Assembly (NCBI RefSeq): GCF_000758665.1
Contig: NZ_CP009285.1
Location: 3,782,001 to 3,846,000, forward strand
Length of the DNA stretch: 64,000 nt
Source of the DNA: Paenibacillus borealis
GTDB lineage: Bacteria; Bacillota; Bacilli; Paenibacillales; Paenibacillaceae
Reading direction: 5' to 3'
This document shows, piece by piece, positions 1-64,000 of this stretch. The notes beneath the pieces are model-generated. The model searched no databases and was not told the origin of the DNA. It saw nothing but the letters and a program-made list of their open reading frames with translations. How positions within the stretch are numbered: position 1 is the stretch's first letter; every line of letters begins with the position of its first letter. A program made the translations under genes and the position numbers.

Positions 1-1
1 G

Positions 2-697
<696 letters not shown>

Positions 698-727
698 TCA
701 GGCTGTCGGCAATGAGTTCATAAGCAT

Positions 728-770
728 AGCAGCCAAACAGTGCAGAAGCACTGTTTGGCTGCTATTTGCT
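728..770 (+). terminator. Rho-independent terminator after the GH1 gene
   Basis: A perfect 16-bp stem (728-743 with 748-763) has a 4-base loop AGAA and is followed by ATTTGCT. It closes the phospho-glucosidase transcript. The U-tract is short, but the stem is very stable. Confidence 0.85.
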
Positions 771-888
771 GTGGTAACGGGGAAATAAATCGGAAGCTTG
801 CGTATATGAAGTGATAAAACATATATCCAAATAATACCCTTAGCTGGTTCAATATAGGATGTTCAAAGACAAGAATGAGGGGGCAATA

Positions 889-957
889 ATGCAGGTATTA
901 TATTTATTTGCCGAAGAAGGGGTTGAAGGCTTGAATGGGAAATATATCTTCCGATGA
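889..957 (+). CDS. Possible 22-residue leader peptide overlapping the TPR gene
   Basis: A short frame begins at an ATG placed well behind a strong GAGGGGG ribosome binding site and encodes MQVLYLFAEEGVEGLNGKYI plus two residues, ending at 957. It overlaps the start of the zinc-ribbon/TPR gene at 935 in another frame, so translation of one could be coupled to the other. No family is recognised. It may only be the chance remainder of a purine-rich leader. Confidence 0.25.
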   Translation: MQVLYLFAEEGVEGLNGKYIFR

Positions 958-1981
958 ACAAATGCACTCTGAGATTGAAGAGACCCGGTGTCAGAGCTGC
1001 GGGGGAAGGGAGATTGAAGCAGGATTTACGTTAGCGTTATGCCATGAGTGCCGGACGCAGCTCTCCAGGCGGCCGGTTCCTGTCTGGATCAAGGGTATCA
1101 CAGTGGTAATTGTTATTTTGCTGGTATATGCTATGGCTCACTTTCCATCCACACTGACAGCAGGTATACATTACAAGCGGGGTGTACAGGCATATGCAGA
1201 TCATAAGAACCTTACAGCCGCCCGCGAATTTGAACAAGCATCAGAGCGTTTTCCCGATTCAACCAAGATCCTTGCCCGTCTGTTTCTGGCCTATTACCAT
1301 TCAGACCGGATAAACGAAGCCAATCAGGTATTTGGCAGAATTAGCGGCGAAGAGGCAGAAGACGAGGAGATGGCCAATCAGATCAATACAGTGATTACTG
1401 AAATGGACCGCCGTTATTATGCGGAAGAAGAGCTGGAGGACATACTGGCTGAAGAGGAGCTTGAGCCTCGGATCAAGAAGCTGAAACAATACATAACCGG
1501 GCATCCCGAGAATGTCTCTGGGCAATATTATCTGGCAGACAGTCTCTTTGATGCCAAGCAGTTTACTGAAGTAGAATCCATAATGCTGAAGCTGCGGGAG
1601 TCAGAACCTGATTTTGATATTGCGACTCTGCTGTTAGCTGCAGCTTATAGGGAAACCAAGCAATACGACAAAGCGGCCGTAGAAGTTCAATCTGTGCTTA
1701 GCGGAAACACGGAGAGCGACCATGCTTATTTTGCCTTAAGCAGAATTGAACTGAAGCAGCATAAGGATGAGCAAGGCTTGAGTGACGCACAGAAAGCATA
1801 TGAGCTGAATCCGGATAATGGTGCGAATATCGCCAATTTGGCGCTTGCCAATCACTATACTCAGCATTTGGATGAGCGTGACCATCTGGTGGCCTTGCTG
1901 CAGAACCGTGACGACTATAGTCAACAGGAACTGGATCAGTTAACTTCGGTCTTCAACGCGACAACGGCCTGGCGGGACTAA
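935..1981 (+). CDS. Zinc-ribbon, single-TM, TPR-repeat protein
   Basis: This 348-residue membrane protein starts with a cytoplasmic four-cysteine zinc ribbon (C19-x2-C22, C36-x2-C39). One membrane segment follows (about residues 52-70, WIKGITVVIVILLVYAMAHF), then a long helical part made of tetratricopeptide repeats; clear units lie near residues 80-115, 190-225 and 255-300 (for example the SDAQKAYELNPDNGANIANL type). TPRs are protein-binding scaffolds and no catalytic motif is present. The acidic stretch EEELEDILAEEELEP lies mid-protein. It is the first gene of a tight three-gene operon with an M50-like protein and a small membrane protein, so a role in assembling or presenting substrates to that membrane protease is a reasonable inference. 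The exact substrate is unknown. Confidence 0.8.
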   Translation: MGNISSDEQMHSEIEETRCQSCGGREIEAGFTLALCHECRTQLSRRPVPVWIKGITVVIVILLVYAMAHFPSTLTAGIHYKRGVQAYADHKNLTAAREFEQASERFPDSTKILARLFLAYYHSDRINEANQVFGRISGEEAEDEEMANQINTVITEMDRRYYAEEELEDILAEEELEPRIKKLKQYITGHPENVSGQYYLADSLFDAKQFTEVESIMLKLRESEPDFDIATLLLAAAYRETKQYDKAAVEVQSVLSGNTESDHAYFALSRIELKQHKDEQGLSDAQKAYELNPDNGANIANLALANHYTQHLDERDHLVALLQNRDDYSQQELDQLTSVFNATTAWRD

Positions 1982-2000
1982 TATGAAGTGAGGTGAATCA

Positions 2001-2534
2001 ATGTTTTTTATTCCGGGATTTATTCTATCTATCGTTACGTTTCCGGGTGTAATTGTTCATGAATTTGCCCATCAGCTTTTCTGCAGATTGTTCCGGACCT
2101 CAGTCCTCGATGTCTGCTATTTCCGGGTTGGTAATCCTTCCGGATATGTGGTGCATGAACAGCCCGGTTCTCAGTCTCATCAGATATGGATCGGGCTCGG
2201 CCCATTCTTCATTAATACGGTCATTGGCGCTTTGATTGCGTTGCCTTCAGCTATTCCGGTGATTCAGTTCGGAAACGCAACGTTAATTGATTATATATTG
2301 ATCTGGCTGGGCGTATCCATTGCGATGCATTCCTTCCCGAGCACCGGTGATGCCAAGAATATCTGGAGCAGTATCAAGGACAAGGAGACCTCCTGGCTGA
2401 TGAAAATAATAGTGTCCCCTATTGTCGGGCTCATCTACCTTTGTTCCATTGGTTCGGTTGTGTGGCTGGACTTCATCTATGGCGTCGCTGTAGCCACAGG
2501 CATTCCTTATCTACTCGTCAATTTACTAGCTTAA
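2001..2534 (+). CDS. M50-like integral membrane zinc metalloprotease family protein
   Basis: This 177-residue polytopic membrane protein carries H20-E-F-A-H24, a canonical HExxH zinc-binding motif, inside its first hydrophobic helix (VIVHEFAHQLFCRL), as in site-2-protease-like and DUF3267-type proteins. A later polar segment, SFPSTGDAKNIW around residues 111-121, supplies an aspartate (D117) that could be the third metal ligand. Hydrophobic segments lie near 1-25, 65-110 and 130-175. It begins 19 bases after the TPR gene behind AGTGAGGTGA. In M50 enzymes this architecture cleaves membrane-spanning substrates. Whether this short version is an active protease or a degenerate relative cannot be told from sequence alone. 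Confidence 0.75.
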   Translation: MFFIPGFILSIVTFPGVIVHEFAHQLFCRLFRTSVLDVCYFRVGNPSGYVVHEQPGSQSHQIWIGLGPFFINTVIGALIALPSAIPVIQFGNATLIDYILIWLGVSIAMHSFPSTGDAKNIWSSIKDKETSWLMKIIVSPIVGLIYLCSIGSVVWLDFIYGVAVATGIPYLLVNLLA

Positions 2535-2570
2535 CGGACAACCAACTCTAACCATTAAAGGAGAATTACA

Positions 2571-2891
2571 ATGATCATAAAAGGCATCGAGGGAATGGAC
2601 AGCGGGAGTATTGAGAGTCAAATACAGCAAGGCGGAAAATTCGTAATTTACACCTATTGCTTCTCGGTTATCCTGATGACGTTCAGACGAAGCTCCAATA
2701 TCTATTTTATCCGAGCTGACGAGAATGCCGTTTCTAAGGGGCTCAAGTTCACACTGCTTAGTGCGGTGGTAGGCTGGTGGGGAATTCCCTGGGGGCCGAT
2801 TTATACCATTGGTGCATTGATCACGAACCTCAGGGGCGGAAAAGATGTAACGGCCGAAGTAATGGCCTCTATCTCAGAGCAGAGCGCTTAA
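2571..2891 (+). CDS. Small conserved membrane protein with WWGIPWGPIYT motif
   Basis: This 106-residue protein has two hydrophobic segments, FVIYTYCFSVILMTF (about 24-38) and FTLLSAVVGWWGIPWGPIYT (about 63-82), with a polar loop holding RRSSNIYFIRADENAV between them. I recognise the FIRA...WWGIPWGP pattern as a conserved family of unknown function but cannot name it. It starts behind AAAGGAG, 36 bases after the metalloprotease-like gene, and a terminator follows, so it is the last gene of the three-gene operon. The strict Trp/Gly/Pro pattern suggests a defined membrane structure rather than a simple anchor. No catalytic residues are evident. Confidence 0.7.
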   Translation: MIIKGIEGMDSGSIESQIQQGGKFVIYTYCFSVILMTFRRSSNIYFIRADENAVSKGLKFTLLSAVVGWWGIPWGPIYTIGALITNLRGGKDVTAEVMASISEQSA

Positions 2892-2905
2892 CGTAGACGT
2901 TGCCA

Positions 2906-2976
2906 AAAAGGCTGTCCCCAAAGCAGGAGCTATCCCAAGCAGCCAGTTCATGGCTTTAGGGACAGCTCCTTTTTTG
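2906..2976 (+). terminator. Terminator of the TPR/M50 operon
   Basis: The arms 2910-2924 (GGCTGTCCCCAAAGC) and 2953-2967 pair over 13 of 15 positions and are followed by a run of six or more T, giving a classical intrinsic terminator on the plus strand. It also separates the operon from the convergent methyltransferase gene. Confidence 0.85.
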
Positions 2977-3021
2977 ATTTGTATGAGCTTTTCTGACCGG
3001 GCGGCAGAGGAAATATTTTCA

Positions 3022-3777
3022 TCAGTCCTTGCTGCTGCACACGGCGATATAATTCAGATCCTTGCCAGTGGTATTGAAGAAGGTATACATCTTCTTGAAT
3101 TGGGCGCGGTTTTCTTTTTTGAGTGCATTCTTGAAAATGCGCAGCGTCCCCTGGATACCTTCATCACGGATCATGCCTTTAACACTCATCAGCGACATGG
3201 TTCCTGTAGCGTGTTCGACTCTCTTGAATCCGGTGGAGTTGAATAGTCCTTCCCACTCTGCCACAGGCAGCGGCTCTACATTAATATGAATCGTCCGGCG
3301 CAGCTCCGCCAGCTCCCCGGCCATATTGTCCTTCGCAAAAGTGATGTCATGCGTAAGCAGAACACCGCCGGGCTTCAGCACACGGAAATATTCAGCTACA
3401 GCCTTCTGCTTCGCCGCCTGATTCAGCATGGTCAGCATCGCTTCGTTAATCACGACGTCGAAGCTGTTATCCTCAAAAGGCAGCTTCATCGCATTGGCCT
3501 GTCTGACCTGGATGTACCCCTCCAGATTGGCATCTCTAATATTCTTCTCAGCCTTCTCAAGTGCTCTGGGGTCCATATCAATCCCGGTAATCTGACACTT
3601 ATACTCACGCGCAAGCTGGATAGAGGTGGTACACATGTTGCAGGCCACTTCCAGCATCCGGCTGTCTTTGCTCAGCTTCGCATGCCGGATCAACCAGTTC
3701 GTAGCAGCGACACCGCCGGGACGCAGCCGCTTTTTGCCCAGTTTGGCCAGGAAATTATGCCCGACTTCCTTTTTCAA
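3022..3777 (-). CDS. Class I SAM-dependent methyltransferase with unusual motif I
   Basis: This 251-residue protein has the class I methyltransferase layout: motif I region LEVACNMCTTSIQLA, then GIDMDPRALEKAEKN with the acidic ribose-binding residue, a VRQANAMKLPFEDNSFDVVINEAMLT segment, and EYFRVLKPGGVLLTHD. Motif I does not have the common GxGxG; two cysteines (ACNMC) occupy that loop. The start MKKEVGHN lies inside the end of the preceding cupin gene (23-base overlap), so translation is probably coupled. It is the last gene of a cupin-cupin-methyltransferase operon opposite a Crp/Fnr-type regulator. The substrate is unknown; the context suggests a stress or small-signal response rather than housekeeping rRNA methylation. 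Confidence 0.85.
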   Translation of the reverse strand: MKKEVGHNFLAKLGKKRLRPGGVAATNWLIRHAKLSKDSRMLEVACNMCTTSIQLAREYKCQITGIDMDPRALEKAEKNIRDANLEGYIQVRQANAMKLPFEDNSFDVVINEAMLTMLNQAAKQKAVAEYFRVLKPGGVLLTHDITFAKDNMAGELAELRRTIHINVEPLPVAEWEGLFNSTGFKRVEHATGTMSLMSVKGMIRDEGIQGTLRIFKNALKKENRAQFKKMYTFFNTTGKDLNYIAVCSSKD

Positions 3778-4138
3778 CGTGTCTCAGCTCCTTCTTCTCC
3801 GGTTTGACCACAATCAGCAGCATTTGGAAGGCTTCTGTAGCATATAGCGCATGCGGAATATTAGCAGGTAAAATGATCGTTTCCCCGGCCAGCACAGTGT
3901 ATGGTTTATCCGCAATGGTGATCTGAGCTTCGCCCGACAGAATATTTACCATGGCATCGCCCGGGGAGGAGTGGCCGCCAATCGACGAGCCCTTATCCAG
4001 GGAGATCAGTGTCATGGCGAGACTGGAGCGCTGTACCAGGGTCAGGCTCGATACCTGCTGCTCTTCCACCGTAATGATCTTCCGTAAATCCATGACTTCG
4101 GCTTGCGGCAATCTTTTAATATAATGTTCTTGCTTCAT
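3755..4138 (-). CDS. Cupin domain protein (second of two)
   Basis: This 127-residue single-domain cupin has the strands and turns IGGHSSPGDAMVNILSGEAQI (first cupin motif) and LPANIPHALYA (second motif), with one histidine in each, enough for weak metal binding. Cupins bind small ligands or catalyse simple conversions; a specific reaction cannot be assigned. I chose the ATG at 4138 because GGAGGTAG stands just upstream; a longer in-frame start at 4204 would run into the neighbouring cupin gene. The 3' end overlaps the methyltransferase start. The protein is likely a ligand sensor or isomerase working with the methyltransferase. Confidence 0.82.
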   Translation of the reverse strand: MKQEHYIKRLPQAEVMDLRKIITVEEQQVSSLTLVQRSSLAMTLISLDKGSSIGGHSSPGDAMVNILSGEAQITIADKPYTVLAGETIILPANIPHALYATEAFQMLLIVVKPEKKELRHVEKGSRA

Positions 4139-4154
4139 ACGATCTACCTCCAGG

Positions 4155-4490
4155 TTATATGCTGATTTGCAGAAATTTGCAGCTGCTCTGCGCAGCGAAT
4201 TCATGCCAGGTACCGGCTTGGACGATTACCGCTGCCCCGGCGGTTAATGGACAGGGCTGCTCTGCTATGAGCATGTGGAGCTCTCCCTCCAGTACGTGAA
4301 TGAGCTTGGATCTGGGCGAGGTCTCCGAGCTGATGGTCTCATCCTTATCCATGCCATACAGTACCCATTCAGGTGCCCCGGCTTGTCCCGAACCTTCTGT
4401 GATATTCAGTGTTCTGCTCGATATCTGATAGGGCCGGATGCTAATCATGTCATTGAAATAAAATACTGTGCCTGCAGTCATTCCGCTCAT
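4155..4490 (-). CDS. Cupin domain protein (first of two)
   Basis: This 111-residue cupin has SKLIHVLEGELHMLI and AGTWHEFAAQSSCKFLQ as its two conserved cupin segments. The ATG at 4490 has a perfect AGGAGG seven bases upstream; in-frame upstream starts would cross the divergent promoter and are rejected. The gene lies directly next to the regulator promoter region and reads away from the Crp/Fnr gene, so it is probably the regulator's first target. Together with the second cupin and the methyltransferase it forms a compact operon. The ligand is unknown. Confidence 0.8.
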   Translation of the reverse strand: MSGMTAGTVFYFNDMISIRPYQISSRTLNITEGSGQAGAPEWVLYGMDKDETISSETSPRSKLIHVLEGELHMLIAEQPCPLTAGAAVIVQAGTWHEFAAQSSCKFLQISI

Positions 4491-4508
4491 GCCGTCCTCC
4501 TGTATATA

Positions 4509-4560
4509 TTGAATGATTCTTAACATTTGGTATAATGAGATAAGGTGAGAATCGTTCTCA
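4509..4560 (+). promoter_or_regulatory. Promoter of the Crp/Fnr gene with a 15-bp palindromic operator
   Basis: TTGAAT (4509-4514), a 16-base spacer and TATAAT (4531-4536) make a good sigma-A promoter. Ten bases after the -10 box comes TGAGAATCGTTCTCA (4546-4560), a 7-1-7 palindrome with one mismatch. Its shape is that of Fur/PerR-family operators (TGATAATNATTATCA type), although the core differs. Placed over the transcription start, it would repress the regulator gene and possibly the divergent cupin operon. Confidence 0.6.
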
Positions 4561-4594
4561 TTTATTGAATTGTAGCAGAGTTTGTACAATGACT

Positions 4595-4612
4595 CTGTTG
4601 CCATGGCAACAG
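4595..4612. promoter_or_regulatory. Perfect 18-bp palindrome next to the Crp/Fnr ribosome binding site
   Basis: CTGTTGCCATGGCAACAG reads identically on both strands and its last bases merge into the AGGAGG ribosome binding site (4611-4616) of the regulator gene. It may be an operator, for example for the regulator itself, or a mRNA hairpin limiting translation. The core differs from the classic Crp and Fnr half-sites. Confidence 0.5.
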
Positions 4613-4625
4613 GAGGCGGATAAAT

Positions 4626-5309
4626 GTGCAGCAATATATGAACAAAATCCAAAGCACGGTCTTATTTAAAGGATTTATGATCAGCGAGGTGCAGCAGGCA
4701 CTGGGTTGTCTTCAGGGTACAATTAAGGATTTCGCCAAGAAGGATGTCATCTTCAAGCAGGAGGAATATCTGGATTCGGCGGGTATTATTCTGCAGGGAA
4801 ATGTATTGCTGTGCAAGGAGAATCGTTCGGGCATGCGGTTCATATTCTCGGAGCTTGAGAGCGGGGAGATTATCGGGGAGACCGCACTTCGTCTGGAGCA
4901 GGAGCCCAGCGGCTACGAAGCGGTTGCAGGCTCGGCGTGCCGCGTGCTGTTCATCAAGATTAACAAAATTGTACGTCCGGGCCAGGCGACCTGCCATTTG
5001 AGAAGCCGGATTATTGAGAATATGCTGACCTTGCTGCTGGAGAATAACCGGTCGATGGTTCAGAAGCTTGACCTGGTTTCACACAAATCACTGCGGGAAC
5101 GGATTATCCACTACTTGAGCCTGCAGGCCCAAAAAAATAATTCGCCCGTCTTTGAGATTCCATTCAGCCGGAATGATCTGGCGGATTACCTGACTGTGGA
5201 CCGTAGTGCCTTATCCAGGGAACTGCAGCGGATGGCACAGGATGGACTGATCCGGTTTACACGGAACCAGTTTGAATTGCTGGAGATAGATTATGAGCTG
5301 CAGTGGTAA
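4626..5309 (+). CDS. Crp/Fnr family transcriptional regulator
   Basis: This 227-residue regulator has an N-terminal cyclic-nucleotide-binding-like beta barrel (about 20-130, with GIILQGNVLLCKENRSG and FSELESGEIIGETALRL) and a C-terminal winged helix (about 160-225, FSRNDLADYLTVDRSALSRELQRM), typical of Crp/Fnr proteins. The cysteines are not in the four-cysteine Fnr iron-sulphur pattern, so an oxygen-sensing cluster is unlikely. The start is GTG at 4626 behind AGGAGG; an alternative ATG lies 12 bases further. It faces away from a cupin-cupin-methyltransferase operon, with two palindromes between, the usual design of a local regulator controlling itself and a divergent operon. The effector is unknown. 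Confidence 0.88.
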   Translation: MQQYMNKIQSTVLFKGFMISEVQQALGCLQGTIKDFAKKDVIFKQEEYLDSAGIILQGNVLLCKENRSGMRFIFSELESGEIIGETALRLEQEPSGYEAVAGSACRVLFIKINKIVRPGQATCHLRSRIIENMLTLLLENNRSMVQKLDLVSHKSLRERIIHYLSLQAQKNNSPVFEIPFSRNDLADYLTVDRSALSRELQRMAQDGLIRFTRNQFELLEIDYELQW

Positions 5310-5327
5310 AAGAATGCTGACTCCTGT

Positions 5328-5354
5328 AAGTACAGATTGACAATCTGTACTTTT
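5328..5354 (+). terminator. Hairpin after the Crp/Fnr gene
   Basis: A perfect 11-bp stem, AAGTACAGATT (5328-5338) with AATCTGTACTT (5342-5352), has a 3-base loop and is followed by TTGAATAT. It is probably the regulator's terminator, though the T-run is weak. Confidence 0.6.
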
Positions 5355-5365
5355 GAATATATTGT

Positions 5366-5480
5366 AGATACATTAAGTCTTTGATTGGGGGGTGTTTACT
5401 GCCCGTCCAATTAGCGGAATAATCTGTCCGAAGTTAAAGGAGAGGGCGTAATCCGCTTTTATTAAGGACTTAGTGTATCT
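5366..5480. repeat. 115-bp element bounded by 20-bp inverted arms (MITE-like or leader RNA)
   Basis: The left arm 5366-5385 and right arm 5461-5480 are inverted copies over 20 bases with three transitions, all of which become G-U pairs in plus-strand RNA. A second, inner pair AGCGGA (5413-5418) and TCCGCT (5452-5457) nests inside. The element fills the space before the MFS gene. It could be a small non-autonomous insertion or a structured 5' leader controlling the pump. No target duplication is obvious. Confidence 0.5.
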
Positions 5481-5519
5481 TTAATGTATTTTATAACAAG
5501 AGAGACAGGTGGAGACGGA

Positions 5520-6899
5520 ATGAAAAGCAGACCCGGATTAATCGTATCTTCGCTGGTCATCGCGAATTTCCTCGGGCAGCTGATGCAGACGATGCTGAAT
5601 ACGGCATTGCCCAGAATGATGCTGGATTTGGGGATTAATGAAGGCAGGGCCCAGTGGCTGATTACTGTATACTATCTGACCGCAGGCATAACGGTGCCTG
5701 TTGCCGGATTTTTAATCGGAAGATTCACGACAAGAGGTTTATTCTTCACTTCAGCAACTGCCTTTGCGGCAGGCACCCTTATCGCGGGAATATCGCCGAA
5801 TTTTATCCTTATTCTGAACGGGCGTATTATCCAGGGCTTAGGGGCAGGACTGCTGATGCCTCTGTTCCAGACAACGATTCTCAGGGTGTTCCCGAAGGGG
5901 AAGATAGGCTCGGCTATGGGGTTAATCGGACTGGTAATGGGGCTGGCTCCGGCGCTGGGTCCGACCCTGTCAGGTTTAGTCGTTCAGGAACACTCCTGGC
6001 GGATTCTCTTCTACGCATTGCTGCCTGTAGTGATAGCCAACCTGCTGCTCGCTGCGTTCAGTTTGCAGAATGTGGGGGGGAGGCACCGGGAGAAGCTGGA
6101 CTACATATCTATTTTATTTTCAACAACCGGATTTGCCGGTCTGTTATACGGTGTTAATCTGGCAGGGGATCAAAATGGCTCGCGGGTATGGACAGGGGCT
6201 GCTATCCTAAGCGGGATATTGTTCATAGTTCTATTTATCAGGCGTCAACTGAAGCTTACCGTTCCATTGCTGGATTTTAAGCTGTTTCGTAACAGGAACT
6301 TTAGCCTCGCCTCAATCATTGGGGTGCTGATGTTCATTGTAATGGTGGGTGGTGAGCTGCTGATTCCGCTATATGTGCAGAATGTCCGGGGGCTGACACC
6401 AAGGGAGTCAGGTCTAATGCTGCTGCCGGGTGCGCTGCTGCTGGGGTGTACCAGTGTAATCTCCGGAAAAATATATGACCGCTATGGAGTGAAGATAGTG
6501 CTTCGCGGCGGGTTTACCCTCATTGCCGGGGTAGCTTTGCTAATCTCGCTTATGTTATCCCAGGATTCATCCATACTTATACTCGCTGTACTCTATGTAT
6601 TTCTAATGGTGGGAATCGGGTTTATTATGACGCCTGTTACCGCCTATGCGATGGCAAGTGTACCTCCTAAGATGATTCCACATGCCTCTCCAATGACGAT
6701 TTCAATCCGCTCGTTAGCCAGCTCTTTGGGTGGGGTTCTGCTGATAGCCATAATGACGATTACGATGAATTTCAGTTCTTCCTCATTCCCGGTGAATATG
6801 ATGTACGGATTTCATGCCGCTTTTTGGAGCTTGACCGTAGTGGCCATAGCCGGATTAGGTTTATCTTTTACTATCAAAGGTCTGACTCATACATCATAA
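5520..6899 (+). CDS. MFS drug exporter, DHA2 (EmrB/QacA-like) family
   Basis: This 459-residue, highly hydrophobic protein carries MFS hallmarks: MMLDLGINEGRAQWLITVYYL near the N-terminus, GRFTTRGLFFTSATAF in the loop between helices 2 and 3, and the antiporter motif C region MGLIGLVMGLAPALGPTLSG, which marks drug:proton antiporters. Length and helix spacing fit the 12-14 helix DHA2 group. The ATG at 5520 is preferred because GGTGGAG precedes it; an upstream ATG at 5484 lacks a site. The gene is preceded by a 115-bp inverted-repeat element and followed, after a Fur box, by an iron substrate-binding protein, so export of an iron-related metabolite is possible but unproven. The substrate is unknown. 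Confidence 0.88.
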   Translation: MKSRPGLIVSSLVIANFLGQLMQTMLNTALPRMMLDLGINEGRAQWLITVYYLTAGITVPVAGFLIGRFTTRGLFFTSATAFAAGTLIAGISPNFILILNGRIIQGLGAGLLMPLFQTTILRVFPKGKIGSAMGLIGLVMGLAPALGPTLSGLVVQEHSWRILFYALLPVVIANLLLAAFSLQNVGGRHREKLDYISILFSTTGFAGLLYGVNLAGDQNGSRVWTGAAILSGILFIVLFIRRQLKLTVPLLDFKLFRNRNFSLASIIGVLMFIVMVGGELLIPLYVQNVRGLTPRESGLMLLPGALLLGCTSVISGKIYDRYGVKIVLRGGFTLIAGVALLISLMLSQDSSILILAVLYVFLMVGIGFIMTPVTAYAMASVPPKMIPHASPMTISIRSLASSLGGVLLIAIMTITMNFSSSSFPVNMMYGFHAAFWSLTVVAIAGLGLSFTIKGLTHTS

Positions 6900-6992
6900 A
6901 TAGGAAAGACTTTTTTTGCTTTGCGAAGATCGTCCATGTTTTTAACGACAATAATCCATGTTCAAAAAGGGGAGATGAAACTATTATATTAG

Positions 6993-7020
6993 TAATGATG
7001 ATAATGATTATCATTATTAA
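6993..7020. promoter_or_regulatory. Fur box before the iron substrate-binding protein
   Basis: TGATAATGATTATCA (6999-7013) is a perfect 7-1-7 match to the Bacillus Fur consensus, embedded in a longer AT-rich palindrome. It lies 33 bases before the start of the substrate-binding protein, so iron-dependent repression of that gene is expected. Confidence 0.9.
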
Positions 7021-7046
7021 TAAATGATGGAGAGTGGTAGCTGGCT

Positions 7047-8006
7047 ATGATAAAGAGAATAACAGGTTTGGTACTTGCCGGTGTTATGGCATTGGGTATC
7101 GTTTCTGTCGCAGGTGTAAATGTCGCGTCTGTGGGCGTTGCAGAAGCAGCACAGGCAACACAAAAGATTACCTATAAAGGCAAGGTATACACCGTTCCGG
7201 TCAAAACCAATAATATTGTCATTACCGGTGCAGTAGAGGCTCTGGAAGACGCACTGGTGCTGAATTTCAAACCTAAGGGAGCACTGACTGTCGGTGGTGA
7301 GTTCCCTTCAATCTTTTCCAAAATAACAAGCGGCGTAACAGCGATCGGGGAAAAGGCAGAACCAGACCTGGAAGCGATCCTGAAGCTCAAACCGGATATT
7401 ATCCTCAGCAGCACGAAGTTCCCGGCGGAGACCAATGAGAAGCTGGCGAAGATTGCGACTACGATTCCAGTATCGCATATCGCCACCGATTGGATGGACA
7501 ACCTGAAGCTGCTCGCAGCACTAACAGGCAAACAGAAGGAAGCGACTACTGCGATTCTGAAATATCAGAAGGAACTGAAGGAAGCCAAAGTGAAGCTTGC
7601 ACCGAAGCTCAAGGACAAGAAGGTCATTGCTCTGCGCATCCGCTCAGGCAGCCTGTTCCTCTATCCGCAGGACGTATTTTTTAACCGCTCCCTGTATGCC
7701 GATCTAGGAGCAACTGTACCGAAGGAAGTGCAGCAGGTCAAAGCCCAGCAGAATATTTCCCTGGAATCCTTTGCGGCAATCAACCCGGATTACATCTTTG
7801 TACAGTTCTCGGCGGACGAGAACAAAGACAATCCTAAGGCACTGGAAGAGCTGCAGAAGAATGCCATCTGGAAGAGCCTGAAAGCTGTGAAGAGCGGCAA
7901 TGTATTCGTCAATCTGGTAGATCCGCTGGCACAAGGCGGAACTGCGTTCAGCAAGTTCTCCTTCCTTGAAGCCCTGATGAAAACTAAGCTGTACACAGCG
8001 AAGTAA
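7047..8006 (+). CDS. Iron/siderophore ABC transporter substrate-binding protein without lipobox
   Basis: This 319-residue protein belongs to the FecB/FhuD-like periplasmic-binding family: GAVEALEDALVLNFKPKGAL and KPDIILSST in the first lobe, a linking helix, then SLESFAAINPDYIFVQFS and NAIWKSLKAVKSGNVFVNL in the second. A signal peptide is present (MIKRITGLVLAGVMALGIVS...), but no cysteine follows it, so the usual lipoprotein anchor of Gram-positive binding proteins is missing; cleavage after an AEA-type site is likely. A perfect Fur box precedes the gene. No permease or ATPase is adjacent; the FecCD pair 6 kb away could be shared. The alanine-rich segment just after the signal peptide is the only other oddity. 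Confidence 0.88.
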   Translation: MIKRITGLVLAGVMALGIVSVAGVNVASVGVAEAAQATQKITYKGKVYTVPVKTNNIVITGAVEALEDALVLNFKPKGALTVGGEFPSIFSKITSGVTAIGEKAEPDLEAILKLKPDIILSSTKFPAETNEKLAKIATTIPVSHIATDWMDNLKLLAALTGKQKEATTAILKYQKELKEAKVKLAPKLKDKKVIALRIRSGSLFLYPQDVFFNRSLYADLGATVPKEVQQVKAQQNISLESFAAINPDYIFVQFSADENKDNPKALEELQKNAIWKSLKAVKSGNVFVNLVDPLAQGGTAFSKFSFLEALMKTKLYTAK

Positions 8007-8044
8007 GATTCACTCAGCCTATCGAATGAAAACGAACGAAACAG

Positions 8045-8072
8045 GAGAGAGCCCAGGCCGGCTCTCTTTTTG
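8045..8072 (+). terminator. Terminator after the iron-binding protein gene
   Basis: The stem AGAGAGCC (8046-8053) pairs with GGCTCTCT (8060-8067) and is followed by TTTTTG, a standard intrinsic terminator. Confidence 0.85.
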
Positions 8073-8179
8073 CTGCAGCCTATGCAGGTACTATTTATTG
8101 GTGAATTATATATAGCACCTTATATTATGTTATAATGAATTTCTTATTGTAAACTACAAAGAATAGAGGTCGCTAGAGG

Positions 8180-8479
8180 ATGAAAGTTAAAGTTAACCGC
8201 AATGCTGCAAAGGTTCTGAAGGATATGCTGAACACTCCTGAAGCGGAAGGCAAGAAGATCCGCGTCATTATTACTCAGGATCACGGCAATCACGGGCACT
8301 ATGATGTTGCTCTTGATACACCGACTGAGCATGATGAAGTGGTTGCCACGGATAAAGGTATCGAGATTGTGCTGGATACACGTCAACCGCTGCTCGACGG
8401 AGTCTGGATTCAGTATTTCTATGTGCCGCAGGAAGGCTTCTTCATTACGAATCCCTCAACAGGATTTCTTGAGAAATAA
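8180..8479 (+). CDS. HesB/IscA-like (A-type) protein lacking cysteines
   Basis: This 99-residue protein has the beta-rich layout of the HesB/IscA family: MKVKVNRNAAKVLKDML at the start, KIRVIITQ, a D-x-GIEIVLD middle and GFFITNPSTGFLEK at the end. Canonical A-type iron-sulphur carriers use three cysteines, but this protein has none, so it cannot ligate a cluster in the usual way. It instead has a histidine-rich loop (DHGNHGHYD, about residues 35-43) where the first cysteine region would lie. Cysteine-free relatives are known in Bacillales without a firm function. The gene is monocistronic, with TATAAT at 8131-8136 and a terminator after it. Confidence 0.75.
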   Translation: MKVKVNRNAAKVLKDMLNTPEAEGKKIRVIITQDHGNHGHYDVALDTPTEHDEVVATDKGIEIVLDTRQPLLDGVWIQYFYVPQEGFFITNPSTGFLEK

Positions 8480-8512
8480 GCTGCTCAATCTGAAATAAAC
8501 ACCATATGGTTT

Positions 8513-8570
8513 GAGACGGCATTGTCTTAACAGTTCTTGAGGGCTGCTAATGATAATGCCGTTTCTTTGT
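8513..8570 (+). terminator. Hairpin terminator after the HesB-like gene
   Basis: The arms 8513-8526 and 8552-8565 pair over 14 positions including G-U pairs, around a 25-base loop, and are followed by TTTGT. Confidence 0.65.
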
Positions 8571-8662
8571 ATTCAGCATTTGTTGTCCTTCCATGGCGAA
8601 AGTCGTTGCAAAAGTATGTATAATCGTTGCTTGCCTATATTAGACGGGATTGGATTTTTTAT

Positions 8663-8687
8663 TATACTGTAATTGTAAGCGATTACA
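8663..8687 (+). promoter_or_regulatory. cre site (CcpA operator) at the LipO-type gene promoter
   Basis: TGTAAGCGATTACA (8674-8687) matches every fixed position of the catabolite-responsive element consensus TGWAARCGNTWNCA. It lies 5 bases after a -10 like TATACT (8663-8668) and 24 bases before the TTG start, so CcpA bound here should block initiation when preferred sugar is available. Confidence 0.85.
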
Positions 8688-8711
8688 CATATACGCTGGG
8701 GGGAAAATCAT

Positions 8712-10301
8712 TTGAATAAGAAAAAAGGATTAACACTGCTGTCCGGTATTCTGATGATATCTATGCTTGCTGCATGCGGCAATAACAATGGCAACACCGG
8801 AGGAAGCACGGCGGAGCCGCAGGCTTCGGCAGCCGCGACAGAAGCTGCGGGGACGAATACCCAGCCAGCCGGAGATTCCGGCACAGTGGATACATCCCAG
8901 CCCGTAACACTTAAGATGATTTTTGTAGGGCCTAAACCAGTCGATTACGACCTGGTATTTGGAGAGATCAATAAGAAGCTGAAGGAGAAAGTTAACGCTA
9001 CGCTGGAAGCCGAGTTCCTGGACTGGTCGGATTGGGCGCAGAAATATCCGCTCAAGCTGGCGGCGAATGAGAATTTTGACCTCATCTACTCTGCCAACTG
9101 GGCAGGCTATAATGATCAGGCCCTCAAAGGCGGGTTTCTTGAGCTGACCGACGAATTGCTGCAGAAGTACGCGCCGATGACCTGGGAAGCGATGCCGGAG
9201 GTGGGCTGGGGTCAGGCGAAGGTGAACGGCAAGCTATATATGGTGCCTCAGAACCGCGGGGAAACGATTGAGAAGCTGATTCTGTACCGGGAGGACCTGC
9301 GCAAGAAATATAATCTGCCGGAGATCAACAGCCCGGAGGCGTATGCTACTTATCTCAAGACGGTCTCCGAGAAGGAGCAGGGTGTCACTCCGTTCGTACC
9401 GGAGACAGGGGACTGGAAGCTGCACAATCTGGACCGGGTCCTGCTGAAGCAGCAGAATGAATGGAACATGTTCGACTTTGATCTGCCGATTGGCTTCAAG
9501 CTGTCAGATCCGGCCGGTAAGGTATTCAATGTATATGAAACTCCGGAATTCAAAGAGCTTGTCTACTATTATAAAGATCTTGCGGATCACAACGCCTGGT
9601 CGAAGAGCGCACTCAACAGCAAGCTGGATCACCAGCAGGAGTTCCGTGCAGGCAAGACAGCATCGATCACACACAATCTTGGCACACTTGGGGCTTTAAT
9701 GACGGATATGCGCGAGAAAAATTCACCGTATGAGCTGGCTCTGGCTGATATTACACCGGACAAGAAGAAGTCTGTGGCTGTCTCCACCCAGAACGGGGTC
9801 TCCATTCACGCTACGACCAAGAACCCTGAACGTTCACTGATGGTGATTGATCTGCTGCAGAATGACAAGGAACTGCATGATCTGATGATGAACGGCATTA
9901 CGGCTGTGCATTATAATCCGGTTGGCGATGATAAATATACGAATGCAGAGAAAAATGCTAACTATACCGGATTCTCCAACTGGGGCTTTAACTCTCCATT
10001 GAACCGGGACAACGCCTCCTTCCCTGACGAAGGCAATGCGCTGACCGACAAATGGGAAGCTGAGGTTTACCACTATCCGCTGGAGACCTTTGTCTTCGAT
10101 AACAGCAAAGTGAAGACCGAGGTAGCTAATGTCGGTAATGTGATGCTGCAATATGGCATTCCGCTGGAATACGGTTCAGTGAAGGATGTGGACGGCGGAC
10201 TGGCCAAGCTTCAGGCACAGGTGAAGGAAGCTGGAATTGATACCATCATCGCAGAAGTTCAGCGGCAGATTGATGAATTCCTGGCTAATTCCGGACAGTA
10301 A
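8712..10301 (+). CDS. Extracellular solute-binding lipoprotein, LipO/DUF3502 type
   Basis: This 529-residue family-1 solute-binding protein has a clear lipoprotein signal, with the lipobox LAAC at about residues 19-22, followed by an Asn/Gly/Thr-rich linker. The fold region includes FGEINKKLKEKVNATLEAEFLDW and NENFDLIYSANWAGY. The C-terminal part (DGGLAKLQAQVKEAGIDTII) matches the DUF3502 tail of Paenibacillus LipO proteins, which bind complex oligosaccharides or aldouronates. The start is TTG at 8712 behind a run of seven Gs. A perfect cre site lies in the promoter, which fits sugar uptake. The usual permease genes are absent on both sides and terminators flank the gene, so it is an orphan binding protein. 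Confidence 0.9.
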   Translation: MNKKKGLTLLSGILMISMLAACGNNNGNTGGSTAEPQASAAATEAAGTNTQPAGDSGTVDTSQPVTLKMIFVGPKPVDYDLVFGEINKKLKEKVNATLEAEFLDWSDWAQKYPLKLAANENFDLIYSANWAGYNDQALKGGFLELTDELLQKYAPMTWEAMPEVGWGQAKVNGKLYMVPQNRGETIEKLILYREDLRKKYNLPEINSPEAYATYLKTVSEKEQGVTPFVPETGDWKLHNLDRVLLKQQNEWNMFDFDLPIGFKLSDPAGKVFNVYETPEFKELVYYYKDLADHNAWSKSALNSKLDHQQEFRAGKTASITHNLGTLGALMTDMREKNSPYELALADITPDKKKSVAVSTQNGVSIHATTKNPERSLMVIDLLQNDKELHDLMMNGITAVHYNPVGDDKYTNAEKNANYTGFSNWGFNSPLNRDNASFPDEGNALTDKWEAEVYHYPLETFVFDNSKVKTEVANVGNVMLQYGIPLEYGSVKDVDGGLAKLQAQVKEAGIDTIIAEVQRQIDEFLANSGQ

Positions 10302-10319
10302 AAGGCTGGAACCATAAGA

Positions 10320-10353
10320 AGGAGGCCCGCGTGGATACATGCGGGCCTCTTTA
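10320..10353 (+). terminator. Terminator after the LipO-type gene
   Basis: GAGGCCCGC (10322-10330) pairs perfectly with GCGGGCCTC (10341-10349), followed by TTTATG. The same hairpin may also serve the convergent SDR gene. Confidence 0.85.
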
Positions 10354-10375
10354 TGTTCAGTTTAATAGCAAATTA

Positions 10376-11332
10376 TCATATTTTCAGCAGGGTTTCCGCT
10401 TGCTCCAATTTGGTCATCTTTATACTAGCACTCCATAGACTCTTCCAATTGTCGTTGTTATACGAAAATATTGAGGATTTAATTTCTTTCTTACCCTCAT
10501 AATACTTCGCCGTTGTCTGACTCAGCTTCCCATCGGTTACCAGATTGGCTAAAGCTCTTCCGGATTGACGAACGGTATTTACATTCGGAACAAATAATGT
10601 CATTACCGGCATAATGTAATTCCAGACAAATTTTAATATAGGGGTGTAACTCTGAGCCAGACCGGTGCCGGGCATCATTCCAGGATCAAAAGCATTAACG
10701 GTAATCTTTTTGTCCGTATGCTGCTTTATTCTTTCGGCCAGCTCGTAGGTGAAATATAGATTACATAGTTTAGAGGTCGTGTAGCGGCGCCTTCCTATGA
10801 GGGCTATTCCTTCTTTTGAACTCACAGTGTCAGGGTGAGCCAGTGCTTGAGGATTGGTGAACGCCGGTTCTGGCATTCCCGTTTTTTTCAATGGATCATG
10901 CGTTCCGCTGCTGACAACCACGATTCGGCCTTCAGGTACGATTTGATCAAGCAACAGATTAACCAAGAGGAAATGTCCAAGATGATTTACGCCGAAGGTC
11001 ATTTCAAACCCGTCTTTGGTATAATGCGTAGCATCGATAAACTGTACTCCGGCGTTGCACACTAGTGCGTATAAGGGCGGGAAATCCATTTTTGAGAATT
11101 CTCCTGCGAAGCTTCTGACTGATTCTAAGGAGGATAAGTCCAGTTCCATAGAAGTGATGTTGTTATTGTTTGTTTCTTGTATTAAGGAGTCTACAGCTTG
11201 TTTGGCTTTCACCGCATTGCGGCAGGCGAGGATCACATAATTGTTATCAAATTTGGCAATCTGCTTTGCGGATTCATAACCTAGTCCCGAGTTTCCCCCT
11301 GTAATAATAACCGTTTGTTTACGCAGACTCAT
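10376..11332 (-). CDS. Short-chain dehydrogenase/reductase
   Basis: This 318-residue SDR resembles the protochlorophyllide-reductase/retinol-dehydrogenase-like group. The cofactor motif TGGNSGLG is at residues 11-18, then LVCNAGVQ, a catalytic serine in VVSSGTHD and the YTTSK pair (Tyr and Lys of YxxxK). The arginine in ILACRNAVKAK favours NADP. The start is the ATG at 11332, with AAGGAGAG upstream; a longer TTG start at 11353 would include that site. The gene is divergent from a TetR regulator, and the shared promoter contains two perfect inverted repeats, so it is the probable target of that repressor. The substrate is unknown; detoxification of an inducing aldehyde or ketone is a typical role for this arrangement. 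Confidence 0.88.
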   Translation of the reverse strand: MSLRKQTVIITGGNSGLGYESAKQIAKFDNNYVILACRNAVKAKQAVDSLIQETNNNNITSMELDLSSLESVRSFAGEFSKMDFPPLYALVCNAGVQFIDATHYTKDGFEMTFGVNHLGHFLLVNLLLDQIVPEGRIVVVSSGTHDPLKKTGMPEPAFTNPQALAHPDTVSSKEGIALIGRRRYTTSKLCNLYFTYELAERIKQHTDKKITVNAFDPGMMPGTGLAQSYTPILKFVWNYIMPVMTLFVPNVNTVRQSGRALANLVTDGKLSQTTAKYYEGKKEIKSSIFSYNNDNWKSLWSASIKMTKLEQAETLLKI

Positions 11333-11389
11333 TGTGAATACACTCTCCTTCAATAGAATATTTAAAATTAAAATTCCGCCATTCCTTTA

Positions 11390-11458
11390 GTTGACACCGT
11401 CAACATGGATAGAGTATACCTCCAGTATGTTGACGCTGTCAACAAGATGAGGTAAAAT
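11390..11458. promoter_or_regulatory. Divergent SDR/TetR promoters with twin TetR operators
   Basis: Two copies of GTTGAC-N3-GTCAAC occur at 11390-11404 and 11429-11443. The second contains both -35 boxes: TTGACG-17-TAAAAT (11430-11458) for the TetR gene, and on the minus strand TTGACA-18-TATACT (11442 down to 11413) for the SDR gene. The first lies just past the SDR -10 box. This is a textbook autorepressor arrangement. Confidence 0.85.
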
Positions 11459-11497
11459 TATAATACAAATTACATTTCTTATTCACCAGAGGATACT

Positions 11498-12061
11498 ATG
11501 AAAAATAATGGCGATACCAAACAAAAACTGCTTCAGGTCACACGGGAAATGATTGATCAGCATGGTGTTGAGGCTATTAATATGCGTGATCTGGGAGCTA
11601 AACTAAACTTATCCCGGACAGCAATGTACAGACATTTCAAGAATAAAGATGATTTGCTGGCAGCGATTGTGGCCGGAAATTTTGAAATGCTGAATCGTAC
11701 AATCAGCAGGTTAAGTGAAATGGGTCCAGAGCCACGGCAACTTGTATATACGATTCTGCTGGCTTATTACGACTTTGGCATCAGCAACCCCGAGCATTAT
11801 CAACTGATGTTCCGTAAGCAATGGGATAAGGAAATGTACCCGGAGCTTGTACAATCTGCTTTTTTTATTTTTGCACACGTGGAGGGCTGTCTTCAAAAGG
11901 CGGGGACTATCCGGAAATCACCTAATCAGTCCACCGCAATCATGTATGCTTTCATCCATGGTTTAGTTGAACTCAATATGTCCGAGCATTCTGAAACGGA
12001 AAAAGGACTGGACAGTCCGGCTCATCTCATTGATTCTTTTCTGGATCTGATTTTTGTATAG
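11498..12061 (+). CDS. TetR/AcrR family transcriptional regulator
   Basis: This 187-residue repressor has an N-terminal helix-turn-helix: KQKLLQVTREMIDQHG, then INMRDLGAKLNLSRTAMYRHFKNKDDLL (about residues 8-52), a clear TetR_N signature. The C-terminal ligand domain (YYDFGISNPEHYQLMFRKQWDKEM) resembles the TetR_C group with WHG-like features. It starts behind AGAGGA. It faces away from the SDR gene across two identical operator half-site sets, so it most likely represses itself and the SDR until a small molecule binds. The ligand is unknown. Confidence 0.92.
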   Translation: MKNNGDTKQKLLQVTREMIDQHGVEAINMRDLGAKLNLSRTAMYRHFKNKDDLLAAIVAGNFEMLNRTISRLSEMGPEPRQLVYTILLAYYDFGISNPEHYQLMFRKQWDKEMYPELVQSAFFIFAHVEGCLQKAGTIRKSPNQSTAIMYAFIHGLVELNMSEHSETEKGLDSPAHLIDSFLDLIFV

Positions 12062-12150
12062 TTAAATATTGGGCAACTGTAAGAGGGCAGGCGTAGATCA
12101 TATGCTCTCTGATCTGCGCCTGCCCTATGTGTTGATTCGTAATCTTATTC

Positions 12151-13500
12151 TTATACCTTGCGGGCCGGAGGAATGCTTTGCGGATTGTTGAATACATTTC
12201 CGGGGTCATATTTGGCTTTGACTCTCCGTAACCGGGGATAGTTCGCTCCATAATAAACCGGACCGGAATGTTTGATCCCCTGATCCGGAACATTAATATA
12301 GCTTCCCACGATGAACGGCTGCAGCTTCCGGCGTGTATTCCGCACCACGGCAATATTTTTGGCAGCATCCGATTTCTTGACCCATGAACTGTTCCACTCT
12401 ACATAGAATTTCGCTTTACGCCAGTAGAAGGCGGTAGATCTGGGTGATTTACGGCTTACAGCCCCGCCCCAGTTGAGGAAATAGAACCCTGCGAACTCGC
12501 CCTCCACGTTCTCAAGGAACTCACGCATAGACTTAAACGCTTTGTCCGGGAAAGGTTTTCTTCCGAAACCGCTGGAGAACTGGTTGCTGAATCTTTGGGT
12601 CTGCACCGGATCGGGAGCCAGCAGGAAACTCACTACTTTGGGATAAGGTAATGAGCGGATCAATTGATTCGTGGGCGTCCCTACGTCCGTAATGGGCTTT
12701 AAGAGGCGGACCGCCTCCGCTTTTGATCCGAGGAACAGGCCCAGCATGCTGACATTACCGCCCTTTTTGGGACCAATGGATAGCTCGCTGCCCAGTCTGG
12801 TGTTAACGGAAGGAGCCCAGCGCTGCCAGGCTTTGAGTACCTTCTCGAACTGGTTCCAGGGCCAGGTGATGCGAAAGACGGTCGCCGTGGCCGGCGCGGG
12901 ACGCACTTTGAACTTATAACGGGTGCAGACTCCAAAATTACCTCCGCCACCCCCGCGGGAAGCCCAGAGGAGATCGGCGTTGCTGTTCTTATTGGCGATA
13001 ATAATTCTGCCTTTGGCATCCACCATTTCAAGCTCAATCAGATTATCACTGACCAGACCTACGGTCCGCTGAAGCGGCCCAATTCCCCCGCCTAGTGTAA
13101 TGCCCCCGATTCCGACAGTTGGGCTATCCCCAAAAGGGGCCATGTATCCCTGCCGCGCAAGCGTATGGGCGATTCTTCCCACCGTATTTCCGGTCCCCAC
13201 TACTGCAGTTCCCGATTTTTTATTGAGCTTGATGCTCCTCAGTTCACTTACATCGATGACAATGCCTCCGTTGACCTGGGACAGATTGACCTCCAGCGAG
13301 TGCCGGCCGCTTCTTGGCCGGATAGGGATGTTATTCTCGTTGGCCCAGCGGATGGCATTGGCTACATCCTGCGTTTTCTGTGCGAAGACAAATACCTTCG
13401 GGAATCTGTCCGTATGCGGATCCCAATTTTTGCGTGCCGTTTCATAGCCCGGATTACCTTTATAGATCACCCGCCCGGTAAGTTTTGTTCCTGATTTCAA
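12151..13500 (-). CDS. FAD-linked oxidase of the berberine-bridge-enzyme type
   Basis: This 449-residue flavoprotein has an N-terminal PCMH FAD-binding domain (about 30-210) and a C-terminal BBE segment (YYGANYPRLRRVKAKYDPGNVF). H67 in RPRSGRHSLEV is at the position of the histidine that carries FAD covalently; the second, cysteine linkage of bicovalent members is not evident in the SPTVGIGGITLGGG loop. Such enzymes oxidise sugars, alcohols or alkaloid/terpenoid-type substrates with O2. No signal peptide is seen. The TTG start at 13500 has AAAGGAG nine bases upstream; a longer TTG start at 13557 lacks one. The gene is co-oriented with, and 115 bases after, the siderophore permease genes, so it could tailor a metabolite in that locus, but this is inference. 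Confidence 0.85.
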   Translation of the reverse strand: MKSGTKLTGRVIYKGNPGYETARKNWDPHTDRFPKVFVFAQKTQDVANAIRWANENNIPIRPRSGRHSLEVNLSQVNGGIVIDVSELRSIKLNKKSGTAVVGTGNTVGRIAHTLARQGYMAPFGDSPTVGIGGITLGGGIGPLQRTVGLVSDNLIELEMVDAKGRIIIANKNSNADLLWASRGGGGGNFGVCTRYKFKVRPAPATATVFRITWPWNQFEKVLKAWQRWAPSVNTRLGSELSIGPKKGGNVSMLGLFLGSKAEAVRLLKPITDVGTPTNQLIRSLPYPKVVSFLLAPDPVQTQRFSNQFSSGFGRKPFPDKAFKSMREFLENVEGEFAGFYFLNWGGAVSRKSPRSTAFYWRKAKFYVEWNSSWVKKSDAAKNIAVVRNTRRKLQPFIVGSYINVPDQGIKHSGPVYYGANYPRLRRVKAKYDPGNVFNNPQSIPPARKV

Positions 13501-13615
13501 TGATTCCAGCTCCTTTTGAGCTAACAATTTAACTGCATGTATGCAGTCAGGTCCCAATATAGTATGTAGGGCGTTAGTCTATGGAGTGGGCTTACGCGGA
13601 GAGTTTGCGTCAGTA

Positions 13616-14629
13616 CTACCCTTCTTTCTTCAATAGAAGATACAGGAAATAAGGAGCGCCGATAAAAGCAACCATTATTCCGGCAGCGATACCGTCAGGC
13701 TGGGTCAGGTTACGGCCAATCGTATCCGCCAGCAGCAGCAGCCAGCCGCCGATTAATATGGATACCGGCACGAATTGCTGATGCCGTGCTCCTACCAGGG
13801 CTCTGGCAATATGCGGAGCCATCAGCCCGACAAAGGCGATGCCGCCGGTCATCGAAACAGCCGACGCCGCCAGCGCAACCGCCGCCAGCATAAGGAGGAC
13901 CCGGTCTCTGGAGACCGCCACACCTGCCCCGATAGCAGTAGGCTCGTTCAAAGCAAGCAAATTCAGTGTTCTGGATTTGTACAGCACATAAGGGACCAGA
14001 ATGATCAGCCAGGGCAGCAGGGCGAGAACGAAAGGCCAGTCTGTACCCCACACATTACCGGCCAGCCATTTGGAGATGAAGTCCACCTTGGTCCGGTCCA
14101 CCGAAGAGATGAGTACGATCATCACGCCGGAGAGTGCCATGGAGAACCCGACTCCGGTGATGACCAGCCTGATCGGCTGAACGCCATCGGTGCGGGTGTA
14201 GGAGAAGGCATAGATGAGTACAGCGGTTACCAGGGCTCCGGCGAATGCCGCAAGCGGAATCATATATATGAAGGACCCGGCGTCAATGGATGCAAAAATG
14301 AAAAAGACGGTAACCCCGACCCCGGCCCCGGCATTAATGCCTATAATTCCCGGATCCGCCAGCTCATTGCGCGTAATGCCCTGCAGAATAGCACCGGATA
14401 AAGCAAGCGCCATACCTGCGAGCAGCGTAATCAGTATCCGGGGGAGTCGGATGGAGAACAGTACAAAATTATCCTCGAAAGAACCGTGCCCGAGGATTGT
14501 CGGAATCAGTCTCCCGTATGACACCGGGGAAGATCCAATCCCTATTCCGATAACGATGGTAGCCAGGATAAGAAGCATGAGCAGCGATACGACAAGCGGT
14601 TGATTACGATACAGCCGGGCTGGTTTCAT
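13616..14629 (-). CDS. FecCD-family siderophore ABC permease (second subunit)
   Basis: This 337-residue, about ten-helix membrane protein of the FecCD/BtuC family moves ferric siderophores across the cytoplasmic membrane. Typical signatures are LPRILITLLAGMALALSGAILQGITRNELADPGIIGINAGAG and GGIAFVGLMAPHIARALVGARHQ, the latter being the ATPase-coupling loop. Its start overlaps the stop of the first permease by four bases (ATGA), so the two are translated together. No ATPase gene (FecE/FhuC type) is nearby, so an ATPase must be shared from another locus. The pair is preceded by a ferric-siderophore binding lipoprotein with a Fur box. Confidence 0.94.
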   Translation of the reverse strand: MKPARLYRNQPLVVSLLMLLILATIVIGIGIGSSPVSYGRLIPTILGHGSFEDNFVLFSIRLPRILITLLAGMALALSGAILQGITRNELADPGIIGINAGAGVGVTVFFIFASIDAGSFIYMIPLAAFAGALVTAVLIYAFSYTRTDGVQPIRLVITGVGFSMALSGVMIVLISSVDRTKVDFISKWLAGNVWGTDWPFVLALLPWLIILVPYVLYKSRTLNLLALNEPTAIGAGVAVSRDRVLLMLAAVALAASAVSMTGGIAFVGLMAPHIARALVGARHQQFVPVSILIGGWLLLLADTIGRNLTQPDGIAAGIMVAFIGAPYFLYLLLKKEG

Positions 14630-15657
14630 GAGAAGGATCGCACTCCTTTACGGACAATGAACAGGAAGAACGGCAGGCCCAGCACAGCCACGATCGCGGC
14701 GACAGGCGTTTCGAACGGGACGTCAATCATCCGTCCGAGTGTGTCGGCGAACACCATAAAAGTGGCGCCGGAAATGGCGGACAGCGGCAGAATGGCGCGG
14801 TAATCTGTCCCGGCAAACACCCGCACGAGATGGGGGATCATCAGGCCGACGAAGGCGATGTTGCCGACAAGAGCAACAGCAGCGCCTGCGAGCAGCGTGA
14901 TCAATATGTACAATGCAATCTTAACCTGAGTCGTCTTGAGCCCAAGACTCACAGCTGTTCCTTCATTCAGACTAAGGATTGTCAGCTGACGGGACAACAG
15001 AATGGAGACGATAAGGCAAATGATAATAATAGGGGCAATTGCTGTAATCTGGCCCCAGGTAGTGCCGATCAGTCCGCCGGATGTCCACATCGATACGTTT
15101 TTAGAGATCTTGAATTGAAGGCTGATTCCTTCGGCTACAGCGGTCAGCAGGGCCGATACGGCAGAACCGGCCAGCACCATCCGCAGAGGGGACATATTCT
15201 GCCTCCGGAGTGCAGCGATGCCGAACACCAGCATCACGCCACAGGCTGCGCCGATGAAACAGGCGATCATAATTCCGTAGTATCCGATGGAGGGGATGAA
15301 GGCGAAGGATACCGCAAGGGCAGCATTGGCACCTGCTGTCAGACCAAGCAGCCCCGGGTCGGCAAGCGGATTTCGGGTTAGACCCTGCATGATCGCCCCG
15401 GCAACAGCGAGGGCGGCACCTACCAGAATGCCGCCGACTTCGCGGGGGAGCCGCAGTTCACGGATGATAGAGATATCACCACCCGTAGCCTTCGGATTGC
15501 TGATGGCGCTCCAAATATCCGTCAATGAAACATTTTTGGCACCGAGCCTGACCGCCAGGGCAAATACGGCCACAAATAAAATCATGCTGACGAGCAGCTT
15601 AAGCACAAAAGTAGAGTTTATCGGCTTTTGCGGAGATTGTTTCTCCATTTCGACCAT
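14626..15657 (-). CDS. FecCD-family siderophore ABC permease (first subunit)
   Basis: This 343-residue FecCD permease is the partner of the following subunit. It shows LRLPREVGGILVGAALAVAGAIMQGLTRNPLADPGLLGLTAGANAA and GNIAFVGLMIPHLVRVFAGTDYR, the coupling loop for the ATPase. A cytoplasmic N-terminal stretch (MVEMEKQSPQKPINS) comes before the first helix. The ATG at 15657 lies behind AAGGAACGG. A hairpin with a T-run on the coding strand sits between this gene and the upstream binding-protein gene and probably lowers permease expression relative to the binding protein. Confidence 0.94.
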   Translation of the reverse strand: MVEMEKQSPQKPINSTFVLKLLVSMILFVAVFALAVRLGAKNVSLTDIWSAISNPKATGGDISIIRELRLPREVGGILVGAALAVAGAIMQGLTRNPLADPGLLGLTAGANAALAVSFAFIPSIGYYGIMIACFIGAACGVMLVFGIAALRRQNMSPLRMVLAGSAVSALLTAVAEGISLQFKISKNVSMWTSGGLIGTTWGQITAIAPIIIICLIVSILLSRQLTILSLNEGTAVSLGLKTTQVKIALYILITLLAGAAVALVGNIAFVGLMIPHLVRVFAGTDYRAILPLSAISGATFMVFADTLGRMIDVPFETPVAAIVAVLGLPFFLFIVRKGVRSFS

Positions 15658-15677
15658 CCGTTCCTTATCAATTTGCG

Positions 15678-15702
15678 AAAAAAAAGAACGCGATTTGCGC
15701 TC
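15678..15702 (-). terminator. Intercistronic attenuating terminator between binding protein and permeases
   Basis: On the minus strand GAGCGC, loop AAATC and GCGTTC form a six-pair stem followed by eight T (plus-strand A run 15678-15685). Because the genes on both sides belong to one operon, this is best read as a partial terminator that sets the ratio of binding protein to permease. Confidence 0.7.
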
Positions 15703-15743
15703 CTTTTTTTCGGTTTCAACCTGGCTGGACTCCTGATTAATAA

Positions 15744-16718
15744 TTAATTCCCCAACAATGATTTGGTAATGAAATCAAGCTGATAGTCAAGCGACAGAGC
15801 ATCGTTGAAATAGAAGGATGTAGCATCTATTTCGTAGACATGATTACTTTTGACGGCCGGGATATCCTTGTAAGTGGAAGTCTCCTGGAAGGAAGCATCT
15901 CCGGCAGGGTCTTTACTGTAGATAACGTAATCTCCCATATAATCCGGCAGGATTTCCAGTGACAAATTGAAGTATCCGTCTTTGGCTGTCATTTCCTTCA
16001 CTTTATCCGGCATCTTCAGCCCCATGGCCTGATAGATGATTTCTGTACCGCGTCCCCAGGCGCTGCCGAAGGTGTACAGATTTTTGGAATCTCCTTCAAT
16101 CACCGAGATCGTGCTGTCGGCACCGATTTTGGCTTTGATTTCTTCACCGGCCGCCTGGGCGCGTGCCTTGAAATCAGCAATCCAGTCAGCGGCTTTCTGC
16201 TCCTGGTTAACCGCTTTGCCGATCTCCAGAATCTGGGTCAGATAATCCACTTTGTTGTATGTATAGGTAACCACCGGTGCGATTTGTTTCATTTTGTCGA
16301 GGTTTTTAGTGTCTGATGAAGCGATGATTAAATCCGGTTTGAGATTCAGAATACTCTCCACATTCTCCTCAGAGACTTCGGCGACATCCTTCAATTGATC
16401 CTGGAAATTAGGATTTGCTTTGATGTAGGAATCCACTCCGGCGAGGGGGATATCCAGAGCGAGCAGATTGCCTGCATATCCGGCAAGAACTACAACACGC
16501 TGTGGATTGGCGGGAACTTCGATAGGTCCGGTCTCGGATTCATAAGTAATGGTATCTGTGCTGCTGTTGTCAGCACTTGCAGTTGCGCTGGCTTCAGGTG
16601 CCGGTGTAGATGTGGCGGCCGCCGTGTTGCTGCTTGAACTGTTGTTGCTTGCATTATTGCCGCAGGCGCTTAGAAGCAGGAGGGTAAGGATGAGTAGAGG
16701 TAATAACAATTTCTTCAT
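15744..16718 (-). CDS. Ferric-siderophore ABC transporter substrate-binding lipoprotein
   Basis: This 324-residue FecB/FhuD-type binding lipoprotein has signal peptide MKKLLLPLLILTLLLLSAC with lipobox LSAC, then a Ser/Ala/Thr-rich linker, then the binding domain (PQRVVVLAGYAGNLLALDIPLAGVDSY, and NLKPDLIIASS in the first lobe). The start at 16718 has GGGAG upstream; longer starts would run through the Fur box. The promoter TTGATA-16-TAAAAT overlaps a perfect Fur box, so the gene and the two permeases should be induced by iron starvation. It faces away from the prenyltransferase fusion gene across that box. The precise siderophore is unknown. Confidence 0.94.
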   Translation of the reverse strand: MKKLLLPLLILTLLLLSACGNNASNNSSSSNTAAATSTPAPEASATASADNSSTDTITYESETGPIEVPANPQRVVVLAGYAGNLLALDIPLAGVDSYIKANPNFQDQLKDVAEVSEENVESILNLKPDLIIASSDTKNLDKMKQIAPVVTYTYNKVDYLTQILEIGKAVNQEQKAADWIADFKARAQAAGEEIKAKIGADSTISVIEGDSKNLYTFGSAWGRGTEIIYQAMGLKMPDKVKEMTAKDGYFNLSLEILPDYMGDYVIYSKDPAGDASFQETSTYKDIPAVKSNHVYEIDATSFYFNDALSLDYQLDFITKSLLGN

Positions 16719-16744
16719 TTCTGATAATCTCCCTTTCAATGATG

Positions 16745-16774
16745 ATTTTATGAAATTGATAATCATTATCAATT
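16745..16774 (-). promoter_or_regulatory. Perfect Fur box over the siderophore operon promoter
   Basis: TGATAATCATTATCA (16757-16771) is a perfect 7-1-7 Fur site extended to a 21-bp near-palindrome (16754-16774). The minus-strand promoter TTGATA (16772-16767), 16 bases, TAAAAT (16750-16745) has its -35 inside the box. The divergent terpene/prenyltransferase gene begins 133 bases to the right and might also be affected. Confidence 0.92.
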
Positions 16775-16906
16775 GTATGACTGTTAAAACTTTAATTGTT
16801 TATTGCCCGTTTGTCAATCCTTAACTTGATTTCGTAACCATGCTGCCATTTGTTCGTATAAGGTTAAAAAGTGTGATCCCCATCTGCCCAAGGAACCGAA
16901 TGCAGC

Positions 16907-19327
16907 ATGATAAACCAATATGAAGCTAAGGTTGTGCATCCTATAAATGAAATTGTTAACGAACATCCCCATACAGGTTATCAGCTGGCAGAGCATAAGG
17001 CTGCCCGCTACTTAAGCTCACTGCATAATCAGATGAAGAGCAAATCATCTGTGACGGCGTTAATGGCGGATATCCGTGAGTGGAAAAAGAAGCATATCCG
17101 GCGCTTCTCCGTGTTGTCCTTATGGTCACCGGGGAAGAAAAAGCCGGATACCCAAGATTATTACCGCTACATCCAATGGCTGAATTACACAGGTAAGCTG
17201 GATGATTACCTGGACCGGAGCGTCTCTTACATTTATATGAGGGATCTGGGTAAGGCACCGGATTCTCCTGACACACAGAACCGGATCAAGAGGACCATTG
17301 CTGATCTGCACAGGCATCTGCTGAAGTCAGCCCGCTCAGGTGCAGGAGAAGAACCTGATTTCATGAACCTGGCCGGGGTATACCGCTGGGCCCAGAAGGA
17401 AGGGGTAGAAGCTGCAGTGATCTGGGTGATTGCCAAATTAAGATCTGTAGCTGCCCATATTCCGGAGGGAATGAATGCGGAGCATGCCCAGCGCAAGCTG
17501 ATCAAGATTATCGTTGGCGTTATTCTGCATGCTATAGAAGAGATGGACGACAATGTTATACCTGAGGAACGGTCCCGGACTCTGGATGAAGCGATTAGGC
17601 TGGGGTATTCCTATGGGCTAACGTATCCTTTCGTTGACGATCTGCTGGATTCCCAGATACTGACGGTTCCAGAGAAAGAGCAGTACTCCGAGCTGATCCG
17701 TTCGGCACTGCTTACCGGAGTTGTGCCGGTACTTGGGGATTGGTCCGGAGCGAACATGGAGCTGATCAAGTATATTCATTCGGAGCTGTCAGAGGCCTTT
17801 GAGTATATTAAGCAGCAACAGCGGCCGGAGACGCAGCATAGCTTTTTCGGCCAGTCATATGTCTTTTTTCAGGCTCAGGATTTTGATCGTGTCAAGGTAC
17901 TCACCAGGGGGGATTACACTAACGAAGATCTGTATATTCCTGTGATCTTGAAGTCATCGTCGTCCCGGCTGATCGCCCGTTCAGTCATAAGTGCGCCTGC
18001 GGATGAGGGATTTGAAGAACGGACCTTCTTTTTTGGCCTCTACAACCAGCTTGCCGATGATTTCGCGGATATGGCCCAGGATATGAGTGACGAAGCCGTA
18101 ACACCGTATACCTATTATTTGAGATATCATAAGCAAAGGCCGGATCTGATTAATCCTTATGAATTATACTGGGCGGTGATCTCCAATCTGATCCACAGTG
18201 TGTATCATTCCGATGCCAAGGCGCGCGAGGTTATTCTTGACCGGGCAATTAACGGGCTGAAACGTTATAAAGAACGTGCCGGGACGGATAAGTATAATGA
18301 GACGATGGGAATTTTTGCAGCCGGTCATCCGGTGTTTAACGGGCTCATTCAGATCATGGTACGCAAAGCGGATGATGTGGACTTTTTCGATAAGCTGCTG
18401 CGGGACCAGATGATCGAGCACTTGAAGAAGGATGCGAGGGAGCAGAAGGAGTTCTTCGCTACGTTTAAAAGTGTCCGCAGTCTGATCAATGACGAGCTGC
18501 TCTTCACCAAGCCGCAAGAGCTTCCGGCCATGAAGGAGCAGCTGATTGATGCGGCCAATTACAGCCTGGAAGGTGACGGGAAGCGGGTGCGCCCGATACT
18601 TACCTGGGTGATGGGTGTGAAGGAATATGGTTTAGACCCAGCGGCAATTATACCGCTCCTGCGCTCGCTTGAATATATGCATACCGCCTCCCTGATCTTC
18701 GATGATCTGCCTTCCCAGGATAATGCCTCTACCCGCAGAGGGCGCATGACCCTACATGAGCTTCACAGCAGTGCAGTAGCAGAGTTAACCGGGCTCTACT
18801 TGATCCAGAAGGCAATTGGGGAGCAGGCATCACTTAACCGCTTTAAGGCGGAGACTGTGCTTGCCTTAATCCGTTATTCGGCCCGGAAGGCAGAGGATAT
18901 GTGTATGGGCCAGGCAATGGATTTGGATGCAAAAGGTAAGATATTGACGCTGGAGCAGCTGAATAATGTGTGCTTTTACAAAACAGGCGTGGCCTTTGAG
19001 GCATGTCTGGTCATGCCGGCTATGCTGGCTGAGGTTAGCAATGCGGAGATTGGTGCGCTCAAGAGAATTGCTTATCATATGGGGATTGCTTTTCAGATTA
19101 AGGATGATCTGCTTGATGTGGAAGGAGATAAGGATGTGCTTGGTAAACCTGTCGGCAACGATGCGGTTAACAATAATTCGAATTTTGTCTCCATTCTCGG
19201 ACAGGAGGGGGCCAGTAAAGAGATGTGGGATCACTACTGCAAGGCCACAGAGGCACTGCGCGAGATCCCGCGTAATATTACTTTCCTGAAGCATTTGATG
19301 AATTATGTGGTGAATAGGGAGCGGTAA
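16907..19327 (+). CDS. Two-domain isoprenoid enzyme: cyclase-like half fused to prenyl diphosphate synthase
   Basis: This 806-residue protein looks like two class I isoprenoid folds in tandem. The C-terminal half (about 530-806) is a canonical E-type prenyl diphosphate synthase: GDGKRVRP (556-563, isopentenyl diphosphate site), first aspartate-rich motif DDLPSQDNASTRRG (599-612), YKTG (691-694), and second motif KDDLLD (732-737). The N-terminal half (about 120-480) has DDLLD at 244-248 and DDFAD at 384-388, about 140 residues apart, the distance expected of the two metal motifs of the same fold. It lacks the GKR element, as do terpene cyclases. Cyclase-then-prenyltransferase order is known from fungal bifunctional terpene synthases. 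The start is ATG 16907 behind AAGGAA. The product is unknown. The 3' end overlaps the convergent hydrolase gene by 50 bases. Confidence 0.82.
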   Translation: MINQYEAKVVHPINEIVNEHPHTGYQLAEHKAARYLSSLHNQMKSKSSVTALMADIREWKKKHIRRFSVLSLWSPGKKKPDTQDYYRYIQWLNYTGKLDDYLDRSVSYIYMRDLGKAPDSPDTQNRIKRTIADLHRHLLKSARSGAGEEPDFMNLAGVYRWAQKEGVEAAVIWVIAKLRSVAAHIPEGMNAEHAQRKLIKIIVGVILHAIEEMDDNVIPEERSRTLDEAIRLGYSYGLTYPFVDDLLDSQILTVPEKEQYSELIRSALLTGVVPVLGDWSGANMELIKYIHSELSEAFEYIKQQQRPETQHSFFGQSYVFFQAQDFDRVKVLTRGDYTNEDLYIPVILKSSSSRLIARSVISAPADEGFEERTFFFGLYNQLADDFADMAQDMSDEAVTPYTYYLRYHKQRPDLINPYELYWAVISNLIHSVYHSDAKAREVILDRAINGLKRYKERAGTDKYNETMGIFAAGHPVFNGLIQIMVRKADDVDFFDKLLRDQMIEHLKKDAREQKEFFATFKSVRSLINDELLFTKPQELPAMKEQLIDAANYSLEGDGKRVRPILTWVMGVKEYGLDPAAIIPLLRSLEYMHTASLIFDDLPSQDNASTRRGRMTLHELHSSAVAELTGLYLIQKAIGEQASLNRFKAETVLALIRYSARKAEDMCMGQAMDLDAKGKILTLEQLNNVCFYKTGVAFEACLVMPAMLAEVSNAEIGALKRIAYHMGIAFQIKDDLLDVEGDKDVLGKPVGNDAVNNNSNFVSILGQEGASKEMWDHYCKATEALREIPRNITFLKHLMNYVVNRER

Positions 19328-20189
19328 GCCCGGACGAAATGATCATCCGTTCAATCTCATCTGCGATCAGCCGAGGCTCGCTGTACATGATCATATGACC
19401 GGAGTGCCGGGCTTCGACCAGGCGGCCGTGTGCCAATTCTGCCGCTGTCTGCCTATGGGCTTCATGAAGCGACGGCCGGAAATTCCGTTCCATCCGGGTG
19501 ATTAGTGTTCCGGAGAGCACGGATACCTCTATGCCTTCCAGCCTAAGCGGATGCGCCAGAAGTGCCCGTAAATCCTGCAGGAAATGGGCGCCCTCAGCAA
19601 CCATGGTGTGAGCCGCCTGTAGAGTGAAATCCTCCTGCCGTTGTTCCCTGTAGACATCCTCCGGCAGAACCTTGCCGGGCTTGCTTCCCATCAGCTTGTA
19701 TAGTCCGGTTCTGGCAAGCAGCGGAAGGAGGGTGTTCATCTTGGCGAAATGCTTCACGGAGGCTTCCTCGAAATAGAGCCCGCAATGCTCGTCTGTCGGA
19801 TCGACCAGAACGAGTCCCCGGATGATGGCAGGGTTCCGGGAAGCAACGGTGCGGACAACGGGGCCGCCCCAGCTGTGGCCGACGAGAATGAAGGGGCCGG
19901 CTCCCAAGTGGCTCAATAGGCACATGAGATCATCGGTCATCCTGGCCAGTGTTCTTGGTGCCTGGTCCGCATCACTTTTGCCGCTGCCTGCCCGGTCGTA
20001 GACGACAGCCCGGGTGTATCCGGCGACTACCGGCTGCACCAGCCCCCAGGCAGAGCGGGACATGCCCATGCCTGATTCGAATACGACAGTTACCGGACCT
20101 TCTCCGTTCTCCATGTAATGGAGCTGACGCCCGTCCGGTGTTTTTATGTAATGGCTGTTTCCATACGTATGAGTTAACACAGCTGGCAT
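19278..20189 (-). CDS. Alpha/beta hydrolase
   Basis: This 303-residue alpha/beta-hydrolase has the nucleophile elbow GHSWGG (LVGHSWGGPVVRTVA), a preceding oxyanion segment ESGMGMSRSAW, the catalytic acid region near VSVLSGTLITRMERNF and the late histidine in ARHSGHMIMYSEP. It resembles the large family of soluble esterases/epoxide hydrolases; no signal peptide is visible. The ATG at 20189 is preferred because GGGGTGG precedes it; a start at 20207 has a weaker site. A Fur-like box lies just upstream. The 3' end overlaps the end of the isoprenoid enzyme gene by 50 bases on the opposite strand. Hydrolysis of a siderophore ester or a terpenoid is possible, but no evidence fixes the substrate. Confidence 0.85.
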   Translation of the reverse strand: MPAVLTHTYGNSHYIKTPDGRQLHYMENGEGPVTVVFESGMGMSRSAWGLVQPVVAGYTRAVVYDRAGSGKSDADQAPRTLARMTDDLMCLLSHLGAGPFILVGHSWGGPVVRTVASRNPAIIRGLVLVDPTDEHCGLYFEEASVKHFAKMNTLLPLLARTGLYKLMGSKPGKVLPEDVYREQRQEDFTLQAAHTMVAEGAHFLQDLRALLAHPLRLEGIEVSVLSGTLITRMERNFRPSLHEAHRQTAAELAHGRLVEARHSGHMIMYSEPRLIADEIERMIISSGLTAPYSPHNSSNASGK

Positions 20190-20211
20190 CTTTATTTTCC
20201 ACCCCATCCAT

Positions 20212-20226
20212 TAAGAATGATTATCA
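20212..20226 (-). promoter_or_regulatory. Fur-like box before the alpha/beta hydrolase
   Basis: TAAGAATGATTATCA keeps one perfect Fur half-site (ATTATCA) and five of seven positions in the other. It lies immediately upstream of the hydrolase translation start, so it is a plausible but weaker iron-control site. Confidence 0.55.
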
Positions 20227-20383
20227 ATTGGGTTTATTGTAAGCGAAGAGCGGGGAATGGACAAGTCCGGGAAAATTCAATTTATATACTCTTAATTGTT
20301 TACATTTCGTGTAATGTATATATACTTATAATTTAAAGGATTCATATCTCCGGGATAACCGGCAAGGGAGGACTATATTAGAC

Positions 20384-21367
20384 ATGACATCAATTATCAA
20401 AGTTGGGATCGTCGGATACGGGAATTTGGGCAAAGGGGTACAGCAGGCGATTGAACAAAATCCGGATATGGAGCTTGCTGCTATATTTACCCGCAGAGAC
20501 CCGCAGCAGCTGGCGGAGATCACAGGAACAGTCACAGAGCATATTTCCGCAGCCGAGCAATACATAGGCAAAATTGATGTAATGATTCTGTGCGGCGGAT
20601 CAGCAACAGACCTGCCGGAGCAGACACCGCAGCTGGCCAGATTGTTTAATACAGTGGACAGCTTTGACACCCATGCCAAAATTCCTGACTTCTTCGCTGA
20701 AGTGGATAAGGCAGCTCAGGAGGGCGGAACGGTCAGTGTAATCTCAACGGGCTGGGATCCGGGAATGTTCTCCATGAACCGCCTGCTGATGCAGTCGATC
20801 CTGCCTGAAGGTGAGGATTATACCTTCTGGGGAACAGGGGTCAGTCAAGGTCATTCGGATGCTATCCGCCGTGTTCCCGGTGTGAAGGCGGGTGTGCAAT
20901 ATACCGTTCCTGTCCAGGAGGTCATTGACAGCATCCGCGGCGGAGAGACACCGCAGCTGACTACCCGCGAGAAGCACCGCCGGGAATGTTACGTGGTGGC
21001 GGAAGAAGGGGCAGATCGTGAAGCAATCACCCGGAGCATTGTGGAGATGCCGAATTATTTCGCCGATTATGATACAACCGTCAACTTTATTTCAGAAGAT
21101 GAGCTTGCTGCGAAGCATTCCGGTATGCCGCACGGCGGCTTCGTTATCCGCAGCGGAAGAACCGGCGGCGGAAGCAAGCAGATTGCCGAATTCGGGCTGA
21201 AGCTGGACAGCAATCCTGAATTCACAGCCAGCGTACTGGTAGCTTATGCCCGCGCAGCCTTCCGCCTGAAGCATGAAGGCCATAAGGGTGCCAAGACGGT
21301 ATTCGATATTCCGCTCGGCCATCTGTCCCCTAAATCGGCAGAGACGCTGCGGCGCGAGCTGCTGTAG
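20384..21367 (+). CDS. ddh: meso-Diaminopimelate dehydrogenase
   Basis: This 327-residue enzyme matches the NADPH-dependent meso-DAP D-dehydrogenase family, which makes meso-diaminopimelate in a single step from tetrahydrodipicolinate for peptidoglycan and lysine. The N-terminal Rossmann motif GYGNLG (about 12-17) is followed by the family signatures DSFDTHAKIPDFFAEV, STGWDPGMFSMNRLL, GTGVSQGHSDAIRRVPGV and HGGFVIRSGRTG. TATAAT at 20327-20332 is a likely -10 box and GGGAGG the ribosome binding site, 12 bases before the ATG. The gene is monocistronic. Its presence indicates that the organism has the dehydrogenase variant of the DAP pathway, alone or with the acetylase route. Confidence 0.93.
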   Translation: MTSIIKVGIVGYGNLGKGVQQAIEQNPDMELAAIFTRRDPQQLAEITGTVTEHISAAEQYIGKIDVMILCGGSATDLPEQTPQLARLFNTVDSFDTHAKIPDFFAEVDKAAQEGGTVSVISTGWDPGMFSMNRLLMQSILPEGEDYTFWGTGVSQGHSDAIRRVPGVKAGVQYTVPVQEVIDSIRGGETPQLTTREKHRRECYVVAEEGADREAITRSIVEMPNYFADYDTTVNFISEDELAAKHSGMPHGGFVIRSGRTGGGSKQIAEFGLKLDSNPEFTASVLVAYARAAFRLKHEGHKGAKTVFDIPLGHLSPKSAETLRRELL

Positions 21368-21548
21368 GCTGGCGAAGAGTGAGCAACGGATAGGCTGGTG
21401 GGAGCAGCCAGCTGCTGTGATGGCGATGATCTGGCCCGGGCTCTCCCGGGTGAAATCTGATCTTGCTTAAACAGCACAGCAACTGGAACAACGGTCCACT
21501 CGCGGGGCGTTCTCGCCACAAGTTTATGAATCTTTTACTCCAAAAACG

Positions 21549-21593
21549 AGGGGTGTCTCAAGCAGCCATTGCATGGCTACATGAGACACCCCT
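21549..21593 (+). terminator. Strong hairpin downstream of ddh
   Basis: AGGGGTGTCTCA (21549-21560) pairs perfectly with TGAGACACCCCT (21582-21593), with an inner AGCCATTGCATGGCT stem. It lies 180 bases after ddh. The T-run is poor, so it may be a processing or Rho-aided end. Confidence 0.55.
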
Positions 21594-21610
21594 TCGCATG
21601 TTCTGCTGAA

Positions 21611-21642
21611 ATCAAAAAAAAACAGAGGTAGAACTACCTCTG
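21611..21642 (-). terminator. Minus-strand terminator (glutamate dehydrogenase side)
   Basis: CAGAGGTAG (21623-21631) pairs with CTACCTCTG (21634-21642). On the minus strand the stem is followed by nine T, a strong intrinsic terminator for transcripts coming from gdhA, whose stop codon is about 220 bases away. Confidence 0.8.
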
Positions 21643-21720
21643 ATTCATAGAGAGAGAAAGATAAACGGATAAATACGGCTACTAAATAAGCGGAACATAA
21701 GGGGGGAGGAAATCCTGCAC

Positions 21721-21836
21721 GAAATACAACATTTCCCGCATAATTTCTGGTCTAATCAAGAATTGTTGTATAAAAAGCAGCATTTCCCACGTAATCAAGC
21801 GGTAAATCGGACAATTCTTGTATTTCATACAACAAT
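21721..21836. repeat. Fold-back intergenic repeat with several nested inverted arms
   Basis: The outer arms GAAATACAA (21721-21729) and TTGTATTTC (21818-21826) are perfect. The inner arms GAATTGT (21760-21766)/ACAATTC (21811-21817) and ATTGTTGTAT (21762-21771)/ATACAACAAT (21827-21836) overlap them. CATTTCCC followed by a CGTAAT/GCATAAT-like stretch occurs twice directly. The stretch 21368-21865 has no gene; besides two hairpins it holds this element. It looks like a dispersed intergenic repeat, but only this copy is visible here. Confidence 0.55.
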
Positions 21837-21865
21837 CCTTACAGATTCTCCTGCTCCTTATTTAG

Positions 21866-23394
<1,529 letters not shown>

Positions 23395-23547
23395 GACATG
23401 CCAGATATCACGTATAAAAGGATCAATTGAGGATACTATATAATGGTAATAATGTTTCAATGTTGTCATTTCCTTGTCCGTAAACTTTACAAACAGTATC
23501 GGAATAGATATAATTTAAATATAATTTTTAGGGTTTGAAACAACAGA

Positions 23548-23580
23548 AAGGGGCCTAACGCCAGTAGGCTCCTTTTGTAT
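23548..23580 (+). terminator. Terminator-like hairpin in the leader of the USP/Mrp region
   Basis: AAGGGGCCTA (23548-23557) pairs with TAGGCTCCTT (23565-23574) around ACGCCAG and is followed by TTGTATTT. It lies 50 bases before the USP gene with a promoter-like TATAAT upstream, so it could be an attenuator of that operon. Confidence 0.55.
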
Positions 23581-23629
23581 TTCTTGCCCATGTTACAGGA
23601 GGGCGAAGGTCATTCACAAGGAAAAGATT

Positions 23630-24238
23630 ATGGTATGCGTTCATTATGGTCCGCACGGGGAGCGGTTAATCCGGCGTGGTGTGGAGCTATCTGAGATGCT
23701 TGGGGCACCGCTCTATGTACTCAATGTGGATAGTTCGGACAGTGATGAATACAATCAGAGCAAGGAAATGTTCATGGCAGTCTGGAAGCGTCTGGCAGAG
23801 GAAGCCGGGGCAGAATTTATGGTCCGCAAACGCCGGGGCCGCAAGACAACAGATGTTATCGTTGAAGCGGCAGAAGAGAAGGATGTCACGCAGATCATTA
23901 TCGGGCAATCGGCCCAGACGCTGTGGCAGGAGCTGACCAAGCGCAACTTTGTCAATGAGCTGATCAGCAAAATGAAGATGATGGATCTGCATGTTGTGGC
24001 TGTGCAGCGGATGCGCGCCGGTCTCGAAGAGACGCATGAAGAAGGTGTAATCTCCTATCTGGTGAAGAATGAGGGCGTATACCAGCTCAGCGATGAGCCG
24101 GAAGGCCAGGATTACATCAAAGGGAAATTTTTTCACGAATTGCACACGGAATTTGAGAATGGCTTGTTCAGAATTGAGCAAGATGGTAAAGCGAGATATT
24201 TGCATATCTGTGAGGGGACATTAAGCGATCCCTTATAA
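23630..24238 (+). CDS. KdpD-type universal stress domain protein
   Basis: This 202-residue soluble protein has a USP fold like the one inside KdpD sensor kinases: MVCVHYGPHGERLIRRGVELSEML at the start, then LYVLNVD, and a nucleotide-binding-like TQIIIGQSAQTLWQELTKRNFVNELI. After the USP domain (about 1-125) there is an extra 75-residue part with no recognised domain. There is no kinase. In Staphylococcus the KdpD USP domain binds c-di-AMP; the binding residues cannot be confirmed here. It stands 71 bases before a complete Mrp cation/proton antiporter operon, so sensing of ion or turgor state is a fair guess. The ATG at 23630 is used (AAGGA upstream); homologous text reads a few codons further up (KEKI), so the true start may be non-standard. 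Confidence 0.75.
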   Translation: MVCVHYGPHGERLIRRGVELSEMLGAPLYVLNVDSSDSDEYNQSKEMFMAVWKRLAEEAGAEFMVRKRRGRKTTDVIVEAAEEKDVTQIIIGQSAQTLWQELTKRNFVNELISKMKMMDLHVVAVQRMRAGLEETHEEGVISYLVKNEGVYQLSDEPEGQDYIKGKFFHELHTEFENGLFRIEQDGKARYLHICEGTLSDPL

Positions 24239-24309
24239 CCGTTTTTACTTCCAGAAGTAAGTACCAGTGTTCACAATTTAATCTGTAGAGTGGAAAAGGA
24301 GGCTTGCCT

Positions 24310-27168
24310 TTGCTGCATATTACCGTACTTGTTCCGTTTCTGCTGGCCCTAATGATAGCGCTTCTACGCGGGAGGATGGCCAGGCTCCATAGAGGGTGGC
24401 TTGTAATTGCCGGACCGCTGGCGTTGTTCATTTATTTCTTGACCCGTATTCCGGTCATTAAGGGAGGGGATTCCGGATATGAGACTGTATCATGGATTCC
24501 GTCCCTTGGCATTAATCTGGTATTTCATCTGGATGGATTAAGTTTACTGTTCGCATTGTTAATTACCGGGATGGGGATGCTCGTCATCTTCTACTCAATT
24601 TATTATCTGGACAAACGCAAAGAAGAACTGACCCCGTTTTATGTTTATCTCCTAATCTTTATGGGCGCGATGCTCGGGGTGGTGCTGTCTGATAACCTGA
24701 TGGTTTTGTATGGATTCTGGGAGCTGACAAGTGTATCATCCTTCCTTCTGATCGCTTATTGGCACCGTAGACAGAAGTCACGCTACGGCGCACTGAAGTC
24801 GATGCTGATCACGGTCTTTGGCGGTTTGGCGATGTTCGCAGGTTTCCTGATGCTGTACGGCATGACAGGCACCTTCAGCATCCGCGAAATCTGGAGCCAG
24901 ACCGGAGACATCAGCGGACAATCGCTGTTCATACCGTCAATGATCCTGATCCTGCTGGGTGCCTTCACCAAATCGGCCCAGTTTCCGTTTCATATCTGGC
25001 TGCCGGATGCGATGGAAGCACCGACCCCGGTCAGCGCTTATCTGCACTCGGCAACGATGGTCAAGGCAGGACTGTATCTGGTCGCGCGTTTCAGCCCGGT
25101 GTTTGCGGGGCAACATGAGTGGTTTTGGATTGTGTCGGGCGTCGGCCTGATCACCTTGATCTATGGATCGATCCAGGCGATGAAGCAGACGGACCTGAAG
25201 GCTCTGTTAGCCTATTCTACAATCAGCCAGCTGGGGCTGATTATGGGATTACTGGGAATGGGATCGGCAGCTTCATTCTATACGGGCGAAGAGGCTGTGT
25301 TCTTTACCGCTGCAACAACGGCTGCCCTCTTTCATTTAATTAATCATGCCATATTCAAAGGTTCGCTGTTTATGGTGGTCGGGATTGTCGACCATGAGAC
25401 GAATACACGCGATCTGCGCAAGCTGGGAGGACTGGTGTCACTGATGCCGGTGACCTTCACGGTAGCGCTGATCGGCAGCTTCTCCATGGCAGGCCTCCCG
25501 CCGTTTGCCGGATTTCTGAGCAAGGAAATGTTCTTCACGGCTGTGCTGAATATCAGACAGCTGGATATCCTCAGCCCGCAATCTTTCTTTACGATTTTTC
25601 CGGTGCTGGCCTGGATTGCAAGTATATTTACCTTTGCATACAGCATGATTATGGTCTTCCATACCTTTTTCGGTAAATACCAGCCCGAGAAGCTGGATAA
25701 GAAGCCGCATGAGGCGCCGTTTGGGCTGCTGCTTCCTCCAATTCTCCTGGCGCTGCTGGCGGTTATAACAGGATTGTTCCCGAACATACTTTCCAAGACA
25801 CTGATTGTGCCGGGAATGAATGCTATTCATCCGCAGCTGGCGGCCAGCTCGCCCTTTTATGTGAACATCTATTTCTGGCATGGCTTCACAGCAGAAGTGT
25901 GGATGACTCTGGGTGTGATCCTGCTGGGAATTGTCGTATACCGTGTGTATGGCCGGTTAAGTCTGGTGGATAAGGAATGGCGAAGCGGATACACGCTGAA
26001 CCATGTCTACGACGGCAGTATCCGGCTGGTGGAGCGGGTGTCCCGTTCGGTGACAGGGCTATATATGACAGGCTCCATGCGCCATTATCTGATGTATATT
26101 TTCACCCTGATTATTGTTGTAGTTGGCGGTTCATTGCTGTACGCAGACGGAATTACGTTTGGCCAAGGGGAGTATGCTCCGGTATCCTTCTTCGAGGTAG
26201 TTGCTGTGCTGGTCATGCTGACGGGTGCACTCGCGATTCCGTTCGCCAAGTCCAGAATCGCGGCGATTCTGTTGACGGGAATGGTAGGGTATATGGTGAC
26301 ATTGCTCTTCATCCTGTTCCGTGCACCTGATCTGGCGCTTACGCAGATGATCGTCGAAGTGGTGTCGGTGACGCTGTTCCTGCTCTGCTTCCGGCATTTA
26401 CCCAGACTGAAGCGGGAGAAGGTCAAATTCCGGGTGAAGATCCCAAAGCTGATCATTGCCGTTGGATTCGGGGCAACAATGACGCTTGTCGCGCTGGCGG
26501 CGCTTGGCAGCAGTCCGTTCGAATCTATCTCAAGCTTCTATGTGGAGAACAGCTATACCCTCGGCGGCGGCAAAAATATTGTCAACGTGCTGCTGGTGGA
26601 TTTCCGCGGCTTTGATACCATGTTTGAGATTACAGTGCTGGGTCTGGCCTCGCTGGCTATTTATTCGATGATTAAGCTGCAGCTTGAACCGGGCAGTAAG
26701 CCTGATCTGGTCAGAGATGTGCCGGATGATAATAAGCCGCGTTATGCGCGCAGCAACGATGTGCTTCTGCAGTCCGTGGCCAAAGTGGCCTTCGTAATTA
26801 TCATTACCTTCTCCTTGTATCTGTTCTTTGCCGGTCATAACCATCCGGGTGGCGGTTTTATCGGCGCATTGATGGCTGCAGCTGCGCTCGTGCTGCTCTC
26901 CATTGCGTTCGGTACGGAATTTGTGGAAAAGGTGCTGCCTGTCGATTACCGCAAGTTAATTGCGGCCGGAATTTCTATAGCTTTTCTCACAGGGATAGGT
27001 TCCTTTGTGTTCGATGTTCCGTTCCTGACCCAGACCTTCGGCTATTTCGAGCTGCCGGTGATGGGCAAGACCGAACTCACTACAGCGACACTGTTCGACC
27101 TGGGCGTATACCTGTCGGTCATCGGTGTCACTATGAATATTATCTTTACGATCGGGAGGGATAACTGA
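24310..27168 (+). CDS. mrpA: Mrp antiporter subunit A fused to subunit B (MrpA-MrpB)
   Basis: This 952-residue polytopic protein is the large subunit of the Mrp Na+(K+)/H+ antiporter, related to NuoL of complex I. The N-terminal part has the proton-translocating antiporter domain (YGFWELTSVSSFLLIAYWHRR, PTPVSAYLHSATMVKAGLYLVARFSP) and an MrpA C-terminal extension. From about residue 816 (NDVLLQSVAKVAFVIIITF, then GHNHPGGGFIGALMAA near 842) it continues with a full MnhB domain, normally a separate gene of about 140 residues. No separate mrpB lies before mrpC, so the two are fused. The start is taken as TTG 24310, seven bases after AGGAGG; TTG 24304 is too close to that site. Confidence 0.93.
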   Translation: MLHITVLVPFLLALMIALLRGRMARLHRGWLVIAGPLALFIYFLTRIPVIKGGDSGYETVSWIPSLGINLVFHLDGLSLLFALLITGMGMLVIFYSIYYLDKRKEELTPFYVYLLIFMGAMLGVVLSDNLMVLYGFWELTSVSSFLLIAYWHRRQKSRYGALKSMLITVFGGLAMFAGFLMLYGMTGTFSIREIWSQTGDISGQSLFIPSMILILLGAFTKSAQFPFHIWLPDAMEAPTPVSAYLHSATMVKAGLYLVARFSPVFAGQHEWFWIVSGVGLITLIYGSIQAMKQTDLKALLAYSTISQLGLIMGLLGMGSAASFYTGEEAVFFTAATTAALFHLINHAIFKGSLFMVVGIVDHETNTRDLRKLGGLVSLMPVTFTVALIGSFSMAGLPPFAGFLSKEMFFTAVLNIRQLDILSPQSFFTIFPVLAWIASIFTFAYSMIMVFHTFFGKYQPEKLDKKPHEAPFGLLLPPILLALLAVITGLFPNILSKTLIVPGMNAIHPQLAASSPFYVNIYFWHGFTAEVWMTLGVILLGIVVYRVYGRLSLVDKEWRSGYTLNHVYDGSIRLVERVSRSVTGLYMTGSMRHYLMYIFTLIIVVVGGSLLYADGITFGQGEYAPVSFFEVVAVLVMLTGALAIPFAKSRIAAILLTGMVGYMVTLLFILFRAPDLALTQMIVEVVSVTLFLLCFRHLPRLKREKVKFRVKIPKLIIAVGFGATMTLVALAALGSSPFESISSFYVENSYTLGGGKNIVNVLLVDFRGFDTMFEITVLGLASLAIYSMIKLQLEPGSKPDLVRDVPDDNKPRYARSNDVLLQSVAKVAFVIIITFSLYLFFAGHNHPGGGFIGALMAAAALVLLSIAFGTEFVEKVLPVDYRKLIAAGISIAFLTGIGSFVFDVPFLTQTFGYFELPVMGKTELTTATLFDLGVYLSVIGVTMNIIFTIGRDN

Positions 27169-27503
27169 TGGAGATCCTTATTGCCCTGGCGATCGGCGTC
27201 TTGTTTACCGTAGGTGTATATCTGGTCTTATCCAAAAGCCTGCTCCGCATCCTTCTGGGGACAACACTGCTGACTCACGGTGTTCATCTGCTGCTGCTGA
27301 CCATGGCGGGACTTAAGACTGGCGCTTCACCGCTGCTTGGCGAGAAAGCGGACAGTTATGTCGATCCGCTGCCGCAGGCGCTTATCCTTACCTCGATTGT
27401 AATCAGCTTTGGGGTATCCGCGTTCTTCATCGTACTGGCCTACCGGGCCTACCGCTCGGCGGGTATGGATGATGTGGAAGGAAGCAAGGGGGAGAGACCA
27501 TGA
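27168..27503 (+). CDS. mrpC: Mrp antiporter subunit C
   Basis: This 111-residue NuoK-like subunit has three membrane helices: GVLFTVGVYLVLSKSLLRILLGTTLLTHGVHLLLLTMAG, then a loop with DPLPQALILTSIVISFGVSAFFIVLAYR. The start overlaps the mrpA stop by one base (TGATG), so translation is coupled. It works in the Mrp complex with A/B, D, E, F and G, exchanging cytoplasmic Na+ for protons for alkali and salt tolerance. Confidence 0.95.
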   Translation: MEILIALAIGVLFTVGVYLVLSKSLLRILLGTTLLTHGVHLLLLTMAGLKTGASPLLGEKADSYVDPLPQALILTSIVISFGVSAFFIVLAYRAYRSAGMDDVEGSKGERP

Positions 27504-29044
27504 ACAATCTGCTGGTACTGCCTTTGCTGATTCCGGCGTTTACGGCGGTCATCCTGATTTTTCTGAAAGAAAGAATTAACCTGCAGCGAATAATCAGTGC
27601 AATCAGTGTCTTTGTGAACATTGCCATTGCGTTAATTATTGTGTACCAGGTAAATACAAACGGGATTCAAACGCTGTACATGGGGGGATGGCTGCCGCCC
27701 TACGGCATCGTCTTTGTTGCTGATATGTTTGCGGCATTGCTGGTATTAACAACAGCGGTTGTAGGCGCGGCTTGCCTGTTCTTTTCCTTCGCAAGCATCG
27801 GTGAGCAGCGGGAGCGGTTCTACTATTATACGTTCTTCCACTTCCTGCTGACCGGTGTATTCGGGTCCTTCCTCACAGGAGACCTGTTCAATCTGTTCGT
27901 ATGCTTCGAGGTACTGCTGGTCGCCTCTTATGCGATGATTGTACTTGGCGGAACTAAAGTCCAGCTGCGTGAGACACTGAAATATATACTCGTCAATGTA
28001 ATCTCATCCAGCTTGTTTGTAGCAGCGATTGCTTATCTGTACGCAGCGACAGGTACGCTTAATATGGCGCATCTGGCGATCCGTGTGGCCGAGGCCGGGC
28101 AGGACGGTGTCATGAATGTAATTGCTGTACTGCTGCTGCTGGTCTTCTCGCTCAAAGCCGGTCTGCTGCTGTTCTTCTGGCTGCCGGATTCATACAGTGC
28201 TCCTCCCTTGGCTGTAAGGGCACTGTTCGGTGCCTTATTGACCAAAGTTGGTCTGTATGCCATCACGCGAACGTTCTCCCTGATTTTTGTTCATGATCTG
28301 GGGCTGACACATACGCTGATCGGCTGGATGGCCGGTGCAACGATGATTCTCGGAGCTGTCGGCGCGCTGGCTTACAATGATCTGAGCCGGATTTTTAATT
28401 ATAATATTGTGATTAGTGTAGGTTTTATTGCCTTTGGCATATCGGTGGCAACCCAGGATTCATTAAATGGGGTAGTGTTCTATCTGATGCACGACATGAT
28501 TGCCAAGGCGCTGCTGTTCTTCCTGGGCGGAATGATTATTGCTGCCTCAGGAACGGAGCAGCTGAGACAAATGGGCGGCCTGATCCGCCGGTATCCGTGG
28601 ACGGGCTGGATGTTCTTCATCCTGACGCTGGCCCTGGTGGGCGTTCCGCCTCTAAGCGGCTTTGCCGGGAAAGTCATGATGGTCCGCAGCGGCTTCGGGG
28701 AGCAGCATGTTGCCCTTGCCCTCATTGCACTGGCTTCAAGCTTCGTCGTCTTGTATTCGCTGATCAAAGTGTTCCAGGAAGTGTTCTGGGGCGGTGAGCG
28801 AAGCGAGGAAGAAGTCCATCCGCTGCGCTACAAAGCAATGATGGCACCGGCCGCCGTGCTGTTTGTCCTCATCATCCTGATGGGGATCGGCGCCGAAACG
28901 GTGAACGGGCTTGTGGCTCAAGCCGGAGCTGTGCTGGCTGATCCGGCAGAGTACATTAACGCTGTCATGAAAGGAGTAGATGAAGATGGCCTTTCAAATA
29001 TTGTTAAATCTCATGATAGCGTTCTTGTGGATGTTCCTGAATAA
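27500..29044 (+). CDS. mrpD: Mrp antiporter subunit D
   Basis: This 514-residue proton-translocating subunit is related to NuoM/NuoN. It has the DLFNLFVCFEVLLVASYAMI segment with a key intramembrane glutamate, a second conserved acidic/lysine zone SLKAGLLLFFWLPDSYSAPPLAVRALFGALLTKVGLYA, and FYLMHDMIAKALLFFLGGM. The start overlaps the stop of mrpC by four bases (ATGA). The long C-terminal tail runs into the start region of mrpE in another frame by nearly 60 bases. Confidence 0.95.
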   Translation: MNNLLVLPLLIPAFTAVILIFLKERINLQRIISAISVFVNIAIALIIVYQVNTNGIQTLYMGGWLPPYGIVFVADMFAALLVLTTAVVGAACLFFSFASIGEQRERFYYYTFFHFLLTGVFGSFLTGDLFNLFVCFEVLLVASYAMIVLGGTKVQLRETLKYILVNVISSSLFVAAIAYLYAATGTLNMAHLAIRVAEAGQDGVMNVIAVLLLLVFSLKAGLLLFFWLPDSYSAPPLAVRALFGALLTKVGLYAITRTFSLIFVHDLGLTHTLIGWMAGATMILGAVGALAYNDLSRIFNYNIVISVGFIAFGISVATQDSLNGVVFYLMHDMIAKALLFFLGGMIIAASGTEQLRQMGGLIRRYPWTGWMFFILTLALVGVPPLSGFAGKVMMVRSGFGEQHVALALIALASSFVVLYSLIKVFQEVFWGGERSEEEVHPLRYKAMMAPAAVLFVLIILMGIGAETVNGLVAQAGAVLADPAEYINAVMKGVDEDGLSNIVKSHDSVLVDVPE

Positions 29045-29465
29045 TGACTGGACGGCTTCCGGCTTCATCGTCGGGTATCTGCTGGGTATTGCCGTTCTCA
29101 TGGCTATGCGGCGCTTCTTTGACGGACGGCTGTATCTGGGCAAAGTATGGGCCATTGTGAAGCTGGCTGGCCTGCTGCTGCGGGAACTGGTTGTATCCAG
29201 TTATATCGTGGTCAAGGCGGTGCTTCGGCCTAACCTTAACATCCGTCCGGCCATTCTAATGTACCACACCGAGCTGGAGTCGGACTGGGAGGTGGCTGTA
29301 CTGATTACACTGCTCTGCCTGACTCCGGGGTCCGTGGTGCTGGAGGTGTCCAAAGATAACCGGACTTTATACATTCATGCGATGGACATACAGGATGTGG
29401 AACAGTTCGGTGCCAATATCCGCAATACGTTCGAACGAGCGATTCTGGAGGTGACCCGTTCATGA
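28986..29465 (+). CDS. mrpE: Mrp antiporter subunit E
   Basis: This 159-residue MnhE subunit has two or three N-terminal hydrophobic helices (MAFQILLNLMIAFLWMF...) and a soluble C-terminal part with LITLLCLTPGSVVLEVSKDNRTLYIHAMD, the family signature. I chose ATG 28986, nine bases after AAGGAG; the ATG at 28980 is only three bases from the site. It overlaps mrpD by 59 bases, a strong sign of coupled translation. Confidence 0.93.
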   Translation: MAFQILLNLMIAFLWMFLNNDWTASGFIVGYLLGIAVLMAMRRFFDGRLYLGKVWAIVKLAGLLLRELVVSSYIVVKAVLRPNLNIRPAILMYHTELESDWEVAVLITLLCLTPGSVVLEVSKDNRTLYIHAMDIQDVEQFGANIRNTFERAILEVTRS

Positions 29466-29755
29466 TTCATTTTATACTCATGCTGTCGCTTTCGATCATG
29501 GTCATTTCGATTGCGATATGCGCCTGGAGGCTGGTCAAAGGACCTTCGCTGCCTGACCGGGTCGCAGCACTTGATACGATCGGAATTAACCTGCTGGCGA
29601 TGGTAGCGGTTCTCTCGATCCTGTATAAGACGGAGGCCTTCATTGAATACATTCTGCTAATCGGCATTCTCTCTTTCATCGGAACGATGGCGCTGGCCAG
29701 ATATATCGAAAGGGGAGTGGTGTTTGAATATGGAAATGATCAGGACGGCCGTTGA
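29462..29755 (+). CDS. mrpF: Mrp antiporter subunit F
   Basis: This 97-residue, three-helix MnhF subunit has the conserved segment VKGPSLPDRVAALDTIGINLLAMVAVLSI and the ending GTMALARYIERGVVFE. The start overlaps the mrpE stop by four bases (ATGA) and the end runs over the start of mrpG by 32 bases. It is one of the small subunits required to assemble the Mrp complex. Confidence 0.94.
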   Translation: MIHFILMLSLSIMVISIAICAWRLVKGPSLPDRVAALDTIGINLLAMVAVLSILYKTEAFIEYILLIGILSFIGTMALARYIERGVVFEYGNDQDGR

Positions 29756-30113
29756 ATTACTGTTCGTATTGCTAATCCTGACAGGTGCACTGCTCAGTGC
29801 TGTCAGCTCTGTTGGGCTGATCCGTCTGCCGGATGTCTATTTAAGATCACACGCCGCTGCCAAAAGCGCTACGCTTGGTGTGCTCTGTGTACTCACCGGG
29901 GCATTTCTCTACTTTGCTTTTTTCCTTGATTTCGTCAGTGCGAAGCTGCTGCTCGGAATTGTCTTCGTATTTATGACATCACCGCTGTCTGCCCACCTGA
30001 CAGGCCGGGCGGCCTACCGCTCCGGTGTTCCGCTGTGGAACCGCCGTATCCAGGATGACCTCAAAGAGGTGCTGGAGAAGGAACGCATCAAGTCAGATTC
30101 TTCAACGTCATAG
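29724..30113 (+). CDS. mrpG: Mrp antiporter subunit G
   Basis: This 129-residue MnhG subunit has three helices with the family pattern SSVGLIRLPDVYLRSHAAAKSATLGV. The start is TTG 29724, six bases after GGGGAG; ATG 29730 is possible. A long hairpin after the stop ends the operon. The gene set A/B-C-D-E-F-G is complete. Confidence 0.93.
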   Translation: MNMEMIRTAVELLFVLLILTGALLSAVSSVGLIRLPDVYLRSHAAAKSATLGVLCVLTGAFLYFAFFLDFVSAKLLLGIVFVFMTSPLSAHLTGRAAYRSGVPLWNRRIQDDLKEVLEKERIKSDSSTS

Positions 30114-30124
30114 CAGTAAAATAG

Positions 30125-30174
30125 AAACAGGGATGTCCTCCAGGCCTTAGATGGTCTGAGGGAAATCCCTGTTT
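30125..30174. terminator. Bidirectional terminator between mrpG and the MFS gene
   Basis: AAACAGGGAT (30125-30134) pairs perfectly with ATCCCTGTTT (30165-30174), with CAGGCC/GGTCTG inner pairing. On the minus strand it is followed by CTATTTT. The two flanking genes converge here, so it probably ends both. Confidence 0.75.
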
Positions 30175-30176
30175 GG

Positions 30177-31430
30177 TTATTGTGAAAGCTGCTGCGGAGA
30201 ATTGTGATTCTGCGCAGTCCGTCTGCGGTACAGATGCAGCAGCATATAGGAAAGGACAAACGCCGCTGTTACCAGCCATAGAGGGATTCGCGGATCGAGC
30301 TTGTACGCCCAGCCGCCGATGATGCCCGCAGGTGCAGTGAACAGCAGGATTAGCACGGACAGTGTGGAAAAGACTTTGGCACGTTTATCGTCGTCGATAG
30401 CGTTCTGTACGGCAGCTTCCAGATAAGGGGAGCTGATCATCAGGCCCACCGCTGCCAGAATGGTGCTGAGTCCGATCCACAAGAGGCTGGATGAAGGGTA
30501 TAATACCAGCATGGCATTCGACAGCGCAGAGAGCCCGAAGCCGGCCATCATGGAGCGGTGGGCGCTCTGGTCTGGGATTTTGGGCATAAGAAGCCATAGG
30601 GTCAGCAGCATGATTATAGAGGAGACTGCCGGAAACAGGGACAGGATACCGCTATCCATATGCAGATAATCCGCCAGATACAGTGACAGATAGGTGCTTT
30701 TCAGCGTTGCCTGAAAGTTGAACAGGATGTATACGCCGAAGATCAGCAGCAGATTGTGCTCTGCCCACAGCTCACGGAAGGCACCGCCATATTCGACCAT
30801 AATTTCTTTTAGTCCAAGTTCACGTGTTTCCTGACGTTTCCTGATCCCGGCTTCGGTTTCGCGGGTCGTCAGCTGACGGCCGACGAACTGGAAGGTCATG
30901 AACAGAAACGCGAGCACATACATCATCCGCATCCCCTGAACCATGCCGTACTGGTGTACAAGCAGACCGCCCAGCGGTGCAAATAACCCTCCGATAACAC
31001 CGATAATCTGCAGCAGGGTGAAGACATACGTCCGGTCAGAGGGCCGGGTATCTTCGACAATCAGGCAATAAAAAGCAATATGCGGGACACGCTGGAAGCC
31101 GTTTATGACCGCAGCGGCCGTAAAAAACCACAGATTCTGTGATGCAGCCCATAACAGGGTGGCCAGGCTCCAGCTAAGCAGGTCAAAGTATAAAATAGCC
31201 CGCTTGCGTCCCAGACGGTCTGTTAAATATCCGCTGATTAATGAAGAGAATACCTGTACGATCAGTCCGATGGTAGTAATCCAGCCGATGTTCAGCTCCG
31301 TCAGACCCAGCTCGTACATATAAAGGGTGGCATAGGTGGAGAACATGCTGTAGGGAATCAGGAAAAAGGGCTCAAAGGTTAAGCAGCCCCGGCTGTTACC
31401 CTGCAGTCTTGGAAAGAAAGGTTGTGCCAT
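30177..31430 (-). CDS. MFS transporter
   Basis: This 417-residue protein has about 12 hydrophobic helices and the MFS loop 2-3 motif GYLTDRLGRKRAIL (GxLxDRxGRK type, residues about 60-73). The substrate group is not clear; the short N-terminal segment (QPFFPRLQGNSRGCLTFEPFFLIPYSMFSTYATLYM) is that of uncharacterised Bacillales MFS proteins. The start at 31430 has GGAGG seven bases upstream; a longer start at 31472 has none. It ends at the shared terminator after the Mrp operon and seems monocistronic. Confidence 0.85.
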   Translation of the reverse strand: MAQPFFPRLQGNSRGCLTFEPFFLIPYSMFSTYATLYMYELGLTELNIGWITTIGLIVQVFSSLISGYLTDRLGRKRAILYFDLLSWSLATLLWAASQNLWFFTAAAVINGFQRVPHIAFYCLIVEDTRPSDRTYVFTLLQIIGVIGGLFAPLGGLLVHQYGMVQGMRMMYVLAFLFMTFQFVGRQLTTRETEAGIRKRQETRELGLKEIMVEYGGAFRELWAEHNLLLIFGVYILFNFQATLKSTYLSLYLADYLHMDSGILSLFPAVSSIIMLLTLWLLMPKIPDQSAHRSMMAGFGLSALSNAMLVLYPSSSLLWIGLSTILAAVGLMISSPYLEAAVQNAIDDDKRAKVFSTLSVLILLFTAPAGIIGGWAYKLDPRIPLWLVTAAFVLSYMLLHLYRRRTAQNHNSPQQLSQ

Positions 31431-31601
31431 GATGAATCCTCCAGGTTGTCTGTAAATTAAGGAAAGGTCCAAACCATTAAATGATAATTATAAGACAATG
31501 TCAACAACAAAACGCAGCTTAGTTGCAGTGGTGTCTGAAGTTACTGTAGACTGGTTAGAAAAGCTTTGGTGCTCGGATGAAATTTACATAAGGTGGTTAA
31601 C

Positions 31602-32714
31602 ATGTATATTATTTTTGGACTCGTATTTATCATTGTATATGCCTTAATTGTATTCTACATCGGCTGGAGCGGATGGGGCTGGATCAAGCCGGTAGTGTCA
31701 GGCAGGTTCCGGCTATTCTATATCATTGCGCTTGTCTTTCTGGCAAGCTCGTTAATCCTGTCAAGAGTGGTTGCAGGATCGGTTATTTTAAGTGTCATTG
31801 GCAGCTATTGGCTGGCATTGTTCAGCTTATTAATTATGCTGCTGCCGCTCGTACATCTTTCGGTCTGGCTAACGAAGCTGATCAGGCTGCCGCGTCATGC
31901 CGTTCAGAAGTGGTCAGGAATCATCACTTTGCTGCTGCTGGCCGGTCTGCTCGGGTTTGGCAGCTTCAACGCCTACAGTCCGGTAGTGCGACAGTATGAC
32001 ATACAGATCGACAAGACGGGTCCGGCGGACGGTGAACTTCATATTGTAATGGCATCGGACATGCATTTTGGTTATTTATCTGGAAAAGGCCATGCGGAGC
32101 GGATGGTTAAGCAAATCAACGCACTGCACCCGGATATCGTACTGCTTCCAGGCGATATTGTAGATGATGATATTGTGCCGTATAAGGACAAAGGCATCGG
32201 TGCGATTTTAGCGGAGATTCAAGCGCCGCTCGGCGTGTATGCTTCTCTGGGCAATCATGACCGGTTCAAAGGCGGGACGGAGGAGATCATAAGCCTGCTG
32301 GAGGAGAGCGGGATTCAGGTCCTCTATGACGAAGTGGTTGAGGTGGGAGACTGGCTGACGCTGATCGGCCGGAAAGACTATAGTGATAAGGATAGAGCGG
32401 AGCTGGCTGATCTAGCGGAGAACATGGATAGCTCCAAGCCGGTATTTATGCTGGAGCATCAGCCGGTCGGCTTCGATACCGCAGAGGAGCAGGGGATTGA
32501 TCTGATGGTTTCCGGTCATACCCACCGCGGGCAGATTGCGCCTGCCAATATATTGACTGACAGATTGTTTGAGAATGACTGGGGATATCTGCAGAAAGGG
32601 CAGCTCCATTCCATAGTATCTTCCGGATATGGATTCTGGGGTCCGCCGATCCGTATCGGATCGCGGTCGGAGGTAGTGTCCATTCATGTTCAATTCTCGA
32701 ATGCAAACAGGTAA
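31602..32714 (+). CDS. Membrane-anchored calcineurin-like metallophosphoesterase
   Basis: This 370-residue protein has three or four N-terminal membrane helices (about residues 3-20, 36-80 and 100-125) followed by a calcineurin-like phosphoesterase domain. The dinuclear metal motifs are in order: ASDMHFG (D-x-H), LLPGDIVDD (G-D-x-x-D), LGNHDR (G-N-H-D) and SGHTHRGQ (G-H-T-H). This is the YkuE/YkoQ-like group, several of which act on phospholipids or cell-envelope substrates on the outer face of the membrane. The start is ATG 31602 with AAGGTGG five bases upstream. The gene is monocistronic with its own terminator. Confidence 0.9.
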   Translation: MYIIFGLVFIIVYALIVFYIGWSGWGWIKPVVSGRFRLFYIIALVFLASSLILSRVVAGSVILSVIGSYWLALFSLLIMLLPLVHLSVWLTKLIRLPRHAVQKWSGIITLLLLAGLLGFGSFNAYSPVVRQYDIQIDKTGPADGELHIVMASDMHFGYLSGKGHAERMVKQINALHPDIVLLPGDIVDDDIVPYKDKGIGAILAEIQAPLGVYASLGNHDRFKGGTEEIISLLEESGIQVLYDEVVEVGDWLTLIGRKDYSDKDRAELADLAENMDSSKPVFMLEHQPVGFDTAEEQGIDLMVSGHTHRGQIAPANILTDRLFENDWGYLQKGQLHSIVSSGYGFWGPPIRIGSRSEVVSIHVQFSNANR

Positions 32715-32718
32715 TTTG

Positions 32719-32754
32719 GAGGGCTGACCCGGTGGTGGGGTTAGCCCTTTTTTA
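32719..32754 (+). terminator. Terminator after the metallophosphoesterase gene
   Basis: GGGCTGACCC (32721-32730) pairs with GGGTTAGCCC (32738-32747) with one G-U pair, followed by six T. Confidence 0.9.
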
Positions 32755-32768
32755 AGAATTTTTGCGAG

Positions 32769-32810
32769 TTTACAAAAATCAGTAAATCAGATATATTGTA
32801 CTGGTACAAT
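32769..32810 (+). promoter_or_regulatory. Promoter and palindromic operator of the YtrA-type regulator
   Basis: TTTACA (32769-32774), 17 bases, TATATT (32792-32797) form a promoter. ATTGTAC-TG-GTACAAT (32795-32810) is a perfect 7-2-7 palindrome overlapping the -10 box, and a third half-site AGTACAAT follows at 32812-32819. It is the likely binding site of the GntR/YtrA-type regulator encoded just downstream. Confidence 0.75.
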
Positions 32811-32840
32811 AAGTACAATATTGCGGAGGGGAGGAAGCGT

Positions 32841-33227
32841 TTGGAGATTATCATCAGTACCAACAGAAACAAGCCTATTTATGAGCAGATCACCTCACAG
32901 ATCAAAGAAATGATCATGAGTGGAGAACTGCAGGCAGGAGATCCGATTCCTTCTATGCGTTCCCTGGCGAAGTCCATTCAGGTCAGTGTTATTACTGTGC
33001 AAAAGGCTTATGAGGATTTACAGCGTGATGGATTCATCGATACTACGGTTGGACGCGGAAGCTTCGTTTCAGCCACCAATAAAGATATGTTTCAGGAAGA
33101 GCAGCTGAAAAAAGTAGAAGAGCATTTAATGAAAGCAGCGGAAATTGCCCACACGAGTGGAATTAAACTGGAGAAGATGGTGGATATGCTGACTGTCTTT
33201 TATACGGAGGGAAAAAATGAATCTTAG
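32841..33227 (+). CDS. GntR family regulator, YtrA subfamily
   Basis: This 128-residue regulator has a winged helix (KPIYEQITSQIKEMIMSGELQAGDPIPSMRSLAKSIQVSVITVQKAYEDLQRDGFIDTTVGRGSFV, about residues 10-75) and a short C-terminal dimerising tail, the YtrA arrangement. Such proteins repress the ABC transporter genes that follow them and respond to cell-envelope stress, often antibiotics. The start is TTG 32841, seven bases after GGGGAGG. The coding region overlaps the ABC ATPase start by 11 bases. An operator with palindromic ATTGTAC half-sites lies in its promoter. Confidence 0.9.
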   Translation: MEIIISTNRNKPIYEQITSQIKEMIMSGELQAGDPIPSMRSLAKSIQVSVITVQKAYEDLQRDGFIDTTVGRGSFVSATNKDMFQEEQLKKVEEHLMKAAEIAHTSGIKLEKMVDMLTVFYTEGKNES

Positions 33228-34080
33228 CTTAGAGATAACCGGACTGACAAAAGCCTATACCGATTCTGATTTTGTTCTAGATGATGTATCGTTCTCCATT
33301 CCCAATGGAACCATCATGGGGTTTGTGGGAGAGAATGGGGCCGGAAAAACGACAACCATTAAATCTATATTGAACACAGTTCATATAGACAGCGGAACGA
33401 TCCGGATTTTTGGGCGGGTCATGACAGACATAGACACTGCAATCCGTGAAGACATCGGAGTGGTTCTGGATACCGCAAACTTCTCGGCTGTATTGACACC
33501 GGGCAAGCTTGCAAAGGTTATGTGCGGAATCTACAAGCAATGGGATCAGGAATTCTATTTAAAGCTCACTGCCAAGTTTGGCCTGCCCATGGACCGGAAG
33601 ATTAAGGAATTCTCCCGGGGGATGACAATGAAGCTTGCCATAGCAGCCGCATTGTCACATCATCCCCGGCTGCTTATTCTGGATGAAGCTACCTCAGGGC
33701 TAGACCCTGTTACCAGAGAGGAGATTTTGGAGGTTTTTCTGGAGTTCGTGGAGGATGAGCGGCATTCTATATTGATGTCCTCCCATATAACAAGTGACCT
33801 GGAAAAAATCGCCGATTACATCACTTTCATTCATCAAGGAAAGAATATTCTGACTGCGAAGAAGGATGAGCTGATATATGACTACGGAGTTGCCCGCTGC
33901 AAAAGTGATCAGTTCAAGATCATTGCTGAAGGCGATAGACTTGCTTACAGAGTAAAGGAGCATCAAACTGATGTGCTGGTAATAGATAAAAAAGGGTTTG
34001 AGCAAAAATATGGCAGGATCACTGTCGATCAAGTATCTATTGAGGAGATTCTGCTGCTTCTGGTAAAGGGGGGCAAATAA
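33217..34080 (+). CDS. ABC transporter ATP-binding protein (YtrB/BcrA-like)
   Basis: This 287-residue ATPase has Walker A GENGAGKTTT, a modified signature FSRGMTMKL in place of LSGGQ, and Walker B LLILDEATSGLD. After the ATPase domain (about 1-215) there is a C-terminal extension with no clear motif, as in many YtrB/BcrA subfamily proteins. With the permease that follows it forms an ABC-2 exporter, under the YtrA-type regulator. Substrates of the family are lantibiotics and peptides, but the one here is unknown. Confidence 0.93.
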   Translation: MNLSLEITGLTKAYTDSDFVLDDVSFSIPNGTIMGFVGENGAGKTTTIKSILNTVHIDSGTIRIFGRVMTDIDTAIREDIGVVLDTANFSAVLTPGKLAKVMCGIYKQWDQEFYLKLTAKFGLPMDRKIKEFSRGMTMKLAIAAALSHHPRLLILDEATSGLDPVTREEILEVFLEFVEDERHSILMSSHITSDLEKIADYITFIHQGKNILTAKKDELIYDYGVARCKSDQFKIIAEGDRLAYRVKEHQTDVLVIDKKGFEQKYGRITVDQVSIEEILLLLVKGGK

Positions 34081-34081
34081 C

Positions 34082-34720
34082 ATGCGGGGGCTGTTGTTAA
34101 ATAATTATTATTCTCTCCAGAATAATATAAAGACATCTTTGGGAATTGCCTTGGCTCTGCTGCTTGTTTCATTTGTGGCGGCCGATCACACTGTAATGAA
34201 TTCGATCATTGCTGCACAGATTTTGATTTTTTCTGTAAGTATCGGGTCCTCTTTGCAGATGGACGAGGCCTCTAAATGGAGTAAGCTTGAAATCACTATG
34301 CCGATCCAAAGGAAAACGGTGATCAGAGCCAAATACCTTTCGTTCATCCTGTTAATCCTGACGGGTACTGCAGTAAGTATAGTTACTCCGGCTCTTATTT
34401 TTGTAAGAGGGATAGACACAACTCATTTTAATTTGTCAACCGGGTTCACATTCGGCTTATCCTTATCCATCTCAACCATTTCAATCTACTATCCGGTTAT
34501 TCTTAAATTCGGTGTGGAGAAAAGTGAGATGATGATTATGGTGTCGGCAGCCTTATCCGTTACCATCCGTTTTCTGGTGTGGATGCTGCTGGGATTGTTG
34601 TGGAAGCCTGTGAACTTTAATGGCGCTGAGACAGGTTATGTCTCCCTGATTGTTGCTGTCGTTATATTTGCAGTATCTTATCTGCTGGCAGTGCGGATAC
34701 ACAGGAATAAAGAGTTTTGA
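34082..34720 (+). CDS. ABC-2 type transporter permease
   Basis: This 212-residue membrane protein has about six helices (LGIALALLLVSFVAADHTVMNSIIAAQILIFSVSIG, FILLILTGTAVSIVTPALIF, LSTGFTFGLSLSISTISIYYPVIL and others). It is the partner of the preceding ATPase, starting one base after it. The ABC-2 fold exports lipids or peptides. A complex GC-rich hairpin follows the stop. Confidence 0.85.
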   Translation: MRGLLLNNYYSLQNNIKTSLGIALALLLVSFVAADHTVMNSIIAAQILIFSVSIGSSLQMDEASKWSKLEITMPIQRKTVIRAKYLSFILLILTGTAVSIVTPALIFVRGIDTTHFNLSTGFTFGLSLSISTISIYYPVILKFGVEKSEMMIMVSAALSVTIRFLVWMLLGLLWKPVNFNGAETGYVSLIVAVVIFAVSYLLAVRIHRNKEF

Positions 34721-34738
34721 TTCATGTAAGTGGAAACG

Positions 34739-34786
34739 GCTGCGCGCAACCGGCCGAACCCGCATCTGCCGCGGGTTCCGCGCAGC
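34739..34786. terminator. Nested hairpins between the ABC permease and photolyase genes
   Basis: GCTGCGCG (34739-34746) pairs with CGCGCAGC (34779-34786), and GAACCCGC (34756-34763) with GCGGGTTC (34771-34778) inside it. Both flanking genes converge here; the T-run is lacking. Confidence 0.5.
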
Positions 34787-36157
34787 TCACTCTTGAGGCG
34801 CAGCTCTTTTGCTGCTCAATATTTCCTTATATAGCTCTATCGCCAGCGCCCGTGACCGCTTAAGATCAACAATAGCATCCTCGCGGGGCAGGTGTATGGC
34901 TTGGTCAGGCAGTTCTGACAGCTCAGGCAACCAGGTACGTATATAGCTGCCGCTGGGATCATGGGTCTGAGATTGGGTTACCGGATTCATCACCCTGAAG
35001 TAAGGCGAGGCATCGTATCCGAGTGATGAGCTCCAGAGCCAGCCGCCGCGATTCAATGTATTGTCGTAATCGCTCAGCTTCAGCCGGAAGTACCGCTCGC
35101 CGTAAATAAACGGACAGCCGAGATTCTTGGTCAGGAACATCGCAGTAATCATCCGCAGCCGGTTTGGCATCCAGCCCGTTTCATTCAGCTGGCGCATAGC
35201 TGCATCAATCACCGGAATACCGGTTTTGCCGCGGGACCATGCCTCGAAATTATGTGTCCCCAGGGCAGAAAGATCATACACATTCTCGTAGTTGAAAAAC
35301 ATAGGATCCAGCCGCGCCTGATACAGATAGAAATCTCTCCAGGCCAGCTGTCTCAGCCATTCTTCCCCTAAGTGCTCATTCTCCGTAAGCCGGTTATAGA
35401 CTGTCCGAACAGAAATCGCCCCTGTATTCAGATGCCTGCTGAGCCGGCTTGTCCCTTCCTGCGAATAGTTATCACGGTTTACCGCATAATGCTGCACTTC
35501 CGTTTGCATGAAATCCTCCAGCAGATGACTGGGATTCATAGTCTGCGCAGGCTGGGCGAGCGCTGTGAGCTGCCGGGTAACTTCTTCGGGAATCCGGTAG
35601 TTGCCAGCGATTTGCGGATGTATGTCCACGGTCCGCAGTTCCTGCAGACCGGCAGAGTAGGGTGGCCGGAAACGTTCATGGAGGAAGCTGCGCCAGCAGC
35701 GGTAAAAGGGGGTGAATACCTTAAAAGGCTCACTCCGCCCGGACCAGTCCATGAAGTCATCCAGGTCGCAGAGCATGCTGTCATGATGTGTGTGAAAGCG
35801 CATGTTCAGAGCAAGGGCTGTGTCGCGCAGGAGCCGGTCTCTTTTCAGAGCATAGGGGGTATAATCGGCATGGACCCTGACTTCATGGACCGGATGAACC
35901 CCGGCCAGACTCCTTACAATGTCATCCGGTTCCCCGTAAAGAATATGGAGAAGCTTGCCTTGATGTTCATATTCCTGTTGCAGACCGGATACATGCCGGA
36001 GGAAGTTCAGGCCGCTATGCTCAAGATATCGCTCATTCCGTAACAAGAAAGGTTCAAGAATCAATACATGCAGGGAACTCTCCTGTGCAGAAGAGATGGC
36101 GTCAAAGGCCGGGAGATCCGAGGTCCGCAGATCCTTCCGGTGAATGAACAGAATCAT
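34787..36157 (-). CDS. phr: Deoxyribodipyrimidine photolyase
   Basis: This 456-residue class I photolyase repairs UV-induced pyrimidine dimers with light. The N-terminal alpha/beta antenna domain begins MILFIHRKDLRTSDLPAFDAI. The C-terminal FAD-binding domain includes LAWRDFYLYQ, TGIPVIDAAMRQLNETGWMPNRLRMITAMFL (lesion-binding Trp in GWMPNR) and WLWSSSLGYDASPYFRVMNPV. The ATG at 36157 has GGAGG eight bases upstream. It overlaps the preceding MepB gene by four bases (ATGA), so the two are co-translated. Confidence 0.93.
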   Translation of the reverse strand: MILFIHRKDLRTSDLPAFDAISSAQESSLHVLILEPFLLRNERYLEHSGLNFLRHVSGLQQEYEHQGKLLHILYGEPDDIVRSLAGVHPVHEVRVHADYTPYALKRDRLLRDTALALNMRFHTHHDSMLCDLDDFMDWSGRSEPFKVFTPFYRCWRSFLHERFRPPYSAGLQELRTVDIHPQIAGNYRIPEEVTRQLTALAQPAQTMNPSHLLEDFMQTEVQHYAVNRDNYSQEGTSRLSRHLNTGAISVRTVYNRLTENEHLGEEWLRQLAWRDFYLYQARLDPMFFNYENVYDLSALGTHNFEAWSRGKTGIPVIDAAMRQLNETGWMPNRLRMITAMFLTKNLGCPFIYGERYFRLKLSDYDNTLNRGGWLWSSSLGYDASPYFRVMNPVTQSQTHDPSGSYIRTWLPELSELPDQAIHLPREDAIVDLKRSRALAIELYKEILSSKRAAPQE

Positions 36158-36705
36158 AGTTGTATTTCCTCCGATGTAAGTGTCATACGAATCTCTGGTG
36201 CATACAACCTGGTTAATGCCTGCATATGCTGACCGTTCATTGGATCTACTCTGGAGAAATAGGGCAGCTGCCAATTTTGCGCAGCAGAAGCCTGTTTACT
36301 GGTCACTGTATCCCAATCCGGATACACGCGCATTGCCATTTTCCCTGGTGCATCCCCGTATGCCAGCACCCCGTGCATTCTCAGCACGTCTTTCGGAAAC
36401 ACGAACTGTCCAATCTCCCCGCTGACCGGATGGAATGTATTGATTACCAGTAAATCGGGAGCGTCCGTATAGGACAATGCCCGGTTTTTACGCTCAGCAT
36501 CCTTTTCCCAGAAGACGACAAACTGCCCTGTCTTCGTCGGGGTTATTTTCCCAACTCGAAATCGAACCGAAAGGTTATTTAGTTGAAACAAGCCGGCACC
36601 ATATTCGGCATTCTGCGGTTCTTCACGCACTGAAGTAACTGTTAAGCGGGCAGGTGCGTAAAACGTTTCATTTATATAAGCCAGCGTGTTATAAAAGTTA
36701 TTCAT
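36154..36705 (-). CDS. MepB family protein
   Basis: This 183-residue protein matches the MepB family named after the Staphylococcus mepRAB locus: a compact fold with GKITPTKTGQFVVFWEKD, FHPVSGEIGQFVFPKDVLRMHGVLAYGDAPGKMAMRVYPDWD. Its function is unknown. It is not itself a transporter. The start at 36705 has AGAAGG upstream. It overlaps the photolyase start by four bases, a linkage that suggests a DNA-repair or stress role, but this is only context. Confidence 0.85.
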   Translation of the reverse strand: MNNFYNTLAYINETFYAPARLTVTSVREEPQNAEYGAGLFQLNNLSVRFRVGKITPTKTGQFVVFWEKDAERKNRALSYTDAPDLLVINTFHPVSGEIGQFVFPKDVLRMHGVLAYGDAPGKMAMRVYPDWDTVTSKQASAAQNWQLPYFSRVDPMNGQHMQALTRLYAPEIRMTLTSEEIQL

Positions 36706-36861
36706 AAGATGCCTTCTTCCTGAGTGGATATAATGCTGTCTCCAATTAAGATAATACCAGTCCATCCGGCATAAATGTAAGCTGTTTGTAATGTTATGCA
36801 GGATGATTTTTGTTAGAATGGGGGAACTGCAGGAATTTACTAGATTAGAGGAGAGGTCTTA

Positions 36862-38766
36862 TTGTTAAGAAGAGGATTTACAATTGTGTTCCCGATACTA
36901 TTGCTACTTTCCAGTAGTATCACAGCATTTGCAGCAGAGAAAGGTAACGGGGGAGCAACGCCTTCCGGAATTCCGTTGTCCGGCTTGGAAGCTTTTGTCG
37001 ATGATTATGTAAAAGAGTACATAGGTCAACAATCCGTAGGTGCATCAGTTGTTATGGTGAAGGATGGCCAGGTGGTACTGTCCAAGGGTTATGGCTACGC
37101 TGACTTGGAGCAGCAGATCCCTGTTTCGAAGGATACGGTAATGGAATGGGGCTCGATCAGCAAGCTTACCGTATGGACATCCGTAATGCAGCTGGTTGAG
37201 CAAGGGAAGATTGATCTGAATGAAGATATCCGCAAGCTTTTGCCGGACAATTTCCTCACTAAGCTGAAATATGATGATCCCATAACGATGCTTCATCTGA
37301 TGAACCACAATGCCGGATTCGAGGAGTATATGTTCGACATGGCCTATCAGTCCCCCGAGGAAGTACGCTCTTTGGAAGAGGGGCTGCAGCTGGCCCAGCC
37401 GGCACAGATTTATAGACCGGGTGAGGTTGTAGCTTACTCTAACTATGGCAACTCGCTGGCTGCCTTTATTGTAGAGAGAATCAGCGGCCAGCCTTATCAT
37501 GAATACGTTCAGCAGCATATTTTCGATCCCCTCGGGATGAAGGATTCGATTGCCTATTCTGTTGTAGAGGACCGTCCGGAGCTGCTGGAGCATAAAGCTA
37601 AAGGCTATTTCTTCGAAGGAGAAGGGACCTTTAAGCAAGGGTCATGGAATTATATGTCCATGTACCCTAACGGAGGAAATAACGGTACTGCAGAAGATCT
37701 GGCTAAGTTTGCGATGGCATTCATGCCTGCAGCCGGAGAAGGATCCCCTCTGTTCGGGAAGCCGGAGACGCTGGGCACGATGCTGGGTCAGAGTTATGCC
37801 TCAGCTGAAGGAATGCCGGGCATTGCACATGGATTCTGGGAATATCCCGGAGTGCACCGGACGCTTGGCCATGGGGGAAATACGATTGCCTTTGCCACCA
37901 ATCTGCAGATTGTGCCTGAAGACCGGTTCGCGATTATAATTATGACCAATCAGGCCAGCGAATCCAATATTGTACATGGTCTGACCAAAGCAATACTGGG
38001 CACGCGTGAGCAGGCAGATGCTGGTGATCTGCCGGATTCTTCAGAGGTTCAAGGCGAGTTCATGGCTGCGCGGCGTCCCGCACACGGCTTCATGAATCTA
38101 TTCCCCTATCTTACGCTGATGAAGCTTAAGCCGCAGGGAGGGGATCAGCTCCGGGTGTCACTAGCAGGGATGAATGGAAGCTACAAGCAGGTTCAGCCTT
38201 ACATCTATCAGAAAGTGAGCGGAGACTCGGCGCTCGATGCCTGGCCAATGCTTCATGCGACGGTCATTGAGGGTAAGGTGAAGGCGATCTCGGTATATAC
38301 AACGGATTATTTGCCGCTGCCTGCAGGTAAATCAATGCCGGTGCTGCTCTTGAATGCCGTGCTTGCGGCACTGGCCATCCTCTATTTCCTTATCGCCCCG
38401 TTTGTATTGCTGGTACAGGCAATATTGAACAAGCGAAGAGCTGGAACACGCCCTGCCCTTCGTGCCGTCAGCCGCGTGCTGACGGCTGGCCTCACCTTGA
38501 CAGGCACCGGCATTGTGGTGAATATTCTGGTTCTGGCCTTAAGGATGCTCAGCAACAATGAACGTGCCTATACCGAAGTGTATCCGCAAATTTTGGTCAA
38601 CTATGGTCTGACTGGACTGGCGGTGGTGTTCTTAGCCGCGCTGCTGCTATCCTGGAGGAAGAAACGATCCGCTTCAACTGCCGGTGACAAGTGGTCAGCT
38701 ATTCTTCCTATAGTAATGATGGTTGTTCTGGTGGGGCTGCTTGTATTCTGGCAGTTCTACAGTTAA
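36862..38766 (+). CDS. Serine beta-lactamase-like hydrolase with C-terminal membrane segments
   Basis: This 634-residue class-C-beta-lactamase-like (penicillin-binding/esterase) hydrolase has a signal peptide (1-25, cut near AFAA) and the catalytic triad motifs S98-I-S-K101 (SxxK), Y192-S-N194 (YxN) and H337-G-G339 (the KTG-type position). The catalytic domain spans about 40-380 and a beta-rich segment follows. The C-terminus (about 490-634) has four or five hydrophobic helices anchoring the protein in the membrane. Family members act on D-amino-acid peptides or esters, or as beta-lactamase-like resistance proteins. The start is TTG 36862 behind GGAGAGG. A strong terminator follows. Confidence 0.88.
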   Translation: MLRRGFTIVFPILLLLSSSITAFAAEKGNGGATPSGIPLSGLEAFVDDYVKEYIGQQSVGASVVMVKDGQVVLSKGYGYADLEQQIPVSKDTVMEWGSISKLTVWTSVMQLVEQGKIDLNEDIRKLLPDNFLTKLKYDDPITMLHLMNHNAGFEEYMFDMAYQSPEEVRSLEEGLQLAQPAQIYRPGEVVAYSNYGNSLAAFIVERISGQPYHEYVQQHIFDPLGMKDSIAYSVVEDRPELLEHKAKGYFFEGEGTFKQGSWNYMSMYPNGGNNGTAEDLAKFAMAFMPAAGEGSPLFGKPETLGTMLGQSYASAEGMPGIAHGFWEYPGVHRTLGHGGNTIAFATNLQIVPEDRFAIIIMTNQASESNIVHGLTKAILGTREQADAGDLPDSSEVQGEFMAARRPAHGFMNLFPYLTLMKLKPQGGDQLRVSLAGMNGSYKQVQPYIYQKVSGDSALDAWPMLHATVIEGKVKAISVYTTDYLPLPAGKSMPVLLLNAVLAALAILYFLIAPFVLLVQAILNKRRAGTRPALRAVSRVLTAGLTLTGTGIVVNILVLALRMLSNNERAYTEVYPQILVNYGLTGLAVVFLAALLLSWRKKRSASTAGDKWSAILPIVMMVVLVGLLVFWQFYS

Positions 38767-38842
38767 GCAGGGGATTACACCGCAAATAACGCCTGACAAA
38801 CTGAATTTTCCTAGCTGATTTCCGAGTATCTGTAAATACTGA

Positions 38843-38885
38843 ATACATCGCCAAGTGCCTTATACGCACTGGCGATGTATTTTTG
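38843..38885 (+). terminator. Terminator after the serine hydrolase gene
   Basis: ATACATCGCCAAGTGC (38843-38858) pairs with GCACTGGCGATGTAT (38866-38880) with one bulge, followed by TTTTT. It also separates the gene from convergent secA2. Confidence 0.9.
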
Positions 38886-38908
38886 TGTTCCGAAGTAAGC
38901 GCGGTGCA

Positions 38909-41197
38909 TCAGTATTTTGACATCTTGAATACAGGCCATAATGCCCTCTTTAGAAACGGGCGGAGCCAATAAGCCAGAACGGTCGTTCCGGTCCATGAGC
39001 TGCGCTTATTCTGGATGTATTGATCATTGATAATATAAGTCCGGGTGGAAGGAGGGCTCTTCAGACCGAATTCATCCCATTTCGCCGGATCATTCGAACC
39101 ATCGAGCCTTTTAAGCATATTTGCCGTTTCACGGTTTATTCTAGCGGGAATCAGCTCGTAGGCTTGAGTAATTTGCGCATGAAATTCGTCGATCGGATTG
39201 CGGCTGGCCAGGCTCTCTAAGTGGATGCTTTCGCGAAGATAAGACACGAATGCCAGATGGTCAGCCCAGAACTCGTCGATATAAAAAAGCCGTACCCGCT
39301 GCTCCGACGGGCTCATCAGCTTCGTACCTCTCAAAATTCCGAGCCGCTCCGCGTATAGAATCCGCCTCTGATCCTCCACCATATCCGAATAACCGTTCAG
39401 TTCCTGGTGGATATCGAAGTTCTGGCCCATAACTATACGCTGAATACTTGATATCTTGCTGCTGAGCGCCGGCTCTTCAAGAGCCTCATCCTGCCTGGGA
39501 ACACGAACCGCTGTATCGAATCCGAACCGCAGCATCAGCTCGTCCTCCAAGCTTACATAGAATACAGAGGCTCCCGGGTCGCCTTGGCGGCCGGCACGCC
39601 CCCGCAGCTGGTCGTCGATCCGTACGCTTTCGTTCACATGGGTGCCAATTACGTACAAACCGCCCAGCTTAGTCACTATTCCTGCCTGCGCGGGATTGCC
39701 GCCGCCGAGCCGGATGTCGACACCGCGTCCCGCCATATTCGTAGACACCGTCACGGCGCCGATTTCTCCGGCTTTGGCAATGATATCGGCTTCCTCTGCG
39801 TCATTCTTTGCATTCAGAACCTGACAAGGTACACCGGAAGCAGCTAGTGCCTCCGCCAGCATGTCAGACTCTTCGACGCTGGACGTACCAATGAGAATAG
39901 GCCGTCCTGTCCTATTGACGGATGAGATTTCTTGTACGAGTGCCTTAAGCTTGGCTTCTTTATGGGTATAAATCCGGTGCAGATGATCGAGCCGGATGTT
40001 TGGCCGGTTCGGCGGGATTTGCACAACCTGCAGCGCGTAAAGTTCTTTGAAGTCCATTGCGGAAGCATGCGCGGTAGCCGTCATTCCGCAAATCTGCGGA
40101 TACAGGCTGATGAAATGCTGAATGGTGATCGTCCCGAGGATTTTTCCCCCGGCGATGGAGTCCAGTCCTTCTTTGGCTGTAAGTGCGGCTTGCAGTCCGT
40201 CCGGCAAATACCTGTTCTCGGCCACGCGGCCGGTATATTCTTCGATCAGCTCGATTTCACCGTCCCGGACGATGTAATCAACGTCTTTTTTCAATAACGT
40301 TTCCACATGCAGTGCGCAGTTTAAGGATGTGAGCAGATGGCTGTTATGGCTATCATACAAATTGCCGCAACCCAGCAGCACCTCTGCTTCTGCAGCGCCT
40401 GCTTCGTTTAAGTAAACATTCCGCTGGAACTCGTCGAATTCGTAATGCTCTGCCTGCTTGAGCTGCCGGGTCACTTCTGCGAAACGAAAGCCGTCTCTTC
40501 CTGATGTGGCCGAATCTCCGCTGATGACCAGCGGCACCCGCGCTTCGTCAAGCAGCAGCGAATCCGCTTCGTCAACGATGACGTAGTGGAAGGGACGATG
40601 CACGGTATCGGCTTCGCTTAGTGCGATGGTGTCGCGCAAATAATCGAAGCCGGCTTCTTTAGCTGTAACGTAGGTTATATCGGCGGCGTATGCTTCCCGT
40701 TTCTCGGACAGGCTCATTCCCGCTTGAACCGGGCTTACCGTCAATCCGAGGAAACGATAGACCGGTCCCATCCACTCCGCATCCCGCTTGGCCAGATAAT
40801 CATTAAAAGTCAGCACATGAACACCTTTGCCGGTCAGTGCATTCAGATATGCAGGCATAACCGCAGAGAGTGTTTTTCCTTCACCGGTATGCTGCTCGAT
40901 CAGAAATCTTTCATGTAGAGCGATGGCAGCCATAATCTGGACATCATACGGCTGTAATCCGAGCGTTCGCTTCGCTGCCTCGCAGACTAACACATAGGCA
41001 TCTACAAGCAACTCGTCCAAACTTGTGCCCGACCGCGCTTCTTTTTGCAGCCGGAGGGATTCCGCTAGAAGCTGCCCGTCGTTCCATGCTTGCACATTCC
41101 GTTTCCTGATGAGCTCCGTTTTATCCTGGTAGGCCTTCAGCGTATTCCGGTTATCGTAGTCTTTGAATTTTTGCATCAGCTTGACGGCTATATTCAT
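38909..41197 (-). CDS. secA2: Accessory Sec translocase ATPase SecA2
   Basis: This 762-residue SecA-type motor drives preproteins across the membrane. It has Walker A HTGEGKT (103-109), IVDEADSLL (Walker B/DEAD), a helicase-like region GTSSVEESDMLAEAL and SGxxTVSTNMAGRGVDIRLGGGNPAQAG, then RIDDQLRGRAGRQGDPG. It lacks the C-terminal cysteine-rich SecB/lipid-binding tail of housekeeping SecA1, and is shorter. In Gram-positives SecA2 exports a few special proteins. No accessory secY2, asp genes or glycosylated serine-rich adhesin lies nearby, so it may work with the main SecYEG. The start at 41197 is the first ATG after GGGGAG; a TTG start at 41245 is possible. Confidence 0.88.
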   Translation of the reverse strand: MNIAVKLMQKFKDYDNRNTLKAYQDKTELIRKRNVQAWNDGQLLAESLRLQKEARSGTSLDELLVDAYVLVCEAAKRTLGLQPYDVQIMAAIALHERFLIEQHTGEGKTLSAVMPAYLNALTGKGVHVLTFNDYLAKRDAEWMGPVYRFLGLTVSPVQAGMSLSEKREAYAADITYVTAKEAGFDYLRDTIALSEADTVHRPFHYVIVDEADSLLLDEARVPLVISGDSATSGRDGFRFAEVTRQLKQAEHYEFDEFQRNVYLNEAGAAEAEVLLGCGNLYDSHNSHLLTSLNCALHVETLLKKDVDYIVRDGEIELIEEYTGRVAENRYLPDGLQAALTAKEGLDSIAGGKILGTITIQHFISLYPQICGMTATAHASAMDFKELYALQVVQIPPNRPNIRLDHLHRIYTHKEAKLKALVQEISSVNRTGRPILIGTSSVEESDMLAEALAASGVPCQVLNAKNDAEEADIIAKAGEIGAVTVSTNMAGRGVDIRLGGGNPAQAGIVTKLGGLYVIGTHVNESVRIDDQLRGRAGRQGDPGASVFYVSLEDELMLRFGFDTAVRVPRQDEALEEPALSSKISSIQRIVMGQNFDIHQELNGYSDMVEDQRRILYAERLGILRGTKLMSPSEQRVRLFYIDEFWADHLAFVSYLRESIHLESLASRNPIDEFHAQITQAYELIPARINRETANMLKRLDGSNDPAKWDEFGLKSPPSTRTYIINDQYIQNKRSSWTGTTVLAYWLRPFLKRALWPVFKMSKY

Positions 41198-41366
41198 AGG
41201 AATGTGATCTCCCCTCGGTAGAAGAATGAAGTCCAGCCGCTCCAAACATAGAATGTTTCGCCTGGCTTCAAGCTCATAAACTTTGTAGTACTACGTAAAA
41301 ACAAACTCAAAGTTTCTATTTATTTCCTCCTGGACAAAATTGCACGAAAGACAAGGTCTTACATGC

Positions 41367-41410
41367 AAAAGCAGCAGTAACCTCCGGTCTACGGGGCTGC
41401 TGCTGCTTTT
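41367..41410 (-). terminator. Terminator of the DUF975 gene
   Basis: AAAAGCAGCAG (41367-41377) pairs with CTGCTGCTTTT (41400-41410). On the minus strand the stem ends in TTTTGCATGT. It lies just beyond the end of the DUF975 gene and before secA2. Confidence 0.75.
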
Positions 41411-41463
41411 ACAAAGAATGCAATCTGTCCTAAATAGTGGTATGCAGATAACAGATACGTTTT

Positions 41464-42222
41464 CTAGATAAAGGGTGTCTGTGCTAGCCGGAGTTCATGT
41501 GCTGTTGTCAAATTATACGATAGCGCATGATGCCGTAATTCCAGGTAAAGCTCGGCTTTCGTGGCGTTGATATAGGGCTGAACAAATAAAACCCCGATGC
41601 CAAGTGCCAGCAGGCCAAGCAGAATCCAGCCTATAAAACTCAAATCAAGCACAAACATGCTGAACTTATGTCCATGTGTCATTTGCTTGCTTAATTCTAC
41701 TGCGCGGTTATACCCGATGTGCGGATTATCCGCAAGAATGTAAGGTACCTGACTGTACGCATAGGATTTTACAATGCCAGGAATGATCAGCAGCAGGAAC
41801 CATAAGAAATTCAAAAAACCTCTCCAGAGCATGGTTACAACAATAGCCCAGTACCGCTCCTTGTTAAAGGCATAGCCGACATTGCCCATACGGACTTCAC
41901 CCTCGGCAGATTGCTTGAAGTAACAGAATGAACCCACTTTAAGCGGAGATCCGATCAGGATATAAAATGCAATTCCAATTACTGCAATAATGCCGACTAC
42001 TAATAGTGCGATTAAAAGAAAAGGTCCTAACACGTTCCAATCGAAATCCAGACCTGAGCTGGAAATTTCTGAACGGGCCGATGATCCCATGTTACGATTA
42101 AATCCTGGGAGACCTGAGCCTTCCCCTAGAAAGACCAGCAGTAAACTCACCACAAACGCCTTCCAATAGGAGGAGCGGAGTACATTCTTGGCCCTTCGCT
42201 TTAGTTCTTTACGATCCCACAT
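41464..42222 (-). CDS. DUF975 family membrane protein
   Basis: This 252-residue membrane protein starts MWDRKELKRRAKNVLRSSYWKAF, the family's typical amphipathic start, followed by four to six hydrophobic helices (FLLIALLVVGIIAVIGIAFYILIG, GFLNFLWFLLLIIPGIVKSYAYSQVPYILADNP, LGLLALGIGVLFVQPY). Its function is unknown; relatives are common in Firmicutes. The ATG at 42222 has GAGAGG upstream; longer in-frame starts run through AT-rich leader sequence and are rejected. A terminator is found after it. Confidence 0.85.
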   Translation of the reverse strand: MWDRKELKRRAKNVLRSSYWKAFVVSLLLVFLGEGSGLPGFNRNMGSSARSEISSSGLDFDWNVLGPFLLIALLVVGIIAVIGIAFYILIGSPLKVGSFCYFKQSAEGEVRMGNVGYAFNKERYWAIVVTMLWRGFLNFLWFLLLIIPGIVKSYAYSQVPYILADNPHIGYNRAVELSKQMTHGHKFSMFVLDLSFIGWILLGLLALGIGVLFVQPYINATKAELYLELRHHALSYNLTTAHELRLAQTPFI

Positions 42223-42634
42223 CAAATAACCTCTCTTCTTGTTTGCATTTTTATTCTTTGTCTTACAATTGATACCATAGATTATGTCATTAGACAAACA
42301 ATTAATTACTATGACTTTTGGCTGAATGCTGACGATTGCGGAGCGGATGCTGGAAACTGTTTTTATATTTCTAAGTTTGTTTCGGATGAATGAATAAAAG
42401 GAAGAATAGTTAGTATTGAAGTGCTGAGTCAGTGTTACCGGGTATATACAATAGATTTTCCGTGACACATCAACAAGGGCAGTCCGGTATAACACAATCT
42501 GTCTCTATATTGATATTTTTGTATTGTTTTAGCCAGCCAAAAGTGGCACACTAAGTATAGATTCAAGCAAACGTGGCAAAGAATGCCCCGTCTCCTAACC
42601 CATTCGGAAGGAGGCGGGGTTTTGTGCGTTTTAG
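42223..42634. other. AT-rich region between DUF975 and a decayed nuclease gene
   Basis: Nothing coding is supported from 42223 to about 42600. The part next to the DUF975 gene is AT-rich and should contain its promoter. From about 42600 the sequence reads as part of a decayed nuclease gene (see next entry). Confidence 0.5.
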
Positions 42635-43171
42635 AAGGGACTACACCCGGAATATGAAGTTAAGGACTGGCGTGGCAGATCCTATTTTGTCGATATACTA
42701 TGGCAGGTCGGAACCTCACGTATTGCATTTGAAATTATGGACTTTGGCTCGCATGGCACGGACCGGAGCAAATACCGGATGGACCTGAACCGCGGGCTTT
42801 TTCTGCAGTCACAGGACTGCATGGTGCTCTATATTTCGCTGGATGAACTGAAGGACAACCCGTCTTTCATCCTCTCCGCACTGCGTAACATTCTGTTTCC
42901 TTATTTGTCGGCAGGAAAATCTGCGAATAGAAGCGCTGAGAGTTCCTATTCTAAACTTGAACGTGATTTGATGCGGTCAGCCATCCGTCACCATCGTGTT
43001 CTTCGCCCGGCTGAAGCCGCGAGAGAATTGGAGTTGCACACAACGACGGTCATAAAATACTGCCGCATGCTGGTGGATAAGGGGAAATTCCGCCCAGTGG
43101 CAAGAGGAGAATCGCAGCGAATTATTTATTATGAGTATATAGGTACGCTCCAAAGTCCAGATCTAGTCTGA
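42605..43171 (+). pseudogene. 5'-truncated DUF559-like nuclease gene with internal stop
   Basis: The frame ending at 43171 reads, from 42635, KGLHPEYEVKDWRGRSYFVD and then ILWQVGTSRIAFEIMDFGSH, resembling DUF559-type (very-short-patch-like) nucleases that I recall from Paenibacillus, with the EVKDWRGRSYFVD acidic core. There is no ATG, GTG or TTG in frame before 42737, and a TAG at 42632-42634 stands where a coding residue is expected (just upstream AGFCAF is in frame), with a further TAA 30 bases earlier. The only usable start, ATG 42737, begins after the catalytic core. The 3' part, with LRPAEAARELELHTTTVIKYCRMLVDKG (a winged-helix-like tail), is intact. I read it as a decayed gene, though a sequencing error is possible. 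Confidence 0.6.
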
Positions 43172-43242
43172 TAAATAATGTGGCCCGCGAATGCTTATGG
43201 AAAACCAGCCATTTAGAGAGGAACGAGGGGGAGAGGGCAAAT

Positions 43243-43606
43243 GTATGCGAAAAACCGAATACGATGTGCGGTAGCGAGGGTAAACGGGCTAAATGTATGC
43301 GAAAAACCGAACACAATGTGCGACAGCGAGGGGTAACGGGGCAATTGTATGCGAAAAACCGAATACAATGTGCGGCAACGAGGGTAAACGGGCTAAATGT
43401 ATGCGAAAAACCGAACACAATGTGCGGCAGCGAGGGGTAACGGGGCAAATGTATGCGAAAAACCGAATACAATGTGCGGCAACGAGGGTGAACGGGGCAA
43501 TTGTATGCGAAAAACCCAACACAATGTGCGACAGCGAGGGGTAACGGGGCAATTGTATGCGAAAAACCGAATACATTGTGGGACGTAAAGGTAAACCGCT
43601 CCACTA
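43243..43606. repeat. Seven-copy, 52-bp tandem repeat array with alternating unit types
   Basis: GTATGCGAAAAACC recurs at 43243, 43295, 43347, 43399, 43451, 43503 and 43555, exactly 52 bases apart. Units alternate between type A (GAATACAATGTGCGGCAACG then AGGGTAAACGG) and type B (GAACACAATGTGCGACAGCG then AGGGGTAACGG), so a 104-bp higher-order period is visible. The last unit is diverged. Type A units carry TTGTAT/ATACAA inverted arms around GCGAAAAACCGA. As 52 is not a multiple of three and all frames stay open, the many open frames here are artefacts. It is not CRISPR: there are no unique spacers. Confidence 0.9.
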
Positions 43607-43623
43607 ATTGGCTAGAAAATAAC

Positions 43624-43650
43624 AATAGCCCGCGCTGAACGCGGGCTATT
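43624..43650 (-). terminator. Terminator of the sulfurtransferase gene
   Basis: AATAGCCCGCG (43624-43634) pairs perfectly with CGCGGGCTATT (43640-43650). On the minus strand it is followed by GTTATTTTC. It lies just beyond the stop of the sulfurtransferase gene. Confidence 0.85.
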
Positions 43651-43655
43651 CGCAT

Positions 43656-44519
43656 TTACTCTTCTCCGGTAGCCACCGGATTCTCCTCATAGCTAATCCA
43701 GTCACTCCAGCTACCTGCATACAGCCGCACATTCTTGAACCCAGCCTTCTCCAGCGCCAGCACATTCGGGCAGGCGGTTACGCCGGAGCCGCAGTAGACG
43801 ATGATCTCAGCGTCTTGGTCCAGCTCGGAGAAATGCTCCTGCAATTCCTCAGCGTTCTTAAAGCTGCCGTCGGCATTCTGCGTTTCTTTCCAGAAGAAGT
43901 TGAACGCACCGGGAATATGTCCGGCTCGCTTGTCCAAGGTCTCTTCCTGCCCCAGGAAGCGTTCACGGGCGCGGGAATCGATGAGGACTGAAGATAGGCC
44001 GGTTGGAGAAGCCGAAGGCTCCATATTAGCAGATATCTGTTGTACCTTGTGGACGTCAACGAGCATCTGCGGCTGAACATTGGCCTCAAATGTACTAGGT
44101 ACCCGGACCGGCTGATGATTCGTCACCGGATATTTCTCGGCTTTCCACTGGCTGAAGCCGCCTTCCAATATGAATACCTGTTCATGCCCGAGGTAACGCA
44201 GCAGCCACCACAAGCGTGCAGCGTTCATGCCGCTCTCATCGTCGTAGGCGACAATACGTGAATCGTTGCCGATTCCAAGCTTGCTGAGCCGCGCCGCCAG
44301 CACCTCAGGATCAGGCAGGGGATGACGGCCTCCGTGTCCGCCAACCGGAGATGACAGATCCAGCTCCAGGTCCAGATAGACTGCTCCCGGAATATGCTCC
44401 TCTTCATAACTATCTCTGCCGGCCTGAGGTTTGCCCAGTGTGAAGCGGCAGTCTACGATGATCTGCTCCGGCTCGTAGAGTCTGGCGAGCAGCCAGCGTT
44501 TGGTTACGGTAGCGTCCAT
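43656..44519 (-). CDS. Two-domain sulfurtransferase (rhodanese/3-mercaptopyruvate type)
   Basis: This 287-residue protein has two rhodanese domains: an N-terminal inactive one (about 10-140, with IPGAVYLDLELDLSS) and a C-terminal active one (about 160-285). The active-site cysteine lies in YCGSGVTACPNV. The CGSGVT loop fits mercaptopyruvate sulfurtransferases, although a thiosulfate enzyme cannot be excluded. It transfers sulphur from thiosulfate or 3-mercaptopyruvate to acceptors such as cyanide or thiols, in the cytoplasm. The start is ATG 44519 behind AAAGGATGGG. It is monocistronic. Confidence 0.9.
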   Translation of the reverse strand: MDATVTKRWLLARLYEPEQIIVDCRFTLGKPQAGRDSYEEEHIPGAVYLDLELDLSSPVGGHGGRHPLPDPEVLAARLSKLGIGNDSRIVAYDDESGMNAARLWWLLRYLGHEQVFILEGGFSQWKAEKYPVTNHQPVRVPSTFEANVQPQMLVDVHKVQQISANMEPSASPTGLSSVLIDSRARERFLGQEETLDKRAGHIPGAFNFFWKETQNADGSFKNAEELQEHFSELDQDAEIIVYCGSGVTACPNVLALEKAGFKNVRLYAGSWSDWISYEENPVATGEE

Positions 44520-44711
44520 ATGTATCCCATCCTTTACTTATATTCTATGAAGTTTATTATAACGGAAAAACAGATTTCCGCATAACCGCTGAACCTGAAT
44601 CATGGCGATTTGACATCGTCCCAATCCTGATTCTACAATGACTTGAGAACCGGAGGAGAGAACTGAAGATAATTACTGTGCATATAGTTACTTGGAAAGG
44701 AGCAAAAGCCT

Positions 44712-45677
44712 ACGAATACTATTGTAAGCCAAGCCTGGCCGGAGTGGAACGGGACATTAAGGAAGCGGAGCGGAGGCTGGAATAACACCACCTACTTTGT
44801 TGACAAGGAAACCCGCCGCGCTGTGCTGCGGATTTATGATACACATAGAGACCGGAATAAAATAGAGTTCGAGCATGCCGTGCTGCAAAAGCTGGCTGCA
44901 CTGGATTTGCCGTTTAAAATTCCTGTTCCTATTCTTACCTCCACGGGGGAGACGATGGTTCAGCTTAAAGAGGGTGACGGGAAGTATTCCTGCCTGTTCG
45001 GCTATATTGAAGGTGAATCTCCGGCTGAACAGGATTCGGGCTTCTATGAGTCGTTCGGTGAGGCGGCCGGGACCTTATCTGCTGTGCTGGCTGATGTGAA
45101 GCCGGAGAACCCTGCTGTGTACAGGCCATACTATGAGCTGGGGCAGTCGTATCCGCTGTGCACCCGGGAAGCACTCCGCGGTCTGTTGTTGAATCCGCCT
45201 GAACCTCTCCAGGATCTGCTGCCGGAACTGAAAGTGCTGGTTGAGGCTTATGAGGGTGTGGCAGATTCACTGGAGCAACTGGAGGGATTACCTCATCAGC
45301 TGATACATGGCGATCTAAATGCCTCCAATCTGCTGGTGGATGCGGAGGATGCTGCGCAAGTGACAGCGCTCCTTGATTTTGAGTTCTGCACCTGGGATGT
45401 GCGGGCCATGGAGGCTGCAGTTATTCTGTCCGGGATGCTGTGCCATGAAGAGGAAGAGCAGATTATCCGTGATTTCTGGCGGGGCTTCAGCCGCAAGATC
45501 ATACTTACCACGGAAGAATTAACAGCGATTCCCACGCTGATCCTGCTGCGTAAGGTCGATGTCTTTCTTCATTTTGTCACCCGTTACTGGAAAGGAATTG
45601 ATGATGTGAAAGTGCTGCAGGAGCAGATCGCAGTGCTTGCGGCAGATGTGATTCAAATGTCAGGCGGGAAGCTGTAG
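44712..45677 (+). CDS. Phosphotransferase (homoserine-kinase-like/APH family), ACG at expected start
   Basis: This about 320-residue kinase-like protein has a glycine-rich N-lobe VSQAWPEWNGTLRKRSGGWNNTTYFVD, the ATP-binding lysine region VLRIYDTHRD, and the catalytic loop LIHGDLNASNLLVD with DFEFCTWD (D-F-E instead of DFG). It belongs to the APH/choline-kinase family seen in Bacillales near amino-acid or antibiotic modification. The ribosome binding site AAAGGAG (44696-44702) is nine bases before ACG at 44712, where ATG would be expected; the frame upstream holds no ATG, GTG or TTG until GTG 44823, which would remove the N-lobe. Either ACG initiates weakly or a point change has damaged the start. 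Confidence 0.75.
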   Translation, partial: TNTIVSQAWPEWNGTLRKRSGGWNNTTYFVDKETRRAVLRIYDTHRDRNKIEFEHAVLQKLAALDLPFKIPVPILTSTGETMVQLKEGDGKYSCLFGYIEGESPAEQDSGFYESFGEAAGTLSAVLADVKPENPAVYRPYYELGQSYPLCTREALRGLLLNPPEPLQDLLPELKVLVEAYEGVADSLEQLEGLPHQLIHGDLNASNLLVDAEDAAQVTALLDFEFCTWDVRAMEAAVILSGMLCHEEEEQIIRDFWRGFSRKIILTTEELTAIPTLILLRKVDVFLHFVTRYWKGIDDVKVLQEQIAVLAADVIQMSGGKL

Positions 45678-45706
45678 ATACAGCTTGAATGTTAATAACA
45701 GTCCGG

Positions 45707-45961
45707 CTATCCATAATACGGCAGATTGCACAGTTTTGGCGTGATCAGCCCCTGCTGGACTCCAAGCTCCCGGGCTGTGACATAATAGCGGTCAGCAAAC
45801 CCCAGGATATCTGAAGCAAAGGCGATTACAGCTAACAGCCAGAAGTATTTCCGGAAGAAATTTTGTGGAGGCGGAATAGGGCCCTTAACCAGCTGATATC
45901 TGGCAGCATATGTATGGCCGGGTTTCAGCCGGGCTTTGGATCGTTTAGATGAAGATGGCAT
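45707..45961 (-). CDS. Small single-TM protein of unknown function
   Basis: This 84-residue protein has a basic N-terminus (MPSSSKRSKARLKPGHTYAARYQ), one hydrophobic stretch FWLLAVIAFASDILGFADRYY (about 44-64) and a polar tail. A clear AAGGGGAG ribosome binding site precedes ATG 45961. No family is recognised. It is likely a small membrane protein. It is flanked by the phosphotransferase and the crystallin-like gene, with no obvious operon partner. Confidence 0.65.
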   Translation of the reverse strand: MPSSSKRSKARLKPGHTYAARYQLVKGPIPPPQNFFRKYFWLLAVIAFASDILGFADRYYVTARELGVQQGLITPKLCNLPYYG

Positions 45962-46025
45962 GATAATCTCCCCTTTCCTAGTATTTTTCCTCCTTGATTA
46001 CCCGCTTTGGATTCATTTGAACAAT

Positions 46026-46073
46026 CAAATAGGGCACACTCCGGCTGGGTGATACCGGAGTGTGCCCTATTTG
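46026..46073 (-). terminator. Terminator of the crystallin-like gene
   Basis: CAAATAGGGCACACTCCGG (46026-46044) pairs perfectly over 19 bases with 46055-46073. On the minus strand it is followed by ATTGTTC. It lies just past the crystallin-like gene. Confidence 0.8.
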
Positions 46074-46088
46074 TCTTGCTGATTCTTA

Positions 46089-46460
46089 CTAGATTAACCG
46101 GTAACCCGAAGGAAGTTCCCCGCTGCTGCGGATGCTGCGGATTTGGGCCAGGGTCAGTCTTTGGTTAGTCGAGATAATTGACTCTACATCGTTGCCGGAG
46201 ATATAGTCATCCAGATCACGGATGCTGTGGTTTCCGCGAAGCACGCGGAAGCTGCCTCTGAACCGGGTTCTGCTGAACAGGACGAGCGTTGCATTGCTGC
46301 TGGTGGAGAAGAAACGGAGACTCTCAATTCCGTCCAGAATATTGTCTGTATTACGGATACCAAGATTGCCCCTGTAAATTCTGCTTCTTCCGCGGTAGTT
46401 TTCTTCGCTGTACACGGTCAGCCTTGGATATGTCTGTGAGATATGAACCTCTTTGTCCAC
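46089..46460 (-). CDS. Beta/gamma-crystallin-like protein
   Basis: This 123-residue protein has two Greek-key crystallin motifs: LTVYSEENYRGRSRIYRGN (near residues 12-30) and LVLFSRTRFRGSFRVLRGNHSIRDLDD (near 56-82), each with the F/Y-x-G-x-F/Y pattern plus ESLRF or VESII strands. Microbial members often bind Ca2+ and are linked to stress or spore/exopolysaccharide roles; no signal peptide is seen. The true start is GTG 46460, because GGAGG is seven bases upstream; an in-frame ATG at 46490 would include that site. A perfect 19-bp terminator stem follows. Confidence 0.8.
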   Translation of the reverse strand: MDKEVHISQTYPRLTVYSEENYRGRSRIYRGNLGIRNTDNILDGIESLRFFSTSSNATLVLFSRTRFRGSFRVLRGNHSIRDLDDYISGNDVESIISTNQRLTLAQIRSIRSSGELPSGYRLI

Positions 46461-46721
46461 ATGAACTCCTCCTCGAAGCTGGAATGGCAAATGCAGTACG
46501 GTACTGTCAGTTGCAATACTATTCTATGTTTGCTTTGGAAGACTGGTATGGCCGGAATCCCTGAATGGATAGCCTGTTTATAGAGAGCTTAAGGAAAAAA
46601 ATCACAATTGGGCTTTACAGATGAGAATGTCTAGTGTACTATTTAACTAACACACTGACACATCAATGGAAATACAAGGCTGGAAACAATAACAATCCCG
46701 TGTCTACATAAGGAGGCTGTC

Positions 46722-47693
46722 ATGAATACGTCCACTCGTAATCAAGGGCTGTCAGGCCCCGTAAAGGAACAAACTGTATTGGAAATGCAAGGCGTCAGTA
46801 AAGTGATTAAAGGGAAAGCGATAGTAGATAACCTGAGCTTCGATATCCAAAGAGGGGAAATTATCGGACTGCTGGGTCCGAACGGTGCTGGTAAAACGAC
46901 CACCATCCGCATGATGACCGGACTCATCCGTATGAGCGGAGGGGATGTTCTCGTTCATGGGCACAGTATACAGAAGGACTTCAAGCGGGCCATCTCGCAG
47001 ATCGGAGCAATCATCGAGAATCCGGAATTTTATCCCCATATGTCCGGTTATGACAATCTGAAGCAGTATCTGCGGATGAGTGACGGGGCCGGTGAATCGC
47101 GGATTGATGAGGTTGTGGAGCTGGTTGGACTGCAGGAAGCGATGAACAAGAAGGTAAAAGCATATTCGCTGGGCATGCGCCAGCGTCTGGGTATCGCCCA
47201 GGCCCTGCTGCATTCGCCGAAGCTGCTCATTCTGGATGAACCGACCAACGGGCTGGACCCCGCTGGTATCCGGGAGATGCGCGATTATATGCGCAAGATT
47301 GCTGAGGTGGAGGGCATTGCGATTCTAATCTCCAGCCATATGCTGGCCGAGATCGAACAGATCTGCCACCGGGCGGTCGTAATTCAGAACGGCAAGCTCG
47401 TTACGGTTACCCGGATTGCAGAAGCGGCGGAAGCTCGGAGTGAAGTATCACTTACTATTCGGGTAGATAAGGTGGAGCAAGCGCGTACTGTCGCCGGAGA
47501 ACTACAGGGTGTACAGGTTACCGGGACAGATGAAGCTCATTCCGAGCTGCATGTAAGTCTGCCGGATGGGACCGTTCCAGAGCTGGTGGCTGCACTCAGT
47601 GAAGCCAAAGTTGGGGTTTACCGGATTACAGAGAATAAACAAAGCCTGGAAGATGATTTCCTGAAATGGACAGGGGGGAACCGCATTGCGTAA
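46722..47693 (+). CDS. ABC transporter ATP-binding protein
   Basis: This 323-residue ATPase has Walker A GPNGAGKTTT, signature YSLGMRQRLGIAQA and Walker B LLILDEPTNGLD, then a C-terminal segment (about 230-320) of uncertain function. It resembles BcrA/bacitracin- or lantibiotic-type exporters. AAGGAGG lies seven bases before the ATG. It is the first gene of a five-gene operon with a permease, a YtrA-type regulator and a second ATPase/permease pair; start and stop overlaps run through the operon. Substrate unknown. Confidence 0.93.
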   Translation: MNTSTRNQGLSGPVKEQTVLEMQGVSKVIKGKAIVDNLSFDIQRGEIIGLLGPNGAGKTTTIRMMTGLIRMSGGDVLVHGHSIQKDFKRAISQIGAIIENPEFYPHMSGYDNLKQYLRMSDGAGESRIDEVVELVGLQEAMNKKVKAYSLGMRQRLGIAQALLHSPKLLILDEPTNGLDPAGIREMRDYMRKIAEVEGIAILISSHMLAEIEQICHRAVVIQNGKLVTVTRIAEAAEARSEVSLTIRVDKVEQARTVAGELQGVQVTGTDEAHSELHVSLPDGTVPELVAALSEAKVGVYRITENKQSLEDDFLKWTGGNRIA

Positions 47694-48435
47694 ATTTAAT
47701 CAACTCGTACTGAATGAATGGCTCAAAATTTCGAAGAAACGCAGCTTTATTATTCCGTATGCCCTATTAGTGCTGATGGTATTTGTAATAGGTTATATTG
47801 TGCATACAGTGGCTGCGGCAGATACGTACGCCTCCGCAGCAGAATTCACAGCAGACTCACTGCTTCCTACGGGAATTGGCCAGGTGCTGGTGATTCTCGT
47901 CATTGTAGGTATAGCTGGGATTGTATCCAAAGAATATAGTCAGGGGACGATCAAATTTCTGCTGATCCGGGCCCGCAGCCGGACAGCGATACTGGCCTCG
48001 AAATATGTAACCGTACTGCTCTATTCGCTTAGTATGCTGATGGCTGCAACGATAGCGCTGTTTGTCTCAGGAATGATCTTCTTTGGCCTCAGCGGAGGGG
48101 ATGCAGGAATCAATGAAATTCTTACTTCACTTCTGTACTCCACCGTATACTGCATCGTGTATGCCACAATCGGATTTATGCTCGGGATACTGACCAAATC
48201 AACGGGGGTAACGATCGGTGCGACAATCTTTGCCACTACCATAGATAAAATCATCATTTACCGTGATTTCTACAAATACTTCCTGTTCCCCAACCTTAAT
48301 CTTGCAGCTTATAAAGACGGTGGCGCGCCTATGCCGGGAATGACATTGAACTTCTCCATTGTGCTGCTGTGCATATACATGGTGCTCTTCCTGTTCGCAG
48401 GATTTGCGGTCTTCAGACGCAGGGATGTTGCTTGA
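47686..48435 (+). CDS. ABC-2 type transporter permease
   Basis: This 249-residue membrane protein has six hydrophobic helices (for example SFIIPYALLVLMVFVIGYIVHTVAAAD, GQVLVILVIVGIAGIVSKEYSQG, LYSLSMLMAATIALFVSGMIFFGL, STVYCIVYATIGFMLGILTKSTGVTIGATIF). The GIVSKEYSQGTIKFLL segment is the ABC-2 coupling region. The start is TTG 47686, overlapping the ATPase stop by eight bases, and the stop overlaps the GntR gene by one base. It is the partner of the preceding ATPase. Confidence 0.9.
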   Translation: MRKFNQLVLNEWLKISKKRSFIIPYALLVLMVFVIGYIVHTVAAADTYASAAEFTADSLLPTGIGQVLVILVIVGIAGIVSKEYSQGTIKFLLIRARSRTAILASKYVTVLLYSLSMLMAATIALFVSGMIFFGLSGGDAGINEILTSLLYSTVYCIVYATIGFMLGILTKSTGVTIGATIFATTIDKIIIYRDFYKYFLFPNLNLAAYKDGGAPMPGMTLNFSIVLLCIYMVLFLFAGFAVFRRRDVA

Positions 48436-48809
48436 TGGTTATCGAATTCGATAACAACCAGCCGATTTATCTCCAGATCATGAACTACATCAAAGGGGAG
48501 ATCATTACAGGGAAGCTGAAGCCCGGTGATAAAATCCCCTCCGTGCGTGAATTGGCCGCTGAACTGCAGATTAACCCGAATACGGTACAAAGAACCTTTC
48601 AGGAACTGGAGCGTGAGACAATCGTGGAGACCCGCCGCGGCATGGGCAGATATGTCACCGGAAGAGAAGAGACGATTCTGAGCATCAAGAAGGAAATGGC
48701 GCAGGATGTGCTGGACCGCTTTATCCGGGGCATGCAGGAGCTCGGCTTCCAGGGGGAAGACATTCTGGCGGCAGTAGCGGAGAATATACATCAGCGTGGC
48801 CAAGAATAG
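48435..48809 (+). CDS. GntR family regulator, YtrA subfamily
   Basis: This 124-residue regulator has the winged-helix segment QPIYLQIMNYIKGEIITGKLKPGDKIPSVRELAAELQINPNTVQRTFQELERETIVETRRGMGRYV (about 10-74) and a short C-terminal helical part. The start is ATG 48435, overlapping the permease stop (TGATG). It is placed in the middle of an operon between two ABC pairs rather than first, so it could control both, or form the boundary of two modules. It is about 13 bases before the second ATPase. Confidence 0.9.
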   Translation: MVIEFDNNQPIYLQIMNYIKGEIITGKLKPGDKIPSVRELAAELQINPNTVQRTFQELERETIVETRRGMGRYVTGREETILSIKKEMAQDVLDRFIRGMQELGFQGEDILAAVAENIHQRGQE

Positions 48810-48823
48810 GGGGAGTACCAAGA

Positions 48824-49525
48824 GTGGAAGAGTTACTTCAAGTACAGGGTGTGACCAAGAAGTTCGGCTCCAAACAAGCGCTGGCTAATGTCTCCTTTGC
48901 ACTGGGAACAGGCCGGATTACTGGACTTCTAGGCAGCAATGGCAGCGGCAAAAGCACAATTATGAAACTGATCGCCGGACTGGCCCGGCCCAATTCAGGC
49001 AGCATTTCAGTCCTCGGTGTTCCCGTAGGGGTCGAGAGCAAGGCACTTGTGTCCTTCATGCCGGATGTGCCGGTTACGGAGTCCTGGATGAACGTGGGCG
49101 ATGCGCTGAAATTCCAGCGGGACTTCTACCCGGACTTCGATCAGGCCAAAGCACTGAGAATGCTGGATTTCATGAAACTCAGAGTGCAGGATAAGGTCCG
49201 GACGTTATCCAAAGGAATGAATGAACGTCTGCAGCTCACACTTGCGTTGTCGCGCCGGGCCAGACTCTACATGCTGGATGAGCCCATCGGCGGTGTCGAC
49301 CCCGTAGCGCGAACCAAGATTCTCAATGCGCTTATGGAATTCTATGAGGAAGACAGCAGCATTCTGATCTCTACACACCTGGTGAACGATATCGAACGGA
49401 TTTTTGACGAGGTTATTTTCTTGAAAAACGGGGAAATCGTTCTCCAGCGTGAAGTGGAAGAGCTCAGACTGGAGCGGGGGAAAAGTATAGATGAGCTGTT
49501 CAGAGAGGTGTTTGCCGAATGCTGA
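48824..49525 (+). CDS. ABC transporter ATP-binding protein (short YtrB-like)
   Basis: This 233-residue ATPase has Walker A GSNGSGKSTIM, signature LSKGMNERLQL and Walker B LYMLDEPIGGVDP. It has no C-terminal extension. The start is GTG 48824 behind GGGGGAG. It is the ATPase partner of the following permease; with the YtrA-type regulator directly upstream it makes a second, typical YtrA-ABC module. Confidence 0.93.
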   Translation: MEELLQVQGVTKKFGSKQALANVSFALGTGRITGLLGSNGSGKSTIMKLIAGLARPNSGSISVLGVPVGVESKALVSFMPDVPVTESWMNVGDALKFQRDFYPDFDQAKALRMLDFMKLRVQDKVRTLSKGMNERLQLTLALSRRARLYMLDEPIGGVDPVARTKILNALMEFYEEDSSILISTHLVNDIERIFDEVIFLKNGEIVLQREVEELRLERGKSIDELFREVFAEC

Positions 49526-50253
49526 AGCTGTTAAAATATGATCTGAGACGCAGAAGGGAACGAATCCTCGTCTTTATTGTTATTGCACTATTGGCTCAGC
49601 CTGCGATTTGGATATCCAGCACCAAGGTGAACGAACAATTAGTTTCGCTAAATCTGGTTATCTACTTGATACTTGCATTGGCGCTTGTATTTATAGCTGT
49701 ATTCAGTTATTTCCGGAATCTTAAGTCTTACCAGCGGCGGCTTATCCCGGTGACTGCCCTGCAGACGGTCATATCACCGTTGCTGTTTGCGCTGCTGCTT
49801 ATATTGACGGTGATTGCTCTTGGTCTGGTGCATTTTGGCATTTACCAGCTGATCTACCCGCTGGATTTCCTGCCGGATAATATTGTGTCAGTCGGCTTAA
49901 GATGTTTACTGCAGTTTGTATGGTCCGCTGTTTTCCTGATGATTATGGTCATGTTCTCTATTACTGTAGCATTAAGCCTGCGATTCAAGTGGAGAGTATG
50001 GATAGGGATTGTGGTCCTCACACTTCTGCAGAATGGGGTAGCCTATCTTGAAAAATTTATGTTCGACAGCTATTTCATAGGTCTGGACAATACCTTTAAT
50101 TTTGAGATTTACGAGAATAATCTGCGGCCCGACAGCGGAGTGACGATTAGGTACCTTTCCAACAATCAATGGCCGCTTCTGCTCGAATTTGTGGTTGCCT
50201 TTATTCTGATCTATTCAATGGTTGTAATGGTGAAGAAAAGAATCGAGGTTTGA
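49519..50253 (+). CDS. ABC transporter permease of the second pair
   Basis: This 244-residue protein has six hydrophobic segments (LVFIVIALLAQPAIWIS, LVIYLILALALVFIAVFSYF, LLFALLLILTVIALGLVHF, FVWSAVFLMIMVMFSITVALSL and a C-terminal LLLEFVVAFILIYSMVVMV). Its sequence is not close to the common ABC-2 motifs but position and topology make it the permease for the preceding ATPase, whose stop overlaps its start by seven bases. A strong terminator ends the operon. Confidence 0.8.
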   Translation: MLKLLKYDLRRRRERILVFIVIALLAQPAIWISSTKVNEQLVSLNLVIYLILALALVFIAVFSYFRNLKSYQRRLIPVTALQTVISPLLFALLLILTVIALGLVHFGIYQLIYPLDFLPDNIVSVGLRCLLQFVWSAVFLMIMVMFSITVALSLRFKWRVWIGIVVLTLLQNGVAYLEKFMFDSYFIGLDNTFNFEIYENNLRPDSGVTIRYLSNNQWPLLLEFVVAFILIYSMVVMVKKRIEV

Positions 50254-50294
50254 TCGGATAGAGAGCTGCATTGCACATATGTCCATTCAATGAG

Positions 50295-50332
50295 AAAGCA
50301 AGGCTGACGATGTCAGCCTTGCTTTCGTTTTT
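50295..50332 (+). terminator. Terminator of the five-gene ABC operon
   Basis: AAAGCAAGGCTGAC (50295-50308) pairs perfectly with GTCAGCCTTGCTTT (50312-50325), then CGTTTTT. A very stable intrinsic terminator. Confidence 0.95.
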
Positions 50333-50345
50333 GTGCAAATTATAC

Positions 50346-50726
50346 TTACAATCCTTGAGCTCTTCTGCTATTGGTCCAGATCTCAAGCTCCCGCAGCAGC
50401 AGTTCTTCCTCAGTTTCCGACAGATCAAGCCTTACCCCGTACTGGAACTGCCCAAGGCCGAACATCCAGCCCCAGCGCACACTTCCTTCAAATTGAAGCT
50501 TCTCTTCCGCCAGCTGGAAATGTATAATCAGCTTCGTATCACCTGCAGTGAAGCGGAGGTTCAGAGAAGTACGCACCTTACAGCCGGAACGGCTCAGGTC
50601 AAGCAGGATGCCTTCAGTCAATTTTCCGGCTCCAGGCCCGGAATTGCTGGCAGGGATTTCAAGCCAGCAATCGATGGGCTGGTTCATCACATAACGGAAC
50701 GGTTCTTTTCTGCTGGAGTCATCCAT
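50346..50726 (-). CDS. PilZ domain protein
   Basis: This 126-residue single-domain protein matches the PilZ fold: N-terminal FRYVMNQPIDCWLEI, then the second motif LDLSRSGCKVRTS (D-x-S-x-x-G) and a beta barrel ending in GVRLDLSETEEELLLRELEIW. PilZ proteins bind c-di-GMP to control motility, adhesion or exopolysaccharide. The upstream RxxxR motif needed for binding is not complete: the single arginine in FRYVMNQ has no partner four residues on. Binding may thus be weakened. The ATG at 50726 is favoured as GGAGG lies six bases upstream. A GGDEF cyclase is encoded 1.4 kb away. Confidence 0.8.
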   Translation of the reverse strand: MDDSSRKEPFRYVMNQPIDCWLEIPASNSGPGAGKLTEGILLDLSRSGCKVRTSLNLRFTAGDTKLIIHFQLAEEKLQFEGSVRWGWMFGLGQFQYGVRLDLSETEEELLLRELEIWTNSRRAQGL

Positions 50727-50870
50727 CATTTACCTCCGCGAGTTTATTTGCTATTATATCGAAACGGCTACAGTTGGACAATCTCCTAAAGTAGTATTTT
50801 TTAAATAAATTATAATCCCGGTACACAGAATCTTAGGTTCAATACCCGGGTAAAGAGGTGTTAAAACAAT

Positions 50871-51476
50871 ATGTATCTATACTACAATGAAACTTTTCAG
50901 AATCATAATTTTGATTATGCTGCTATGCAGGATGGAGAAATGAACGGTTGTACATTTGAGCGCTGCTCTTTCAGAGGGGCTTCCATGGAAGAAATGACCT
51001 CCATCAGCTGCCGTTTTGTGGACTGTGATTTCACCGGTGCACTGCTGAATGCCTCGCTGCATAGGGACGGGGCTTTTACCAATTGCAAGTTTACCGGAGC
51101 GAATCTGTTTGTGGCGAAGTTCGAGAACTGCAAGATGATCGGTTCCGATTTCGCGAATGCCTATATGGATGGGATTACCCTCAACGGTGGGGACTGGGCA
51201 TATACGAATCTGCGCCATCTGAATCTCAGCAGGCAGGATTTGCGGGGCATCCGGTTCGCCGAGGCGGATATGCAGGGCTGTAATTTGCAAAAAGCGGATC
51301 TGCGCGGTGCAGACTTAAGCCGTGTACAGCTTGCGCAGTGCCAGCTTGCAGGAGCAGATCTGCGTGATGCCAGGCTGGAAGGGATTGACCTGAAGAGTCT
51401 TGATCTCAAAGGGGTACGGCTGGATGTGGAGCAGGCAGTATTGCTGGCACGTTCGATGGGAGCCAAGGTGGGATAA
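50871..51476 (+). CDS. Pentapeptide-repeat protein (Qnr-like)
   Basis: This 201-residue protein is made of tandem A(D/N)LXX-type pentapeptides (for example CDFTGALLNASLHRD, CKFTGANLFVAKFENCK, QKADLRGADLSRVQLAQ, AGADLRDARLEGIDLKSLDLKG), forming a right-handed quadrilateral beta helix. The C-terminal tail VRLDVEQAVLLARSMGAKVG resembles the dimerising helix of Qnr and related proteins, which mimic DNA and protect gyrase from quinolones; resistance is not proven here. The start is ATG 50871, behind AGAGGTG. The gene stands alone. A shared terminator hairpin lies between it and the next, convergent gene. Confidence 0.85.
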   Translation: MYLYYNETFQNHNFDYAAMQDGEMNGCTFERCSFRGASMEEMTSISCRFVDCDFTGALLNASLHRDGAFTNCKFTGANLFVAKFENCKMIGSDFANAYMDGITLNGGDWAYTNLRHLNLSRQDLRGIRFAEADMQGCNLQKADLRGADLSRVQLAQCQLAGADLRDARLEGIDLKSLDLKGVRLDVEQAVLLARSMGAKVG

Positions 51477-51524
51477 GCGGGGGACTGCAGGCTGATTCAC
51501 TATATATATGAAGTAAAAAGTGAA

Positions 51525-51549
51525 ATGCCGTCCCTTGAGAGGACGGCAT
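51525..51549. terminator. Convergent terminator hairpin
   Basis: ATGCCGTCC (51525-51533) pairs with GGACGGCAT (51541-51549). On the minus strand it is followed by TTTCACTTTTTAC. It ends the 51599-51886 gene and probably the pentapeptide gene. Confidence 0.7.
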
Positions 51550-51598
51550 GGCTGTGGTATTGGTTTGAAATGCTCCTTATGTAACCTGGTGTGAAGAA

Positions 51599-51886
51599 TT
51601 AGAGGCTATAGAGTGAAGCCATGCAATCTACGAACATTTTGTTGTACTGGGAACGGGTCAGATCGCTGGAGGAGGCAATGTCTCTGCCCAGAAACTCAAA
51701 CCAGGTGATTTCCGTGCCATCTTTTTTATAGAGAAACTTCTGGTGTTCAATGGCAAAAACCTCATTCTCATAAGAAGGGACATGCTCGAATTTCAGCTCT
51801 GTACCCTGTTTCTCAGATATCAGCGTTGCCAGCAGAATAAGCATCTTGAAGGGATCATCATACATCTCATATTGTTCAGTCATCAT
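51599..51886 (-). CDS. Small acidic protein of unknown function
   Basis: This 95-residue protein (MMTEQYEMYDDPFKMLILLATLISEKQGTELKFEHVPSYENEVFAIEHQ... FLGRDIASSSDLTRSQYNKMFVDCM) has an N-terminal helix, a beta-like middle and a helical C-terminus. No family is recognised. It has AAGGAG six bases before ATG 51886. It is followed by the shared terminator, and no operon partner is seen. The regular composition and good ribosome binding site support a real gene. Confidence 0.6.
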   Translation of the reverse strand: MMTEQYEMYDDPFKMLILLATLISEKQGTELKFEHVPSYENEVFAIEHQKFLYKKDGTEITWFEFLGRDIASSSDLTRSQYNKMFVDCMASLYSL

Positions 51887-52151
51887 CAATCACTCCTTAA
51901 GTTGGCATGTGCTACAGAGCAGATTATACTATAATGCCAAAATGTAAACACTATCATCCGCGCAACTCAGCATAATATTGATACAACGCATGAGCTAAAT
52001 TAAGGAAATCCCTAAGTCTGCCGGAAGCTGTATTATATTTCCGCATATTCCTTCCGATAAATAATTACCGAGCCTTTTCGACATAGAGTGCGCTACTAGG
52101 CAACTTCAGCGGTCGGTGCTATGATAAGGTCTTCCGAAGAGGAGAATGTGA

Positions 52152-53786
52152 ATGTCTTTAAATCTGCGTACGTTATTTTCAACTGCTTTTGCGGTCATTA
52201 TCATTCTGTTAACGGCATTGCTCAGCTATGTTATCGGCAACCGGTCTACTCAGTCTGTTGAAGTCAGCATTGGCAGCTCCCTGGCTGAAGAAGCCTACCA
52301 AATGTCCGAGAAGCTTGACCATTTCATGTGGTCACGCTCCGGGGAAGTTGAGGTGCTCAGCAAGCTTGATGCTTTTCAGGAGCCGGTTGATGCGTCAGAA
52401 GTCAGCGGATTGCTTGATCAGCTGAAGAAGAGTCTGCCGGTATTCACCTGGGTGGGTTTTCTCGATAATAAGGGGAATGTCCTTTCTTCCACAGATCATA
52501 TTCTGCAGGGCACGAACATCAGTCAGAGGCCGGTATTTCAGGAAGGCCTGAAGGGAACCTTCATCGGGGATGTCCATGATGCGGTGCTGCTCTCCAAGCT
52601 GCTTCCCAATCCTTCCGGCGAAGCATTGCAGTTTGTTGATGTGAGTGTGCCGGTTACTGGCAAGCAAGGCCAGATAAACGGTGTACTGGCAGCACATCTC
52701 AGCTGGGAATGGTCGCGTGAAGTCGAGGCTTCCATTGTGACTCCGCTCAAGGAGCGCCTGAAAGGTGTAGAAGTGTTCGTAGTCAGCAGGAAAGATGACA
52801 CGATCCTCCTGGGTCCCAAAGCACTTGTCGGCAAAAGAATGCCAAATGAAGTGCTGCAGAAAGCCCGCAGCGGTAATAGTTCATGGATTATTGAACAGGA
52901 GCAGAATCAGGACTCCTATTTGACTGGATATGCATATGGGGACGGCTATATGAATTATCCGGGTCTGGGCTGGTCGGTCATTATCCGTCAGCCGGCGGAA
53001 ATTGCTTTTGCCTCGGTACATCAGCTTGAACGCTTTATTCTGATCAGCGGACTGATCACAGCAGCTGTCTTTGCGATTATCGGCTGGCTGCTGGCCGGAT
53101 GGATCAGCCGCCCGCTGGGGGATATTACCCGGACGGCCGATCTGCTCAGCTCAGGGGCCGATGTGGAGATTCCATCCTCAACCCGGTTTAAAGATGTAGC
53201 GATTCTGTCTGAGTCACTGCGTAACCTGGTGAATAATCTGACTAAGACAGAGAGCAAGCTGAGCTATATGTCGGATATGGCGTTGCATGACAAGCTTACG
53301 GGCTTGCCCAACCGGGCTGCGCTGGATGAATTTCTGGCCCATGCAGTCAGCAAAGCCAAGCAGAATCGCACGACGCTTAGTTTCTTATACCTTGATTTGG
53401 ACGGATTCAAAAAAGTGAATGATACCTTCGGACATGCGATCGGCGACGCATTGCTGCAGGAGATAGCCTTCAGGCTGATGGACTGTACACGCGACAATGA
53501 AATCGTAGCCCGGCTGGGCGGGGATGAGTTCGTCATTATTCTTAATACTTCTGCAGGTAAACCTATGCAGGAGGCGGAAATTGTGGCTTCACGAATCATC
53601 AGTAAAATCAATCTGCCCATTATGATCAGAGGCGAAGATCTGCATGTCGGGTGTAGTGTAGGCGCTGCTGTATGGACGCCCGATGGGGGCAGTGATACTA
53701 TCGAGACTCTGAGGCTGGCGGATGAAGCGTTATACATCTCCAAACGCAGCGGAAAGAACCGGATTACTTTTGAAGCGGCTTCCTGA
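52152..53786 (+). CDS. Diguanylate cyclase with dCache-HAMP-GGDEF architecture
   Basis: This 544-residue protein has a first membrane helix (about 8-28), an extracytoplasmic dCache sensor domain (about 35-290, with WVGFLDNKGNVLSSTDH), a second helix and HAMP (about 295-360), and a GGDEF domain (about 375-544). The catalytic GGDEF motif is at 456-460, preceded by LGGDEFVIIL and FLYLDLDGFKKVNDTFGHAIGDALLQE. The inhibitory I-site region reads RDNE rather than RxxD, so product inhibition may be weak. It makes c-di-GMP in response to an extracellular ligand, perhaps an amino acid. The start is ATG 52152 behind GAGGAG. A PilZ protein encoded nearby is a candidate effector. Confidence 0.93.
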   Translation: MSLNLRTLFSTAFAVIIILLTALLSYVIGNRSTQSVEVSIGSSLAEEAYQMSEKLDHFMWSRSGEVEVLSKLDAFQEPVDASEVSGLLDQLKKSLPVFTWVGFLDNKGNVLSSTDHILQGTNISQRPVFQEGLKGTFIGDVHDAVLLSKLLPNPSGEALQFVDVSVPVTGKQGQINGVLAAHLSWEWSREVEASIVTPLKERLKGVEVFVVSRKDDTILLGPKALVGKRMPNEVLQKARSGNSSWIIEQEQNQDSYLTGYAYGDGYMNYPGLGWSVIIRQPAEIAFASVHQLERFILISGLITAAVFAIIGWLLAGWISRPLGDITRTADLLSSGADVEIPSSTRFKDVAILSESLRNLVNNLTKTESKLSYMSDMALHDKLTGLPNRAALDEFLAHAVSKAKQNRTTLSFLYLDLDGFKKVNDTFGHAIGDALLQEIAFRLMDCTRDNEIVARLGGDEFVIILNTSAGKPMQEAEIVASRIISKINLPIMIRGEDLHVGCSVGAAVWTPDGGSDTIETLRLADEALYISKRSGKNRITFEAAS

Positions 53787-53820
53787 GGGCTGAGGTCTGT
53801 ACAGGAAGGTAATATAAACA

Positions 53821-53864
53821 GCCAATAACCTTTCTCTGTCCTGTGACGGAGAAAGGTTATTGGC
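53821..53864 (+). terminator. Hairpin after the diguanylate cyclase gene
   Basis: GCCAATAACCTTTCTC (53821-53836) pairs perfectly with 53849-53864. No T-run follows on the plus strand, so termination may be assisted. Confidence 0.6.
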
Positions 53865-53909
53865 ATTCCCGTTATAGAAAACTATATGCAAGATATGTAT
53901 CTCGCTAAA

Positions 53910-54035
53910 TCAGCGTAATCTCTTGCGTGGCTTAGACCACCATTTAATCCAAAGAAATCCTTCGTCATCCCGGAAAAACTTAATACCTACCCAACTCAGC
54001 GGTGTCCAGAACTCCTTAAAATAATATGAAGGCAT
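53910..54035 (-). CDS. 41-residue Trp-rich small protein
   Basis: This tiny gene encodes 41 residues beginning MPSYYFKEFWTPLSWVGIKF and ending PRKRLR. GGAGGGA stands ten bases before ATG 54035. Five tryptophans, many aromatic and basic residues and an amphipathic look suggest a membrane- or DNA-associated peptide. No family is recognised. It is close to spore-type mini-proteins and a lysis cassette. Confidence 0.55.
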   Translation of the reverse strand: MPSYYFKEFWTPLSWVGIKFFRDDEGFLWIKWWSKPRKRLR

Positions 54036-54215
54036 AGTAAATTAGTCCCTCCGATATAGTTAATTATTACTAGTTTACGCTACGATGGATGATTTCACAA
54101 TACTTTTTTTGCTTATAATTACCATATTGTACGTCAGCCCAGTTTTTTCAGGACTTCAGGCATATGATGCTAAGGAAAGACATAAATGACGGCACAGGCT
54201 GAGGGAGGAATTGCA

Positions 54216-54314
54216 ATGGGAGAAAATGTTGCTGGTTATGGCTGTCTGGGAACATCCGCAGCTACTATTTTGGTACTGTTTATCTTGCTGGTTATAATCC
54301 TCAGCGTATTTTAG
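54216..54314 (+). CDS. YjcZ-like sporulation mini-protein (32 residues)
   Basis: This 32-residue protein, MGENVAGYGCLGTSAATILV then LFILLVIILSVF, has a glycine/cysteine-containing N-terminus and one hydrophobic helix, the hallmark of YjcZ-family small proteins found in spores of Bacillales. GGGAGG precedes the ATG. A second relative lies at 56375. The function is unknown in the family. Confidence 0.75.
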   Translation: MGENVAGYGCLGTSAATILVLFILLVIILSVF

Positions 54315-54341
54315 CTGATGCTGCCAGAAGAATAGCTAAAG

Positions 54342-54373
54342 AAGCGCCGGAGCGGGAGCTCCGGCGCTTTGTT
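54342..54373 (+). terminator. Terminator after the YjcZ-like gene
   Basis: AAGCGCCGGAGC (54342-54353) pairs perfectly with GCTCCGGCGCTT (54358-54369), followed by TGTTG. Confidence 0.75.
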
Positions 54374-54597
54374 GTACACCTGACATACAAATAATCTTGA
54401 GGGCCGGCACGATGTAGGGGGAATAGGCTCCGCGTTCTATAAGGGCAATACTGCCGGCAAGCCCAGAGCCGCTGGACCAGCCCGTTCTGGGACAAGCTGT
54501 CCCTGAAATAATCTGACTTCAATACAGGCTTATCAGGGATAAGCACAGGCAGTTTAGCCGGAAAAGCATTTAATATAGTAGGAAGGGATGTGATGAA

Positions 54598-55401
54598 ATG
54601 TCGGATTCTGAGTTTATCTCCCGAATGGTATCCTTTGCCGTGGCTGATATGCAGCGCAGCCATATTGCGGCTTCCCTGACGATTGCACAGGCCGCGCTGG
54701 AATCCGGCTGGGGGAACAGCAGCTTGACCTTGAAGGCTAATAATCTGTTTGGCATAAAAGGCAGCGGGCCTGCAGGGAGTTTGTCAATCCGGACTACAGA
54801 ATATAGGAACGGCCAAGCTGTGCAGGTATCTGCGCTTTTCAGAGCCTACAATAACTGGGGCGAGTCTGTGGCTGACCATTCCGCGCTGATTGCCCAGGGT
54901 GTATCCTGGAACCGTGCCTTATATAGCAAGGTGATCGGAGTGGACGGCAAATCAGCTGCCAGGGAGATTGCCGCTGCAGGTTATGCAACCGATCCAAATT
55001 ATGCATCAAAACTGATTCAGATTATGGATGCTTATAATTTGTATCAATACGATGAGCTGAAGGAGGATGAGGAGATGTCGGCTGAAGATAAACAAAGGCT
55101 TGCAAGTCTGGAAACGGAGCTTCAGGAGATGCGGGTATTGCTGGCAGGCCTTACGGTAAGCCGGGATACACTCAAAACGGGTGTTCTGGAACAGGGACAG
55201 GTGATTAAGGGAGTGACGGAGCGGCTGGCCGTAATAGAAGGCCGTGCTGTTGTAAGCATTCCTGCCTGGGCAGAGCCGGCGGTTCAGGCGGCAGTGGCTG
55301 CGGGTTTGCTCGATACCCCTACAGGAGGCAGCTATGATTTCTACCGCATACTGACGGTGCTGAACAGGGCAGGACTGCTGGTTACCAGGAAGGAGGTGTA
55401 G
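54598..55401 (+). CDS. Glucosaminidase-domain endolysin
   Basis: This 267-residue protein has an N-terminal glucosaminidase (GH73-like) domain (about 1-150) with QAALESGWGNSSL, where E35 is the likely catalytic acid, then LKANNLFGIKG. The middle part (about 160-215) is a coiled coil, and the C-terminus (AWAEPAVQAAVAAGLLDTPTGG) is a short cell-wall-associated or structural tail. It has no signal peptide, as in phage endolysins that depend on a holin, which is encoded six bases downstream. The start is ATG 54598. It hydrolyses peptidoglycan during lysis or in a phage-like particle. Some relatives act in sporulation. Confidence 0.85.
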   Translation: MSDSEFISRMVSFAVADMQRSHIAASLTIAQAALESGWGNSSLTLKANNLFGIKGSGPAGSLSIRTTEYRNGQAVQVSALFRAYNNWGESVADHSALIAQGVSWNRALYSKVIGVDGKSAAREIAAAGYATDPNYASKLIQIMDAYNLYQYDELKEDEEMSAEDKQRLASLETELQEMRVLLAGLTVSRDTLKTGVLEQGQVIKGVTERLAVIEGRAVVSIPAWAEPAVQAAVAAGLLDTPTGGSYDFYRILTVLNRAGLLVTRKEV

Positions 55402-55406
55402 ACCTT

Positions 55407-55688
55407 ATGTACAACGATGCGCTTAACAATGTGCTGGCATTTGCGTCGGTATTGGCCGTCTTTGTGATGGCGCTGGTTCAACTGGTGAAGAACAGTGTGA
55501 ATCTTCCGCGCAACGTTGTTCCCGCTGTAGGACTGGGAATTGGACTGCTGGTCGGAGCCGCAGCCTATCCTTTTACCGATATGAATCTTATTCTGCGTTT
55601 ATGGGCAGGAGGGCTTGCGGGATTATCGGCGACAGGTCTGTTCGAGCTGGCCTTCAATAAGCGGAGCGGGACCACAAAGGAAGAGTAA
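55407..55688 (+). CDS. Holin family protein
   Basis: This 93-residue protein has three hydrophobic segments (VLAFASVLAVFVMALVQLV, VVPAVGLGIGLLVGAAAYPF, LILRLWAGGLAGLSATGLFELAF), a short polar N-terminus and a charged C-terminus (NKRSGTTKEE), the general plan of small holins such as the A118 type. Holins open the membrane so an endolysin can reach the wall. It follows directly after a glucosaminidase endolysin. No other phage genes are seen, so this is a domesticated or remnant lysis cassette. Confidence 0.75.
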   Translation: MYNDALNNVLAFASVLAVFVMALVQLVKNSVNLPRNVVPAVGLGIGLLVGAAAYPFTDMNLILRLWAGGLAGLSATGLFELAFNKRSGTTKEE

Positions 55689-55801
55689 GCAGGAGATGCT
55701 CCGGCGCGTGTTGCTTAATTGGGGTGATGTGCACTGTCAATATGTCCAAGCAATTCCGGGGAATTGTTAATACACTGTGATGAAGAAAGGAGGTGCTTGA
55801 T

Positions 55802-56224
55802 ATGGGAACTTATGTTGATGGAAGAACTTCGCAGAATGCGAGTACTGCCAACTCAATCGCTATACCAATTCTGGTTATCAATGCTCCGCAGCTGTTCGGG
55901 CAGATTGGTATTATCAGTCAGGGAGTAACCACGAATCCGCGTGTAATTCTAAAAGGTACGGTATCTGTGCAGCTTCCACTTGCGCTGGTTGGTGTCACTA
56001 TTACAATTGTCAGAGGAACACTGCCTACAGATCCACTGGTCTATTCCGCTACCTCTACATTCAGCCTTAGTGTGCTGGCTCCACAGGTTATCACCTTCTC
56101 TGCGGATGATTTTATTCCGCCGATTACTCCGCAGCTGACTTATACTGCATTTATCAGTTCGAACCTTCTCGGTACAATCCGTGTAGGTCCTGAGAGCTTT
56201 GACGGAATTCTGGTTTCCGATTAA
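55802..56224 (+). CDS. Beta-rich protein, possibly spore-surface
   Basis: This 140-residue protein reads MGTYVDGRTSQNASTANSIA then a series of alternating hydrophobic strands (VILKGTVSVQLPLALVGVTITIVRGTL, LTYTAFISSNLLGTIRV), with no cysteine and no signal peptide. It resembles exosporium-type jelly-roll domains only in pattern and has no certain family. AAGGAGG lies eight bases before ATG 55802 (a TTG at 55793 would be inside it). It is flanked by spore-like mini-genes and follows the holin, so a spore-coat or structural role is a guess. Confidence 0.55.
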   Translation: MGTYVDGRTSQNASTANSIAIPILVINAPQLFGQIGIISQGVTTNPRVILKGTVSVQLPLALVGVTITIVRGTLPTDPLVYSATSTFSLSVLAPQVITFSADDFIPPITPQLTYTAFISSNLLGTIRVGPESFDGILVSD

Positions 56225-56237
56225 TCTGTAGATTCAT

Positions 56238-56276
56238 GCATCCTGTCCGGTTCGGTTGACCGGGCGGACAGGATGC
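56238..56276 (+). terminator. Hairpin between the beta-rich protein and the YjcZ-like gene
   Basis: GCATCCTGTCCG (56238-56249) pairs perfectly with CGGACAGGATGC (56265-56276). It lacks a T-run. It probably ends the upstream transcript or protects it. Confidence 0.55.
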
Positions 56277-56374
56277 CCTTGTACATACCCCAAATTTTGA
56301 CCGTTTCGCCCAATCTGTTAAGGCATTCTGCTCATATTCTGTTCTGTAGTCATCATTTTGAAGGAGGTAATCTC

Positions 56375-56509
56375 ATGGGTGCAGATTGCGGATACGGTGG
56401 CAATGTAGGCGGCGTTAATGTGGTTCCGGTAAGTCCTTGGACTTCAACCGGTGCGATTCTGGTACTTTATATCCTGCTGGTCATTATTCTGAGTGCCTGC
56501 TTCTACTAG
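56375..56509 (+). CDS. YjcZ-like sporulation mini-protein (44 residues)
   Basis: This 44-residue protein has a Gly-rich N-terminus (MGADCGYGGNVGGVNVVPVS) and the hydrophobic helix AILVLYILLVIILSACFY. The hydrophobic core LVLYILLVIILS is nearly identical to that of the 54216 gene, so the two are paralogues. AAGGAGG precedes the ATG. The function is unknown in the family. Confidence 0.8.
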   Translation: MGADCGYGGNVGGVNVVPVSPWTSTGAILVLYILLVIILSACFY

Positions 56510-56524
56510 ACCTTAACGTCAATC

Positions 56525-56566
56525 AGCGCAGTCCGGGGCTAAGGCCTTGGGACTGCGCTTTTTTTC
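56525..56566 (+). terminator. Terminator after the second YjcZ-like gene
   Basis: AGCGCAGTCC (56525-56534) pairs perfectly with GGACTGCGCT (56550-56559), followed by a seven-T run. Confidence 0.93.
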
Positions 56567-56650
56567 TGATTAGCTATGTCTGGCAGGAATATGCGATAAT
56601 AGAAGTCATTGTCTTCATGGCAATCAGTGCAGTTATGAAAGAGGTGCTTC

Positions 56651-56902
56651 ATGGAAGAGAAGGAATTGGTCTATGCCATACTTAAACGGATTGAACTGGG
56701 CAAGCCGGTCGGTCAGAAAGAAATGGAACTGGAGGCCGCAGCGTATGCCGATATTATGGAGGAGCTTGTGGACAGCCGGATGGTGGAGAATGTGAGTTTT
56801 CCGAGAGCCGGCAATGGTACAGTAACTGTCCGGACTGCAGGGATGAAACTGACCCGCCGCGGTCATGATTTTATTTTATTGAAAGAGTCAGGCAGAATTT
56901 AA
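56651..56902 (+). CDS. YjcQ-like protein
   Basis: This 83-residue protein (MEEKELVYAILKRIELGKPVGQ... MKLTRRGHDFILLKE) has a winged-helix-like pattern, with a central helix pair and a C-terminal LTxRGxxFI segment, as in the YjcQ family found in phage-related and spore loci. The start is ATG 56651 behind AGAGGTG. Neighbours are a mini-spore protein and a GNAT acetyltransferase; function unknown. Confidence 0.7.
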   Translation: MEEKELVYAILKRIELGKPVGQKEMELEAAAYADIMEELVDSRMVENVSFPRAGNGTVTVRTAGMKLTRRGHDFILLKESGRI

Positions 56903-56955
56903 GTTTACTCTCTATTGAGATACAGGAATTAATGTTTCAGGACAAGGAGACTTGT

Positions 56956-57420
56956 ATGGAAATCAGAAAATTACTCCCGGATGAATTGCCGCCGATGGAT
57001 TTGCTGTTATCCGCCGATCCGTCAGAACTGTTGGTGAAGAGCTACCTCGCAAGAGGAGATTGCTATATTGCTGTCCATGAAGATGAAGTAGCGGGTGTGT
57101 ATGTACTGCTGCCTACCCGACCTGAGACGGCCGAGCTGGTGAATGTGGCGGTTGCTGAAGAATATCAGGGCAAAGGAATCGGCAGAATGCTGGTGCAGCA
57201 GGCCATTGAGACGGCGAGGCAAACGGGTTATACAACCATTGAACTGGGGACGGGGAATTCCAGTGTCGGACAGCTGGCATTATACCAGAAATGCGGTTTT
57301 CGTATCGTTGGCGTGGATTTTGACTTTTTCACCAGACATTATGCGGAGAGCATCTATGAGAATGGCATACTCTGCAGGGACATGGTGCGGTTATCACAGG
57401 ATTTGAGTGGCAGCAATTAA
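56956..57420 (+). CDS. GNAT family N-acetyltransferase
   Basis: This 154-residue acetyltransferase has the acetyl-CoA pyrophosphate-binding motif in LVNVAVAEEYQGKGIGRMLVQQAIETARQTG (Q-x-x-G-x-G/A), followed by IELGTGNSSVGQLALYQKCGFRI. The ATG at 56956 has AAGGAG six bases upstream; a start at 56932 has none. The substrate is unknown; the family acetylates amines in small molecules or proteins. Confidence 0.9.
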   Translation: MEIRKLLPDELPPMDLLLSADPSELLVKSYLARGDCYIAVHEDEVAGVYVLLPTRPETAELVNVAVAEEYQGKGIGRMLVQQAIETARQTGYTTIELGTGNSSVGQLALYQKCGFRIVGVDFDFFTRHYAESIYENGILCRDMVRLSQDLSGSN

Positions 57421-57495
57421 GCTTTGGATGATGTAACTAATTACCAAATGGGCCGTATAACAAAAGGATGTGATTATTGAAGGGAGCTGTAATCG

Positions 57496-59223
57496 ATGAG
57501 AAGAACAAGAGGGTTTCTGTTGGCCGTACTGGCTTGCTCTCTGCTGTTATCTGCGGGATTTGTCACACCGCGGGTGGCACAGGCAGCGGATATCAAAGTG
57601 ACCTTGAGTATTAACGGTAAAGGGTTGAATTCTCCTGCGGGCGAGGCGCCTTATCTGGAGAGTACTACAATTATGGTGCCTGTCCGCCAGGCAGGGGAAG
57701 CGCTGGGATTCGGGGCAACTTACATAAAAGAGAGCTCCAGTCTGCATATCAAAGTCAGCGGTATGGAGCTCTTAATGAAGCTTGGAGGCGGTGAATTTAT
57801 CCGGAATGGAAAGGATAAACTCACCATTGAAGGTGCAGCGGTTCTGAAGAACAACCGGATTTATGTGCCGCTGACGCTGCTGGATGAGATCGGCTATATC
57901 ACACAGTCGAAACCGGGCTCTGCCCAGGCAGAAGCGGACTCGCCGCAGTATTACACCGAAGCGGTGATGAAGCTGCTCTCTTCCGGCCAGTATGAAGCGT
58001 TATCAGACAGATTCTTCAGTACAGAGGTACGGGGAAATCTGTCGAGTCTTAAACTGCAGCAGGTCTGGGAGAGCATAGCAGCAGCTTATGGGGAGTACGT
58101 TAAAGTCGGTTCGCTGAAAAGCAGCCGTGAAACGGGACTGCATCACCTGTCCGGTGTCGCTGAATTTACTCATGGGAAGATCACGGTGACGCTTACGGTT
58201 AACAGCAGCGGTGAGATTCAGGGGCTGTGGTTTACTCCGTATGAAGATCCGCAAGCAGCACCGGAGCTGACTCTGCCGGCAGGTGTTACAGAAGAAACGG
58301 TTGTAGTCGGAGCAGGGACTGCACATCCGCTTAAGGGCATTCTGACAATCCCCAAGGATACCGTGAAGCCTCTGCCAGCAGTAGTACTGGTGCATGGGTC
58401 GGGTGTTTCTGATCTTAATGAAGCGGCATACGCGTACAAGCCGTTCCGGGACATCGCTTATGGGCTTGCAGAGCAGGGAATTGCCGTGCTGCGTTATGAT
58501 AAGCGGGGGTACAGCTATCCGCAGGAATTCATGGGAACTGCTGCGGCATCGGTAACCGTTAAGGAAGAAACTGTAGAAGATGCTGTTGCGGCGGCATTCC
58601 TGCTTAAGCAGGACAAACGTATGGATGCCGGGCAGGTATACCTTGCCGGTCATAGCCTGGGCGGGATGCTGGGTCCGAGAATCGATGCGGAAGGCGGTAA
58701 CTTCGCCGGATTAATCCTGCTTGCCGGCTCACCGCGAAGCTTGTGGGAGATTGCTTACGATCAGAATATGCGGGTGATCGCTAAGCTGGATGATTCTATT
58801 CCGGCCAAGGCAGAGGCTGCTGCCAAAGTGGAGGCGGAGCTGGCCAGAGCGAAGGCGCTGTCAGCAATGACAGACGAGCAAGCCAAAGCAGCTCCGGCTG
58901 TATTTGGTGCACCTGCGTATTACTTCAAGGAAATGGATCAGCACGGTACAGCCGAGCTGGCACGGAAGCTGACGAAGCCTGTGCTTGTTATGCAAGGAAG
59001 CGATGATTTCCAGGTCTATGCGGACGCGGATTATCCGCTCTGGAAGGATGTTCTGAAGAACAATAACTCGGCAGAGTTCAAACTGTATCCGGGCCTGAAC
59101 CATTTCTTCGTGGATTATGACGGAGCGGGGGCAGGAACACCGGATGAATATAATGTCCCGGGTGTAGTCGATGCGCGGGTAATTAAAGATATGGGGCAGT
59201 GGGTTTTGAAGCAGAGCAGGTAG
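57496..59223 (+). CDS. Secreted alpha/beta hydrolase with copper-amine-oxidase-like stalk domain
   Basis: This 575-residue secreted protein has a signal peptide (1-31), then a copper-amine-oxidase-N-like domain (about 35-140, NGKGLNSPAGEAPYLESTTIMVPVRQAGEALG) typical of Paenibacillus cell-surface proteins. A DUF3887-like segment (about 150-245) follows, and then an alpha/beta hydrolase (about 265-575) with VHGSGVSD (oxyanion), GHSLGGMLG (nucleophile S387), GSDDFQ (acid) and GLNHFF (histidine). The reaction is likely hydrolysis of an extracellular ester or peptide. The start is ATG 57496 behind AGGGAG. Confidence 0.87.
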   Translation: MRRTRGFLLAVLACSLLLSAGFVTPRVAQAADIKVTLSINGKGLNSPAGEAPYLESTTIMVPVRQAGEALGFGATYIKESSSLHIKVSGMELLMKLGGGEFIRNGKDKLTIEGAAVLKNNRIYVPLTLLDEIGYITQSKPGSAQAEADSPQYYTEAVMKLLSSGQYEALSDRFFSTEVRGNLSSLKLQQVWESIAAAYGEYVKVGSLKSSRETGLHHLSGVAEFTHGKITVTLTVNSSGEIQGLWFTPYEDPQAAPELTLPAGVTEETVVVGAGTAHPLKGILTIPKDTVKPLPAVVLVHGSGVSDLNEAAYAYKPFRDIAYGLAEQGIAVLRYDKRGYSYPQEFMGTAAASVTVKEETVEDAVAAAFLLKQDKRMDAGQVYLAGHSLGGMLGPRIDAEGGNFAGLILLAGSPRSLWEIAYDQNMRVIAKLDDSIPAKAEAAAKVEAELARAKALSAMTDEQAKAAPAVFGAPAYYFKEMDQHGTAELARKLTKPVLVMQGSDDFQVYADADYPLWKDVLKNNNSAEFKLYPGLNHFFVDYDGAGAGTPDEYNVPGVVDARVIKDMGQWVLKQSR

Positions 59224-59278
59224 AAGGAGAGGCTTGATTCTGGTAAAATCTATTTATTAAGGTTAAGGAGCGGGATGC

Positions 59279-59518
59279 ATGGATAATGATCTGGCAAAGT
59301 TGTTAAGATCCGTCATCCGTGAAGAATTAGAGCCTGTGAATGAGCGCCTGGAACGGATTGAGACTGAACAGACCGGCTTGAAGCAAGATGTGCAAATATT
59401 GAAGCAGGATCAGGAATTGATTAAACGTGCGGTATTGGATACCTATGAACGGGTAATCCGGATGGAGTCCATCTTGGAAAACCAGCATCGGATTATCGAA
59501 CTCCTCTCGGCAAGCTAG
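59279..59518 (+). CDS. Coiled-coil small protein
   Basis: This 79-residue protein, starting MDNDLAKLLRSVIREELEPV, is almost entirely helical with heptad repeats (NERLERIETEQTGLKQDVQILKQDQELIKRAVLDTYERVIRMESIL). It is a small coiled-coil protein of no recognised function, such as a scaffolding or sensory accessory. An AAGGAGCGGG site lies before ATG 59279. Two terminators follow. Confidence 0.7.
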   Translation: MDNDLAKLLRSVIREELEPVNERLERIETEQTGLKQDVQILKQDQELIKRAVLDTYERVIRMESILENQHRIIELLSAS

Positions 59519-59562
59519 ATTGAGCAAGAGGCTCTCATTAAACGAATTAAATAAATTTCTTA

Positions 59563-59594
59563 GTCCGGCACGCATGGTGCCGGGCTTTTCTTTT
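59563..59594 (+). terminator. Terminator after the coiled-coil gene
   Basis: CCGGCAC (59565-59571) pairs perfectly with GTGCCGG (59577-59583), followed by GCTTTTCTTTT. Confidence 0.85.
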
Positions 59595-59617
59595 CTTAAA
59601 GGTTCCCAACAAAAATC

Positions 59618-59643
59618 GAGGCTCCCTTTCGGGAGCCTCTTTC
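59618..59643 (+). terminator. Second terminator before rsmD
   Basis: GAGGCTCCC pairs with GGGAGCCTC around TTTC, followed by TTTC. Tandem to the previous terminator. The stretch to 59904 has no gene; it includes a CGACAT/ATGTCG hairpin near 59710 and the likely rsmD promoter. Confidence 0.85.
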
Positions 59644-59904
59644 ATGGGAGAGGAGAAACCGGACGAAGAGCTTATGGGGAAACGTAAGCCTGCTCCGCGG
59701 TTGTCTACGACATTTTGCGATGTCGATAGTTACAGGATGGCCCGGTTGCCGGACTTTTATACATCCGTTCTCCAAAACTTCTGACTGCGCATTGTGACAA
59801 ACTCGGACAATCTTTTTATTTCATGGATTAATTGTGGTACTATAGGCTTGGACTTATGCCCTGTATGGCATAATAAACAGAGACATAAAGCAGGTGGATG
59901 ATCG

Positions 59905-60513
59905 GTGAGAGTAATATCGGGCACTGCAAAGGGCAGGCCGCTTAAGAGTGTTCCAGGCAATGGCACCCGGCCTACAACCGATAAAGTGAAGGAAGCGCTA
60001 TTCAGTATGATCGGGCCTTATTTTGAAGGCGGAACGGCCCTGGATCTGTATGCCGGTACCGGCGGACTTGGGATTGAAGCCTTGAGCAGAGGGATGGAAG
60101 CAGCCGTATTTGTGGATATGGAGCAGAAGGCGCTCGACACTGTGCGGGCGAATCTGAAAGCAGCCAAGGTGGAGGCGCAGGCCGAAGTCTACCGCAATGA
60201 TGCCGGAAGAGCACTGGCTGCGCTGGAGAAGCGGGGGAGAGCGTTTGATCTTGTTTTTCTGGACCCTCCGTATCGTCTGAAGCACGGGGATGAGCTTATG
60301 ATGACGATGGCAGCCAAGAATCTGCTGAAGCCTGATGCCGTAATTGTGCTTGAGCATGAATCAGGTTATGAATATCCGGAGAATATACCGGGATTCAGCA
60401 GGACACGGCAATCCGTATATGGGGAGACTACGATCTCAATCTATCAGTATGAAGCTGCTCTGCCGGAAGTTGCCGTCAGTGGCGAGGAGGTTAATGATGA
60501 GTCTGCAAATTAG
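59905..60513 (+). CDS. rsmD: 16S rRNA (guanine(966)-N(2))-methyltransferase
   Basis: This 202-residue enzyme methylates G966 of 16S rRNA. It has TKGRPLKSVPGNGTRPTTDKVKEALF near the start (GTRPTxDxVKEALF is the family hallmark), SAM motif LDLYAGTGGLGIEALSRG, and the catalytic DPPY in VFLDPPYRLKHG. The C-terminus is a little longer than usual. The start is GTG 59905 behind AGGTGG. It overlaps coaD by 17 bases, the usual operon (ylbH-ylbI). Confidence 0.93.
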   Translation: MRVISGTAKGRPLKSVPGNGTRPTTDKVKEALFSMIGPYFEGGTALDLYAGTGGLGIEALSRGMEAAVFVDMEQKALDTVRANLKAAKVEAQAEVYRNDAGRALAALEKRGRAFDLVFLDPPYRLKHGDELMMTMAAKNLLKPDAVIVLEHESGYEYPENIPGFSRTRQSVYGETTISIYQYEAALPEVAVSGEEVNDESAN

Positions 60514-61015
60514 AAAAGAGCGTGTGGCGATCTATCCCGGAACCTTTGATCCGGTAACTCTGGGGCATATGGATATTATTCACCGCGCAGCGAAACAGTT
60601 CGACAGACTGATTGTTGCGGTGCTGAATAATTTAAGCAAGAATCCGTTGTTTTCGGTGGAGGAACGTACGGATCTTCTGCGCCAGGCTACAGCGGATATT
60701 CCGAATGTAGAGGTAGACAGCTTCCGGGATCTGCTCGTTAATTATGTCCGGCAAAAGGATGCCCAGGTGATTGTCCGGGGAATCCGTACCGTCACGGACT
60801 TTGAGTATGAGCTGCAGAATGCGTCCATTAATCATAATCTGGACCCCGAAGCGGAAACGATATTTATGATGACCAATCCGAGATATTCCTATCTCAGCTC
60901 AAGTGTGGTTAAGGAAATTGCCCACTTTGGCGGGAATGTCTCGGATTTTGTAACGCCTGAAGTGGAACAGGCCATGAAGCTTAAGTTCAAGCGGATGGAT
61001 GGCGGCGCCAAGTAA
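60497..61015 (+). CDS. coaD: Phosphopantetheine adenylyltransferase
   Basis: This 172-residue enzyme performs the fourth step of coenzyme A synthesis. It has YPGTFDPVTLGHMDII (the HxGH-type motif with TxxLGH), RGIRTVTDFEYELQNASINHNL and SSSVVKEIAHFGGNVSDFVTPEVEQAM. The start is ATG 60497, behind GGAGG; ATG 60494 is closer but too near. Its 3' end overlaps the convergent ylbJ end by 29 bases, an unusual arrangement. Confidence 0.95.
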   Translation: MSLQIRKERVAIYPGTFDPVTLGHMDIIHRAAKQFDRLIVAVLNNLSKNPLFSVEERTDLLRQATADIPNVEVDSFRDLLVNYVRQKDAQVIVRGIRTVTDFEYELQNASINHNLDPEAETIFMMTNPRYSYLSSSVVKEIAHFGGNVSDFVTPEVEQAMKLKFKRMDGGAK

Positions 61016-62225
61016 AAATCTTTACAGCCACTGATAAGGCCAGCAGCAGCAGAAGCAGCAGTCCTTGCAGACTTAGTATCTGCGGGAGGAAGCTCCAAAT
61101 CCGGATTGCAGAGCCTATGCCGGGATCCAGTCCGCCTGAATCGGTGCCGGTGAAGACTGGAAGCGCCGCTGCGCGGATATTCACGAGCGGTTTCCAGAGA
61201 ATTAAGGCCAGTGCAAATGCGATGAGTCCATGCAGTAACCGGACTGCGGTAAACGGGAGAAAGCGGACATTCGCCGGTTTGAGCACCGTCAGCGCCTGAA
61301 GCTGGGCGCAGATTCCGCTCCAGGCAAGCATTGCAGAGAGCAATGCGGGACCGAGCAGACTGCCGGAGAAGAATCCTTCAAGTCCGGCGGTATTCGAGGT
61401 TATTGAATGGGCTCCGAGGTGAATCTCCAGCAGTCCGGCAGCCAGCGGGGACGGGAGCTGCGGCAACAGCCGGCTGATGATATTAATGACTACTGCGAAC
61501 ATGATCATGTAGCCGCCTACAATCATGAGATTCTGGACGGCGGCGGTTACAGATTCGCCGAGCACCTTGCCGAAGCCCCGTCCGTCCCTTGCACGGGCAT
61601 CCAGTGCTGCCTGATGGATACGTCCGGGCAAGGATGCTTTTTTGGCGTGCGGGCTGCTTCCGGGCAGTCTGCTGTCATTGGCGGAGGCTTTCCCCTTAAT
61701 GAGGGCTGACAGACATCCGGCGGCAAGGCCTGACAACCAATGGATGGCAAGCAATGCGTACCCGGCTGCCGGGCTGTGCAGAAACGCGGTGCCGACAACA
61801 ATGAGCAATGTAACCGGGCTGGCATAATGGACGATGGAAGCCAGGCGGCCGGCATCCTTGTCCGTAATGTCCCCCTGCTTATGCAGCTGCATAACGGCTC
61901 CGGCTCCGGCCGGGAAGCCGGCGGTGATTCCGAGCACAAGCGTCCAGCCGCCTGCACCGGGAAGCCGGAACAGCCGCTTCATCAGCGGCTCCAGCAGTAC
62001 GCCGAGGCCATGCACGATGCCTGAAGCGGTCAGCATCTCCGACAGGATCAGGAATGGCAGCAGCGCCGGGAAGACGAGGGTCCACCAGAGCTTCAGCCCC
62101 GCAAGGGAAGCCTTGAACGAGGATTCCGGTGCCAGGACGATCGCTATAGCGAGCAGGATCGCTGCCGCCCCTGAGATAAAAGGAGCCGAGCCCCGGAAGA
62201 ACCGCCGTATTTTAAAGTTAATCAT
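60987..62225 (-). CDS. ylbJ: Sporulation integral membrane protein YlbJ
   Basis: This 412-residue membrane protein, with about eight helices, belongs to the YlbJ family, required for spore cortex formation in Bacillus. Signature regions include WWTLVFPALLPFLILSEMLTASGIVHGLG, TAGFPAGAGAVMQLHKQGDITDKDAGRLASIVHYASPVTLLIV, and AWSGICAQLQALTVLKPANVRFLPF. It is opposite to coaD and ylbL, and overlaps the coaD end by 29 bases. The ATG at 62225 is used, nine bases behind AGAGGTG. Confidence 0.92.
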   Translation of the reverse strand: MINFKIRRFFRGSAPFISGAAAILLAIAIVLAPESSFKASLAGLKLWWTLVFPALLPFLILSEMLTASGIVHGLGVLLEPLMKRLFRLPGAGGWTLVLGITAGFPAGAGAVMQLHKQGDITDKDAGRLASIVHYASPVTLLIVVGTAFLHSPAAGYALLAIHWLSGLAAGCLSALIKGKASANDSRLPGSSPHAKKASLPGRIHQAALDARARDGRGFGKVLGESVTAAVQNLMIVGGYMIMFAVVINIISRLLPQLPSPLAAGLLEIHLGAHSITSNTAGLEGFFSGSLLGPALLSAMLAWSGICAQLQALTVLKPANVRFLPFTAVRLLHGLIAFALALILWKPLVNIRAAALPVFTGTDSGGLDPGIGSAIRIWSFLPQILSLQGLLLLLLLALSVAVKIFTWRRHPSA

Positions 62226-62385
62226 TAGTAGCATCACCTCTTCATAGCTTAGGACATGGGCAGAGCTTGTTATCAATTTATGCAGGGGAGACAACCATCA
62301 TGCCACAGCCGGAGAGATGCTCCCGGCTCCTGGCAGCACATTCTAATGCCGGGGCGTCATGCCGCGGGAAAGAAGGGGAAGAGAC

Positions 62386-63426
62386 TTGAGGCAACAGAAA
62401 CGCCGTGTGGGTATCCGCGCCACAGCCTACTTATTTACGTTTGTGGTCATTCTCTATGTTGCTGTCTTTATGAATACTCCGTATATTGTGTATCAGCCGG
62501 GAAGCGCCTCTGAGGTAGCCCCGATGATCAAGGTGGAGAATGCTGATCCTGAGGAGCAAGGCACGTTCATGATGACTACCGTATCTGCCAGTTACGCCAA
62601 TGTGGCCCTCCTGGTGGCCTCCGTATTTAACTCGAATGCAGAGGTTGTCCTGAAAGAGACCCGGCTGCAGGATAAGACCGAGCAGGAATACGCGGCTGAG
62701 CAGGTCTTTTATATGAACAGTTCACAATCTTATGCCGTACAGGCTGCTTATCATGCTGCAGATGTGCCGTATGAGGATGTTGTGGATTATTTGTACGTGT
62801 TCTCGGTACCCGACGCAACCAATCAGGGACAGTTTAAGCCGGGCGACAAGATTATCAGTGTAAAAGGTCAGCATGCAGCCGATCCGGCAGCTCTGTCCGC
62901 CTTGCTGTCGGCATACAAAATCGGCGATACCGTTGAAGTAGTCCTGCAGCGTGAAGGCAAGGAAATTACCGAGCAGGTGAAGCTGGTGGAGGTTAAGGAT
63001 AAAGAGACCTCGGCCGGCCGGCCGGGCTTCGGGGTTGTTATCGGCGCCGTTCAGAAGGTGGAGCCTAAGGAAAAGGGGAAAGGCGTCAGTTTTGTGGATA
63101 CCAATGTAGGAGGGCCTTCTGCAGGACTGATGTTCACCATGGAAATCTATAACCGGCTCACTCCGGGGGATTTGACCAAGGGCCACCGGGTAGCAGGTAC
63201 AGGTACGATAGATGCTGAGGGAAATGTGGGGGCGATCGGCGGAGTGAAGCATAAGATCGTGGCTGCCGACCGCAAAGGGGCGGAATTCTTCTTCGTTCCG
63301 GTCAAAAACTATGAAGAAGCCAAGGCGAAAGCAGATCAGATCGGCACAGACATGAAGCTGATTCCGGTATCCACTCTGTCGGACGCACTGAAATATATGG
63401 AAGAGCAGCCGGTAATCAAATCCTGA
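62386..63426 (+). CDS. ylbL: PDZ/Lon-type serine protease (YlbL, SepM family)
   Basis: This 346-residue protease has one N-terminal TM helix (about 10-30, TAYLFTFVVILYVAVFM), a PDZ domain (about 120-190, with GQFKPGDKIISVKG), and a Lon-type catalytic domain with catalytic serine in GGPSAGLMFTMEIY and lysine in GGVKHKIVAADRKG. Relatives process small peptides or proteins at the membrane. The start chosen is TTG 62386, behind AAGGGGA, which fits the family N-terminus; ATG 62359 is possible. It overlaps convergent ylbM by 11 bases. Confidence 0.92.
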   Translation: MRQQKRRVGIRATAYLFTFVVILYVAVFMNTPYIVYQPGSASEVAPMIKVENADPEEQGTFMMTTVSASYANVALLVASVFNSNAEVVLKETRLQDKTEQEYAAEQVFYMNSSQSYAVQAAYHAADVPYEDVVDYLYVFSVPDATNQGQFKPGDKIISVKGQHAADPAALSALLSAYKIGDTVEVVLQREGKEITEQVKLVEVKDKETSAGRPGFGVVIGAVQKVEPKEKGKGVSFVDTNVGGPSAGLMFTMEIYNRLTPGDLTKGHRVAGTGTIDAEGNVGAIGGVKHKIVAADRKGAEFFFVPVKNYEEAKAKADQIGTDMKLIPVSTLSDALKYMEEQPVIKS

Positions 63427-64000
63427 CCGGCGGCTCCAGATAATCGCTGTACAAATCACTGCGCAGCGGATTGGTATAAGCTCCGGCGAATACAGCGCCT
63501 GCCTGCAGATCCCGCTCCAGCATAGGATGGGAGAAGCGGGCAGGACTTGTGACTACGGGCAGTGCTGCACGCTGCTTCATCTGCTTCAGCAGCGTGCGGC
63601 CGCTCTCGCGGAAGCCGAGAACCCGGATATAACCCGGACCCTGGGCCAGGGCGGCCGGGGTCATTTCTTCCTTGCTGTGGTTTAGCAGGATATGAAGGAG
63701 CAGACGCTGCAGCCGTGTATGGGTGTAGCGTCTGGTCTTCAGCTCCTGCAGAAGACCGGCGACGGTGAACTGCTCCAGCAGGGGAAGGATGCGGAGCATC
63801 CGGTTCTCCAGCCCTTCATTCATATCCTGCACACCGCGCAGCTCCGCAGCGGAGCGGGTGGAGAGCACGTGGCGCAGAGGTGCCCGGAAGTCCTCAAGCA
63901 TGACCGGGCCCCGGCCTGCTGCATGCTCTCTCTCCAGGATGGACACGCTATACTCCGGCATGTATGCCGCCGGTGAGCCGCCTTCCAGCAGCAGCCTGCG
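63416..64000 (-). CDS. tRNA(Met) cytidine acetate ligase TmcAL/YlbM family, C-terminal part
   Basis: The gene runs off the right edge of the window; about 195 residues of its C-terminal part are visible, with no start. The text LENRMLRILPLLEQFTVAGLLQELKTRRYTHTRLQRLLLHILLNHSKEE is a helical region typical of the YlbM nucleotidyltransferase-type C-terminus. The order rsmD-coaD-ylbJ-ylbL-ylbM supports the call. It overlaps the ylbL stop by 11 bases. In Bacillus this enzyme makes 2-thiouridine-like or N4-acetylcytidine tRNA modifications; TmcAL forms ac4C34 in tRNA(Met). Confidence 0.88.
   Translation of the reverse strand, partial: RRLLLEGGSPAAYMPEYSVSILEREHAAGRGPVMLEDFRAPLRHVLSTRSAAELRGVQDMNEGLENRMLRILPLLEQFTVAGLLQELKTRRYTHTRLQRLLLHILLNHSKEEMTPAALAQGPGYIRVLGFRESGRTLLKQMKQRAALPVVTSPARFSHPMLERDLQAGAVFAGAYTNPLRSDLYSDYLEPPVRI

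Follow-up and report, generated by a model that had tools for sequence, protein, structure and literature searches.

What does a bacterial protein do with two putative class I-like isoprenoid active sites in one chain? The question is raised by a gene of Paenibacillus borealis in a 64,000-nucleotide stretch of its genome (the window; features in Table 1), where a single frame on the forward strand encodes 806 residues with two pairs of Asp-rich motifs. The first-pass annotation, made from the sequence of the window, had likened the protein to the fungal bifunctional enzymes that carry an N-terminal cyclase and a C-terminal prenyltransferase. We consider it somewhat better than an even chance (a probability of about 0.53) that the protein is a bacterial bifunctional class I terpene synthase, and the family to which it belongs is probably a new bacterial form of such enzymes. 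The four Asp-rich motifs reported earlier (DDLLD, residues 244 to 248; DDFAD, 384 to 388; DDLPSQD, 599 to 605; and KDDLLD, 732 to 737) were all present at their positions, with 140 residues between first and second motif in the N-terminal half and 134 in the C-terminal half. The GDGKR element was likewise found, and its literal GxGKR form is limited to the C-terminal half, as had been claimed. Conservation was absent among the relatives for a further DDxxD-like string (DDYLD, residues 99 to 103). The start codon is uncertain; a Met corresponding to residue 13 is present in many relatives.

Table 1. Positions of the fusion gene, its upstream element, and its domains and motifs in the window
Feature	Residues	Positions	Strand	Basis or conservation
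ECF-sigma-like promoter element GTAACC-N15-CGTAT		16834..16859	+	47 bases ahead of ATG at 16907
Fusion gene		16907..19327	+	806 aa plus stop
N-terminal domain, putatively class I and prenyl-synthase-like	85-500	17159..18406	+	hhalign
N-domain first Asp-rich motif DDLLD	244-248	17636..17650	+	D244, D245, D248 113/113
N-domain QDFDR, at prenyl synthase GQxxD place	324-328	17876..17890	+	order and spacing
N-domain K349-S350, hhalign-aligned to prenyl synthase KT	349-350	17951..17956	+	K349 113/113, S350 112/113
N-domain second Asp-rich motif QLADDFADMAQD	381-392	18047..18082	+	Q381, D384, D385, D388, D392 113/113
Less conserved linker	501-539	18407..18523	+	mean pairwise identity
C-terminal prenyl diphosphate synthase domain	540-805	18524..19321	+	PF00348 at 545-782
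C-domain GDGKR	556-560	18572..18586	+	K559 113/113, R560 112/113
C-domain A594 (place -5) through first Asp-rich motif DDLPSQD	594-605	18686..18721	+	A594 112/113
C-domain K692-T693	692-693	18980..18985	+	113/113
C-domain second Asp-rich motif KDDLLD	732-737	19100..19117	+	D733, D734, D737 113/113

The C-terminal half bore out the prenyltransferase proposed earlier, matching PF00348 with an E value of 9.4e-46 and 156.5 bits against a cut-off of 27. Among finer models it came nearest to that of farnesyl diphosphate (FPP) synthase, yet stayed below the cut-off (209.3 versus 275 bits), and its best solved match was a farnesyl diphosphate synthase (5ayp). K559, R562, H592, R610, R611, K692, K747, and all motif Asp residues of this half were invariant in 113 of 113 relatives. 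We take these residues to be the ones through which FPP synthase binds isopentenyl diphosphate (IPP) and its allylic diphosphate substrate, the GDGKR element presumably serving in IPP binding. The C-terminal half is thus firmly predicted to be an E-prenyl diphosphate synthase with intact catalytic residues.

As for its product, the residue at place -5 of the first motif was Ala in all but one of the 113 relatives, where it was Ser, and the segment H-T-A-S-L-I-F-D-D compares with H-[TA]-Y-S-L-[IV]-H-D-D in the five best solved enzymes shown, which are named farnesyl diphosphate synthase or geranyltranstransferase. With an aromatic residue at this place, prenyl synthases stop at FPP; small residues let the chain grow to geranylgeranyl diphosphate (GGPP) or beyond. 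Since Ala rather than the Tyr of FPP synthases stands five residues ahead of the motif, the product is probably C20 or longer, as judged from this one residue. We rejected a housekeeping role of the fusion gene as FPP synthase, because the genome holds a separate FPP synthase (401.6 bits against the cut-off of 275). Besides, two HepT-like enzymes are encoded in the genome, both scoring under the cut-off of that model.

The N-terminal half had been described as too diverged to place in a known family, and we came to the same view: Pfam, PDB-chain, and protein searches yielded no convincing known family. For the P. borealis N-half itself, Pfam returned no family up to an E value of 10. When nine diverse N-halves were searched, PF00348 appeared in two (best E value, 0.015) and an unrelated family in one at a better value (0.0072), and these scores are weak because the unrelated family outscored PF00348. 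No terpene synthase family of Pfam was found in the nine, and profiles built from 27 and from 9 N-halves did not match any cyclase in the PDB at E values of up to 10; the only prenyl synthase that an N-half profile matched among solved chains was aligned over 27 positions at an E value of 0.63. In contrast to the model of the first-pass annotation, neither the PDB-chain profiles nor hhalign detected a sequence relation of the N-half to terpene cyclases. Membership in Terpene_syn_C_2 was rejected (score of 13.6, with a single sequence to compare); such a sequence occurred in 1 of 149 genomes, and none was present in the genome of P. borealis. Membership in DUF2600 (PF10776) was rejected as well, the score of 22.3 and the subsamples (16.2 to 26.1) overlapping the reversed controls (15.8 to 24.4), as was membership in SQS_PSY (PF00494), for which subsamples scored 11.9 to 19.0 and reversed controls 15.4 to 31.2.

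A relation to prenyl synthases was nevertheless visible at the profile level. An hhalign comparison of 127 N-halves with 32 canonical prenyl synthases gave a score of 36.5 (E value, 7.2e-4; 176 columns; probability, 26%), and for scale, prenyl synthases scored 38.4 against squalene/phytoene synthases, which have the same fold, in the same comparison. The N-half profile left out five sequences (L127 and L097 for length; L175, L176, and L177 because the pattern used to split the halves did not catch them) and kept two unsplit (P0240 and P0170). Six reversed sets reached at most 21.3 and 90 unrelated neighbor families at most 26.5. Over 40 random subsamples the mean score was 35.9 (range, 28.2 to 41.2), compared with 15.3 to 23.0 for reversed prenyl synthases; reversed squalene synthase controls rose to as much as 31.2, overlapping the lowest subsample scores. 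The second motif of the N-half was aligned with that of the prenyl synthases in 34 of the 40 subsamples, with the first motifs also matched in 14 of these, whereas in three the first motif of the N-half fell on the second motif of the prenyl synthases and three were unclear.

Other comparisons were weak or spoke against this relation. The N-half profile scored 20.9 (E value, 0.096) against the C-half profile of its own family. A plain prenyl synthase HMM matched 127 of 127 N-halves, versus 8 reversed and 5 shuffled ones, with scores of no more than 7.8 bits and therefore weakly, and the register of its best matches is wrong, with the first N-half motif opposite the second motif of the HMM. Helical periodicity was 0.80 in the N-half, 0.66 in the C-half, 0.70 in squalene synthases, and 0.66 in DUF2600; the value for the N-half says little, since the latter three, known to be helical, do not exceed the 95th percentile found for unrelated families (0.71). 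Taken as a whole, the kinship of the N-half with prenyl synthases is moderately supported, and the half is likely to be a strongly diverged class I domain derived from them.

The landmarks of the N-half follow one another in the same order as in the C-half. Counted from the first motif, QxxD, KS, Q, and DD are found at +80, +105, +137, and +140 in the N-half, and QxxD, KT, Q, and DD at +70, +93, +131, and +134 in the C-half. In hhalign, the VTPY of the N-half is paired with the ITLP of prenyl synthases. By reading, the N-half has neither a literal GGKR nor the RR after the first motif. Its second motif has the form DDxxDxxxD in 113 of 113 relatives, and there is no NSE-type triad. An invariant basic cluster, RKxxK (R196, K197, and K200), lies 44 to 48 residues ahead of the first motif, near the spacing of the GGKR-type element of the C-half, whose K559 lies 40 residues ahead. 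This cluster may have retained the capacity to bind a second diphosphate, and because it is invariant at a GGKR-like spacing, it is not certain that the N-half has completely lost the binding of a second substrate.

The motifs are under strong constraint. Asp residues 244, 245, 248, 384, 385, 388, 599, 600, 605, 733, 734, and 737 did not vary among the 113 distinct full-length relatives, and the conservation therefore exceeds chance, although this count carries a selection bias, in that loci L011 to L090 were recruited by peptide patterns overlapping both motifs of the N-half with a script that demanded a TYP..DD..D string, and the 40 loci from profile searches (30 plus 10 fetched) all satisfied a similar motif filter. 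The sole locus that failed the filter (L045) still has intact DDLLD and DDLAD. In five pairs, three of them with dS above 1, dN/dS was 0.08 to 0.20 in the N-half and 0.06 to 0.08 in the C-half; selection on the N-half is purifying. Mean pairwise identity was 0.69 over residues 85 to 499 and 0.74 over residues 540 to 805, versus 0.47 between them (residues 500 to 539). The protein family is real and conserved, and it is annotated by its C-half only: the database names of homologues include "polyprenyl synthetase family protein," "geranyl transferase," "Farnesyl diphosphate synthase," "geranylgeranyl pyrophosphate synthase," and "hypothetical protein," among others.

Among known systems, the closest in layout are the fungal chimeric enzymes (PTTS) such as PaFS, TvTS, and MpMS, with which the protein shares the order of an N-terminal domain with DDxxD, which is putatively class I-like in our case, and a C-terminal prenyltransferase. 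PMC8307374 calls the architecture of N-terminal cyclase plus C-terminal prenyltransferase unique to fungi, and triterpene-forming members are among the fungal chimeric terpene synthases according to PMC9177416. In contrast to the fungal enzymes, the Paenibacillus protein is bacterial, its N-half profiles match no solved cyclase, and its second N-terminal motif is DDxxDxxxD instead of an NSE-type triad. The likeness is accordingly one of architecture only, since no sequence relation of the N-half to cyclases was detected and it lacks the NSE triad. Of the fungal-type fusion that had been proposed, the two-domain layout and the C-terminal prenyl synthase stand, whereas the N-half showed neither a relation to known cyclases nor an NSE-type triad; the family may work like the fungal enzymes without being one of them.

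The E-prenyl diphosphate synthases (PF00348; IspA and GGPP synthases) include the C-half as a member and the N-half as a probable distant relative, and what sets the protein apart from them is the presence of two tandem class I-like domains, one of which lacks GGKR and the RR downstream of its first motif. A precedent for such changes is found in insects, in which substitutions in IPP-binding motifs serve to recognize terpene synthases evolved from prenyl synthases (PMC12376265). In rust fungi, according to PMC7484799, a GGPP synthase acquired terpene synthase activity when one such Arg was changed, and the NSD/NSE triad is argued not to be absolutely required. The insect and rust fungal enzymes (PMC12376265 and PMC7484799) have kept the Asp-rich motifs with altered IPP-binding residues, as may hold for the N-half, in which GGKR and RR are absent but an invariant RKxxK lies nearby; they are, however, single-domain, recent offshoots with clear similarity to prenyl synthases, whereas the N-half comes from bacteria, has diverged much further, and is joined to a prenyl synthase that looks functional. 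We found no report on the Paenibacillus fusion family in the open-licence PMC literature, a collection outside of which stand most subscription papers and all preprints, nor was the family characterized there as a single-function prenyl synthase, a case for which the first-pass annotation had allowed. The tetraprenyl-beta-curcumene synthases YtpB/DUF2600 (PF10776) are class I terpene synthases that occur in the same hosts, P. borealis included (L124), and the N-half has no profile similarity to them.

How might such a protein work? The C-half would condense dimethylallyl diphosphate (DMAPP) with IPP to an all-trans prenyl diphosphate. The N-half, which keeps both Mg-binding Asp-rich motifs and has a Lys (K349) where prenyl synthases carry the one for the allylic diphosphate, would receive this product and ionize its diphosphate; in the absence of IPP as a partner, the cation would cyclize or eliminate to a terpene. 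In Paenibacillus, an ECF sigma factor probably switches the gene on, as the promoter element suggests, and the gene has no conserved tailoring genes around it. Given that the chain-building C-half is in the same protein, the simplest mechanism is synthesis of the chain, its transfer to the N-half, ionization, and cyclization, in which the N-half would be the cyclase. A wider proposal, to which we give somewhat less than even odds, is that these are the first bacterial terpene synthases of the prenyltransferase-plus-cyclase kind, that their N-terminal cyclase is a new class arisen from prenyl synthases independently of known cyclases, and that they make an undescribed C20 to C30 terpene that is widespread in Paenibacillus under ECF-sigma control.

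The same features allow other readings of the N-half. It may be a second prenyl-transferring site, comparable in logic to squalene/phytoene synthase or ComQ, at which the prenyl chain made by the C-half would be joined to a partner different from IPP (a small molecule, a peptide, or another prenyl diphosphate). The prenyl-synthase-like profile would suit this, as would the double DDxxD, which is that of transferases as opposed to the NSE triad of most cyclases, and the invariant R196, K197, and K200 ahead of the first motif. Squalene/phytoene synthase profiles, however, scored below their reversed controls, and no conserved neighbor suggests itself as the acceptor or its maker: a conserved gene cluster was rejected, since the most frequent neighbor family occurred at only 14 of 78 loci (neighbors were grouped, not annotated). 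We regard such a transfer as rather unlikely.

It is also conceivable that the protein is a single-function prenyl diphosphate synthase whose N-half is regulatory or sets chain length, like the silent small subunits of heteromeric prenyl synthases, in keeping with its fusion to an intact prenyl synthase and with database names of polyprenyl synthetase or the like. Silent small subunits lose their Asp motifs, whereas those of the N-half are invariant in all 113 relatives at a dN/dS of 0.08 to 0.20; because of the invariant motifs and purifying selection a silent N-half is improbable, and we think this explanation distinctly unlikely. Very slightly less probable still is a class I site that releases a linear hydrocarbon or a prenyl alcohol and forms no ring. 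Class I enzymes with acyclic products exist, and the N-half keeps its metal motifs without a literal IPP-binding element, although sequence does not separate this outcome from cyclization.

If the protein is a bifunctional terpene synthase as we propose, fungi and Bacillota acquired single-chain enzymes that make and cyclize a prenyl diphosphate independently of each other. Annotation of the gene as an ordinary polyprenyl synthetase would then have hidden a terpene of a large genus of soil and root bacteria, and the family would also be a natural test of the transition from prenyl synthase to terpene synthase.

The gene is common yet not universal in the family of its host and sporadic outside it, as follows from genome counts at three levels. 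Of 295 sampled genomes from the host's taxonomic family, 163 (in 11 of 19 genera) carry the N-half, as do 43 of 398 genomes of the class, 34 of these 43 belonging to the host's family, and 6 of 299 genomes of the phylum with P. borealis itself counted. The 43 class-level matches are fusions, since their open frames run to 776 to 841 residues. A protein search gave 1,363 homologues at an E value of ≤0.001 among 7,999 scored candidates, the best 120 of which were 791 to 842 residues long. In a pattern scan of a named genome collection, 449 of 470 stretches were confirmed and 80 were kept; besides Paenibacillus, the genera among these 80 loci include Bacillus, Neobacillus, Brevibacillus, Fontibacillus, and Clostridium. 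The closest relative among the named loci was that of Paenibacillus phytohabitans (L011; 90% identity), and nearer genomes may be missing from this set. Searches for a free-standing N-domain returned 141 and 177 matches at an E value of ≤10, and the best 120 of each look like members of the family or pieces of them. One protein (P0170) consists of the N-half only (429 aa) and is probably truncated. The P. borealis genome is a single contig of 8,156,808 bases.

Finally, the gene is preceded by a conserved promoter element. GNAAC[CT]-N15-CGTA[TA] was present in 100 of 126 stretches upstream of the fusion gene, which are not independent (some genomes are represented twice, and there are 73 distinct promoter sequences; L045 is not among them), versus 5 of 2,392 upstream stretches of other ORFs at the same loci. 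The positives comprise 71 of 85 loci in L005 to L090, 28 of 40 in L143 to L182, and P. borealis. Seven of the 26 stretches without it are from loci named Bacillus, Neobacillus, Clostridium, or Clostridia (L069, L074, L076, L081, L082, L089, and L090), and some Paenibacillus loci lack it as well (e.g., L060 and L088). Sporulation sigma promoters were considered and set aside, no clear enrichment being seen upstream in a test that included misplaced upstream stretches for minus-strand loci. In the whole P. borealis genome, GTAACC-N14..16-CGTAT had 12 matches, only slightly above the 8 of a backward-read control; 10 of the 12 lie inside ORFs, one is the element ahead of the fusion gene, and the remaining one (L223; spacing of 16) is intergenic with no ORF of the same direction close behind. 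The element, in our view, fits the ECF-sigma consensus of AAC, a 16-base spacer, and CGT, and judging from it, the gene is probably under the control of an ECF sigma factor in Paenibacillus. The conserved element also offers a route to the physiological trigger of the gene.

An element resembling a promoter for an ECF sigma factor precedes the fusion gene, and its pattern was counted in 100 of the 126 stretches upstream of fusion genes (the window and the loci of relatives L005-L090 and L143-L182) versus 5 of the 2,392 controls. The element lies about 60 bases downstream of a perfect palindrome that resembles a Fur box. This palindrome precedes a divergently oriented gene encoding a Peripla_BP_2 protein, which is followed in the window by a FecCD permease gene.

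Features of the fusion gene and its flanks (window numbering)
Feature	Position	Extent or location	Basis
Perfect palindrome ATTGATAATCATTATCAAT	16755-16773	Before divergent gene for Peripla_BP_2 protein	
ECF-sigma-like promoter element	16834-16859	Upstream of fusion gene	Conserved pattern across loci
Questionable start region of fusion gene	16907-16945	Residues 1-13	Comparison with relatives
3'-end overlap of fusion gene and convergent alpha/beta hydrolase ORF	19278-19327	50 bases	

Besides, at L008, L030, L047, L156, and similar loci, a long, conserved leader was observed downstream of the promoter element and ahead of the start codon. Inverted stretches occur within it (e.g., CCATGGAG...CTCC...CATGG), and this leader is possibly a structured RNA.

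In the window protein, Ile-13 (codon ATA) takes the place of a Met found in many relatives, and a TAAGG-like stretch precedes this position. Residues 1 to 12 may be untranslated. At the opposite end of the gene, the 3' terminus overlaps that of an alpha/beta hydrolase ORF running convergently.

Within the sampled genomes of the host's family, the profile of the N-terminal half matched twice per genome in G818, G841, G891, G923, and G968, and these double matches are second copies or split genes. Among the matches listed, the remotest family members were two metagenomic proteins (P0230 and P0240), with 35 to 41% identity in the N-terminal half. The own genome of P. borealis also encodes a DUF2600 (YtpB-type) protein (locus L124) and a squalene/phytoene synthase family protein (locus L099), the latter being nearest to HpnD and scoring under the HpnD model cutoff.
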